This document shows positions 1 through 39,543 of a DNA stretch of 39,543 nucleotides, one piece after another; within the stretch, counting starts at the first letter, position 1; the number at the start of each line of letters is the position of its first letter. The notes below the pieces were generated by a model. That model was not told where the DNA came from. It saw nothing but the letters and a program-made list of their open reading frames with translations, and made no database searches. This stretch comes from a virus. The position numbers were made by a program, and so were the translations under genes. The DNA lies in the IMG/VR virus record IMGVR_UViG_3300047678_000608, positions 1-39,543 of that record; one strand, 5' to 3'.

Positions 1-127
1 CCCCCCCCCCAAGGCCAAGCGCAGCACTCGCGGCCCGAACCTGCCGGACCTCGATCTCGACAAGCTGATAGTCCGCACCAGCGTCCCGCTGCCAGTCGGC
101 CGCAGCACGACGCCGCGCTGGGACTTG
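1..127. repeat. Left copy of the terminal overlap of a circular contig
   Basis: Bases 2-127 are identical to 39418-39543. Only the first base differs: the left copy has ten C, the right copy nine C preceded by G. An overlap of this size with a gene reading straight through is what a circular genome looks like after linear assembly. It is not a packaging-type terminal repeat on this evidence. The poly-C tract is a likely length-error site; nine C keeps the spanning gene in frame. Confidence 0.9.
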
Positions 128-289
128 CTCTTCGATCGCCTCGACAAGGTCGGCCAGAGCATCGAGCTGCCGATCGCCTATGGCAAGGCATTGAAGGCAG
201 CCCTCCCGGGCTACAAGAAGCGTACCGGCCGCCAGTGCGCGGTGCGCATCGTCGATGCCGACCACATCGGCGTCTGGCGCACAGCGTGA
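1..289 (+). CDS. C-terminal part of junction-spanning winged-helix phage protein
   Basis: This is the 3' part of the gene that starts at 39157 and leaves the window on the right. Joined across the overlap, the product is about 182 residues. The codon frame here starts at base 2 and ends in TGA at 287-289. This half encodes a compact domain with a basic stretch near GYKKRTGRQ and an end in GVWRTA. It resembles the small C-terminal domains seen behind HTH segments in other phage proteins, where the pattern is R..GR...R......GVWR; that resemblance is from memory. The function is unknown and DNA binding is inferred from the N-terminal half. It is the penultimate step before the P-loop gene at 294, which follows 4 bases after the stop. 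Confidence 0.75.
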   Translation, partial: PPPKAKRSTRGPNLPDLDLDKLIVRTSVPLPVGRSTTPRWDLLFDRLDKVGQSIELPIAYGKALKAALPGYKKRTGRQCAVRIVDADHIGVWRTA

Positions 290-293
290 GCGG

Positions 294-569
294 ATGACCA
301 TGCCCAATCAAAGCATCGTCATCCACGGCCCGAAGGGTTGCGGCAAGACCCTCAACGGCCAGCGCCTGGCACGCCGCTTCGGCCTGACTCGCGTCGTCGA
401 TGAGGACGGCCCGAACTGGGATCTGCCGATACCGGCCAACACCTTGCTGCTGACCTCTGATGAGCCACCGCCCGGCGCGGTCGGCCTCATCAACGTGCGC
501 GTCATGTCTTTCGCCGAGGCCATGCACGAGTGCGGCTTCGCCCGCAGCCCCAGCACCAACCCGAGGTAA
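294..569 (+). CDS. Small P-loop NTP-binding protein
   Basis: A protein of 91 residues with a clear Walker A motif near the N-terminus (HGPKGCGKT), followed by a basic helix (LNGQRLARRFG). The rest is short and has no obvious Walker B or helicase motifs. It is much smaller than a normal AAA+ or kinase domain, so it may be a minimal nucleotide-binding protein or an accessory subunit. ATG at 294 is preferred; a second in-frame ATG lies at 300. The gene sits 4 bases after the previous stop and 3 bases before ParB, so it belongs to the rightward early operon. Nucleotide binding is read from the motif; the biological role is unknown. Confidence 0.7.
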   Translation: MTMPNQSIVIHGPKGCGKTLNGQRLARRFGLTRVVDEDGPNWDLPIPANTLLLTSDEPPPGAVGLINVRVMSFAEAMHECGFARSPSTNPR

Positions 570-572
570 CCC

Positions 573-2381
573 ATGGACCCGATCACTGACATCCCGGTCG
601 ACAAGCTCAACGAGAGCCCGTTCAACCCGCGCAAGGTCTTCAACGACCAGGCGCTCGAGGAACTGGCCACCGACATCCGCGCGCAAGGGCGCATCCTTCA
701 GCCCCTGCTCGTGCGCCCCATCGTGCCGCCGCTCTTCGCACGTCACCTTGCGCTCGAGCCCGACCTGGACGCGATCACCGGCTATGAGATCGTTTTCGGT
801 CACCGGCGTTTCCGCGCCGGCCGGCTCGCCGGCCTGGGTACGCTACCCTGCATGGTCCGCGTGATGACCGACGCAGAAGCCAGGCGCGCGCAGATCTCCG
901 AGAACCTGCAGCGTGCCGACGTGCACCCGATCGAGGAGGCCGAAGGCTTCCAGGCGCTGATGAACGAGGACGGCGGCATCGGCGCCGACGACCTGGCCGC
1001 GCAATGCGGCAAGAGCCGAAGCTACGTCTACGGGCGCCTCAAGCTGCTGCAGGCCTGCCCCGAGATACGCAAGGCCTGCCTGGCCGGCGAGATCGGCAGC
1101 GAGGTCGCGTTGCTGGTCGCGAGGCTGCGCACCGACAAGCTGCAGCAAAAGGCGCTCGGGTACATCCGCGGCAAGTACCTGCAGCTCGGCGATGGCGGCG
1201 AGAAGAGCTACCGCGGTATCCGCGACCTGCTCAATGAGCGATTCACGCTCGACCTCAAGAGCGCGATCTTCGACATCGAGGACGAAATGCTCTTGCCGCT
1301 CGCTGGCCACTGCCTGCGCTGCCCGAAGCGCAGCGGCAATGCGCCGGAGTTCGAGGACGTGCTCAACGATGAGAAGGCCCGCCACTACACCAGACAACAT
1401 GTCGGTGCGGACGTTTGCACCGACCCCGACTGCTTCGATGCGAAGAAGAAGGCGCACTTGAAGCGCGAGGCCGACAAGCTGGCCGACGGCGGCAAGACCA
1501 CCGTGGTCCAGGGCAATGCGGCTCGTTCCGTAGTCGGCGCGCGCGGCGAGATCAAGAATGGCTATGTCGCCTTGAAAGACGGCAAGGACTTGCTGGCCGC
1601 GGCGCAGTCGAACGCGCGGCGCGACAGCAAGATCGTGCCGCCACAGGTGTTCGTGATCCAGGATCCGCGCACGGGCAAGACGCACAAGGCGATCAAGCTG
1701 ACCGAGATCAAGGCTGCAGGTGTGAAGGTGAAGGAGCCGCCGGCGAACAGCGCAAGCGCCTACGAGGCTGAACGGCAGAAGCGCGAAGCCGAGCACAAGC
1801 GCGATGAGGAGAAGGCGAAGGCCGAGTCGGCCAGCCGTCTCGAGATCCTTGGCCGCGTGCGTGCAGCCGCGGCGGCAACGCCACGCACCGCCTTCGACTT
1901 GTTCATGGTTGCGGAGGTTGCGTTTGCTGGCCTGCAGTACCACGACAGGGAGACGCTCGCCGACATCTACGGCATCACCAGCCACCAGCTCGAGAGGCGC
2001 ATCGGCCAGATGGGCGTCGACGACCTATCGCTCTTTCTGCTCGATTGCGCGCTGGTGCAAGGCCTGCGGGTGTACGCGCACAGCCTCCATCGCAAGCCCG
2101 AGCGCCTGCTCGACGCCGCCAAGCACTACGGCGTCGACGTCGACCAGGTGCGCGCCGAACTCGCCGGCGACGCGTCTACCCCACCAACCGCTGCGCGAGC
2201 GCCGAAGAAGGCGGCGGCTGGCGCTGCGAAAAAACGTGCGAAGGCTGCGCGTGCGCCGACGGATGCAGCCGCCGGCGCGAAGAGCGAAGACAAGGCGCTC
2301 CGCGCCTCGAGCCAGACCGACGACGCCGGCGTTGCCGGCGGGGACGACGCACAGGCTGAGCTGCTCGAGGAGGCGCAATGA
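573..2381 (+). CDS. ParB/Spo0J-like protein with zinc-finger-like segment
   Basis: A protein of 602 residues, starting at ATG 573 behind GAGGTAACCC. Residues 1-130 form the ParB N-terminal domain, with NPR near 18-20, the nucleotide-binding GHRRFRA at 76-82 and ENLQR at 110-114. An HTH follows at about 136-160 (DDLAAQCGKSRSYVYGRLK). A Cys pair (CLRC) and CTDPDC around residues 248-288 resemble the metal-binding segment of plasmid and PRTRC-type ParB proteins. The middle is charged and coiled-coil-like; the C-terminus is an Ala/Lys-rich tail that could bind DNA nonspecifically. ParB proteins load onto parS and partition replicons with ParA. No ParA is visible in this genome, so it may instead act as a transcription or replication factor. 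It is far longer than chromosomal ParB (about 300 residues). Confidence 0.9.
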   Translation: MDPITDIPVDKLNESPFNPRKVFNDQALEELATDIRAQGRILQPLLVRPIVPPLFARHLALEPDLDAITGYEIVFGHRRFRAGRLAGLGTLPCMVRVMTDAEARRAQISENLQRADVHPIEEAEGFQALMNEDGGIGADDLAAQCGKSRSYVYGRLKLLQACPEIRKACLAGEIGSEVALLVARLRTDKLQQKALGYIRGKYLQLGDGGEKSYRGIRDLLNERFTLDLKSAIFDIEDEMLLPLAGHCLRCPKRSGNAPEFEDVLNDEKARHYTRQHVGADVCTDPDCFDAKKKAHLKREADKLADGGKTTVVQGNAARSVVGARGEIKNGYVALKDGKDLLAAAQSNARRDSKIVPPQVFVIQDPRTGKTHKAIKLTEIKAAGVKVKEPPANSASAYEAERQKREAEHKRDEEKAKAESASRLEILGRVRAAAAATPRTAFDLFMVAEVAFAGLQYHDRETLADIYGITSHQLERRIGQMGVDDLSLFLLDCALVQGLRVYAHSLHRKPERLLDAAKHYGVDVDQVRAELAGDASTPPTAARAPKKAAAGAAKKRAKAARAPTDAAAGAKSEDKALRASSQTDDAGVAGGDDAQAELLEEAQ

Positions 2382-2665
2382 ACTGCCGTAAGCAGGTCAC
2401 GCCGGCCGGCGGCTTGGTGTTCCAAGGGGACGCTGGAGCCATCGGCATGCAATTCAACGAGCAGGTCGTGTTGCCGATGCTCAAGGCGATTTGCGAAGGC
2501 GGCGAAGGACCCCTTGGCGGCGCCATCTTGATCACGACAGTGGCCGTGTATCTCTTGGCCTGTATGGACGAGCTGGCCGGCGAGGAAGGCCGCGCGGCGT
2601 TGCTCACGGCACTGACCGAGCAATCCGCCGGCATGCGATCGCAGCCGGTGGCGTCGGCGCACTGA
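2378..2665 (+). CDS. Hypothetical protein, translationally coupled to ParB-like gene
   Basis: A 95-residue protein whose ATG overlaps the ParB-like stop (ATGA), with GAGGAGG upstream. The middle (GGAILITTVAVYLLACMDEL) is hydrophobic enough to be a single amphipathic or membrane-associated helix, but flanking charges are few, so a soluble helical protein is equally possible. I do not recognise a family. The overlap with the ParB-like gene suggests the two are made together. A Cys near the N-terminus (MNCRK) is not in a lipobox. Confidence 0.7.
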   Translation: MNCRKQVTPAGGLVFQGDAGAIGMQFNEQVVLPMLKAICEGGEGPLGGAILITTVAVYLLACMDELAGEEGRAALLTALTEQSAGMRSQPVASAH

Positions 2666-2668
2666 GCC

Positions 2669-3136
2669 ATGGCCCGCAAGCGCACTCCTCGCCGCGTCAT
2701 CATCCCGATGCCGCCTCGCGGCCTGCGGCCGCGGCTCGCCGTCGACCAGCAGCGCGACCTGGCCATCTGCCACATCGAGAACCTGGACGCCATGGTGCAC
2801 GGCGACGCCAGCGAAGGCACGCTCTGGCAGGTCGTCGGCGCCGCGCTCACCTGGTCGCGCGTGGCCCAGCTGCTCGGCGTCGGCGAGCCCGAAATGCTGC
2901 TACAGATGTCGATGGTGACGGCGGTTGTCGAGCGCTACGGCCGCACCGGCAAGGTCGCCTTCACCGGCCCGGAGTACCAGCTGGCCAAGGACGGCACGCT
3001 CGTGATGGACGAGCTGGCCAGGATCGTCGATCGGCCGACGGCCGTCGTCGCGGCCGAGTGGAGCGAGCGACGTGTCAATCAGATCGAAGCCGAGCACCGC
3101 GATCGCGCTTTGCAACGTGAGGAGATGCCTGCATGA
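2669..3136 (+). CDS. Hypothetical early-operon protein
   Basis: A 155-residue protein starting 3 bases after the preceding stop. The N-terminus is basic (MARKRTPRRVIIP). The rest is predicted helical, with a segment (WSRVAQLLGVGEPEMLLQM) that could be HTH-like, and an acidic-basic C-terminus. The family is not recognised. Its stop overlaps the start of the MazG-like gene at 3133, so it is part of the same coupled operon. A role in nucleic-acid transactions is only guessed from the basic N-terminus. Confidence 0.7.
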   Translation: MARKRTPRRVIIPMPPRGLRPRLAVDQQRDLAICHIENLDAMVHGDASEGTLWQVVGAALTWSRVAQLLGVGEPEMLLQMSMVTAVVERYGRTGKVAFTGPEYQLAKDGTLVMDELARIVDRPTAVVAAEWSERRVNQIEAEHRDRALQREEMPA

Positions 3137-3459
3137 ACGACACCCTGCCGCCCGTAACGAAGCCGATGCAGCGCTGGCTGCCGGATGCCGACCCGCGTCA
3201 GGCACGCCGCGTTGGCAAGACCCTGGAAGAGCTGAGCGAACTCGCCGCCGTGCTCGCACGAATCAGCATTCAAGGCCTCGACTCGGTCGATCCGTCAAGC
3301 GGGAAGACGAACCGAGTTCGGCTGCAGGAAGAGCTGGCCGACGTCCAGGCACAGATAGCCTGCACCGTGCTTACGCTCGATCTCGATCAAAGGCTCATCG
3401 CGCGACGTACCATGGTCAAAATGCACCAGATGGCCGAGTGGGAAGCTCACTTCGCATGA
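3133..3459 (+). CDS. MazG-like NTP pyrophosphohydrolase
   Basis: A 108-residue, all-alpha protein. The pattern EELSEL in the first helix pair and EELADV later matches the EExxE and ExxD metal-binding motifs of the MazG-like all-alpha NTP pyrophosphatase superfamily, which hydrolyses (d)NTPs to the monophosphate and pyrophosphate. Phages use such enzymes for nucleotide-pool housekeeping or to lower alarmone signals. Its start overlaps the upstream stop and its own stop overlaps the start of the excisionase-like gene (3456), so expression is coupled. Together with the dNMP kinase at 38489 it forms a small nucleotide-metabolism set in the early operon. The superfamily call is from motifs; the substrate is unknown. 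Confidence 0.7.
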   Translation: MNDTLPPVTKPMQRWLPDADPRQARRVGKTLEELSELAAVLARISIQGLDSVDPSSGKTNRVRLQEELADVQAQIACTVLTLDLDQRLIARRTMVKMHQMAEWEAHFA

Positions 3460-3674
3460 GCCTCATCACCCAGGCCTTCATCGTCGAGCGCTACGGCCTA
3501 CGCCTCACCGTCGAGCAGCTGGCAGAGCTGCTCGGCCTGGCCAAGCCGACGATCTACAACCAGCTCAGTGCCGGCACATTCCCGGTCAAGACGTACTTGG
3601 ACGGCGGGAAGCGCTATGCCGACTACCGGGACGTCGCGGAGCACCTGGACGCTTGTCGGCTGACGGCGGTGTAG
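3456..3674 (+). CDS. Excisionase-like HTH DNA-binding protein
   Basis: A 72-residue protein starting at an ATGA overlap with the MazG-like gene. The segment LTVEQLAELLGLAKPTIYNQ is a helix-turn-helix, followed by a wing (FPVKTYLDGGKRYADYRDV), the layout of AlpA/MerR-type winged-helix excisionases. It is the last gene of the rightward operon, and its final 89 bases overlap the 3' end of the integrase gene on the other strand. Such proteins bend DNA at att sites and bias integrase toward excision. The family is inferred from size, motif and position; a plain transcription regulator is the alternative. Confidence 0.75.
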   Translation: MSLITQAFIVERYGLRLTVEQLAELLGLAKPTIYNQLSAGTFPVKTYLDGGKRYADYRDVAEHLDACRLTAV

Positions 3675-4677
3675 CCGCCTTCCTGGCCAGGCTCTCGGGG
3701 CTCAGGTTCGTATAGCGCTTGAGATTGCCCCAGCTTTTGTGGCCCGTCACAAGCGCCACCTCCTGGATCTGGTAGCCCTCTTCGAACAGCCGCGACGTGC
3801 CTTCGTGCCGCATGTCGTGCAAGTGCAGGTCCGGGATCGACAGCTCGCGGCAGGCCTCGGTGAAGTACTTCGAGAGCGTGCCCGGGTGCAGCGGGAACAG
3901 CCGCCCGTCTTCGCTCTGCGGCTGACGCATCGCGATGTCCCAGGCCTCGCCGAGCAGCGGCACGCGCTCGAGCACCTTGCCCTTGCGCGGATGCTTGCGC
4001 CAAACCGGCAGGATCCGCGTCACCGGGTCGATGTCCGCACGCAGCACGCTACAGACCTCGCCGCGGCGCATCGCGCTGACGGCCGCGAAGGCCACCGCCT
4101 CGGCATACAGCAAGCCGCGCTTGGCGTGCATGTGGGCCAGCACGCGGCGCAGCTCGTCCTCGGTCGGTCGACGCTCGCGCTTGCCACCGCCGCCGATCAG
4201 CCGCAGGTGAGTGAGCAGCGGGCGCGCCGCCCCGACGACGTCGGGCAGCGCCATGCCCATCGCCGCGGCGCCGTAGCGCATCACGGTGCCGAGCTTGCTG
4301 ATGTCCATGTTGATCGTGTACGGCCCGGCGCCTTCCTCGCGCCGCATGGTCGCGTAGTCGACCAGGTGCTGCGGCGTCAGCGTGGCCAGGCGCTGTTCGC
4401 CGAGCCCGCGCTTGAGCGCCTTGAGCATGTAGTGCTCGTTCGAGGTGTCGGCGATCGGCCGCGACTCCTCGCGCAGCTTCTCGTAGGCCTTGAAGACCTT
4501 GGCCAGCGTGATGTCGCCGTAGGTCGGCACGACGACGCCGGCGTCCAGCTCGGCCTCACGCTGCCGCGCCCAGACGTCCGCCTGGGCCTTGGTGCGGAAC
4601 GTTTTACACTGCGCCGCGTGGCCCTTGCGCCTGATCAGCGCACGCCACTTGCCGTTCACCTGGGTCACACTGGCCAC
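3586..4677 (-). CDS. int: Tyrosine recombinase (phage integrase)
   Basis: A 363-residue site-specific recombinase that integrates the phage into the host chromosome. GTG at 4677 is chosen because GGGAGGTGATAC lies directly upstream on the coding strand. Residues 1-60 form an arm-binding-like basic domain (WRALIRRKGHAAQ), and 60-160 a SAM-like core-binding domain. The catalytic domain shows Arg in AMRRGEV (about 204), Lys in the WRKHPRKGK hairpin, HDMRH (His287, Arg290), TGH (His313) and the nucleophile Tyr322 in LKRYTNL. All key residues are present. The C-terminus is Arg/Pro-rich, extends about 35 residues past the usual end and overlaps the excisionase-like gene. The gene converges on the rightward early operon, so early transcription could oppose int expression. 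Confidence 0.95.
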   Translation of the reverse strand: MASVTQVNGKWRALIRRKGHAAQCKTFRTKAQADVWARQREAELDAGVVVPTYGDITLAKVFKAYEKLREESRPIADTSNEHYMLKALKRGLGEQRLATLTPQHLVDYATMRREEGAGPYTINMDISKLGTVMRYGAAAMGMALPDVVGAARPLLTHLRLIGGGGKRERRPTEDELRRVLAHMHAKRGLLYAEAVAFAAVSAMRRGEVCSVLRADIDPVTRILPVWRKHPRKGKVLERVPLLGEAWDIAMRQPQSEDGRLFPLHPGTLSKYFTEACRELSIPDLHLHDMRHEGTSRLFEEGYQIQEVALVTGHKSWGNLKRYTNLSPESLARKAATPPSADKRPGAPRRPGSRHSASRRPSTS

Positions 4678-4889
4678 GTATCACCTCCCGTATCACGCTG
4701 TAGCAGCGCTGCAATGATACGGAAGTTGGCCGGGGTTGATTCTCATAGGTGAGTGGCAGAATCCACCTGGAGGGCTTCCCAGGTACCTCGCCGTAGTTCA
4801 CGGGGAGCAGCTCACAGGTGCGCGATGCTTCGCCGTATCACTTCCGTAGCCATTGGCAAGAGCGTCTCCCGACGCCTAGAATTGCAAGG
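4678..4889. other. Candidate attP and integrase regulatory region
   Basis: A 212-bp noncoding stretch behind int. It holds three direct copies of CGTATCAC (4677-4684, 4689-4696, 4834-4841) and one inverted CGTATCA (4715-4721), which could be arm-type integrase or excisionase sites. A cluster of short dyads lies between them (AGGTG/CACCT at 4747-4768, CCTGG/CCAGG at 4766-4783, AGGTACCT at 4781-4788). Crossover cores often sit in such places. The int ribosome binding site is inside the first repeat pair. No tRNA-like sequence is evident. The site is inferred from position and repeats, not proven. Confidence 0.45.
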
Positions 4890-5156
4890 ATGAACAGCAA
4901 GCGTTTCGACGATTTCGCCCGGGCGCTGCGCGAGCTATGCGAGTCGCATGGCGTCTCCCTTTACAGCGACCATGACATGGCGGTGATTGCGGCTGCCCCC
5001 TGGAGCAACGGGGTCCTTGGTTGCGAAGCAAATCTTTTGGACCGGTGCTCGACGACGAAGGAAGAACTGATCGTGGCAAAAGCCGTGCACAAGCATGTGG
5101 CGGCCTTGGCACACATGTCAGCGTTGTCGGCGTCGCGCGCCACGGATCAGCCGTAG
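4890..5156 (+). CDS. Hypothetical small protein beside the attachment region
   Basis: An 88-residue protein starting at ATG 4890 behind GCAAGG. It is divergent from int and converges on the last gene of the late operon, overlapping it by 39 bases. The sequence (MNSKRFDDFARALRELCESH, then DMAVIAAAPW) suggests a mixed alpha/beta soluble protein without recognisable motifs. It is an isolated rightward gene between two leftward units, which suggests its own promoter and possibly lysogenic or accessory expression. Longer in-frame starts upstream (4818) would run through the repeat region and are less likely. Confidence 0.55.
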   Translation: MNSKRFDDFARALRELCESHGVSLYSDHDMAVIAAAPWSNGVLGCEANLLDRCSTTKEELIVAKAVHKHVAALAHMSALSASRATDQP

Positions 5157-5315
5157 CCGCAACCGCGAGTCCCCCCGCTCAAGCGCGCCGATCCGCGCTC
5201 TGAGATCGGCGATCACGTCCAGAAGCGCACACACCGCGTCCGCCCGCACATAGGCCGGCCCGCTGAAGTACCGCCTGGCGACGATGATCCGATCGTCACG
5301 GGCCGGTCGACGCAT
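5118..5315 (-). CDS. Small hypothetical protein at end of lysis cassette
   Basis: A 65-residue protein whose ATG (5315) lies inside the 3' end of the holin gene, with GGAG five bases upstream. It carries one helix with heptad character (VCALLDVIADLRARIGALE) and a very basic C-terminus (RLRLRLIRGARRR). There is no signal peptide or lipobox, so it does not look like an Rz1-type spanin. It is the last leftward gene of the late operon. The function is unknown; the start is supported by the ribosome binding site. Confidence 0.5.
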   Translation of the reverse strand: MRRPARDDRIIVARRYFSGPAYVRADAVCALLDVIADLRARIGALERGDSRLRLRLIRGARRRQR

Positions 5316-5874
5316 TGGGCTCCGCGGCCGGGACGCTCTTGGCGAGCAGCTCGGTCTGGCGCGCGCTGCCGCTCGAGTTGCCGAAGTAGTAGGCCATGAC
5401 CTGCTTGGCCTCGCCGAACAGATAACCGATGACGGTGCCGACAAGCGTGGCCAGCGCGGGGTCCTTGGTCACGTAGCCGGTCGTCACGGCGGCCGCCAGC
5501 GCGATCGCGGCGCCCACCACGACCCACGCGAGAACGGTCGGCGTGATGCCCTTGACGGCGATCTCGCGCTTGCGCGCCGAGTCCCGATCGGTCACATCGG
5601 CCTGGATCGCAGCCGTCTGCGCGGCCAGCGCGTTGTCGGCGTGGGCCATAAGCATGGCCTGCAGCTTGACCTGGTTGTCCAACTCGGCCTGCGCGACCTT
5701 CGCCGCGGCCGCCGGATCGGTAGCGATCGCAACCTGCACCGCGTCAGCGGAGTTGGCCGTGCCGAGCGCGCTGGCCACCAGGCTGCCGATCGCCGCGCCG
5801 GCCGGGCCGCCGAGCAGCGTGCCGAGGATCGGTGCTGCCTTGCCGACGTCGCCGGCGATGTCTTTCCAGTCCAT
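5296..5874 (-). CDS. Holin of the GTA/3TM type
   Basis: A 192-residue membrane protein starting with MDWKDIAGDVGKAAPILGTL behind AAGGAGAACTG. A glycine-rich hydrophobic segment lies at about residues 13-40, and two long ones follow near 110-130 (PTVLAWVVVGAAIALAAAV) and 137-155. This matches the layout I know for the gene-transfer-release 3-TM holin family (PF11351). Holins make the inner-membrane lesion that times lysis and lets the muramidase reach peptidoglycan. Its start overlaps the stop of the preceding HTH-like gene by one base. The central Ala/Asp/Gln-rich region between membrane segments is typical of this group. The family call is from memory of the pattern, not a search. Confidence 0.75.
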   Translation of the reverse strand: MDWKDIAGDVGKAAPILGTLLGGPAGAAIGSLVASALGTANSADAVQVAIATDPAAAAKVAQAELDNQVKLQAMLMAHADNALAAQTAAIQADVTDRDSARKREIAVKGITPTVLAWVVVGAAIALAAAVTTGYVTKDPALATLVGTVIGYLFGEAKQVMAYYFGNSSGSARQTELLAKSVPAAEPNASTGP

Positions 5875-6176
5875 CAGTTCTCCTTCGATTGCGCCAGCTC
5901 GGCGCGTAGGGTGTTCAAGGCCGAGCTGAGCTGCGCGTGCACCTCCCGCTCGTTCCACGCTTTGGCCTGGCTCAGCACGGCCACCACAGCATCGAACGGC
6001 AGCTCGTCACCGAAGCGCAGCTGCAGCACCAGTTGCTGCGCCTCGCTGAGATTCCCGACCATGGCCACGAGCCGCGCGCGATCGAGATCGGTGCGGCCGA
6101 GGCGTGCGAGCAAGGCCAGGTAGTCGCGCTTGATGCCCTCTGGCGCCGCGTCCGCCTGGTTGAACTCGTGCACCAT
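5874..6176 (-). CDS. Sigma-70 region 4-like HTH protein in the lysis cassette
   Basis: A helical protein of about 100 residues. The C-terminal half (LSEAQQLVLQLRFGDELPFD, followed by AVVAVLSQAKAW and SSALNTLRAEL) has the rhythm of a sigma-70 region 4 HTH: a helix ending in LRF, an acidic turn, then a helix-turn-helix. This suggests DNA or RNA-polymerase binding. Similar small proteins sit near phage lysis genes, but I cannot name a characterised one. ATG 6176 is used; a GTG at 6191, just after the muramidase stop, is an alternative. The stop overlaps the holin start. If it is a regulator, its place at the end of the late operon is odd. Confidence 0.6.
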   Translation of the reverse strand: MVHEFNQADAAPEGIKRDYLALLARLGRTDLDRARLVAMVGNLSEAQQLVLQLRFGDELPFDAVVAVLSQAKAWNEREVHAQLSSALNTLRAELAQSKEN

Positions 6177-6193
6177 CTGCTCGCCGGTCACGG

Positions 6194-6661
6194 TCAGGCG
6201 TCCATCAGGTTGTCGGCCACGCGCTGCACCCAGCCGCGGCCGAACGCGGGCCACTGCGGCAAACTGGCATAGAACGTCAGCCGTGCACTATTGAAGCGCG
6301 CAACGAAACGCGTTGCCGGCATGCTCTGCACGGCCTGCAATGTGAGCGGCCCCAGCACACCATCGGCCGCCGCGCCGACCGCCAGTTGCACGGCCTTGAT
6401 CGCGGGTTTGACGCCGCTGTTCACCGCCATGTCGAAGACCTGCAGCTTCGCCGCGTCGGGCAGCGCGTCGCAGCCGGCCGGTCCCCAATAGTCGCGCAGG
6501 TAGATCGCCTTCGCGCGCTCGAGCGTCATGCCGGCGATGTCTTCGCCGGGATAGGCGGCCTTACTGATGCCGTACTTTGTTTCGCCGCCCGGGTCGCGGC
6601 GATCGTTGACGTAGCCGCCCTCGTGGTCGATGAGCTTGGCGAAGGCTTGGTCGAAGTCCAT
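6194..6661 (-). CDS. GH108-type N-acetylmuramidase endolysin
   Basis: A 155-residue endolysin that cleaves the MurNAc-GlcNAc backbone of peptidoglycan at lysis. The N-terminal motif IDHEGGYVNDRRDPGGETKY contains the catalytic Glu of glycoside hydrolase family 108 (HEGGY) and the DPGG..T.YGIS signature. The C-terminal half (GAAADGVLGPLTLQAV) is the small putative peptidoglycan-binding domain usually paired with it. There is no signal peptide or signal-anchor, so export should depend on the holin. The start at 6661 has GAGAGG upstream. The length is normal for the family. Confidence 0.93.
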   Translation of the reverse strand: MDFDQAFAKLIDHEGGYVNDRRDPGGETKYGISKAAYPGEDIAGMTLERAKAIYLRDYWGPAGCDALPDAAKLQVFDMAVNSGVKPAIKAVQLAVGAAADGVLGPLTLQAVQSMPATRFVARFNSARLTFYASLPQWPAFGRGWVQRVADNLMDA

Positions 6662-6671
6662 GCTGGTCCTC

Positions 6672-7049
6672 TCACTTCGATGGTTGGATGTACGGCGGCA
6701 GCGACATGCGCTCGTCGAGCCGCCGCTGCGCGTAGTCGAGCGCCGAGACCTTGTCGCGGATGGCAGCCAGCTCGGTCGCTTCGCGCACGCCTTCGCGCTC
6801 CACCGTCTGCAGACGCAGCTCGGTGGTCGCGGCCTGGGTCACGAACTGGTTGGTGCTCGACTCGATCTTGGCCAGCCGCTCGACGACCGAGTTCATGCCC
6901 CAGCCGATCATCGGCAGCACGATCGCCGTCAGCACGAGTTGGCTGATCTTGAAGCCGGGCGACTCGATCAGCGTGACCGCGCGGCTGGTGCGCCGCGAGT
7001 GCCCATAGTCGTCGAGGCCGCCGGAACCGCTGTCGTAGTGAGGTGGCAT
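6672..7049 (-). CDS. Single-pass membrane coiled-coil protein of the lysis cassette
   Basis: A 125-residue protein. A short soluble N-terminus (about 33 residues) precedes one hydrophobic segment (ISQLVLTAIVLPMIGWGM), then a long coiled coil (SVVERLAKIESS and onward to RRLDERM). The start at 7049 has GGGAG upstream. The topology, one N-proximal membrane helix with a coiled coil outside, is reminiscent of i-spanins (Rz), which bridge the envelope in the last step of lysis, but I see no partner lipoprotein. Proteins of this shape are also common beside phage endolysins with no known role. It lies 10 bases upstream of the muramidase gene. Confidence 0.6.
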   Translation of the reverse strand: MPPHYDSGSGGLDDYGHSRRTSRAVTLIESPGFKISQLVLTAIVLPMIGWGMNSVVERLAKIESSTNQFVTQAATTELRLQTVEREGVREATELAAIRDKVSALDYAQRRLDERMSLPPYIQPSK

Positions 7050-7069
7050 CTTCGTCACTCCCGTTTCGT

Positions 7070-7717
7070 TCAGACGTCTGCAGTCAGCCGCACCACGTTC
7101 GTCCCGTCGCACTCCACCATCGCCCGCTTGCCGACGGCGATCGTGATGCCGGTGCCAGTCGCGGCGATCACCTGGATGCCGCTGCCGGTCACGTTGGCGA
7201 AGACGGTGTAGGCGCGGCGCACCAGCGGCACGACCAGGTTGCGCACCGCCGTGTTGGCACCGGTGCACTCGATCGAGTCGCACAGCGCCTGCGCCTGGCT
7301 GAGCGTCTTGTTCGCGTCGGCCATGGCCTGCACGGTGCGGCCGTAGGCCAGGCGCTTCAGCGCCGACGGGTCGCGCTCGTCGACGTAGCTGACCACGGCG
7401 GTCGCGCTGGTCACGATGCTGTACAGCGGCGCCTGGTCGGCCGCGCGCGTGGCGGCCACGCTGACGACGCCGGCAGCGCTCAGCTGCACGTAGTTCGTCG
7501 TGCTGGCCGTCAGCGCCAGCGTGCCGTTGGCGATCGCGGTCTCGACGCCGGCGATCAGCAGCTTGCCGCCGTAGAAGCCCCACGTGAGGCCCGAGCAGGT
7601 GCTGGCCCGGCGCCCGAAGTAGGTCGACGGGCTGGCCGCGTCCATCAAATCGTTGATCCGCAGTTCCTTGTTGGACTGCGAGGTCGCGAGAAGGTCGAGA
7701 TTGGTGGTGCTGTCCAT
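7070..7717 (-). CDS. Tail appendage / fibre-like protein
   Basis: A 215-residue protein directly after the tail tip gene (7-base gap). The N-terminus (TTNLDLLATSQSNKELRIND) resembles the start of DUF2793-like tail proteins, where a similar stretch docks to the tail tip. The rest is Ala/Val/Thr-rich beta structure (LALTASTTNYVQLSAAGVVS) ending in a small beta domain (GTGITIAVGKRAMVECDG). This composition is typical of fibres or receptor-interacting parts. It is too short for a full fibre, so it may be an adaptor or a short spike. Similarity is judged by eye. Confidence 0.65.
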   Translation of the reverse strand: MDSTTNLDLLATSQSNKELRINDLMDAASPSTYFGRRASTCSGLTWGFYGGKLLIAGVETAIANGTLALTASTTNYVQLSAAGVVSVAATRAADQAPLYSIVTSATAVVSYVDERDPSALKRLAYGRTVQAMADANKTLSQAQALCDSIECTGANTAVRNLVVPLVRRAYTVFANVTGSGIQVIAATGTGITIAVGKRAMVECDGTNVVRLTADV

Positions 7718-7724
7718 GGCGGTG

Positions 7725-10700
7725 TCAGATGAGCGGTGGGTAGGACCAGGCGATGCCGTCGGTGCTGTAGACGATCCCGAACTCGGTATCCGAGGCCGCG
7801 AAGCCCGTACTGGTCGGCAGGACGTAGCCGGCATTCAGCGCCAAGCCGGGATAGATGCCGGTGATCGGGCTGAAGGTCCAGCTCGTGAACGGCGCGGCCG
7901 CGACGCCGACGCTGGTCGCGTAGCCGCTGCTGACGGCGCAATAGATCAGCGCGTTGCCGCCCGAGGCGCGGATCGCGAGCGCGCCCTGGAACGGCGCGAA
8001 CGGCGTCAGCGCGGTCCAGGTCGCGCCGTTATCGGTCGACTTCGCCATCAGCCCGGTGCTGCCGGGCCCGACGGCGAGCAGCGTGCTGCCGACCGGACGC
8101 AGGTCGGAAATCTTCGCGGCCGGCGTGAAGGTGCCTTCGAGGAAGCCGAGCGGGCAGCGCAGCCAGCCCGTCAGGCCAGCCGCATCGTCCGTGTAGTACG
8201 CGCTTTCCGTGCCGATCAGGAACCACCGCGAGCCGACCTTCGTCAGCCGCGAGGTGCCGGCCGAGAGGCCGGCCTGCGGCACGAACCACTGCGACACGAA
8301 GGCGCCATACTGGCCCGGCGCGATCATGTGCGGGTCGGCCGGATCCTGCGCGAGCTGGCCCTGCAGCACCCACGACAGCGTCGCGTCGGCCTTGAACAGG
8401 AACATCCCGCCGGTGGCCTGGCTGCCATCGGCATAGTGGCCGACGATGAAGTAGTGCGTGCCGTCGCTGTAGAGCGCGCCCACGTCGAGCGCGTGGCCGC
8501 TGCTGTCCAGTGGCGCGAAGGTCGGCGTCACCGGGTCGCCGCCGGTCTGCGTCGGCAGCGCGGTCGGGTTGGTGCCGGCGACGATCTGGCCGCGCAGGAA
8601 CGCGAAGACGTTGACGCCGATCGAGATCCGCTGCGTGCCGAGCGCCGCGTCGAAGAACGACACGCCGTAGCCGTACGCGGCCGGCACCGCGGCGTTGGCG
8701 ATCGCGACCGAGTACGTCGCGCCGCCGTCGGTGCTCGCATAGATGTTGATGCTGCCGCCGGCGACGACGTAGCCGCCGAACTCCATGATCGGCCGCAGCC
8801 CGTATTCGCTGAAGCCGTCGACCAGCAGCGGCCGCACCAGCGTGCCGCGCAACGGCGCGCCGCGGCCGACCGAGGCGCTCATCTGGTACACGACGACGCT
8901 AACGGTCACCTGCGGGCTGCCGAAGTCGGTCGCCTGCATCGCGCCGGTGTAGATCACGCTCGGCGTCGAGCTCGTCAGCGTGCGCTTGACGGTCGAGAAC
9001 GTGCCGTCGGTGCAGATGTCGATCTCGTACGCTTCACTGTTCTCGCCCAGCGGCACGTCGACGCCGTTGAGGAACTCGCCGCTGAGTCGCGTGCGCCGGT
9101 CCCAGGTCAGCGTCAGGTCGGCATTGAGAGCGCGATCGCCGCGCAGGCCGACGGGGCTGAAGGGCCGCAGCGCCACACCGGTGTCGGTGAAGGTCTGGCT
9201 GGTGCCAGTCGAGAGCGGGCTGCCGATCGTCACGCCTTTCCAGTAGCGCGCCACGTCGAGCGTGGCCAGATCGTCGACGACGCGGCGCAGGCCGGTCGGC
9301 TGCAGCAGCACGAAGCGCTCGCCGGCGGCGTGGCCGACCGTCGCCGCTTCGGTGCCGCGCTGGCCGCGCACCAGGCCGCTGAGTGTGTAGACGCCTGCAC
9401 TCACCAGCGTCACGGTGCGGAATTGCAGTATTTCGCTGCCGATCAGGCAGCCGTTGGCTGCGCTGTCGAGCACGTCGTCGCGCGCCGCGCTGCTGAGCTG
9501 GCCGGCGCCGACATCGACCGTGACCGTGTTGGTCTCGTCGAAGACCTTGCCGAGCGTCCAGTCCGGCAGCGTGGTCGTGCAGGTGCCGAAGACGGCCACG
9601 TCGGTCACGGTCGCGGCGAGCGTGAAGGCCGAGTTGTCCGGGCTCGAGTAGATGGCGCCGCCTGCCCAGGCCTTGGTCGTGCCCTGCGCGGCGACGTAGA
9701 TGCCCATCGCGTTGTCAGCGTCCTGCAGGATCGGGATGTCCATCAGCTGGATCACGGTCGCCGCCGGCGCCACGACCTCTGTGCTCGGTGTGTAGTCCGT
9801 GCTGGTGATGCCGGCGCTGGTCAGCACGCTGGCGTCGTCGAAGACGCAGTCGAAGGCGAGCACGCCCGCCGCGTCGCTGCGCTTTACAAGGCGGATGCGA
9901 TAGACCGTGCCGTCCTCGGCCGCGACGCCGACCACATCGGTCGGCGTGAGCTGCGCGTAGTCCATCAGCAGCGCGATCTGCGTGGCGACCTGGCTGGCCA
10001 CCTGGTCCATCACCATCGCGTCGGCGATGCCCTTGGCCTCCTGCGCGGTGAAGCCGAGCGCGAGCTCGATGCTGGTGACGGTGTTGGTCGTGCTGACCAG
10101 GCGATCGCCGGTCTGCGTGTCGCTCTGGTAGTCGTCGTCGATGTTCTCGTAAGTCACCGAGACACGCGCGGGGATCTCGAGGTCGTCGCCCGGCTTCAAC
10201 GCCAAGGGCTCGGCCGCGCCGGTCTCGTCGGCGCTGGCGCCGAGGTCGGTCCACGGGATCGTCAGCACCGGCGCGCCGCCGCGCGGCACGAAGTAGAGCT
10301 TGTCGGCGAGGTAGCTCTCGAAGAAATAGGCGCTGGCCAGCATTTCGAGCGTGGCACGCGTCGCGCCCAGCTGCGAGACGGCGAGCGCGCGGACCGGCTT
10401 GGTGATCGCGGCCAGCGCCGAGGTGTCGAAGGTGCCGGCCGGCATGCCGGCGCGCTGGCACAGGCGGGTGACGACGTCTTCGAGCGTCTCGTCTGCCAGC
10501 GTGAAACTACCGGCCTGGTCGTCCAGCAGCGGCGTGGCGGGGGGCGTGAAGTTGGCCGTGTAGCGGGCGATGCCGTTGGTCCAGCGGACGTTGTCGATCA
10601 ATGCGCCGAGTGTCTGGCCGGTCTGGATCGCAGGATTGTCCGATCCCCACCAGAGCGCGCCGGCACCGGTGTCCACAAGTTCGAACTGCGAGGCCGGATG

Positions 10701-11858
10701 CTTCGTGAGAATCGCCGCGAGCACTCCGCCTATGAAAAAGCGTGTGATATCCGTATACGGACCCGGGCCGCCACCGTCCACCGTCTCGCGAGTGATTGCT
10801 ATGTGTGTGCGCGCGCCAACCGCGAGTCCGAAGCTCGTGCCCGCCAGCGGGTTGCCTCCGCCGCCGCCCAAGGGGTCGTTGCCGGTCGAGTAGACGTACT
10901 GCATGATGCCGCTCGCCAGCAGCACGAGAAACACGCCTTGTCCGCCCGTTGTTCGGTCGGTAAAGATGATCTGCTGCCCCGTCGCGCCTGGCCATGTAAT
11001 GAAGAACTCATAGCAATATTCGCCGCGGCCCGGCGAATAGGTCGAGCCGTTGACGAACGAGAGCTGTGGCGCCGTGGCCAGGTCGCTGAAGGTGAGGTGC
11101 CCGGCGCCGTCGGTTGCGCCGCCGGTCGGGGTGCGGGCTCCGGTCGACGAGTCGACCACGGTGCTGCCATCGCCATGCAGCAACAGAATGACGTCACCCG
11201 CAGCGACCTCGGTGCCTTTCGTCGTCACCTCGAACGTCAGGTTCCGCAGCTGCCCGCTGTTGCCCAGGTTGAGCCCTTCGATGAAGACGCAACCGCGGCC
11301 GCGGTAGGCCGGCACGGTCACACCGCTGCCGTATTGCAGCTGGATGGCCGCCTCGTAGGTCGGATCCGGCATCTGCGTCGGGCTGCCGGTGTAGACCGTC
11401 ATCCGCGTCCACGAGTTGGTGTTCGCGCTGGCGTCGAGGCTGGCGCTGTCGGCGTCGCTCAGGTTGGTCCAGATCAGCAGGCCGTTGTCCCAGATGCGGG
11501 TCACGGCGGTGATCTCGTTGTCGGTCAGCTCGTAGAAGATGTCGACGGTGTAGGTGTAGGTCGTCTGCTCCGCGCCGCCGCCCTTGCCGCCCTGGCTGGT
11601 CGTGTTCGAGATCTCGTGGCGATCGGAGCACCAGAGCACCTGGCCCGCGCCGCGCGGGTGGCCTTGCACGAAGGGAATGGCCTGGCCGTACTCGGTGCCG
11701 GTGATCTTCAGATCGGTGAGGCGCGGCCCGCTGGTCTTCGGCCCGGGAGTCACGGCGGCGCCGATGACGGTGCCGAGTGCCCAGCCGATCTGCGCACCCA
11801 CCGGTCCCCCGACCGCGAAGCCGATCGCCGCGCCGACGGCGCCGATGACGAGCTGCAT
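7725..11858 (-). CDS. Tail tip / host specificity protein, GTA-type, with lectin-like insertion and Asp-box propeller
   Basis: A 1377-residue protein at the distal tail. The Gly/Ala-rich hydrophobic N-terminus (residues 1-35) resembles that of gene-transfer-agent tip proteins (Phage-tail_3/rcc01698 type). It is followed by a tip domain with GQAIPFVQGHPRGAG. Residues about 220-425 look like an inserted LamG/concanavalin-like jellyroll (VILLLHGDGSTVVDSS near its start, ALIDNVRWTNGIARYT near its end). The gpJ-like core then resumes (TLEDVVTRLCQRAGM), with fibronectin-like strands (RPFSPVGLRG) after it. The C-terminal 350 residues contain Asp-box motifs (STDGGATYS, STDNGATWT, STDGIAWSY), indicating a sialidase-type beta-propeller without evident catalytic residues. 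Its role is tip assembly and receptor recognition. The start overlaps the NlpC/P60 stop by one base. Confidence 0.88.
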   Translation of the reverse strand: MQLVIGAVGAAIGFAVGGPVGAQIGWALGTVIGAAVTPGPKTSGPRLTDLKITGTEYGQAIPFVQGHPRGAGQVLWCSDRHEISNTTSQGGKGGGAEQTTYTYTVDIFYELTDNEITAVTRIWDNGLLIWTNLSDADSASLDASANTNSWTRMTVYTGSPTQMPDPTYEAAIQLQYGSGVTVPAYRGRGCVFIEGLNLGNSGQLRNLTFEVTTKGTEVAAGDVILLLHGDGSTVVDSSTGARTPTGGATDGAGHLTFSDLATAPQLSFVNGSTYSPGRGEYCYEFFITWPGATGQQIIFTDRTTGGQGVFLVLLASGIMQYVYSTGNDPLGGGGGNPLAGTSFGLAVGARTHIAITRETVDGGGPGPYTDITRFFIGGVLAAILTKHPASQFELVDTGAGALWWGSDNPAIQTGQTLGALIDNVRWTNGIARYTANFTPPATPLLDDQAGSFTLADETLEDVVTRLCQRAGMPAGTFDTSALAAITKPVRALAVSQLGATRATLEMLASAYFFESYLADKLYFVPRGGAPVLTIPWTDLGASADETGAAEPLALKPGDDLEIPARVSVTYENIDDDYQSDTQTGDRLVSTTNTVTSIELALGFTAQEAKGIADAMVMDQVASQVATQIALLMDYAQLTPTDVVGVAAEDGTVYRIRLVKRSDAAGVLAFDCVFDDASVLTSAGITSTDYTPSTEVVAPAATVIQLMDIPILQDADNAMGIYVAAQGTTKAWAGGAIYSSPDNSAFTLAATVTDVAVFGTCTTTLPDWTLGKVFDETNTVTVDVGAGQLSSAARDDVLDSAANGCLIGSEILQFRTVTLVSAGVYTLSGLVRGQRGTEAATVGHAAGERFVLLQPTGLRRVVDDLATLDVARYWKGVTIGSPLSTGTSQTFTDTGVALRPFSPVGLRGDRALNADLTLTWDRRTRLSGEFLNGVDVPLGENSEAYEIDICTDGTFSTVKRTLTSSTPSVIYTGAMQATDFGSPQVTVSVVVYQMSASVGRGAPLRGTLVRPLLVDGFSEYGLRPIMEFGGYVVAGGSINIYASTDGGATYSVAIANAAVPAAYGYGVSFFDAALGTQRISIGVNVFAFLRGQIVAGTNPTALPTQTGGDPVTPTFAPLDSSGHALDVGALYSDGTHYFIVGHYADGSQATGGMFLFKADATLSWVLQGQLAQDPADPHMIAPGQYGAFVSQWFVPQAGLSAGTSRLTKVGSRWFLIGTESAYYTDDAAGLTGWLRCPLGFLEGTFTPAAKISDLRPVGSTLLAVGPGSTGLMAKSTDNGATWTALTPFAPFQGALAIRASGGNALIYCAVSSGYATSVGVAAAPFTSWTFSPITGIYPGLALNAGYVLPTSTGFAASDTEFGIVYSTDGIAWSYPPLI

Positions 11859-12292
11859 CAGGCGACTCCCGGCAGCGCGAACGCGGCCACGAACTGCAGG
11901 TTGCGCGCGAACATCAGGCGCGTCTCGATGACGCGGCCCGGCGCCGCCGCGCTGGCGGCGTGGATGATCGAGAGGCCGCCGTGCCGGTAATCGCCGACGA
12001 TGCCCATGTGTTGCGGGTCGGCGGCGATCGCGACGACGACGACATCGCCCGGCTGCATCCGCGCCTGGTCGATGCGCTGCATGTGCTCGGCGCAGAGCCG
12101 CATCAGCGTGCCGTTTGGCTGGCGGCCGTAGCCCTGCACGTCGAACTCGGCCGGCACGAGCTCGAGCTCGCGCGCCACGCCGATGACCAGGCCGGCGCAG
12201 TCGACGGCGAGGCCCTTGGTGCGCTGCTGGTGCTGCCAGGGCGTGCCGATCCAGTCGCGGGCGGCCGCGACGATCCGGGCGCGCGTCGTCAT
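11858..12292 (-). CDS. NlpC/P60 tail tip peptidase
   Basis: A 144-residue cysteine peptidase of the phage cell-wall peptidase type. The catalytic Cys is in VDCAGLVIG (near residue 31), and the His is in QHMGIVGDYRHGG. Members sit at the tail tip and cut peptide crosslinks during DNA injection, or process tip proteins. The start at 12292 (MTTRARIVAAARDWIGTPW) overlaps the end of the DUF2163 gene, and the stop overlaps the tip protein start, so DUF2460, DUF2163, peptidase and tip are translationally chained. Length is normal. Confidence 0.92.
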   Translation of the reverse strand: MTTRARIVAAARDWIGTPWQHQQRTKGLAVDCAGLVIGVARELELVPAEFDVQGYGRQPNGTLMRLCAEHMQRIDQARMQPGDVVVVAIAADPQHMGIVGDYRHGGLSIIHAASAAAPGRVIETRLMFARNLQFVAAFALPGVA

Positions 12293-13164
12293 GTTCCGGT
12301 CCCGGGCTGCGGCGTGGCAGTCAGCGCGTCGACGCCAGGCCGATGCGGCTCGCCGCCGAAGTCGAGCGCGGCGCCGAACTTGGCGTCGCAGTCCTCCTGC
12401 CAGCGCTTCATGCAGCCGGCCGTGGCCGAGAACGTGTCGCCGATCGCAGCGGCCGAGTAGAGCGGCAGCGCGAAGGTGAAGACGCCGCCGGCGGCGACGA
12501 AGGTCTTGACCTTGACCGTGCGGCCGGCGTTGGCACCGGTGAGGAACTTGACCTCGCCCTCGGTGAAGTAGTCGTCCGGCTTGCCGATCGCGCTGGCCGC
12601 GAAGACCTGCAGGCTGGTGACGCCGGTGATCGTGCCGGCGAAGGTGAACGTGGCCGCATCGACCGGGCACTTTGTCGTGTAGCCATCGTTGACGCCGAAG
12701 CGATATCGGCAAAGCTTGCTGCTCGGGCTGCCGACGATGGTCTGCAGGTACTGCTGCAGGCCGCGCAGCTCGAGCACGATGGTGTTGCGGTTCATCTGGC
12801 ACTCGCCAGTGACGCCGGCGATGAGCGGCTCGATGCCGTCGGTCGGGCTCGCCCAGTTGTACCGAAAAATCAGAAACGAGGCGTTGCGCCACACGCCGGC
12901 CAGGATGTCGGCATGCGTGAAGAGCGAGCCGTCGTCGAGCGTCGTCAGCTCGAGGTTGTCGACGTCCAGGCCGGCGCTGGTGTCGATGTTGGTGATCGTC
13001 AGGCCCTGTGCCGCGCCGTACAGCTGGCCGTCGATGGTCACGTCCTGGCCAGACGAGGTGAAGCCGAAGACGGCGCCGTCCTGCCGCGTCACCTTCAGGC
13101 CGTGCGCCCAGGTCGTCGAAGGCTGCGCGTAGTGGTCGGCCAGCGCGATCGGAATGGTCTTCAT
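12289..13164 (-). CDS. DUF2163 / BR0599-type tail tip protein
   Basis: A 291-residue structural protein of the distal tail. The N-terminal beta-rich hub-like part (GLKVTRQDGAVFGFTSSGQD) and the Cys-containing C-terminal half (KLCRYRFGVNDGYTTKCPVD, then CMKRWQEDCDAKFGAALDFGG) match the phage BR0599/DUF2163 family found in gene-transfer-agent-like tails. The four or more conserved Cys and the FGG.P motif are typical and may bind metal or an iron-sulfur-like cofactor in the tip; that part is inference from known tip proteins. ATGA overlap with the upstream DUF2460 gene, and GGAGG upstream. Confidence 0.88.
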   Translation of the reverse strand: MKTIPIALADHYAQPSTTWAHGLKVTRQDGAVFGFTSSGQDVTIDGQLYGAAQGLTITNIDTSAGLDVDNLELTTLDDGSLFTHADILAGVWRNASFLIFRYNWASPTDGIEPLIAGVTGECQMNRNTIVLELRGLQQYLQTIVGSPSSKLCRYRFGVNDGYTTKCPVDAATFTFAGTITGVTSLQVFAASAIGKPDDYFTEGEVKFLTGANAGRTVKVKTFVAAGGVFTFALPLYSAAAIGDTFSATAGCMKRWQEDCDAKFGAALDFGGEPHRPGVDALTATPQPGTGT

Positions 13165-13799
13165 GCCGCCAGGTCCTCCACCAGCGCCAGGCTCTGCCAT
13201 TCGTAGAGTCCGCTCGAGTCCCAGCCGCCGTTCATCTGGTCGGCATCGAAGCGCACGGGCACGTCGAACTCGCCGGACCAGGTGATCGCCGCCGAGACGA
13301 CCAGGCCGCCGAGCAGCGTGACGATGCCGGTGGTGTTGTCGATCGTGTAGTTCGTGCCGAGGACCAGCGGCGTGCCGCTGTTGAAGAGCGCGACGGTGCC
13401 CGACACGGGCTTCCTGATCGGCCGCACGTCGGTCAGCGTCGAGACGGTGTAGATCTTCGCCAGCTGCACCACCGCCAGGCCCACCGCGCCGGCCGGCAGC
13501 AGCTGCCCCGGCGCGACGAAGCCGGACTGCGCCACGCTGCACTGGAAGTCGTCCCAGTGCTTCACCCGGAAGCTGTTCGCGCTGCCCTTCATTGCCCGGT
13601 GATAGGCGATCGCCGAGGCCACCTGCACGCGGCTCAGCTCGCCGCTGTCGATCGTGAACCGGCACTTGCCGCGCGCCCAGTTGCTGTTGCGCTTTTCCTG
13701 TCCGCTGAAGGCGGTGGCGACGCTCGTGGAATAGCCGGCGCCGCCGACCATCCAGAAGCTCACCGTTTCCGGGAAGCGCGGGGTTTCGATGAAGGCCAT
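13161..13799 (-). CDS. DUF2460 distal tail protein
   Basis: A 212-residue protein that follows the tape measure gene by 3 bases. The N-terminus (FIETPRFPETVSFWMVGG, followed by YSTSVATAFSGQEKRN) and the C-terminus (VPVRFDADQMNGGWD, then EWQSLALVEDL) carry the pattern of the DUF2460/TIGR02217 family. That family is the distal-tail equivalent of GTA and many siphoviruses: it forms the ring connecting the tail tube to the tip. Length is normal (about 200-215). It is the first gene of the GTA-like tip module. Confidence 0.92.
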   Translation of the reverse strand: MAFIETPRFPETVSFWMVGGAGYSTSVATAFSGQEKRNSNWARGKCRFTIDSGELSRVQVASAIAYHRAMKGSANSFRVKHWDDFQCSVAQSGFVAPGQLLPAGAVGLAVVQLAKIYTVSTLTDVRPIRKPVSGTVALFNSGTPLVLGTNYTIDNTTGIVTLLGGLVVSAAITWSGEFDVPVRFDADQMNGGWDSSGLYEWQSLALVEDLAA

Positions 13800-13802
13800 G
13801 GA

Positions 13803-16121
13803 TCAGCCGTTACGGCGTTGCGCGCGCTGCAGCGCGGCGCCGGCCTGCAGCGCGGCCTGGTTCATCGTGCGGGTGTCGGTGCCGTTCGGGAAGTGCTGGT
13901 GCAGCACGAGCGGCACACCGCCGCGGCCGCCGGCAGCCGGGTTGTACTTCGCCGGCACCACCGCCTCGCCCTTGTGCAGCGTGGCCTGCATGCCGTCATA
14001 GGGCACATAGTTCGTGCCGGTCGCCAGGTGCACGCCACCGCCGCCCAGGCCGATCGCGCCGAGCACCGAGCCGAGCACACCGCCGCCCTGGCTGCCCGAG
14101 CCGAGGAAGCCTTCGACGAACTGGTTCGACATCGCCTTCGTGATCGACGCGGTGACGCTGTTGACGAAGTCGAGCAGGATGTCCTTCAGGCTCTTCTGGT
14201 GGTTCGAGATGTCGGTGTACAGCGAGCCGAACGCATCCTTGATGCCGTCGATCGCCTGCGTCTGGTACTGCGCGCCCATCACCGCGGTCTGCTTGTCGAT
14301 GTCGAGCATCTTCTGCGCGTGCTGCTCTTCGAGCTGCTCGATCTCGGCATTAATCTGCGCCTTGCCGACGACATCGTTGGCCGTCAGCAGCGCGGCGCGA
14401 TCGTTGGCGGCCTTCAGCGCGATCGCGAACTCGTCGTCGGCGAGCTGCTTGTCGATCGCCAGCGCCTGCGCGGCGCTGACCTTGCGCAGCGCGATGTCCT
14501 CGTCCAGTTGCGAGCGCTTCATCGCGATCCCGCTCTGTGCAGACGCCTGCGCGTTGCTGATCGCGATGCCGGCGAGCTGCTTGGTCTGGGCGTCGGTCAG
14601 GGTCTGGTACTCGCGCGCCGAGTCGGCGATCTCGGCCGTGCGCTTGGCCTCGAGCACGTTCAGCTCGGCCGCGAGCTTCACCGCCGTGGTCTGCAGGGTG
14701 AGGCGCTCGCGATCCTTGATGTTCGGATCGGCCGCCTTGGTGTTGAGGTCGGCGATCTCGGCCTTCTTGATCTCGATCTCGCGGTCGTTGGCGGCCAGCT
14801 GCAGCTGCAGCTTCGCGTCGAGGTACTGCTTCAGCGAGATCGTGCCGCGGTCATAGGCGTCCTTGTAGACGGCCTCGACCTCGGTGTCGTTCTGCTTGAT
14901 GATCGAGAGCTGGGCTTCGAGCTGCGCCTGCAGCAATTTGAATTGGGCGTTCGATGTGTCGCCGCCGCCGGACTTGTCCTTTCCGAACTCGCCCATGCGA
15001 TTGTTGCCGCCGGCCGGCGCGCCGACAGGCGTGCCCTTGCCGTAGATCCGGGTCATGCCGTCGGCCGTGCGCGAGATGGCTTCGGAGAACGCGTCCGAAG
15101 CGTCCTGCTTGACGTTGTTCCAGGTGTTCGCGAAGGTCGCGCGGATCGCCTGCGCCGCCTTGGCGGCGCCCGAGAAGTCGCCGCTGAAGAGTTTGCTGAA
15201 CGACTCGCCGACCAGGCCGCCGGCGGACGTGAGGCCCTCGAGCTCGTCGGCGATGAAGGCCACCACGGTCTTGACGGTCGCCCGCAGGATCTCGAAGGTC
15301 GTGACCAACCCCATCAGGGCGCCCTTGAAGATCTCGAGCACCGCCGGCCCGGTGGTCGCAAAGTACTGCGCCATGTCGGTGAAGATCGGCATCACCGCCT
15401 TGCCGATCAGGTTCTTCACAGCCTCGAGCACATCGCCCACGTCGTTCATCGCGAATTTGTAGGCCTTGCTGGCTGCGACGCCCTCTTGCGTGAGCGTCAA
15501 GCCGAGCGCTTCGTTCTTTTCCTTCGCCTCGTCGATGATTCCGTTGTTCAGCTTCTGCAGTGCGTAGACGTCCTCGACGCTCTTGCCGAAGAGCGTCATC
15601 GCCGCAGTGGTCTGGTCCAGGCCCGGCCGATACGTACCGACGACGGCGAGCGCTTCGCGAAACAGCGTGTTCGAGTCGCGCAGGTTGCCATTGGAGTCAC
15701 GGGTCTGGATGCCCATGTCCTTGAGGCCATCCTCGTTCGTCTTGATCTGGCGTGCGAACTTGCGGAAGGCGTCGACATAGGTGTCGGTGTCGCTGCCGAT
15801 ATCGCCAAGCGCCGTGCGCAAGGTGGCGGCCTCTTCACCCGTTATGCCGAGCGCCTTGCTCAAGCCGAGGGCTTCGCCGTTGAGCTTGTTGGCAGACGCG
15901 ATCGCGTCCTTGAAGAAGGCGCCGCCGGCTACCAATGCCGACAGTGCCAGCAGCGGCGCTTGCACCGCCTTAAAGGCTGCACCGATCTTCTCGACCTGTC
16001 CCTTGATGGAGTCAGCCGCCCCCTGCGCCGCCTTGGCGGCAATGTTCATCCCTTGGACGAACTGGCTTGGGTCCGCCGAGATGTCGGTATTGAACGTCTT
16101 GCCGTCAGAGTTGCTCGACAT
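13803..16121 (-). CDS. Tail tape measure protein
   Basis: A 772-residue protein that sets tail length and occupies the tube. The N-terminus is helical (FVQGMNIAAKAAQGAADSIK). Hydrophobic stretches lie around residues 50-70 and 280-300, long alternating coiled-coil segments fill 360-650, and the C-terminus is glycine-rich (GGGVLGSVLGAIGLGGGGVH). With the usual 1.5 angstrom per residue, the tail would be near 115 nm (family rule, not measured). The ATG at 16121 has GGAGAG upstream and overlaps the end of the frameshifted chaperone gene by 17 bases, the standard arrangement. Confidence 0.9.
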   Translation of the reverse strand: MSSNSDGKTFNTDISADPSQFVQGMNIAAKAAQGAADSIKGQVEKIGAAFKAVQAPLLALSALVAGGAFFKDAIASANKLNGEALGLSKALGITGEEAATLRTALGDIGSDTDTYVDAFRKFARQIKTNEDGLKDMGIQTRDSNGNLRDSNTLFREALAVVGTYRPGLDQTTAAMTLFGKSVEDVYALQKLNNGIIDEAKEKNEALGLTLTQEGVAASKAYKFAMNDVGDVLEAVKNLIGKAVMPIFTDMAQYFATTGPAVLEIFKGALMGLVTTFEILRATVKTVVAFIADELEGLTSAGGLVGESFSKLFSGDFSGAAKAAQAIRATFANTWNNVKQDASDAFSEAISRTADGMTRIYGKGTPVGAPAGGNNRMGEFGKDKSGGGDTSNAQFKLLQAQLEAQLSIIKQNDTEVEAVYKDAYDRGTISLKQYLDAKLQLQLAANDREIEIKKAEIADLNTKAADPNIKDRERLTLQTTAVKLAAELNVLEAKRTAEIADSAREYQTLTDAQTKQLAGIAISNAQASAQSGIAMKRSQLDEDIALRKVSAAQALAIDKQLADDEFAIALKAANDRAALLTANDVVGKAQINAEIEQLEEQHAQKMLDIDKQTAVMGAQYQTQAIDGIKDAFGSLYTDISNHQKSLKDILLDFVNSVTASITKAMSNQFVEGFLGSGSQGGGVLGSVLGAIGLGGGGVHLATGTNYVPYDGMQATLHKGEAVVPAKYNPAAGGRGGVPLVLHQHFPNGTDTRTMNQAALQAGAALQRAQRRNG

Positions 16122-16787
16122 GCTTGATCTCTCCGAAGAACATGCGCTCTAGCGCCTTGATCGCCTCGCCTGGCGAAGTGGCTTCGAGCAGGGCTTGCGA
16201 TGGCTGCACCGTCGGAAGGCCCGGGATAACGAAGCGGCCCGAAGGCGCCGCGTCATCTTCAGGCCCTGGCAGCGACGGATGTCGGATGGACGCGCCACGC
16301 TCCTCTGCCGGCGCCTTCCAGCCAACATAGGCCGCGACCATCCGGTGCACGGGCGGGCATTGGTTCCATTGCCGCATCAGCGCATTGAGACGGGGAATCG
16401 TCAGCGTGCCGGCCTCGCTCCACGTCCAGCCGGTGTTGGCCACGACAACGGCGCGCAGGTCGAACCAGGTCAGCGATTCCCCACAGCGTTTGGGTCGCTC
16501 TCCCCGTCGAGTTCGTTGAAGCCACGGATGGCATTCATCACGGTCTCGACTGTGGCAAGGGTCACCAGCTTGCGGCATCGCGCGACCGTGATATCCGGTT
16601 GCTTGAACTTCAAGCTCGCACAAGCGATTTCCGCCACGGCGGCCATTGCCTGAGCCGTGCCGTGGCCGCCAACTGCTGCACCCGCGGCTATTTCGAACTG
16701 GCCTTCCAGTTCCTCGACCTGGTCGAGGTCGAGCGCGCGGAAGATGAACTGCTGCTCGCCGAGCGTCAGCGTCACGAACTCTTTCAT
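16105..16787 (-). CDS. Tail assembly chaperone GT, made by -1 frameshift
   Basis: The long form of the tail chaperone. Translation starts at 16787, reads 100 codons of the G frame, slips back one base at CCCAAAC (16494-16488) and continues to a stop at 16105, giving about 227 residues. The T part is Pro/Trp-rich (NTGWTWSEAGTLTIP, then GRFVIPGLPTVQPSQ) and has no credible start of its own. In lambda-like phages G and GT bind the tape measure and recruit tail tube protein; the ratio is set by slippage. Position between major tail protein and tape measure is exactly right. The mechanism is deduced from the sequence. Confidence 0.8.
16470..16787 (-). CDS. Tail assembly chaperone G
   Basis: A 105-residue short form, ending five codons after the slippery site. 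The N-terminus is beta-like (MKEFVTLTLGEQQFIFRALD), then an acidic helix (VEELEGQFEIAAG), then HTH-like helices. This size and order are usual for gpG-type chaperones, which coat the tape measure before tube polymerisation and are absent from virions. ATG 16787 lies 11 bases downstream of the major tail protein stop, with GGAGCGGCGC upstream. The C-terminus (DGESDPNAVGNR) holds the slip codons Pro99 and Asn100. Confidence 0.85.
   Translation of the reverse strand: MKEFVTLTLGEQQFIFRALDLDQVEELEGQFEIAAGAAVGGHGTAQAMAAVAEIACASLKFKQPDITVARCRKLVTLATVETVMNAIRGFNELDGESDPNAVGNR
16488..16494 (-). other. Programmed -1 frameshift site CCCAAAC
   Basis: On the coding strand the heptamer reads C CCA AAC in the G frame, a canonical X XXY YYZ slippery sequence. 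Re-pairing gives CCC AAA, still Pro, then Lys. The -1 frame is open from upstream of the site to 16105, while the zero frame stops at 16472-16470. No other slippery heptamer is evident in the overlap. Confidence 0.8.
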
Positions 16788-16797
16788 GCGCCGCTCC

Positions 16798-17556
16798 TTA
16801 TGTCTGGCAGATGTAGCCGGCCGAGCCGGTGCCATCGTCCAGGGCCATGAAGCTGAAGTCCAGGATGCTGAAGTCGTCGTTCTTCAGCGGCAGCGTGAAC
16901 TTGTCGCTCTGGCAGTTGGTGAGCTTGAGCGCGAAATTCGAGCCCTTGCTGCTGTTGAGCAGCATCACGCTGAAGCTCGGGCTGTAACCCATGAGCTGGT
17001 TGGACAGCGGGATGACCAGGCCGCCGGTCGACGCGGAATATTCGTAGCTGACCAGCATCGCGATGCCCGTGTCGGCCGCGGCGAATGTGTAGACGCCTGC
17101 ACCGCTGACCGAATACTGCCCTGTCACCGGCGCGCTGGCCACGCGGGTGTATTGCGCGCCGGCGGCGCTCTGTACGCCCAGGTCGCTCACGAACGTGCCG
17201 CTGCCGGGCGGCGCGACCGTGATCTGGTACGGCGTCGCCGGGACGGGGGCGGCATAGTCGAACACCGGCAACTTGACGCCGACGGTCGGCGTCACGCCGA
17301 AGTGCAAGGCCGCATAGGCGGCGCCGTTGATGTCGGCGGCCTTCGCGTCGAAGGTCCATTTCGCGTTGCCGCGGCCCTGGTCGACGGGCAGCTGGTTGGC
17401 GCCGTAGAGCTGCTTCGAATCGAACGAGAAGTCGGCCTGCACGTCCTGCAGGATGCCGAGGCGGTACGACGCCGGCACGGCGAGGATGTTGCCCGCCGCG
17501 TCGGTGCGCGTCGTGGCAACCATGATGCCGATGCCGAATTTTTGCTTGGTTCCCAT
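16798..17556 (-). CDS. Major tail tube protein
   Basis: A 252-residue beta-rich protein positioned between the tail terminator region and the tail chaperones, where the tube protein (lambda gpV equivalent) lies. A tube-like core at the N-terminus (GILQDVQADFSFDSKQL and AKWTFDAKAADING) resembles other siphovirus tube proteins. A Gly/Ser/Ala-rich insertion (residues about 105-185, with GTFVSDLGVQSAAGAQY and GQYSVSGAGVYTFAA) looks like an added surface domain. The core then resumes (YSPSFSVMLLNSSKG). The ATG at 17556 has AAGGAG upstream. Confidence 0.85.
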   Translation of the reverse strand: MGTKQKFGIGIMVATTRTDAAGNILAVPASYRLGILQDVQADFSFDSKQLYGANQLPVDQGRGNAKWTFDAKAADINGAAYAALHFGVTPTVGVKLPVFDYAAPVPATPYQITVAPPGSGTFVSDLGVQSAAGAQYTRVASAPVTGQYSVSGAGVYTFAAADTGIAMLVSYEYSASTGGLVIPLSNQLMGYSPSFSVMLLNSSKGSNFALKLTNCQSDKFTLPLKNDDFSILDFSFMALDDGTGSAGYICQT

Positions 17557-17594
17557 GGTGATGGGGCTCCTTCAGTGGGTGTCGTGGCGACCGA

Positions 17595-17834
17595 TCAGGC
17601 CGAGGTCGACAGCGGGACGAACTCGGTCTGCCCGACCGAGGTGGACTTGTGCACGACGACCACGTGCTCGGCCTCGGGCTCCGCTTCGACCGCATCCGGG
17701 TCGGAGACGAACTCGAACGCGCCGGGATGCGCGGCCGCCACGTCGGTGCCGAGCTCGACTTCCTCGCCGGGCGTCTTGACGCTGCCGTCGCCGGCGCGGC
17801 ACGAATGGCCGGGGCGGACTTTGTAGATGGGCAT
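17595..17834 (-). CDS. Small acidic virion-associated hypothetical protein
   Basis: A 79-residue protein with a strong ribosome binding site (AAGGAGAG). The sequence KVRPGHSCRAGDGSVKTPGE, followed by a run rich in Glu and Asp, resembles short phage proteins containing a small beta domain of the kind K..PG..........G..V. Such genes often lie between tail terminator and tube genes and may decorate the particle or assist tail completion. I do not recognise a named family. Confidence 0.7.
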   Translation of the reverse strand: MPIYKVRPGHSCRAGDGSVKTPGEEVELGTDVAAAHPGAFEFVSDPDAVEAEPEAEHVVVVHKSTSVGQTEFVPLSTSA

Positions 17835-17845
17835 GGATCTCTCCT

Positions 17846-18262
17846 TCAAAGGGTGGATTGATTGATCAGGTACTTGAAGCGGTAGCTGCAGACCTTGATG
17901 AGCGACGTGAGGTCGGCTTCTTCGCGCTCGTAGCTCGACGCCACGATGCGGATGCCGGGTGCCAGGCCCCGCAGCACGGCGTCGGTGACGATCGGCCCGT
18001 GCACGGCTCCATGGATCGTCTCGGCGACCGGCGTCGGCACGTCGTCGCGCACGTCGATGCGGATCTCGATCGTGGCCTGGTGCAAGTCGAAGTCGTCGCT
18101 TTCCGGCTCCGACTCGTCGTCGCGCACCAGCACGTTGACGCAAGGCTCTTCGGCCCGACTCTCTGCGTCGACGCGATCGCGATAGACCTGCGTTCCCGCC
18201 GGCACGTTGGCCTTCAGCACCACGTCGAGCTGATCGAGGATCTGCGCGATGACGGTGCTCAT
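17846..18262 (-). CDS. Tail terminator / gpU-like minor tail protein
   Basis: A 138-residue protein. Its order (after head closure, before tube protein), length and layout match tail terminators that cap the tube and join it to the head. The N-terminal helix (VIAQILDQLDVVLKANVPAG), central strands (EPCVNVLVRDDE, then QATIEIRIDVRDD) and a C-terminal strand pair (DLTSLIKVCSYRFKYLI) are the gpU-like arrangement. ATG 18262 overlaps the stop of the upstream connector gene. The call rests mostly on synteny. Confidence 0.75.
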   Translation of the reverse strand: MSTVIAQILDQLDVVLKANVPAGTQVYRDRVDAESRAEEPCVNVLVRDDESEPESDDFDLHQATIEIRIDVRDDVPTPVAETIHGAVHGPIVTDAVLRGLAPGIRIVASSYEREEADLTSLIKVCSYRFKYLINQSTL

Positions 18263-18570
18263 GCCAGCTTCGTGACCTTGGCCTGGCTGAACACCGCGTC
18301 CTCGAGCTGGCGCGGATCGGTGCGCAGCTTGTATGTCGCGCCGCCGCCAGTGCCGCCGATCAGCAGCTGCTCGCCGCGCTTGAGGCCGAGCCACGCCGTC
18401 GTCTCGAACGTCACCTGGTACTCGCGGCTGATGACCTCGCCGGCGCCGACATCTGCGTCGGCCTGGTCGAAGATCATCAGGCCGCTCGGCAAAGGCATCG
18501 TCGAGCTGCTCGACCAGGTGACGGGGTCACCGTAGTCGGCCAGGAACGTCGCGGCGTCGGCAGCGAACAC
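18259..18570 (-). CDS. Head closure / gpFII-like connector
   Basis: A 103-residue protein beginning at GTG 18570. The N-terminus (FAADAATFLADYGDPVTW) is typical of head-tail attachment proteins that start with a short helix and an FxxDFG-like turn. The C-terminal half is small-barrel-like (YQVTFETTAWLGLKRGEQLL, then TYKLRTDPRQLEDAVF). This matches lambda gpFII-type head completion proteins, which seal the filled head and bind the tail. It is coupled to the tail terminator by a 4-base overlap. There is no strong ribosome binding site, so the start could lie elsewhere. Confidence 0.75.
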   Translation of the reverse strand: MFAADAATFLADYGDPVTWSSSSTMPLPSGLMIFDQADADVGAGEVISREYQVTFETTAWLGLKRGEQLLIGGTGGGATYKLRTDPRQLEDAVFSQAKVTKLA

Positions 18571-18582
18571 AGGCCGGCTCGC

Positions 18583-18918
18583 TCAGGCGGTTGCAGACGT
18601 CGACGACTTGGCCGGAGGCGCCATGGCGCCGCTGGCGACCATCGCCTGGCCGAGCGCCTTGACCAGCGCCTCGACGAGGTCGGCCGGCTGCATGCCGGCC
18701 TGCTTGGCCACATGCGCTGCCTTCTCGGCCTCGAGCGCATCGTCGCGATCCTTTTGACTGGCGAACTCGAGCTTGTGCGCATGCAGCGCGGCTTCGGCGT
18801 CGTCGAAAGAGACGGTCTCGCCGGATTCGAAGCGACGCTCGCCGGTCTTGCCGTCGGGCAGCTTGGTCTGCTGCACAACGACGAAGCCGTCGCGCACCAC
18901 GTATTTCTTGGTAGCCAT
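18583..18918 (-). CDS. Hypothetical head-module protein
   Basis: A 111-residue protein in the position of lambda gpFI, after the capsid and before the head closure gene. The N-terminal 45 residues (KKYVVRDGFVVVQQTKLPDG and the following ESGETVSFDD) look like a small beta domain found on short virion proteins. The rest is a charged helix and an Ala/Ser tail. The ATG at 18918 has GGAGATC upstream. It may stabilise the connector or act in packaging, but this is inference from position only. Confidence 0.7.
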   Translation of the reverse strand: MATKKYVVRDGFVVVQQTKLPDGKTGERRFESGETVSFDDAEAALHAHKLEFASQKDRDDALEAEKAAHVAKQAGMQPADLVEALVKALGQAMVASGAMAPPAKSSTSATA

Positions 18919-18945
18919 GGAAAGATCTCCGATCTGGAAAACGAA

Positions 18946-18968
18946 GCGGCCCGGGTTTGCCGGGCCGC
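18946..18968 (-). terminator. Terminator downstream of the capsid gene
   Basis: A perfect 9-bp stem (GCGGCCCGG with CCGGGCCGC) and a 5-base loop lie between the capsid stop and the next gene. On the leftward transcript it is followed by TTCGTTTTCC, a modest U-rich tail. It could lower expression of the connector and tail genes relative to capsid, a common phage device. Confidence 0.6.
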
Positions 18969-19007
18969 CGCTTGGATGGATGAAAGGGCTGGCGATCAGC
19001 CGGTCGA

Positions 19008-20459
19008 TCAGGGCGTGAGGGCGTCGCTCATCACAGCGAACGACGCCGCGTGGCGCACCGCGATGTCGATCGACTGCAGCACCCGCAGCAGCACGCCGCC
19101 GTTCTTGAACACCGCCGCGTCGTATGGATTCGGCACGATCTCGACCACGCCCCACTCGCCGATCAGCAGCTCGGTCCAGGCGCCGAAAAAGATTTCGCTG
19201 CACACGCCCGCGCTCGTGCCCTTGGTCAGCGTGCTGCGCGCCTGATTGCTGCGCGCCATGGTGTAGCCGTTGATTTCGCCCGGCGTGCCGCTCCGCTGGC
19301 CCAGCGCGTTGGCCGTCCAGAGGTACTGGCCTGTGGTCGACACCAGCTTCTTCAGCGAGCCGATGGTCTTGGCGTTGGCCAGGTAGGCCAGCGAGTCCTC
19401 CGGCGCGTTGGCCGCGGTGACCTGTGTCTCCAGGTCGATCAGGTTGTTGATCGTCACCGCCGCGCCGTTCGTGCCGCCGACCACCGACCCGATGCCCGAC
19501 TGGTTCGCGATGCCGAGCGGCACGCCGCCCGTACCCGAGCCCGAGAGCGAGGCCAGGTCGACGCCGAGCGCCACCGCCGCCATCAGGTCGGCGCGGGCAA
19601 TCATGTCGATGTCCGGCGTGGACTGCATCAGCATGTTGCGCGTGACCTGGCTGTAGGTGCCGATGGTCTTCATGCTCAGGCTCACCGAGTCGAACGTCGC
19701 TTCGCTCTCGGTCGTGTTCGTACCTTCCGTCGTCCAGAAGGTGCTCGACTGGCCGTTTTGCCGCGGGATCGTGACGCTGCCGACCAAGCCGCTCAGGATC
19801 GTCGCGCCGAGCGACATCACGCGCGCCTTGTTGCGCAGCACCTCGATGAAGCTGCCGGCGAGAAGCTGCGTAGCCACCAACGTGCCGCCCGTGCTGCCGG
19901 CTCCCGGCGTGCCGACCGTATACGCCGCGCGCTGGCCGAATTGGATGTTGGTCGGGATGAAGAAGCCGCGCTCGTTCTCCGGGCCGCGGCCCAGGCGCTT
20001 CGACACCTCGTTGCTGCACTCGAGCTCGAAGCCGGCCTTGTCCCACTTGCCGTTCAGCGACGCGTTGACCGCGCGGATCATGCTGTAGCGCGCCTTGTCG
20101 CGCTCGCTCAGGTCGGGATTGTGCGAGCCGCCGAAGTCGGCTGCGGGCTTCCCTGCAGCGTGCGCACGTTCGAGGACGATGTCGCTCACGGTGACACGCG
20201 CCTGTTCGATCGTCGCGCCCTTCTGGATCATCGCCGTGCGCACCTCGGTCGACACGTCGTACTTCTTGCAAAGCGCCTCGATCTCGGTCATGCGGGCGCG
20301 CTCGGCTTCGGCGCCGCGCTGCGCACCGCGCTGTTCAATGACAGCGGTGTCGCCGTTCGCAACGGTGGTGGCCTGCACCGCGGTGCCGCCGGTACCGCCG
20401 CCGCCGTCGGGGTTGGCCTGCTCTTGCGGCCGCTGATGGCCGCGGAAACGAACGTTCAT
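19008..20459 (-). CDS. Major capsid protein from internal start
   Basis: An in-frame ATG at 20459 (Met220 of the fusion, MNVRFRGHQRPQEQ) is preceded by AGGAGCAATCC, a better ribosome binding site than that of the full-length start. The product would be 483 residues: a glycine-rich N-terminal segment, a helical delta-like scaffold region to about residue 130, then the HK97 core. Making capsid in excess over the protease from one gene parallels lambda C/Nu3-type nested genes. The start is inferred from sequence. Confidence 0.65.
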   Translation of the reverse strand: MNVRFRGHQRPQEQANPDGGGGTGGTAVQATTVANGDTAVIEQRGAQRGAEAERARMTEIEALCKKYDVSTEVRTAMIQKGATIEQARVTVSDIVLERAHAAGKPAADFGGSHNPDLSERDKARYSMIRAVNASLNGKWDKAGFELECSNEVSKRLGRGPENERGFFIPTNIQFGQRAAYTVGTPGAGSTGGTLVATQLLAGSFIEVLRNKARVMSLGATILSGLVGSVTIPRQNGQSSTFWTTEGTNTTESEATFDSVSLSMKTIGTYSQVTRNMLMQSTPDIDMIARADLMAAVALGVDLASLSGSGTGGVPLGIANQSGIGSVVGGTNGAAVTINNLIDLETQVTAANAPEDSLAYLANAKTIGSLKKLVSTTGQYLWTANALGQRSGTPGEINGYTMARSNQARSTLTKGTSAGVCSEIFFGAWTELLIGEWGVVEIVPNPYDAAVFKNGGVLLRVLQSIDIAVRHAASFAVMSDALTP

Positions 20460-21116
20460 GGATTGCTCCTGTGGAGTTGCTGGGTTGGAATGCGCACCAG
20501 GCGCGGTTGACACGCCCGGCGCGCCGCTATCGGCTGGCGCTGGGGTGGTGGCGGCGGCAGATCGGGTCTCGATCTGCACGCCGTTTTCTGTGCGGACGTC
20601 TGCACTGCGGCCGGCGCCCACAGTCGGGTCGGCGGGCACCGTGACGAGCGAGATCTCGTACGGCTCCCAGTCGATCGCGGTCAATGTCTCGGCTTCGGTG
20701 TCCTCGACGAACTTGAATACGCGGTACATGAAGGACACGTTGACCAGCACGCCGTCGGCGACCTGCTGCATCGCCCACTCGCCGCGCTCGTCCTTGCCGA
20801 AGCGCACGTCGGCGCGCGCGACTCGGTCCTTGCCGATCGCGATGCTGCCCACGACGCCGAGCAAGTCGTCCATGTCGTGGTTGAAGAGCAGCGGCAGCGA
20901 GTCCTGCCGCGCACCGGTCCGCATCGCGCCGGGCGCCATGCTGAGGATCTCGGTGCCGTACCACATGTCGACCGGGGTCTCGGATGCGAAGGCGAGCGTG
21001 GCCACGCGGTTCGAGAGGTCAACGACACCGTCTTGCGGCTCGCCCTTCGGCAGCAGGCGAAGGCTGACGGTGCGGCACTGCGGCGTCAGGGTCGCCGGGC
21101 GCTGTTTGATGGTCAT
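19008..21116 (-). CDS. Fused HK97-type prohead protease and major capsid protein
   Basis: A 702-residue fusion. Residues 1-170 are a U35/S78-type prohead protease: His in LPLLFNHD (His80) and Ser in VLVNVSFMYRV (Ser128), with the trailing YEISLVTVPADP strand. A Pro/Ala-rich linker follows (about 180-220). Residues 285-702 are an HK97-fold capsid protein (RGFFIPTNIQF, NKARVMSLGAT, VTIPRQNG, YSQVTRNMLMQS, DLASLSGSGTGG). The protease normally removes the scaffold domain and itself during head maturation. An internal start at 20459 has its own good ribosome binding site, so capsid is probably also made separately. ATG 21116 has AAAAGG upstream. Confidence 0.93.
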   Translation of the reverse strand: MTIKQRPATLTPQCRTVSLRLLPKGEPQDGVVDLSNRVATLAFASETPVDMWYGTEILSMAPGAMRTGARQDSLPLLFNHDMDDLLGVVGSIAIGKDRVARADVRFGKDERGEWAMQQVADGVLVNVSFMYRVFKFVEDTEAETLTAIDWEPYEISLVTVPADPTVGAGRSADVRTENGVQIETRSAAATTPAPADSGAPGVSTAPGAHSNPATPQEQSMNVRFRGHQRPQEQANPDGGGGTGGTAVQATTVANGDTAVIEQRGAQRGAEAERARMTEIEALCKKYDVSTEVRTAMIQKGATIEQARVTVSDIVLERAHAAGKPAADFGGSHNPDLSERDKARYSMIRAVNASLNGKWDKAGFELECSNEVSKRLGRGPENERGFFIPTNIQFGQRAAYTVGTPGAGSTGGTLVATQLLAGSFIEVLRNKARVMSLGATILSGLVGSVTIPRQNGQSSTFWTTEGTNTTESEATFDSVSLSMKTIGTYSQVTRNMLMQSTPDIDMIARADLMAAVALGVDLASLSGSGTGGVPLGIANQSGIGSVVGGTNGAAVTINNLIDLETQVTAANAPEDSLAYLANAKTIGSLKKLVSTTGQYLWTANALGQRSGTPGEINGYTMARSNQARSTLTKGTSAGVCSEIFFGAWTELLIGEWGVVEIVPNPYDAAVFKNGGVLLRVLQSIDIAVRHAASFAVMSDALTP

Positions 21117-21136
21117 GCTGATTGCCTTTTGGCCAT

Positions 21137-21161
21137 GAAAAAGGCCGCTCGAGAGCGGCCT
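21137..21161 (-). terminator. Terminator between the SGNH gene and the capsid gene
   Basis: On the leftward strand an 8-bp perfect stem (AGGCCGCT with AGCGGCCT, loop CTCG) is followed directly by TTTTTC. It lies after the SGNH stop (21189) and before the protease-capsid start (21116), so either late antitermination reads through it or the capsid has its own promoter. Confidence 0.75.
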
Positions 21162-21188
21162 GGATGGCTGGGTTTCGTGGTTCGTCGG

Positions 21189-23069
21189 TCAGGCGCCGAC
21201 CTTGCGAAGTTCACCGTAGGTGACTTCGGCTGGATAGGCCGCGCCGGCAGCGGCTGTCAAGATGAGGCAGGGATTGATGATGGCCGTCCCTGGGGGAATG
21301 ACTATCTCCGGAGTCCGAAAGAGCATGTAGGGCGGCAGGACGCTCGGCATGCCGCCGGTGCCTGCATCGAAGCAGTTGCCCCACACAGCTCCGAGACCGC
21401 CGAACGCTGCGTTTGCCATTCCCATGCTGACGTACGCGCCGCCGCCGGCGCCGACCAAGGTGCCAAAGTAGACCTCGGTCTCGAAATAGACGGTGTCGCC
21501 GACATCGATCGAGGGAACGACTTCGAGCGTCACGCTTCCGTCGGTAAAAGTGGCGCCGATGATCTGCGACCACCCAGCCGTCGGATCAGCTCCGGCCGAC
21601 AATGCGCCGGTCGCCGACGTCGCGACATATTGGAGTCCGGTCAGGATCGTTGGTCGAAGCCGAGTGCCGATCTTGACCGTTTTGCCGGCCGCCCAACTGT
21701 CCAGGAACACCGGACGCGCGGCAGTCGTGCCGGGGAAGATATTGCATTTGTCGAACGTGGCTCCGCCGGTGAATGCGATGTGCAGCACGTCTCCGCTGCC
21801 GTACGGGTTCTTCAGTAACGCCGACGAGCGGCGTGCCACTTTCGAGATTACCGCAGTCGCGGTGCCTGTGCAGGCCGCATTCCACTGGCTCGGACCGTTG
21901 CCGGTCACGCCCGCACCTGCCGTCCAGTTGTTCGAGCCGCTGGCGTTGTTTCCGTCTACCCGCGGATTGAAAATCATCTGACTGACGCTGCTGACGACTC
22001 CGGAAGGGACGTGCGGCGCCGGGAACAGCTTGTCGACTATCGGTGCCATGGCGAGGGCTTCGTACAAGGCCCCGTCAGAATTCGTATGCACCAAATCGCC
22101 GGCAGCCAGTGTGGTCAGCATGTTGCCCTTGGTGCCATCCGCAGTCGTGCCGACGACCGGGCTGTACGCGTCCAGGACGAAGAGCCTGTCGCGCTTATGA
22201 GCCAATGCCGCCAGGCCGGAGTTGAAGATCTGCTGCTGCACCTGATTGGCAGCAGTCAGATTGCCTGGCGCGTCCAGTGAGACGAGCAACGTCACGCCAA
22301 GCGCCAGGATCGAGTCGAGCAGGCCGCTGTAGAGCGGGAGCATGTTCGCGGCGGTGCGCCCGGCATTGAAATCGTTGTAACCGTCATCTATCCAGACCAC
22401 GTTCGGCTTTGTCGGCATCTGCAGCAGCAAAGGCAACTGATAGTCGATGGCGTTCTGAATCGTCGAGCTTGTCACGGCATAGTTGGCCATGACGTTGAAT
22501 CGCTGCCCGAGCATCGCATTGAGCGGTGTCAGATACCCGTACTGATCCCAGAAATTGACTCCACTGCCAGTGATCAGCACTGATTCCAGGTTGACTGGCA
22601 CCGCTGCGCTGAGGTTGTAAGTTCCTACTCCCCCAGTGCCCGTGCCAAATGAAGAGATCGTTACGGCTCCGGAGATATTGTTGCCCTGCGGCACGCCGAC
22701 CCCGTAAATTGCCATGCCGACTGCCAGCGCGCCCACGTTGACGCTGTCGATTGTCAGAACGGCTCCAACGATCGCGCCATGGCCTTCGAAGCCGGTACCG
22801 AACGCGTGGGCCATACGACTGTCACCCATCGTCACGAGCGTGGTGCGTCCCCTGCTGCCATAGGTTGCGGCCGCCAGCGCCTGCTGCGCTGTCAAACTTC
22901 CAGAGCCGGACGCTGCGGGAAAACTTAGGGCCGTCGCGACGCCGCGGTTTACCAACTCTTGCGCCAGCGTATCGGGCACCGTCCAGGGATTGCCGGCCGA
23001 AGTCATGACGCCGATGCCAAAGCCGCCATTGACCGACGCGCCGGCGTTCATGTTGATTTGCAAGCTCAT
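21189..23069 (-). CDS. Virion SGNH/GDSL esterase with inserted beta domain
   Basis: A 626-residue enzyme of the SGNH hydrolase fold. Block I is GDSR (Ser84), block III GYND (Asn232) and block V DLVH (Asp325, His328), so a full catalytic set is visible. About 80 residues (92-172, with GTGTGGVGTYNLS) that resemble a small repeat domain of tail proteins are inserted between blocks I and II. The N-terminal 45 residues (GNPWTVPDTLAQELVNRG) look like a short docking domain; the C-terminal 270 look like carbohydrate-binding beta sandwiches. Such phage enzymes deacylate capsule or O-antigen. It lies inside the head genes, overlaps the portal stop and is followed by a terminator. Its codons are less GC-biased than its neighbours', suggesting later acquisition. 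Confidence 0.82.
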   Translation of the reverse strand: MSLQINMNAGASVNGGFGIGVMTSAGNPWTVPDTLAQELVNRGVATALSFPAASGSGSLTAQQALAAATYGSRGRTTLVTMGDSRMAHAFGTGFEGHGAIVGAVLTIDSVNVGALAVGMAIYGVGVPQGNNISGAVTISSFGTGTGGVGTYNLSAAVPVNLESVLITGSGVNFWDQYGYLTPLNAMLGQRFNVMANYAVTSSTIQNAIDYQLPLLLQMPTKPNVVWIDDGYNDFNAGRTAANMLPLYSGLLDSILALGVTLLVSLDAPGNLTAANQVQQQIFNSGLAALAHKRDRLFVLDAYSPVVGTTADGTKGNMLTTLAAGDLVHTNSDGALYEALAMAPIVDKLFPAPHVPSGVVSSVSQMIFNPRVDGNNASGSNNWTAGAGVTGNGPSQWNAACTGTATAVISKVARRSSALLKNPYGSGDVLHIAFTGGATFDKCNIFPGTTAARPVFLDSWAAGKTVKIGTRLRPTILTGLQYVATSATGALSAGADPTAGWSQIIGATFTDGSVTLEVVPSIDVGDTVYFETEVYFGTLVGAGGGAYVSMGMANAAFGGLGAVWGNCFDAGTGGMPSVLPPYMLFRTPEIVIPPGTAIINPCLILTAAAGAAYPAEVTYGELRKVGA

Positions 23070-24772
23070 TGCTGATCCCTGTCGTTGGATGTGTCTTCCG
23101 CACCAGGCTCTGCCGGCGCGCTCGGATTTGGCTCCGGCGGCTCGCCCTCGGCCTTGCCGCCCTCGACCTCGGTCGCCGCCGGCAGCGGCTGCGCCTGGCC
23201 CTTGTCGTTGACCTGCAGCGGGTCGCTGTCGAAGACGAGCTCGAGCTCGGCCGCCATGTCGAGTTCCTCGCGGCGGTTCTTCATCACGTCCTCGACATCG
23301 CTGTCGGGACTCGTCTGCGCGATCACGTCACCCTGCGTCATGAAACCGTTGCGCACGGCCATCTTGTAGGCGGCGACTTCCTTTTGGGGGTCGATCCAGC
23401 TCCAGCCGCGCGGCTTGAACTTCACGGCCTGGTACTTGGCCGGGTTGGAGTAGTAGTCGGCGCCGGCCTTGACCTTGCCGACGAGCACGGCGGCATCGAG
23501 GAACTCGCGGTGGATGTCCCACCGCAGGTTGCGGATGACGAAGCCCTGCAGCACGCGATACAGGTCGCGGTCGTCGAGCAGCGCCATGCGGCTCGACGAA
23601 TAGTTGCTCTGGCTGTAGTCGCGGCTGAGACTCTCGTAGCTGGTGCCCACGCCGACCGCCATCTTGCGCAGCATGTAGCGCAGGAATGGCTCGACCGACG
23701 GGTCCGGTGTCATGCCGTTGAAGCCGGCGACGTCTTCGCCCGGCAGCAGCTTGGTCCAGGTGCCCGGCTCGGTGTCGACGATCTGTCGACCGTTCTGCAC
23801 GCCGTCGCCGGTTGTCAATTCGGGGCTGCGGATGAAGCCGACGATGTTGGCCGCCGCGCGCGACTTGACGATCAGGCTCTCTTCGTAGCCGGCTTGGTCG
23901 TGCAGGTTGCGCACGACCGCGTGGAACCACGGCTCGCCGCGCGTCTGCGGCCAACGCTCGACGATGTAGAGGTGGATGATGTCCGCGGCGTCGACGCGCA
24001 GGTACTTCGACGGCTCGAAGGTCGCGAACTGGTAGTCGCCGGGGTGGTGCGGCGAGAACCAGTACGCGACCGGGCGGCCCCAGCTGTCGACCTCGACGCC
24101 CATGCGGATCGCGTTGCCGTTCGGCGCGCGTGCGGTCTGCCATGCATCGAGCAGCCGGTCGGCTTCGATCACCTCGAGCGCGAGCGGGATCGTGCCGCTG
24201 CCGAACGGCCGGCGGATCTTGCGGATGATCACTTCGCCGGCCGTGACCAGTTGCACCATCGCGAGCCGCTCGATCTCCGGAAAGCCGAGCAGGCCGGCCG
24301 TGTGGCACGTCGCCTTGCACGACCAGTCGGCCCACGCGTTCTCGATGCTGTCGTTCACCGCCGTCTGCAGCTTGCCGCGGCCGCTCTTCACCTGCCCCTG
24401 CAGCCCGATGCCCTGGCCGATCACGTTGTTCGTGATCAGGCGAACCGCGTGCTTGGCGAACGGGTTGTCGCGCACCAGCTGGCGCGAGCGGGCGCGCAAT
24501 GCACGCAGCGAGGTGAGGATCTCGCTGTCGGCGCTGGTGCCCATCGCGGTCCAGTCGCCGGTCAGCCGCGAGAACTCCGCACCGGCGTAACTGCGTGCCT
24601 GCTGCTGCAGCCGATCGCGCTGGACGGCGGCGCCGCGCTGTTGCGCGCGCTGCGCGACGAACTTGTCGAGCACGAGGCTGCGCTTCACGGCCAGGTCGGG
24701 CACGACCGCGCCGGTGGGCAGCGCCGGTGCGCGGCTTGCGCTCTGGAAGAAAGGCCGTTCGAAGGGTCGCAT
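23066..24772 (-). CDS. Portal protein, lambda gpB family
   Basis: A 568-residue protein forming the dodecameric DNA gate of the head. LRARSRQLVRDNPFAKHAVR, followed by ITNNVIGQGI, is the classic N-terminal signature of the lambda-type portal (PF05136). Further hallmarks are FGSGTIPLALEVIEADRL, WFHAVVRNLHDQAGYEES and YSQSNYSSSRMALLDD. The C-terminal tail is Pro/Glu-rich and probably disordered. ATG 24772 overlaps the stop of the gpW-like gene, and its own stop overlaps the SGNH start. It matches the lambda-type terminase upstream. There is no fused C-protease; that function is on the capsid gene instead. Confidence 0.95.
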   Translation of the reverse strand: MRPFERPFFQSASRAPALPTGAVVPDLAVKRSLVLDKFVAQRAQQRGAAVQRDRLQQQARSYAGAEFSRLTGDWTAMGTSADSEILTSLRALRARSRQLVRDNPFAKHAVRLITNNVIGQGIGLQGQVKSGRGKLQTAVNDSIENAWADWSCKATCHTAGLLGFPEIERLAMVQLVTAGEVIIRKIRRPFGSGTIPLALEVIEADRLLDAWQTARAPNGNAIRMGVEVDSWGRPVAYWFSPHHPGDYQFATFEPSKYLRVDAADIIHLYIVERWPQTRGEPWFHAVVRNLHDQAGYEESLIVKSRAAANIVGFIRSPELTTGDGVQNGRQIVDTEPGTWTKLLPGEDVAGFNGMTPDPSVEPFLRYMLRKMAVGVGTSYESLSRDYSQSNYSSSRMALLDDRDLYRVLQGFVIRNLRWDIHREFLDAAVLVGKVKAGADYYSNPAKYQAVKFKPRGWSWIDPQKEVAAYKMAVRNGFMTQGDVIAQTSPDSDVEDVMKNRREELDMAAELELVFDSDPLQVNDKGQAQPLPAATEVEGGKAEGEPPEPNPSAPAEPGAEDTSNDRDQQ

Positions 24773-25350
24773 CAGCAAGGCCTCACGAAGCGGACGAACA
24801 GATTGCGCGGGTTGCCGAGGCCGTTGGCGATCGAGTCGGACGTGCCTTCGTTGAGCACCTTGATCTGCCAGAAGCTGTGCAACGACATCAACGAGGCCAA
24901 GTCCTGAAACTCCATCGTCCGGCCGGCGATCTCGTATTTCTTGACCTTGCCGCCGGTGGCGTTGAAGGTGGCCATCGCGGCCTCGCAATCGGCGAGCGCG
25001 ATCTGCGCCGGCGTGCGGCCGTCATAGGCCGTGTTGATCTGCGTCAGGTCCGGCGTGATGGTGAGCTGGCCGTTGCCGATCGTGATGCGCTGGCCGGTCT
25101 GCGCGATCGCAGCGGACCAGGTGTAGAGGCCTGGCGCGAGTCCCGCGGTGTCCGCGATCGCGACCGTGCTCTGCCAGCCCGGCGTGCCGTCCGTCTGCGG
25201 CACGGCCACGATGTCCAGCTTCGACGGCCCGCGCAGCGCGTAGGTCAGCGTCCACAGGTCGGAGTCGGCGACGGTGCCGTCGTCGAGCGTCCACGGGTCA
25301 TCCGGCCAGGTCGCGCTGTCGCCCTGGGTCAGTGTCGAGAAGATGTTCAT
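24772..25350 (-). CDS. gpW-like head-tail joining protein with N-terminal beta domain
   Basis: A 192-residue protein between terminase and portal, the slot of lambda gpW. The C-terminal 65 residues (LADCEAAMATFNATGGKVKK, then EIAGRTMEFQDLASLMSL) fit the gpW helix-hairpin-helix pattern with the GR..EF turn, although gpW is only about 68 residues. The first 110 residues (DSATWPDDPWTLDDGTVADS, then TLTYALRGPSKLDIV and GLYTWSAAIAQTGQRITIG) form an Ig-like beta domain. The whole therefore reads as a fusion. gpW plugs the portal and prepares the tail-joining surface. The extra domain might be surface-exposed. The fold call is by eye. Confidence 0.65.
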   Translation of the reverse strand: MNIFSTLTQGDSATWPDDPWTLDDGTVADSDLWTLTYALRGPSKLDIVAVPQTDGTPGWQSTVAIADTAGLAPGLYTWSAAIAQTGQRITIGNGQLTITPDLTQINTAYDGRTPAQIALADCEAAMATFNATGGKVKKYEIAGRTMEFQDLASLMSLHSFWQIKVLNEGTSDSIANGLGNPRNLFVRFVRPC

Positions 25351-25354
25351 CGGG

Positions 25355-27496
25355 TCACCACTTTTTCGCGGACCAGCCGCCGGAGCGCGGCATGCCGCTC
25401 GGGCGCGTCACCGGTTCGCGCCGGACTGGCGCCGCCGGAGCCGCGGCGACTGGTACGGGCGCGGTCTGCGCCGTCTCGATGGCCGCAGCGGGCTCGGCTT
25501 CGAGTGCAGGCGTCTGCACGGACGCCGGCAGCGTCGCGACCGGCGCCGCCGACTCGCCGAACAACGCCGGCTGGTTGATGGCGCCCTCTTCCGCGTCCCA
25601 GCGCTCGTCGCGCCAGAGGTTGATCTTCAGGCTGCGCGCGGCATGCAGGCAGTACACCTCGCAGTCGAGTGCCTCGTTGCGCCGGCCGGCCTGGCAGGCC
25701 CAGACGAAGCGACCGCGCAAGGTCTTGTGCGGCACCTTGACCTCGGCGGTGAGCTGGTCGTAATAGTCCGGCCGCACGGTCCGGTACCAGTGCATGCGGC
25801 CGGGCCCGCGGCCGCGAAGCTTGATGCGGCCGCCCTGCTCGTCGACGCCGAGGATCAGGTCCTTCGCGACCTGCGTGCCGACCATGTACGGCTTCACGCC
25901 CGACGGATGCGGCCGGTGGTTGCCCTTGGTGTCGATGCTGAGCTTCGGCGGCGAGAACACGTCGCGCTTCGGGTCGTGCGACTCGCCCTTGCCGGCCATG
26001 AAGCCGCGGCTGAGCCGACGACGCACATAGCCGTACACCGCTTCCATGGTCTGGCCGTCGCCCGAGTCGATCGTCGCCGCGCGAATGCGCAGCGGCGCGC
26101 CGCCGGCGTGGGGGAAGGCGCTGGTCAGCAACTGGTCCAGGTCGCCCCAGGCGCCGGAAGCCTCGCGATCGAGCGAACCGTCGTCGTTCCACTTGACGAC
26201 GAGCGTGCGGCCGAAGATCTCGCCCCACCACACGAGCCAGCTTTCCTCGCCACGGCCCCAGGCGCGGATGATGACGGCGAGCCGATCGTGTTGCACGTCG
26301 ACGCCGGAGGTGAGCACGACGCCGCCATGCGGCACCGTCAGCTCGGCATAGTCCTCGGCCCGCTCGCGCAGTGCCCTGCGATCGGGCACGTTGCTCTTGT
26401 ACGCATAGGCGAGGCCTTCGGTGTTGTTCCGAAAGCTGCGCATCTTCGTGTCGTCGCCCTGCGCCAGCGCGTGCTCGGCCTGCAGCCGCTTCTCGACCAG
26501 GCGCGCCAGCACCGAGCCAGGGAACGGGCTGTAGAGCTCGTTGATCGAGAAGCCCGCAACGCCGTGGAACGGTTGCGACGCACGCCACTGGCCCTTGCGC
26601 ACGGCGCGGTTCTTCTCGGCGTCGGTCCACAGGCAGCCGTTGTGCGGGCACTGGTAGCGCGCCGACTCCGGCTGCGCATGGCCATACACCTCGTGAGAGA
26701 CGGTCGGCTCGTTCGTCCACTTCACGTTCTGCCAGACGAGCACCTGGAACTCGCCGCAGTGCGGGCACGGCACCCAGAACTCGCGCTGGTCGCTGCCCTT
26801 GTACGCCGCGTCGATCGCGCTGAACCCCTCGATCGTCGGCGTGCCGCCGAAGACCATCTTGCGACGCGCGAAGGTCTTGAAGCGTTCGCGCAGCAGGGTG
26901 ATCGTGTCGCCTTGGTTTTTGACGTTGCGGTTGCTGTCGTCAGGTTCTTCGACCGCGACGAATGAAGCGGGCGTCGACTTCACCGAGTCCGCGCTGTTCG
27001 AGCCGACCAGCTTCAGGAAGCCGCCAGGGAAGCCCTTGTAGTCCCAGCTGTTGTTCCGGTCGCGCACCTTGTGCACGGGGATCTTCTCGGCCAGGCACGG
27101 CGTGACCTCGACCATCGGCGTGAACTTCTCGCGATCGAATGCTTTGGCCGAACCTTCCTTCGCGAACATGACGATCATCGCGCAGGGCTCGAGGTCGATC
27201 TTCTTGCCGATGTGGTTCAGCAGCACGCCGTCGGTCCAGGCGATCTGCGCGGACTTGCGGCCGACCACCTCGAAGACCGCCGGGTCGTCGAGCGCCTCGT
27301 GCATGCCGATCACCCACGGCGTGATGTCCGGGTTGTACTTGCCCGGCATGGCGGTGGACTTAGCCGACATGCGCCTGCGCTCCCGCGCCCACTGCGTCGT
27401 CGTCATCTTGCGCCGAGGCGCCATCTGCATGGCCAGCCGGCGCAGCAGTGCCCGCACGCTCGGGATCGTATCGAGCGAGCTGGCTGAAGGTTGCAT
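25355..27496 (-). CDS. Terminase large subunit, lambda gpA type
   Basis: A 713-residue packaging motor and nuclease. The N-terminal ATPase shows the degenerate Walker A of the family (GRKSAQIAWTDG, residues 79-90), an acidic Walker B-like FVAVEEPD (near 178-185) and the coupling motif FGGTPT. CPHCGEFQ (243-250) is the conserved Cys pair. The C-terminal nuclease starts at SGVDVQHDRLAV. A Pro/Ala-rich extension of about 70 residues precedes the end. gpA-type terminases cut at cos sites, so cohesive ends are expected. ATG 27496 has GAGGAA upstream but overlaps terS by 137 bases; Met24 or Met31 would shorten the overlap. Confidence 0.95.
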   Translation of the reverse strand: MQPSASSLDTIPSVRALLRRLAMQMAPRRKMTTTQWARERRRMSAKSTAMPGKYNPDITPWVIGMHEALDDPAVFEVVGRKSAQIAWTDGVLLNHIGKKIDLEPCAMIVMFAKEGSAKAFDREKFTPMVEVTPCLAEKIPVHKVRDRNNSWDYKGFPGGFLKLVGSNSADSVKSTPASFVAVEEPDDSNRNVKNQGDTITLLRERFKTFARRKMVFGGTPTIEGFSAIDAAYKGSDQREFWVPCPHCGEFQVLVWQNVKWTNEPTVSHEVYGHAQPESARYQCPHNGCLWTDAEKNRAVRKGQWRASQPFHGVAGFSINELYSPFPGSVLARLVEKRLQAEHALAQGDDTKMRSFRNNTEGLAYAYKSNVPDRRALRERAEDYAELTVPHGGVVLTSGVDVQHDRLAVIIRAWGRGEESWLVWWGEIFGRTLVVKWNDDGSLDREASGAWGDLDQLLTSAFPHAGGAPLRIRAATIDSGDGQTMEAVYGYVRRRLSRGFMAGKGESHDPKRDVFSPPKLSIDTKGNHRPHPSGVKPYMVGTQVAKDLILGVDEQGGRIKLRGRGPGRMHWYRTVRPDYYDQLTAEVKVPHKTLRGRFVWACQAGRRNEALDCEVYCLHAARSLKINLWRDERWDAEEGAINQPALFGESAAPVATLPASVQTPALEAEPAAAIETAQTAPVPVAAAPAAPVRREPVTRPSGMPRSGGWSAKKW

Positions 27497-27908
27497 TGAC
27501 GTGTTCCTCGAGGAGCTGCAGATCTACATCGATGCCGTGAAGCGCATCCAGCTCGGTCTTGATCTTGTCGGGCAGGCCCTGGACCTCGGTCTTCCAGGCG
27601 CCCACCATCTGCGCGAGTTCGGGCTCGAGCTGCGCCAGGTTGACGAGCTGGCCCTTCTTCTCCGCAAGCTGGAACTGCTTCAGCTCGCGATCGACCTGTT
27701 CCGTCAGCACGCGCTCGCGGACCAGGTCCTGGCCGTCCTCGGTCCGATGGCCAGCAGCCGCGCCGCGCAGCCTTCGGATGTACGCCACGCGTATCACCGA
27801 CAGCTCTTCGTTGCGCCAGTCGATGCCCAACTCGTCGACGAGCTTGCTGACTTCCGGCTGGCTCAGATCGAGATGCCGTCCGATCTCCGTCTGAGTCGCC
27901 ATCACCAT
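27360..27908 (-). CDS. Terminase small subunit
   Basis: A 182-residue protein directly upstream of and overlapping terL. The N-terminus has an HTH (TQTEIGRHLDLSQPEVSKLV) as in gpNu1-type small subunits, which recognise the cos region and load the large subunit. The middle is charged coiled coil (VDRELKQFQLAEKKGQLVN), a likely oligomerisation segment, and a C-terminal acidic tail reaches into terL. Starts at 27908 (ATG) and 27902 (ATG) are both possible. The reading of the last 45 residues is weakly protein-like because the region is shared with terL. Confidence 0.85.
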   Translation of the reverse strand: MVMATQTEIGRHLDLSQPEVSKLVDELGIDWRNEELSVIRVAYIRRLRGAAAGHRTEDGQDLVRERVLTEQVDRELKQFQLAEKKGQLVNLAQLEPELAQMVGAWKTEVQGLPDKIKTELDALHGIDVDLQLLEEHVNATFSQLARYDPERAGTAAPAGHADGASAQDDDDAVGAGAQAHVG

Positions 27909-28085
27909 CCCAATCTATAGCCCCCCAACCACCCCCAAAACTAGACGAATTTCGGGGTCGTGGACTGCGCGTTTTCTGCGGGCGAGAAGGACCCTGGATT
28001 TTTCAGAGGGCCGGCGATGGTTTCTGCGTGGCGGCACACTATGGGCGTCGTCCATAGGGCGCAGCGCCGACGTGTGCAGACGCCT
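27909..28085. other. Noncoding region upstream of terS, cos candidate
   Basis: A 177-bp gap, the only sizeable one next to the terminase genes. It contains a perfect 6-bp dyad (CTATGG, 7-base spacer, CCATAG) near 28040-28058, an imperfect CCCT/AGGG dyad around 27990-28008 and a G-run-rich tract on the leftward strand next to terS. A TATAG element (27916-27920) could belong to a promoter. gpA-type terminases cut beside terS, so this is where I would place cos. No cut site can be read directly. Confidence 0.4.
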
Positions 28086-28679
28086 TCACCGCGACAGGTA
28101 GGCGATCTCGTGCGCGAGTCGATCGCTGAACGTCTCGCTGATGAAGCGGCCCATCAGGTCCTGAATGCGTGCATTGGCAGCCGCGCCACCAACACTCGGT
28201 CCATAAAGCTTGCGCGCAGGGAAGTCATGCCACCCGCCACGACTGCCGCGCTTGTACTGCTTGGCAAAGCGCAACACGATCTTGCCTGCGGCCTTATCCT
28301 CGACGAACACGCCCGATGTGCCGTTGCGCCGTTGGGCGATGAACGCACCCTTGATCAACTTCGGCTTGCCGTGCACTTTCACCGTCACGCCGGCCTTCGA
28401 CTGGCGCGGGCTGAATGCCATCAGGCTCTTCGTGTTGCGCTTGGTCTTGATCGTCGTGACCATGCGCCCTGCACTCGCCTTCACGATCGAGATCGCCTGC
28501 TTGATCTCACTCACCGTGAAGTTGTAGCCATCGCTTCGCATGACGCGCGATGTCTGCGTCCGCGCCATGTCGCCAGTGCGATTCAACGCACGCGGTATCG
28601 CCTTGGCAACCACATCGGCCTTGTACCCGTTCATGCGAGCGAGCACCTGAGCGATGTTCGTGCGGACGGCGATTTCCAT
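28086..28679 (-). CDS. gpZ-like minor tail protein
   Basis: A 197-residue basic protein. The pattern (VVAKAIPRALNRTGDMARTQ, then SRVMRSDGYNFTVSEIKQAI, TIKTKRNTKSLMAF and RNGTSGVFVED) matches the minor tail protein Z family of lambda (PF06763-like), which acts at the head-proximal end of the tail. In lambda, Z lies between FII and U; here it lies upstream of terS, so it is displaced. ATG 28679 is chosen over a TTG at 28709 because AGGG precedes it. A packaging-linked role is an alternative given the position. Confidence 0.7.
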   Translation of the reverse strand: MEIAVRTNIAQVLARMNGYKADVVAKAIPRALNRTGDMARTQTSRVMRSDGYNFTVSEIKQAISIVKASAGRMVTTIKTKRNTKSLMAFSPRQSKAGVTVKVHGKPKLIKGAFIAQRRNGTSGVFVEDKAAGKIVLRFAKQYKRGSRGGWHDFPARKLYGPSVGGAAANARIQDLMGRFISETFSDRLAHEIAYLSR

Positions 28680-28774
28680 GCGCGCCCTACTTCGCTTGAT
28701 CAGGGACAACGAGCAACGTCAAAGACGCCGGCACGAGGCACACGCGCTGCCCGCAACAGCGGCAGCGCAATGCC

Positions 28775-29089
28775 TCAAGCAACCGACAGAGCCAGCGCCG
28801 CAGGCACATTGACGTTGACCACCGACGTGTCGGTCACGACCAGCGGATTCGGATCGCTCACGGCCGGCGCCAACGGCGTGCCGTTGTCGTCGACCACCGC
28901 GACCGAGCCGGTGTACGTGCCAGCCGGGACGCTGCAGCTGATCGACGTGGCATCGAGCGGCGCCTGTGCCGTGATCGGCGTCGTGCCGTCGGCCGGCGTC
29001 AAGGTCAACAGGTAGCCGACTGCCGGCCGCGCCAACGATGCAGCAGCGACGGCAGTGAGCGTCAGCGCCGCGAGAACGGTTCGAGACAT
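28775..29089 (-). CDS. Small secreted protein with Sec signal peptide
   Basis: A 104-residue protein with a very strong ribosome binding site (GGAGG). The N-terminus has a positive start and hydrophobic core (MSRTVLAALTLTAVAAASLA), a typical Sec signal peptide with possible cleavage near ARPAVG. The mature part is Thr/Pro/Val-rich beta structure, like a single Ig-type domain (SCSVPAGTYTGSVAVVDDNG). It is the first gene after the terminator that follows the late regulator. It may be a periplasmic exclusion or virion-associated factor; no named family is recognised. Confidence 0.7.
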   Translation of the reverse strand: MSRTVLAALTLTAVAAASLARPAVGYLLTLTPADGTTPITAQAPLDATSISCSVPAGTYTGSVAVVDDNGTPLAPAVSDPNPLVVTDTSVVNVNVPAALALSVA

Positions 29090-29108
29090 GATCGACCTCC
29101 TTTGATCA

Positions 29109-29142
29109 GACAACAAAAAAGCCGCCTGGTCAGGGCGGCTTT
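29109..29142 (-). terminator. Strong terminator at the entrance of the late operon
   Basis: On the leftward transcript a 9-bp stem (AAAGCCGCC with GGCGGCTTT, loop CTGACCA) is followed by a T-rich run (TTTTTTGTTG, sharing the last stem bases). It lies between the Q-like gene and the first late gene, the position of lambda tR', where the late antiterminator would act. Confidence 0.85.
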
Positions 29143-29225
29143 CGGTGAAGCGGTTCTCGTCAACCTCGTGACTTGAACCAGATTGCCTGAAATGTACCGA
29201 AAAAGGATATTCCGTAGAACTCCTT
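29143..29225 (-). promoter_or_regulatory. Candidate late promoter and antitermination region
   Basis: An 83-bp gap between the Q-like gene and the terminator. It holds an AT-rich patch unusual in this genome (GAATATCCTTTTTCGGTACA on the leftward strand). TACATT or TATCCT could serve as a -10 element, but no good -35 is seen. The layout of late regulator, promoter region, terminator and late genes follows lambda Q/pR'/tR'. The boundaries are approximate. Confidence 0.4.
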
Positions 29226-29636
29226 TCAGCCGGCTCCGGCGCGACGCTGCAGGGCCTCGACGCGATCGCGCTCTGCACGCCGTGCGGCCTCTCGACCGGT
29301 GAACCATGCTTCGATGCGCGCGTGCGCTTGCCAGATGCGAGCCTTCACGGCCGACTCGGTGCAACCGAGCATGGCAGCGTCGATCGCCGGACTGTCGCCT
29401 GTCAGATAGACCTGGCACACCGTGAGTCGCAGCCGCGCCTCCAAGTCGTTGACGGCCAGGTCCGTATCGCTCGCTTCGCAGTCGGATGTCGGCACGACGG
29501 CCTCTCGATATCGAGAACCGCTGCCGCCTCCGAACGTCCCGCCGCCGGCGCTGAATCCCAAGCCACCCGAACCAGCGCCGTGCTTCCACCGCGCCCAGTT
29601 CTGCAACCGGCGCTCGATGTCCTCAATGCGCGCCAT
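29226..29636 (-). CDS. Q-like late transcription regulator
   Basis: A 136-residue protein with a strong ribosome binding site (GGAGGTGGCG). The N-terminus (IEDIERRLQNWARWK) matches the opening of phage antiterminator/ArpU-like late regulators. A Gly/Ser linker follows, then an HTH of sigma region 4 type (AIDAAMLGCTESAVKARIWQ, AHARIEAWF). It is the last gene of the early leftward operon and lies before the late terminator, where lambda Q sits. It is expected to let RNA polymerase read into the late genes. The family is inferred from motif and synteny. Confidence 0.75.
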   Translation of the reverse strand: MARIEDIERRLQNWARWKHGAGSGGLGFSAGGGTFGGGSGSRYREAVVPTSDCEASDTDLAVNDLEARLRLTVCQVYLTGDSPAIDAAMLGCTESAVKARIWQAHARIEAWFTGREAARRAERDRVEALQRRAGAG

Positions 29637-29916
29637 TCGCCACCTCCGGTTCATGCAACACCAGCAGCACTTGCTCGGCCGTCAATTGCATCGTCGCAAA
29701 AGCCGCCACTTCCGGTGACGGACCGAGTACGCCGATCGCGATCGCACCCTCGCGTGCATAGAACCACCCTGGCTCGCGCTCGATCACGCCGCGGCGCCAG
29801 CACTCGCGCACATGCGCCTCGCCGAGCGTTGCGCGCTTCTCTTTCATCAACCTCGCCACGCCCGGCATTTCCCGCGGCAGCCAGCTGAATCGGTTCGCTG
29901 AATCGGTTCTGTCCAT
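29623..29916 (-). CDS. Hypothetical early protein upstream of the late regulator
   Basis: A 97-residue protein overlapping the start of the Q-like gene by 14 bases. The pattern WLPREMPGVARLMKEKR, followed by VRECWRRGVIEREPGWFYAR, recalls a family of unknown function common beside late regulators in betaproteobacterial phages, as far as I remember. ATG 29916 is preferred (AAAGGA upstream); a TTG at 29925 is closer to that element. Trp-rich and basic, so nucleic-acid contact is possible. Confidence 0.65.
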   Translation of the reverse strand: MDRTDSANRFSWLPREMPGVARLMKEKRATLGEAHVRECWRRGVIEREPGWFYAREGAIAIGVLGPSPEVAAFATMQLTAEQVLLVLHEPEVANGAH

Positions 29917-29931
29917 GTTGTCCAAGTCCTT

Positions 29932-30189
29932 TCATGGAGAGGTGAAGCATTCGAGGGCTCGGCCGCGCGCGCCCGGGCGCACCTGCTCGCTCGCCTGCCC
30001 ACGCATCTGGCCCGGATGCTCGACCGTGCCGACGTGGCTCCGCCGGCCAGCCCCGGCTTCATCGATTCGAAAGATGCCAAGGGTCAATGCCAGAACGCGG
30101 ACACGCGGACAGCCGAGATCCAGGCGCGCCTGGTCGCGACCCTTCACATAGGCACCGTCGCGACGCCGCTGACCTTTTCGGCGCCGCAA
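29932..30189 (-). CDS. Doubtful reading frame between primase and hypothetical gene
   Basis: An open frame of 85 codons starting at TTG, 12 bases after the primase stop, with no convincing ribosome binding site and very basic composition. The third codon positions are less GC-biased than in neighbouring genes. It fills an otherwise empty 285-bp gap (29917-30201). It could be a degraded gene or simply noncoding; I see no motif. Listed so that the gap is described. Confidence 0.25.
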   Translation of the reverse strand: MRRRKGQRRRDGAYVKGRDQARLDLGCPRVRVLALTLGIFRIDEAGAGRRSHVGTVEHPGQMRGQASEQVRPGARGRALECFTSP

Positions 30190-30201
30190 CGCCTTCGCTG
30201 G

Positions 30202-32871
30202 TCAGAACGGGAAGTCATCTTCGACCTCGCCTGCGGATGCACCCTGCGGTGGGCGCGTTGAAGATGGGCTCGCGCCGGCGTCGCCGGCATCGGCCTCGGT
30301 TCGATCCTTCGGCCGCACGTACACGCGCGGCCGGCCTGGCAGGCTCGTTCGCCGGATCGACCAGCCCAGGCTGTTCAGCAGCTGGCCGGCCTTCTTGACG
30401 ACCGCGTCCGACTGCTTGTCGATCGTGAAGCCGACGCGCTCCAGGATCTCCACCATGCCGATCTCGTCGACGTGCGCACCATTGCGCTTCATCGGCGGCA
30501 CATGCTGGTCTTCGTCGTAAAGGAAACGCCGGATCGACGACTCCAGCGAACTCTCGACCGTGCGCGCCTGCTGCTGCGGATCGAATAGCAGCCGCTGTTC
30601 CTCGCGCGTCGGCCAGAAGCGGTCGCCCGCATCCAGGCAATCGATCGCCTCGGCGATCAGTTGGTCCAGGTTGGCACGCAACCAGTCGTTGTCCGGTGGC
30701 CGCGTCAAGCGCACTGGCCAGAACCGCCGGTTGCCCGTAACGTCAGTGAGGTACGTCGCCTCGTTCGTCGTGCCGACAAACACGACCTGGCGCGGATAGT
30801 CCCGCGGCCGCCGATCGAAGCTCGCCCGAAACCGATCCTTCGGCGAGCTGATGAACAGCTTCACCTTCGTCACTTCCTGACGCGACAGGTTCTCCAGCTC
30901 GCCCCACTCGTACACCAGGATGCCCTGGATGTTCTGGTAGCTGTCCTTGTCGCCGATCATCAATCCGGTGTCGGCGAAGTGCTCTCCGCCCAACACCGCG
31001 GCCAGCGTCGACTTGCCCCAGCCCTGCGGCGATTCGAAGATCAACATGTAGTCGAACTTCGTGCCCGGCCCGCGCACGATGCGCGGCCCTTCCTTCACTT
31101 GCGGTAGCACGCGCGCCACCATCGCCATGATGAACCACTTGCCCGCCCGCGCCAGGTAGCGCTGCAGCGGATCGCGCGCGTCGTACTCGTCCTCCTCGAG
31201 GCAGCATCGCCGAAGCCACGTCTTCAAACGCGGCAAGCCGTCGTGCTTGCCCCGCATCGCTTCCACGCGCTGCCGCACCGGATGAAACGCGTGCCGCTGC
31301 GCCACCATCAGCACCGCTTCCTCGAGCGTCGTGCGTGGCATGCTCGGCAACCAGTGGTCGCGCACCAGCCACTGACCCATCAGCAGCTCGTCGCACTCGA
31401 GCCAGGCGCCGGCCGGCGTGCCCCACGGCGTGTCGCGCGTCTTCTCGACGTTGTTCGTGAACTCGTTGAACGCCAATACGCCGGCCGCCTCGGCGATGCC
31501 CGGTATGCCGCGCTCCGGCCAACCATCGAGCGCCAGCGCCACGTTTTCCCGCGCCGCGCCGATCGCGCCCTGCGCCGTCGTCAGCAGGTGCTTGCGCCAC
31601 TTCACGTTCGGCTCGTCGTCGCCGCCTTCTTCGGTCGCGACGGATGCGCCAGCCGAAGGTTGAGCCGATCCGGCTTTGGCGCGTGCCGCGTCGTCCGGCG
31701 CCACGAACGGCGTCGCGGCTCGGATGAAGTCCCGCACCTTGGCCGCGTCCCAGCCCTCGGCGATCGCGTCCGCGATGTCCCACCCGTCCGGCTTCGCGCC
31801 CGGCGCCGGTATGCCGCACATCAGCACCGTGCAGCCCTGGTCAGCGACCAGCAGCGAGCCGATGTTCACCATCGCCTGCATGCCCGGCTGCTTAGCCTCG
31901 GGCAACAGCCGCTTCGTCTTCGGGTCGACGCCGGCCTCGCGCTCTTCCTTCGTCAGCCGGCTTCGCTGCGCATCGCAGTCCGGCCACAGGTACACCGTGC
32001 GGCCCATCAACCAGCCCCAATGCGCCATCGCCCACGTCTTGCACCCGCCTGGCCAGCTCACGAAGTCGAATTCGTGCCCGAGCAGCTGGTGCCCGGCCTC
32101 GGCGCACTTCTCGCCTTCGACCACCACGACCGGGATCGTCGACGGGTCGCCCGCCAGCAACGTCGCCGGCACATACAGCGGCCGCGGCGCATCCCAGCTC
32201 TTCCAGTGCCACCGCTGCAAGCCGCGGCCGTCCGAGCTGTCCGTGCACCAGGTGAGCGGCACCGTGTCCTTCACCAGCGTGCCGTCCGAGGCGATGCGCT
32301 CGAACCGCGCAACGTGGCCGTACAGCGCGCCCTCGAACTCGTACGCCCAGGTGCGCACAGCGTCCAGCGTCAGCCAGTCGCCCGTCTTCGAATTCTTGAA
32401 GCCGAAGCGGAACTCCGGCTTCGGCGCGTGCGCCGGTACCGGCACGACCGGCTTCCATCGCTGCTCGCGCCGCGCCGGCTTCGCGGCCGGCGTCGCATCG
32501 CCTTCCGGCGCCGGCGGCTCCGGCCGATCCGGCCCGGCCGCGTTAATGCCGGCAGGCTGTGCAGACGCCTGCTGTCGCTCCCATCCGAGGTCGCGCATCA
32601 GCTCGCGCGCCGCCTGGCCGTTGTTCAGCCCGCGGATCCGCGCATAGAGGCTGATCAGGTCGCCGCCCTTGTCCTCGTCCGGCGCGGCGTTGTCGATCCA
32701 CTGGCCAGTCTGCAGGTTGACGTTCGCGCTCTCGCCCGGCGACCCGTCGAAGTCGCCGACATACCAGCGGCAGTTGCGCTCGATGCCCTGCGGCAGCCAT
32801 TGCGCGACCAGCGCCGGCGCGCGGTCCAGCAGCGCCGCAGCCAGCGCCACGAAGTCGATCGGTGTCGACAC
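30202..32871 (-). CDS. Primase-helicase with TOPRIM and VapE-type ATPase
   Basis: An 889-residue replication protein starting at GTG 32871, 11 bases after the HTH gene. The N-terminal part (IERNCRWYVGDFDGSPGESA, then DLISLYARIRGLNNGQAA) resembles primase-associated domains. TOPRIM-like motifs follow (VVVVEGEKCAEA and the DxD-like WPDCDAQ). The C-terminal half is a virulence-associated E/D5-like ATPase (PF05272): Walker A FESPQGWGKST, Walker B-like GILVYEWGEL, sensor VFVGTTNEATYL and VTGNRRFWPV. It should prime and unwind at the phage origin. No separate helicase or loader is seen, so one protein may do both. A C-terminal acidic EVEDDFPF tail resembles SSB-binding tips. Confidence 0.9.
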   Translation of the reverse strand: MSTPIDFVALAAALLDRAPALVAQWLPQGIERNCRWYVGDFDGSPGESANVNLQTGQWIDNAAPDEDKGGDLISLYARIRGLNNGQAARELMRDLGWERQQASAQPAGINAAGPDRPEPPAPEGDATPAAKPARREQRWKPVVPVPAHAPKPEFRFGFKNSKTGDWLTLDAVRTWAYEFEGALYGHVARFERIASDGTLVKDTVPLTWCTDSSDGRGLQRWHWKSWDAPRPLYVPATLLAGDPSTIPVVVVEGEKCAEAGHQLLGHEFDFVSWPGGCKTWAMAHWGWLMGRTVYLWPDCDAQRSRLTKEEREAGVDPKTKRLLPEAKQPGMQAMVNIGSLLVADQGCTVLMCGIPAPGAKPDGWDIADAIAEGWDAAKVRDFIRAATPFVAPDDAARAKAGSAQPSAGASVATEEGGDDEPNVKWRKHLLTTAQGAIGAARENVALALDGWPERGIPGIAEAAGVLAFNEFTNNVEKTRDTPWGTPAGAWLECDELLMGQWLVRDHWLPSMPRTTLEEAVLMVAQRHAFHPVRQRVEAMRGKHDGLPRLKTWLRRCCLEEDEYDARDPLQRYLARAGKWFIMAMVARVLPQVKEGPRIVRGPGTKFDYMLIFESPQGWGKSTLAAVLGGEHFADTGLMIGDKDSYQNIQGILVYEWGELENLSRQEVTKVKLFISSPKDRFRASFDRRPRDYPRQVVFVGTTNEATYLTDVTGNRRFWPVRLTRPPDNDWLRANLDQLIAEAIDCLDAGDRFWPTREEQRLLFDPQQQARTVESSLESSIRRFLYDEDQHVPPMKRNGAHVDEIGMVEILERVGFTIDKQSDAVVKKAGQLLNSLGWSIRRTSLPGRPRVYVRPKDRTEADAGDAGASPSSTRPPQGASAGEVEDDFPF

Positions 32872-32882
32872 TGCGGCCGGCT

Positions 32883-33191
32883 CTAACGACGGACCCAGCC
32901 GCGCACCGCGGCGTCGATCGCCAGCGCCGGCGCGCACGATGCGCTCGGCGCCAACCCCGGCGCCGGCACCGGCGCATACAGCGCCATCCACCGCCGCGAA
33001 TGCTCGCGCTTCTCCGAGCCCACCCGCTGCAGCGCGCCCGCGCGCTCCATGTTCTCCACCGTGCGCCGTGCCGTCAGATAGCCCACGTTCGCCCGCTCCG
33101 CCATGTCGCGCCAGGTCGCCGCGTCCCGCTCTATCGCCAACTCGCGCGCTGCCTGGTCGATCGCCTTGCGGATGTCGCCGGGCGGCCGCAT
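32883..33191 (-). CDS. Winged-helix DNA-binding protein upstream of primase
   Basis: A 102-residue protein, start overlapping the upstream stop (ATGA). An HTH with wing is visible (WRDMAERANVGYLTARRTVE, then NMERAGALQRVG). The C-terminal third is Pro/Ala-rich and low in complexity. It lies directly before the primase, so it may bind the origin or regulate replication genes, like lambda O in position but not in sequence. The role is inferred. Confidence 0.7.
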   Translation of the reverse strand: MRPPGDIRKAIDQAARELAIERDAATWRDMAERANVGYLTARRTVENMERAGALQRVGSEKREHSRRWMALYAPVPAPGLAPSASCAPALAIDAAVRGWVRR

Positions 33192-33550
33192 CAGGCGGCG
33201 CTCCGCAAGGCGTGCAGCTCGTCGAACGTCCGCTGCGAATGCATGGCCACGTACTGGCTGATCACCGTGTTGCCCAGCACCGCCTCGACCGCCGCGATGT
33301 GTCGCGCCGGCAACTCCCGCTTGCGCTCGTCGAGCGCAAAGTACTCCGTCACGTGCGGCGCATAGGCGCCCGAGAACTCCGCCAGCGTGCGCCGCTGCAG
33401 GTTGCGCAACGTGCGCAGCTTCCACGCCATCCGGCACGCATGCCGATACGACTTCAACCCCGCAACGAACTCCGGCGGAACTACCAGGCGTTGAGCCTGG
33501 ACGACGCCCCCCAGAAGGGGGAGAACCCCCTGTTTGCACCGCTCCGTCAT
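33191..33550 (-). CDS. Hypothetical protein at the start of the replication operon
   Basis: A 119-residue protein. ATG 33550 has AAGGGG upstream; a longer frame to 33607 would add a CPHC motif but has no good ribosome binding site. The sequence is helical and basic (ACRMAWKLRTLRNLQRRTLA), followed by a possible HTH or dimer helix (HIAAVEAVLGNTVISQYVAM). It may be a replication initiator accessory or a second regulator. I do not recognise a family. Stop and next start overlap by 1 base. Confidence 0.65.
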   Translation of the reverse strand: MTERCKQGVLPLLGGVVQAQRLVVPPEFVAGLKSYRHACRMAWKLRTLRNLQRRTLAEFSGAYAPHVTEYFALDERKRELPARHIAAVEAVLGNTVISQYVAMHSQRTFDELHALRSAA

Positions 33551-33700
33551 CGGGTTACCCCTTGAATTACCAGTTGAGCCAAGGCGACAGTGCGGGCATG
33601 CCAACACACCGATTCGCCCTACTTCGAGAGGATGGGCGGGCGCGCCACGACGTGCTGCAATGCCGTCACCACAACTCCACTGCCTACGGCAGGAGCGCCC

Positions 33701-33925
33701 ATGGAACTCAATGCCGACTCACACACCGTCAGCCTCCCCTGCCCGCAATGCGGCGAGAAGTTCACGCAGGCGATCGGATGGTTCAAGGCGCACGGTCACT
33801 ACACCTGCGGCGGCTGCGGCGCCTCCGTCACCGTCGATACGACCAAGTTCACCGAGGGCATCGCCGAGGCTCAACGCGCGCTCGACGATTTCCGGGCGTC
33901 GATCCGCAAACTCGGCAAGCGCTGA
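33701..33925 (+). CDS. Small zinc-ribbon protein
   Basis: A 74-residue protein with a two-knuckle zinc ribbon, CPQCGEKF and YTCGGCGA, then a C-terminal amphipathic helix (GIAEAQRALDDFRASIRKLG). AGGAG lies five bases before the ATG, and the third codon positions are strongly GC-biased, so this strand is coding. Such ribbons bind nucleic acid or bridge proteins. It is transcribed against the cro-replication direction. The function is unknown. Confidence 0.7.
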   Translation: MELNADSHTVSLPCPQCGEKFTQAIGWFKAHGHYTCGGCGASVTVDTTKFTEGIAEAQRALDDFRASIRKLGKR

Positions 33926-34036
33926 CAGCGCCGCCTCGAAAGGCGTCGCGTCGAGCTCGATGCGTAGTCGGGTCTGCATCGTGAGCGCGCGCCCGCTGGT
34001 CGCCGGGTCGCCGGCGGCGTCGTCTGTCTTTTGCAT
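33719..34036 (-). CDS. Antisense reading frame over the zinc-ribbon gene (doubtful)
   Basis: A 105-codon frame on the leftward strand with GGAGGCGGCGAGAAG before the ATG at 34036. Its product would begin near MQTRLRIELDATPFEAALSA and be helical. It covers most of the zinc-ribbon gene, whose codon bias is better over the shared part, so this may be a shadow; the part beyond 33925 is more protein-like. Both could be used. Confidence 0.3.
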   Translation of the reverse strand: MQKTDDAAGDPATSGRALTMQTRLRIELDATPFEAALSALAEFADRRPEIVERALSLGDALGELGRIDGDGGAAAAAGVVTVRLEPSDRLRELLAALRAGEADGV

Positions 34037-34155
34037 CTTCTCGCCGCCTCCGCGGCCCCCAGCGTTATGTGTGCTCGGCTTGCTCTTGACCACCAAGAGC
34101 TACGGCCTAGCCACTGACTCTTTCATCACTCCGACCACCATGCATAAGGACGCCC

Positions 34156-34413
34156 ATGAAGCCCAAGCCGCCGACCCGTCGACTGGAACTGACCCGGGTC
34201 GACACCGACCTCTTTCGCCGCGCGATGGACGAACACGCGCTGCAGATCGAGGACGGCCTGGTCGAGATCGCGATGGTTCTCGGCGAGGCCATCGGGTATC
34301 CCAAGCTGACCGCGGCGCTGCGTACACGCATCAATACCTCGGTCCCTGCACGCACCGAGGCCACCTCGAGGCTTCTCGCCGCTGCTTTCGAAGCCGTATC
34401 GCGGCGCGTCTGA
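34156..34413 (+). CDS. Hypothetical small helical protein
   Basis: An 85-residue protein with AAGGA before the ATG. Mostly helical, with a strand (GLVEIAMVLGEAIG) and strong GC bias in third positions. It points toward cro and is convergent with it, so it must be transcribed from a promoter of its own, perhaps shared with the zinc-ribbon gene. There are no motifs that I can name. Confidence 0.6.
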   Translation: MKPKPPTRRLELTRVDTDLFRRAMDEHALQIEDGLVEIAMVLGEAIGYPKLTAALRTRINTSVPARTEATSRLLAAAFEAVSRRV

Positions 34414-34543
34414 CCGGATCGTCCGTGCCATGCACGGCGAGCTGCCGCCACCGCTCGTCTCGCGACCGTTTGCCGGCCGCCCGCCGCTCGGCCGCCTCCA
34501 GTTCCGTCCAGATGCTTTGCGGTGCGGATGGGTCAATCGACAT
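34331..34543 (-). CDS. Small hypothetical protein coupled to cro
   Basis: A 70-residue frame whose ATG lies inside the end of the Cro-like gene (overlap 11 bases), behind GAGCGG. The first 40 residues (SAPQSIWTELEAAERRAAGK, then SRDERWRQLAVHG) are helical and charged. The second half overlaps the rightward gene 34156-34413 by 83 bases and is less convincing. If real, it is the second gene of the leftward early transcript, where lambda has cII. Confidence 0.45.
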   Translation of the reverse strand: MSIDPSAPQSIWTELEAAERRAAGKRSRDERWRQLAVHGTDDPVRRAAIRLRKQRREASRWPRCVQGPRY

Positions 34544-34811
34544 GGGCGGCCCGCTCGGCTTGCTCTTGGATGGCCGGCGTTTCGTCCGGCTCTCGGAGGT
34601 CGCGCCAGATCAACATGTAATCTCGCGGTCTAAGGTCCCGCCGCGTGACGACGCCCGCGCTTTCGATCTCGATCTGCATCGCGAGCGCGGCCGATGCAGT
34701 GCGCTGTCGGTAGGCGACGTTCCTCAGGTGACCGACAGTCGTGCCCACCCGAACTGCGAAGCCTTCCAGCTCGTCGGTGGTGAGAGGTCGCAGCAATTCG
34801 CGTAGGTCCAT
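34533..34811 (-). CDS. Cro-like HTH regulator
   Basis: A 92-residue protein divergent from the repressor. The HTH appears as TTDELEGFAVRVGTTVGHLR, then NVAYRQRTASAALAMQIEIE; this is the Cro/YdaS-type spacing in which the recognition helix carries the RQRTAS stretch. The C-terminus (LRPRDYMLIWRDLREPDE) may dimerise. Its promoter (34848-34820) holds an operator-like palindrome. It should repress the repressor's own promoter and favour lytic growth. No strong ribosome binding site is seen. Confidence 0.75.
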   Translation of the reverse strand: MDLRELLRPLTTDELEGFAVRVGTTVGHLRNVAYRQRTASAALAMQIEIESAGVVTRRDLRPRDYMLIWRDLREPDETPAIQEQAERAAHVD

Positions 34812-34819
34812 CGGCCCGG

Positions 34820-34848
34820 ATTAAACCAAATGATTCAAGACAAGTCAA
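34820..34848 (-). promoter_or_regulatory. Early leftward promoter (cro)
   Basis: On the leftward strand TTGACT (34848-34843), a 17-base spacer and TTTAAT (34825-34820) form a good sigma-70 promoter. It aligns closely with the promoter at 36106-36135 (shared TTGAC, TGTCTT and TTTAAT). The spacer and -10 are covered by the operator-like palindrome, so the repressor should shut it off. Confidence 0.7.
34821..34838. promoter_or_regulatory. Operator-like palindrome, site A
   Basis: TTAAACCAAATGATTCAA, an imperfect palindrome (half sites TTAAACCA and TGATTCAA) that matches site B at 36117-36134 in 16 of 18 positions. It overlaps the cro promoter. A weaker related site, TAAACCGCTTGGTGCA (34861-34876), lies nearby. 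The binding protein is presumed to be the repressor and/or the Cro-like protein. Confidence 0.65.
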
Positions 34849-34886
34849 AACCATCTGCTGTAAACCGCTTGGTGCAATCCGCAGTG

Positions 34887-35570
34887 ATGCGCGAGCACCT
34901 CATCCGACTGGCAAGGCTCAAGGCCTATCAAAAGGCACAGGGCTGGAGCGACTCCGAGCTTGCGCGACAGGTAGGCAGGTCGCCCCAACAGATCCGGTCA
35001 TGGTCCACAACCCGGAGGATCGGCGAAGAGCTCGCCAGGGACATCGAGACCAAGCTCAAGTTGCATCCCTACTTTCTGGACGACCGGAGCGACGTGATCG
35101 CCGGCGCATCCCTAGCGGAAACCCGTAGTCAATCAGATGGACTGATTACATCCCGCAACATTGCTAGCATCGAAGCGCGTTCTTTCCCGTTGCTGGCGTG
35201 GGAGCAGCTTCCGACGATGCTTGAGACCGAAAATCCAGCGATCTCCGCGAGCGCGCCGCATCTGGATAGCCACGCCATCGCGTCCGTTAGGGCCAAGTTC
35301 GTCGAGATGAATGACGACTCCATGGCCCCGAACATCATGCGCGGCGACCACGTACTGGTCGACCCGACTGAGGTGCCGAGGGCGGGCGACGTGATCTTGG
35401 TTCGACTGCCCAGCAACGAGCACTTCGTGCGCGTCTTTCGACCGAAGACGGCATACATCTTTGAGGCGTTCGCCGTCAATCAGCACTACCAGCCGCTCAA
35501 CTCGGCGGACGACGGCGCCAGTGTCGCCGGCGTCATGATCGAGCACCGGAGCTATCGGCGGCGCGTGTAA
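34887..35570 (+). CDS. CI-like repressor with S24-like domain lacking self-cleavage residues
   Basis: A 227-residue repressor. The HTH lies near the N-terminus (WSDSELARQVGRSPQQIRSW). The C-terminal S24/LexA-like domain shows the Ser in NDDSMAPNIMRGDHVLVDP, but where the catalytic Lys normally sits (V-K-R/K-L) the sequence reads FVRVFRP, and the usual Ala-Gly cleavage pair before the domain is replaced (FPLLAWEQLPTM). It is therefore probably not self-cleaving. ATG 34887 is chosen because an earlier ATG (34830) would place the operator and cro promoter inside the gene; neither start has a strong ribosome binding site. The gene maintains lysogeny by binding the two palindromes. Confidence 0.85.
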   Translation: MREHLIRLARLKAYQKAQGWSDSELARQVGRSPQQIRSWSTTRRIGEELARDIETKLKLHPYFLDDRSDVIAGASLAETRSQSDGLITSRNIASIEARSFPLLAWEQLPTMLETENPAISASAPHLDSHAIASVRAKFVEMNDDSMAPNIMRGDHVLVDPTEVPRAGDVILVRLPSNEHFVRVFRPKTAYIFEAFAVNQHYQPLNSADDGASVAGVMIEHRSYRRRV

Positions 35571-35583
35571 CAGGGAGTCGAGC

Positions 35584-36081
35584 ATGGCCATGACCGCTTG
35601 CACCGAATGCAAGACCCAGATCAGCACCAAGGCTTTAGCATGCCCGCGCTGCGGCGCCCGACGCCGGAAACCGACCTCTCTTTTCACTTGGGTGTTCGGA
35701 GGCCTGTTCACCATCGCCGTTGCCAGCGGCGTCATTTCGGCGGCGAACTCTCCTTCCGCCCGCGCGGGTTCGAGCGACGCCAAGCCGGCCGCCGCGAGCG
35801 TTGCGGCCGACGCCGCGGACATGAAGCGCTATCAAGCTGCGACGAGCGTTGCCGCCTATCTGAAATCGCGCGCCCGCGAACCTGATTCCTTGCAGTTCGA
35901 GTCGATGGGCGTGAGTGACGACGCAACGGTGGTCTGCAGCAGCTATAGAGCCAGGAACGGCTTTGGCGGCATGAATCGCGAAGCCATGATCTTCATCGGC
36001 GACGAGGGCCAGGCCGCAACGGCCGCGGCCTGGAAGCGTCGATGCACGAACCTGCGCGACTTCATGTACGCCGTGAAGTGA
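35584..36081 (+). CDS. Zinc-ribbon membrane protein, lysogenic-conversion candidate
   Basis: A 165-residue protein starting 13 bases after the repressor stop (GGGAG upstream). The N-terminal zinc ribbon (CTECKTQISTKALACPRCG) is cytoplasmic. One membrane helix follows (LFTWVFGGLFTIAVASGVIS), then an Ala-rich linker and a C-terminal domain (REPDSLQFESMGV, then CSSYRARNGFGGMN). The last pattern recurs in phage and bacterial envelope proteins of unknown role. Co-transcription with the repressor suggests expression in lysogens, for example in superinfection exclusion. The function is inferred from context only. Confidence 0.7.
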   Translation: MAMTACTECKTQISTKALACPRCGARRRKPTSLFTWVFGGLFTIAVASGVISAANSPSARAGSSDAKPAAASVAADAADMKRYQAATSVAAYLKSRAREPDSLQFESMGVSDDATVVCSSYRARNGFGGMNREAMIFIGDEGQAATAAAWKRRCTNLRDFMYAVK

Positions 36082-36105
36082 CCGGCGAGCACATAAATCT
36101 TTTGG

Positions 36106-36135
36106 TTGACAATGTCTTAAACCAAGTGATTTAAT
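36106..36135 (+). promoter_or_regulatory. Early rightward promoter
   Basis: TTGACA (36106-36111), an 18-base spacer and TTTAAT (36130-36135). It drives the operon starting at 36172 and aligns with the cro promoter. The spacer and -10 are covered by operator site B, so it should be repressed in lysogens, like lambda pL/pR. Confidence 0.75.
36117..36134. promoter_or_regulatory. Operator-like palindrome, site B
   Basis: TTAAACCAAGTGATTTAA, an 18-bp palindrome with one mismatch between half sites TTAAACCA and TGATTTAA. It lies over the rightward early promoter and is the better of the two copies. Confidence 0.7.
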
Positions 36136-36171
36136 TCGCTCCGCCGCCCACCCCGGGCGTCTGGAGCGAAC

Positions 36172-36678
36172 ATGGATCGACCCCCCGAGTTACTGACGCG
36201 GCCCGCCAGCCCCGAGCTGGATGCGGAGCGCGCCAAGCAACGCCTGGCAACAGGCGGGATCCCGCCCGAAGAACACGAGAGCGTCACCAGCTTTCGCAGC
36301 TTTCAGGCATACGCGGACGCGCTGGCCCGCGCTCGCGCTGCTGGCGACTGGCACAAGGTGCACCCCGGCCCGCACCTGGTTGGTTTCGTCGTCGCGCCCG
36401 AGCATGTCGAGCGCACGCTGGCCATCCTCGTCGACGTGCAAGCCGCCATCCGGCGACTCCACCACGGCGACCTTGACGCCGCGGCCGTCGACGAGCGTGT
36501 CGAACACGAAGAGCCGCTCGGCCACGCCGGCGCCGAACGCGAAGCTGCTGTAGATCTTCATCGAGCGTCCCTCGAAGTGGTCGTGCGGCCGGCGAGCGTA
36601 TCGCAGGTCGACTACGTGCCCGACCTGCCGCACTGGCTCGGCCACCCCATGGTCCTCGCGATCGAGGCCACGCCATGA
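36172..36678 (+). CDS. First gene of the rightward early operon, hypothetical
   Basis: A 168-residue protein. The ATG has GGAGCGAAC upstream and lies 37 bases after the promoter -10; the stop overlaps the next ATG (ATGA), so both ends look genuine. The N-terminal part (PEEHESVTSFRSFQAYADAL) and the C-terminal part (SQVDYVPDLPHWLGHPMVLA) read like a normal protein. The middle (about 36360-36560) has codon bias that fits the opposite strand better. The family is unknown. As the first gene after the promoter it could be an anti-host or regulatory protein. Confidence 0.6.
   Translation: MDRPPELLTRPASPELDAERAKQRLATGGIPPEEHESVTSFRSFQAYADALARARAAGDWHKVHPGPHLVGFVVAPEHVERTLAILVDVQAAIRRLHHGDLDAAAVDERVEHEEPLGHAGAEREAAVDLHRASLEVVVRPASVSQVDYVPDLPHWLGHPMVLAIEATP
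36190..36561 (-). CDS. Antisense reading frame inside the first early gene
   Basis: A 123-codon frame on the leftward strand, ATG 36561 behind GAGGGACG. The first 65 residues (MKIYSSFAFGAGVAERLFVF, then DTLVDGRGVKVAVVESPDGG) look like a folded protein and have almost exclusively G or C at third positions; the last third reads like a shadow. It may be a real antisense gene, or a short inverted segment within the rightward gene. No promoter is evident. Confidence 0.35.
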   Translation of the reverse strand: MKIYSSFAFGAGVAERLFVFDTLVDGRGVKVAVVESPDGGLHVDEDGQRALDMLGRDDETNQVRAGVHLVPVASSASAGQRVRVCLKAAKAGDALVFFGRDPACCQALLGALRIQLGAGGPRQ

Positions 36679-37019
36679 AGGCCACACAGGTCGGCTCGAT
36701 CCCGTCCCGGATCGAAAGCAGCAAGCCGCCGCTGTCCCCCATGGAAGGCGTCGAGGTCGCCCTCGCGATCGAAGCGGCGCTCGCCGCACACCCCAGCCGG
36801 AAGCTGCCGAAGTGCCGCGACTGCGCCCACGTCCACGCGACGCAGACGACCAGCTGGTGCAACCACCCGAGCTTCGAAGTGCACCTCGTCACCGGCCACC
36901 CGGTGCACACCTGCGAGCACATGCGCTTCACGACATGCCGGCCCGAGGGCGTTCTCTTCGAGCGCCGGGTCTATCCGAGCGCGCTGCCCGGCAGCCCCGT
37001 TGTCTACCAGCCCTCCTGA
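36675..37019 (+). CDS. Cys/His-rich hypothetical protein
   Basis: A 114-residue protein, ATGA-coupled to the gene before it. A likely metal site is formed by CRDCAHVHA, TTSWCNHPSF, THE later HTCEHMRF and the following TTC, spaced like small phage zinc-binding proteins. N-terminal 40 residues are helical. The function is unknown. Confidence 0.7.
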   Translation: MKATQVGSIPSRIESSKPPLSPMEGVEVALAIEAALAAHPSRKLPKCRDCAHVHATQTTSWCNHPSFEVHLVTGHPVHTCEHMRFTTCRPEGVLFERRVYPSALPGSPVVYQPS

Positions 37020-37052
37020 GTCCAAACGTCTGCACAACCGGAGCACACCACC

Positions 37053-37493
37053 ATGTTGCCCACGCCACCCCGGCCACCCGTCGTCGCCTACCCGCCCGAC
37101 AGCGAAATGGCCCTCGAATTCGCGCACTTCCCCACCGAGGGCGAGTTCGACCTGCCGCTCCCGCTGCCCGGCTCGCCGCGCCGCTTCCGCCTGGTCGACG
37201 TGCGACGAACCGGCGCTGACAAAGGTGAAGGGGAAGCCGTCGTCGCGTACATCCGGCGCCAGCAGGCCGCCAAGCGCGACGAAGCGCACGCCGCTTCTGT
37301 CATCACCGAACGCGCCCGCCAGCTCGAGGCCATCGCCATCGCTCGCCTGCAGGGTTTCGACGACGGCATGCGCGAAGGGCGGCGCCTGCGCCGCTGGGAC
37401 ATCGTCACTTTCATCGCCACCAGCATCGCCATCGGCGCGACCACGCTCGCCGTGCTCAGCCCGACGCTCGTCGCCCACGGGTGGCCGCTGTGA
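37053..37493 (+). CDS. Hypothetical protein with C-terminal membrane anchor
   Basis: A 146-residue protein with GGAG eleven bases before the ATG. The Pro-rich N-terminus (EGEFDLPLPLPGSPRRF) is followed by a helical charged middle (RDEAHAASVITERARQLEAI) and one C-terminal hydrophobic helix (IVTFIATSIAIGATTLAVLS). A tail-anchored topology with a cytoplasmic bulk is likely. It may place an early function at the membrane. No family recognised. Confidence 0.65.
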   Translation: MLPTPPRPPVVAYPPDSEMALEFAHFPTEGEFDLPLPLPGSPRRFRLVDVRRTGADKGEGEAVVAYIRRQQAAKRDEAHAASVITERARQLEAIAIARLQGFDDGMREGRRLRRWDIVTFIATSIAIGATTLAVLSPTLVAHGWPL

Positions 37494-37699
37494 GTACCAA
37501 CGCTTGCTTCTCTGTCTTCCGGCACCTAGGGTTCTGCCGCCCGGGGATGTACCTGGCCAACGTCACCGGCGCGCTTGGCGAATTCGGCGGGTGGCACGTC
37601 CACGCGCACTGCGTCGTCGACGACTTCGGCGACCTGCAGCCGGTAGCGTTTTCCGGCATGACGGTCCTCGACGTCTTCGATACGGCGCAGCCGCAATGA
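37490..37699 (+). CDS. Small hypothetical protein
   Basis: A 69-residue protein beginning at GTG 37490, overlapping the previous stop (GTGA), and ending over the next ATG. The sequence (NACFSVFRHLGFCRPGMYLA, then NVTGALGEFGGWHVHAHCVV) has three Cys and several His that might bind metal, but no known spacing. It belongs to the coupled run of early genes. Function unknown. Confidence 0.6.
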   Translation: MSTNACFSVFRHLGFCRPGMYLANVTGALGEFGGWHVHAHCVVDDFGDLQPVAFSGMTVLDVFDTAQPQ

Positions 37700-38118
37700 G
37701 CGCCCTGCTTGCCCCCGAGCAGCCCGGCCTGCTCGGCATCGACCCCGCACCGCAGCTCGACGAAGTCAAGTTCGCCATCACCGCGCGCCTGCTGCGTCGC
37801 GCCGAGCTGCGCATCGTGCCGAGCGGCCAGGTCGGCCACCTGTTCGTCCACATCGAGCAGCCGTCGCGCTCTGGTCATCAACGCCTGCCGCTGGTCGTGC
37901 TGCGCACCAGCACCGACATCGTCGCGCTCGAGCGCCTGGCCGAGCGCCTGGTGCCCGGCGCCGCGGTGATCGCCATCTTCCGCGGCCTCGACTTCGACAT
38001 CGCCCACCAGGAACTGCGCGCCTGGCGCTGCGACGCGCTCGAAGCCCTCACCCCCGAGCGCGCGGCCGCGTTGCTCACCGATCCGCAGATCGCCCACCAC
38101 GAGGCCCGACCCACATGA
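37696..38118 (+). CDS. Hypothetical early protein
   Basis: A 140-residue alpha/beta protein, ATGA-coupled at both ends. Strands (KFAITARLLRRAELRIVPSG, then HLFVHIEQPS) and the pattern PLVVLRTSTDIVALERLAER suggest a compact fold. The first strands recall OB-fold-like phage proteins, yet I cannot identify it. Since no SSB is seen elsewhere, a single-stranded DNA role is worth testing but is a guess. Confidence 0.65.
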   Translation: MSALLAPEQPGLLGIDPAPQLDEVKFAITARLLRRAELRIVPSGQVGHLFVHIEQPSRSGHQRLPLVVLRTSTDIVALERLAERLVPGAAVIAIFRGLDFDIAHQELRAWRCDALEALTPERAAALLTDPQIAHHEARPT

Positions 38119-38492
38119 ACCTCACCCTCACCGACCGCACGATCATCGGCCGCATCGGCCGCCACGTCGTGCTCGCTGCCATGCACGAGGTCGCCATGCG
38201 CGACGGCACGCTGCACCGCTTCCACCGCGTCTGCGATGGCGTCGAGCCCTGCGTGTTCCACCGCGCGATGCGGCTCGACGACAAGCGCTCGTTCGTCGTC
38301 TTCGACCTGCGCGACATCCACCGCATGCTCGGCGCCGAGCTGCCGCCCTGCCCCGATCGCGACGTGCCCGGCGTGATCATGTTCAACCTGCGGGAGAAGT
38401 ACGTCACCGGCCAGGCGCTTCGCATGGCGATCGCCGAGAAGTCGTCCGCGATCGGCGTGCCCGTGCCAGCGGCCGAGGCGGTGCCGGCATGA
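38115..38492 (+). CDS. Hypothetical early protein
   Basis: A 125-residue protein in the coupled run (ATGA overlaps). The first 85 residues are mixed alpha/beta with several His and Cys (LHRFHRVCDGVEPCVFHRAM), and the end is a helix plus Ala/Val-rich tail. No motif I can name. It is next to the dNMP kinase, so a link to nucleotide or DNA metabolism is possible. Confidence 0.65.
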   Translation: MNLTLTDRTIIGRIGRHVVLAAMHEVAMRDGTLHRFHRVCDGVEPCVFHRAMRLDDKRSFVVFDLRDIHRMLGAELPPCPDRDVPGVIMFNLREKYVTGQALRMAIAEKSSAIGVPVPAAEAVPA

Positions 38493-39160
38493 CGCCGCGC
38501 GTCTACCACCTGGTCGGCCTGACCGGCGCCCCAGGCTCCGGCAAGGATTCGTGCGCCGAGGCGTTGCGCCGACACGGCTACCACAGCATCGCCTTCGCCG
38601 ACGCCCTCCGCAGCGAGCTGGCCAACGCCTGGCGCGTCGACCAGCGCATGTTCACCAACCGCGCGACGAAGGAGACGCCGCTGCCCGCCCTCGCGATCGC
38701 GATGTGCATGGACAGCGACTTCCAGCAGTGGGCGCTCGAAGCGGACCTCGACATCGTCGAGCCGCGCTCAGCGCGCTGGCTCATGCAGCGCTGGGGCACC
38801 GAGTTCCGCCGCCTGCAGTTCGGCGTCGACTACTGGAGCGGCGTCGTCCGCAAAGCGATCGAGAGCCAGCGCGGCCGCGGCGCCAAGTTCCACGTCATCA
38901 CCGACGTGCGCTTCGCCAACGAGTCCGAGCTGGTCGCCAGCCTCGGCGGCAAGCTGCTCGGCGTCCATCGCCCCGACGCCGCCCGGCTCGCGGCGTCGAC
39001 GGCTTCCCATGCGAGCGAAACCGTCGCCGAACGGCTCGCTGTCGATGGCGTGATCCACAACGACGGGAGCCTCGACGCGCTGGCCGGCGAGGTCGAGCGG
39101 GTCATGCTTGAAGTCTTCGGCGCCGACGCTCTCCCAAACGCGCGGGAGGTGCGGGCATGA
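38489..39160 (+). CDS. Deoxynucleoside monophosphate kinase
   Basis: A 223-residue P-loop kinase. The Walker A is LTGAPGSGKDSCAEALRRHG (GxxGxGKD/S), followed by the adenylate-kinase-like strand (HSIAFADALRSELANAW) typical of phage dNMP kinases (T4 gp1-like, AAA_28-like). A conserved arginine-rich middle (RSARWLMQRWGTEFRR, then FGVDYWSGVVRKAIES) and a strand with ITDVRFANE fit the same family. It phosphorylates dNMPs, feeding phage DNA synthesis. Coupled to both neighbours by 4-base overlaps. No active-site residue appears missing. Confidence 0.85.
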   Translation: MTPRVYHLVGLTGAPGSGKDSCAEALRRHGYHSIAFADALRSELANAWRVDQRMFTNRATKETPLPALAIAMCMDSDFQQWALEADLDIVEPRSARWLMQRWGTEFRRLQFGVDYWSGVVRKAIESQRGRGAKFHVITDVRFANESELVASLGGKLLGVHRPDAARLAASTASHASETVAERLAVDGVIHNDGSLDALAGEVERVMLEVFGADALPNAREVRA

Positions 39161-39543
39161 CGGCAACCTTCGCCATCCCGTCCGGCAGTCTCGCCGATCG
39201 CGTTTGCGCCTTCTTCGCGGCTCACCGCGACGAAGAGCTGAGCACCGCCGACATCGCGCAGAAGTTCGACTGCCCGAAGCACTCGGTACCGTCCTGTCTG
39301 GCCAACGCCCGCAGCGTCGGCCTGCTCGCCTTCGGTCGCTCCGTCGACGACAGCGGCAGCGTGTGGACCGCCGGCGCCGCCCTCAGTGCCGGCGCCCCCG
39401 CGAGCGACCGAGCGCCGCCCCCCCCCAAGGCCAAGCGCAGCACTCGCGGCCCGAACCTGCCGGACCTCGATCTCGACAAGCTGATAGTCCGCACCAGCGT
39501 CCCGCTGCCAGTCGGCCGCAGCACGACGCCGCGCTGGGACTTG
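39157..39543 (+). CDS. N-terminal part of junction-spanning winged-helix protein
   Basis: The 5' part of a gene that continues at base 128 after removal of the terminal overlap (total about 182 residues). An HTH is visible (LSTADIAQKFDCPKHSVPSC, followed by LANARSVGLLAFGR), a winged-helix layout. A Pro/Lys-rich linker encoded by the poly-C tract precedes the C-terminal domain. ATGA overlap with the kinase gene. Likely a DNA-binding early protein; the target is unknown. Confidence 0.75.
   Translation, partial: MTATFAIPSGSLADRVCAFFAAHRDEELSTADIAQKFDCPKHSVPSCLANARSVGLLAFGRSVDDSGSVWTAGAALSAGAPASDRAPPPPKAKRSTRGPNLPDLDLDKLIVRTSVPLPVGRSTTPRWDL
39418..39543. repeat. Right copy of the terminal overlap
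   Basis: Identical to bases 2-127. The nine-C tract here keeps the spanning gene in frame, so this copy is taken as the correct one at the mismatch. Confidence 0.9.

Follow-up and report, generated by a model that had tools for sequence, protein, structure and literature searches.

A phage gene slot between portal and capsid genes holds a GDSL-like protein on a shared N-terminal module

The window, the whole stretch of DNA analysed here, is an IMG/VR virus record of 39,543 bp. Its late region lies on the minus strand and comprises terminase, head-tail joining, portal, a slot gene, a protease-capsid fusion, and tail genes. The slot gene (21189..23069, minus strand) is an uninterrupted 626-codon open reading frame with an ATG start, and its 626-aa product combines a docking module, an SGNH/GDSL-type core with an insert, and a C-terminal region. 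The slot is bordered upstream by a lambda-family portal gene (23066..24988, minus strand; PF05136, E 6.6e-95), whose open reading frame reaches 24988 with the true start further in, and downstream by the fusion gene (19008..21116, minus strand; Peptidase_S78, PF04586, and Phage_capsid, PF05065; phrog_617, E 4.7e-129). The start codon of the slot gene and the portal stop overlap by 4 nt. GC3 is 0.75 in the slot gene, versus 0.86 to 0.93 in the larger head and tail genes around it. A preliminary description, made from the DNA letters, had reported this position, the overlap, and the weaker GC bias, and we recovered all three. The window also carries tail-tip and tail-fibre genes, so receptor binding need not depend on the slot protein alone.

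Between the slot gene and the capsid gene, in the capsid leader, lies a terminator-like hairpin with a T-run (21142..21161, minus strand), which had been described as the slot gene's own terminator. The hairpin exists, but it is not specific to the slot gene, because 13 of 19 empty-slot relatives have a hairpin and T-run at the same place, ending 11 to 37 nt upstream of the capsid start; 3 of 8 filled relatives do as well, compared with 0.2% of shuffled sequences. The carriers besides the window (L004, L005, L007, L009, L010, L012-L015, L020, L022, L024, L027, L028, and L033) vary in hairpin sequence. The hairpin is part of the capsid leader, not of the inserted gene, and possibly serves the capsid gene as an attenuator or as a stabiliser of the mRNA 5' end.

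Searches of the full-length protein against Pfam, NCBIfam, PHROGs, and phage and viral collections returned almost nothing: the intact sequence had zero Pfam matches even at E≤1 and no match in phage records, and phmmer against the PDB gave a weak pointer to SGNH esterases (E 0.15). The spacing of motifs indicated an insert of ∼79 aa (residues 93 to 171; 22557..22793, minus strand) between SGNH blocks I and II. With this segment omitted, a post hoc test given that it was picked from motif spacing, the protein matched Lipase_GDSL_2 (PF13472) at E 2.1e-8 (35.3 bits against a cut-off of 32.9) and PDB entry 7c2a at E 0.0027; the Pfam score appears only without the insert. Together with the motifs, the PF13472 match agrees with the SGNH-type esterase of the preliminary description, although a profile search of this region in the intact protein fails. 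The core thus delimited spans residues 75 to about 355 (22005..22847, minus strand). An AlphaFold2 (AF2) model built on a thin alignment had a mean pLDDT of 38.5 and is unreliable over the core, showing alternating strands and helices only at residues 201 to 290. Relatives of the SGNH core, of the insert, and of the C-terminus were searched for, and none were found. The C-terminal region (residues 356 to 626; 21192..22004, minus strand) had no family match and no phage match, leaving the carbohydrate-binding domains proposed there without family backing.

The catalytic set was said to be complete, and most of it is: Ser84 of block I (GDSR), Asn232 of block III (GYND), and Asp325/His328 of block V (DLVH) are all present. 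In the phmmer alignment to 7c2d/7c2a, however, the block-II Gly of the solved esterases (NAGVSGDT) falls opposite Ser201 (NYAVTSST), so that the oxyanion-hole Gly, the G of SGNH, appears to have been replaced. For this reason activity is uncertain, and we term the slot protein GDSL-like instead of a strict SGNH member. The substitution and the large insert near block I would suit an SGNH fold that has lost catalysis and now serves only to bind sugars. We consider this unlikely, as none of the Ser, Asn, Asp, and His motifs is disrupted, and a serine can still offer its backbone NH to the oxyanion hole. The slot enzyme probably trims the bacterial sugar coat.

The N-terminus behaves differently from the remainder of the protein. 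A whole-protein search found one viral contig, L002, which shares residues 1 to 53 alone (70% identity) and continues as an unrelated, beta-helix-like protein of 885 aa in total. By following the capsid gene and the N-terminus, we gathered nine slot homologues (the window, L002, L006, L007, L025, L027, L091, L095, and L097) in which residues 1 to 50 (22920..23069, minus strand) are conserved as a docking-like module with a predicted beta-beta-alpha-beta order. In all nine, the slot gene directly follows the portal gene, and the capsid gene lies downstream in all seven whose contigs extend that far (those of L091 and L097 stop inside the slot gene), with a further small gene between in L007 and L095. 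Whole-record scans of the records searched found the module once per record and only in the slot, and a GDSL match exceeded the cut-off in three records, in each case in the slot as well. Pairwise homology among the nine proteins mostly ends at residues 45 to 80, with L002 and L097 alike further on. The nine proteins therefore show a constant N-terminal anchor with exchangeable C-terminal parts, as in modular phage receptor-binding proteins, and the docking-like domain of the preliminary description recurs on differing C-terminal parts.

Structure prediction of residues 1 to 50, a check proposed earlier, gave a strand-strand-helix-strand shape with uneven confidence (pLDDT about 85 to 92 at residues 1 to 10 and 31 to 50 in the full-length AF2 model; mean 66 in a 75-aa model). 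Foldseek found no significant match for the 75-aa model in BFVD or the PDB, and the module matched neither DUF7210, DUF7302, nor any known anchor family. Among 399 genomes of the Rubrivivax order, we detected the L095 copy only, plus borderline matches at E 0.004 to 0.008. L095 is part of a metagenome-assembled genome of Rubrivivax, pointing to Burkholderiales as hosts, at least for this phage. A candidate tenth member, L096 (Phaeovibrio), was rejected based on a weak match and no visible phage context.

The C-terminal parts carried by the module are diverse. SGNH C-termini occur in the window, L006, and L027, below the cut-off in L007, and by motif only in L095, making four docked fillers other than the window's with SGNH by profile or motif. 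Two more, L002 and L097 (885 and more than 780 aa), are beta-helix-like in appearance, without profile support, and the C-terminus of L025 was assigned to no class. In L091, which is incomplete at the contig end, an FDD motif and the next stretch recall NodB deacetylases; we did not retain this assignment, as it is a motif resemblance without profile or PDB support. SGNH proteins also occupy the slot without the module: the identical proteins at L021:6358-7848 and L031:2567-4057 match Lipase_GDSL_2 (7.5e-14) behind a different N-terminus, suggesting that SGNH enzymes came into the slot more than once. By eye, the N-termini of L031/L021 and of L029 have a pattern like that of the docking module. 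hhalign did not support the N-termini of L031 (= L021) and L029, all in the same slot, as homologues of the module.

Occupancy of the slot is patchy, and the gene is accessory. We counted relatives whose junction is visible and whose capsid is about 43% or more identical, some of them near-duplicates: the slot is empty in 23 and filled in 8. The filled slots include the SGNH protein on another N-terminus (L021 and L031) and a short protein (L029). The docked state requires at least five changes on the capsid tree, several forks of which are weakly supported. Filler GC3 is lower than portal GC3 in eight of nine cases, marginally in L006, with L095 as the exception. The synteny comparison proposed in the preliminary description thus found the gene absent from most relatives, not fixed in all of them. 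Accessory presence and divergent composition are both supported. A single recent acquisition was rejected as a full account, given the different C-termini in the slots of relatives. Two records hold additional genes here: L007:6890-7423 is an extra portal-capsid slot gene with a signal-peptide-like start (MRQIITLILSALALCSTAQA), perhaps encoding a secreted cargo protein, and L095:9592-10146 is a second small gene, without a Pfam match, that separates the SGNH slot gene from the capsid gene.

Based on this architecture, we infer that the protein attaches to the virion, and the ester substrate and a role in adsorption are likewise proposals. The reading we favour, and hold to be reasonably probable, is that the cassette slot encodes a protein anchored to the virion that modifies polysaccharides and is organised like a modular receptor-binding protein. 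The gene would be expressed with the late operon from its start overlapping the portal stop, residues 1 to 50 would dock the protein to the particle, and the exchangeable enzymatic part, here an SGNH-type esterase, would work on surface sugars, most likely taking acyl groups off capsule, exopolysaccharide, or O-antigen at adsorption. In related phages the slot is empty or is filled by proteins that join this docking module to different C-terminal parts. The shared N-terminal tag and swapped enzymes suggest that the virion is equipped, possibly at its head, with a plug-in tool for attacking hosts.

The slot protein is a variant of modular phage receptor-binding enzymes at an unusual gene position. 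SGNH and beta-helix domains are the two main enzyme classes of sugar-active phage receptor-binding proteins; SGNH domains are common in those of Klebsiella prophages, with esterase activity measured for two, and G7C gp63.1 is cited in the same paper as a phage receptor-binding protein with an SGNH domain (PMC13123978). Moo19/B2 tailspikes likewise have esterase activity (PMC11654681). These proteins share with ours an exchangeable sugar-active domain and a virion anchor, the latter proposed here from architecture. They are tail proteins, whereas the slot gene is placed between those for portal and capsid, and its module matches no known anchor family. That the characterised SGNH receptor-binding proteins are tail fibres or tailspikes (PMC13123978, PMC11654681), and that gene location need not mirror virion location, would favour a conventional receptor-binding protein of the tail that simply happens to be encoded in the head cluster, with residues 1 to 50 binding a tail or baseplate protein. 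We regard this as somewhat unlikely, since all nine docked genes are at the portal and none is in the tail module, and the module's strongest similarities elsewhere are to capsid-adjacent small proteins.

Those similarities concern the genes that follow the capsid gene. A small protein beginning MxxKxYxVRxGFVV..., encoded in the window by the first gene after the capsid gene (18583-18918, minus strand), has counterparts at this position in nearly all the phages of this group and is DUF7210/DUF7302-like in more distant relatives. When about 50 small post-capsid proteins were searched with the docking HMM, the top match was L088 (E 9.4e-6), followed by VP882 gp10 (E 0.001); the set was built after L088 had been seen at E 0.05 in an unselected scan, so these small E-values exaggerate the similarity and provide no more than a lead. 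In the window itself, the post-capsid protein did not score against the HMM. DUF7210 and DUF7302 proteins resemble the docking module in their strand-strand-helix-strand pattern, and L088 gives weak matches to both families, short of their cut-offs, and to the docking HMM, but the module itself matches neither family; a limited literature search found no paper naming either. Gene position and this module similarity are a lead toward attachment at the head or neck over the tail, which, if the protein is in the virion, we favour slightly. The fuller proposal, a cassette slot for head-mounted, swappable polysaccharide-active enzymes whose module is related to capsid-adjacent proteins and which could form a host-range device independent of the tail, is put forward tentatively.

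Head-borne adsorption structures have precedents. The head spikes of RcGTA bind capsule and are anchored N-terminally (PMC10218006), comparable in being polysaccharide-directed and held by the N-terminus, with a head location only proposed for ours. In RcGTA the capsule-binding spike fibre is mounted on a separate base protein, and the text consulted describes no enzyme domain. Phage 7-7-1 has capsid fibres (PMC12796354), likewise a head-borne adsorption structure, a kind to which our protein may belong; its fibres differ in being flagellum-directed, and their protein has not been assigned to a gene.

Virions of the Vibrio phage Peru-2 contain an abundant GDSL esterase (PMC13320782), a likeness to our protein, whose presence in virions is proposed from its architecture; in Peru-2, by contrast, the esterase gene adjoins that of the tailspike, and the position of the enzyme in the virion is not resolved by cryo-EM. 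The suggestion that it belongs to an internal core (PMC13320782), together with the place of the slot gene among head genes, would be compatible with an esterase packed within the head, to be released or ejected along with the genome. This is very unlikely in our judgement, as the large beta-helix-like proteins on the same module resemble external spikes.

The slot also takes other genes, as in L007 and L095, which would be expected if its product were not part of the virion at all, acting instead as a late soluble enzyme freed at lysis to loosen nearby polysaccharide or as lysogenic-conversion cargo (a moron), with the shared N-terminus serving translation or folding. We found no promoter-like site for the slot gene alone, the terminator belongs to the capsid leader, and the N-terminus shows no evident signal peptide. 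The conserved module also exceeds, in length and in constraint, what translation coupling would require. Such a role is improbable relative to virion anchoring.

A limited literature search, covering few subscription journals, found no report of a portal-capsid slot with swappable enzymes on one N-terminal module. If the module binds the head, the slot would be a natural plug-in system for presenting a variety of sugar-active enzymes at a distance from the tail, and exchange of one cassette could alter adsorption. The 50-residue module also offers a handle for virion enzymes missed by family searches.

Outside the late region, the window encodes a 602-aa ParB-like protein (573-2381, plus strand; phrog_4715, E 3.9e-40), which may indicate a phage-plasmid lifestyle.
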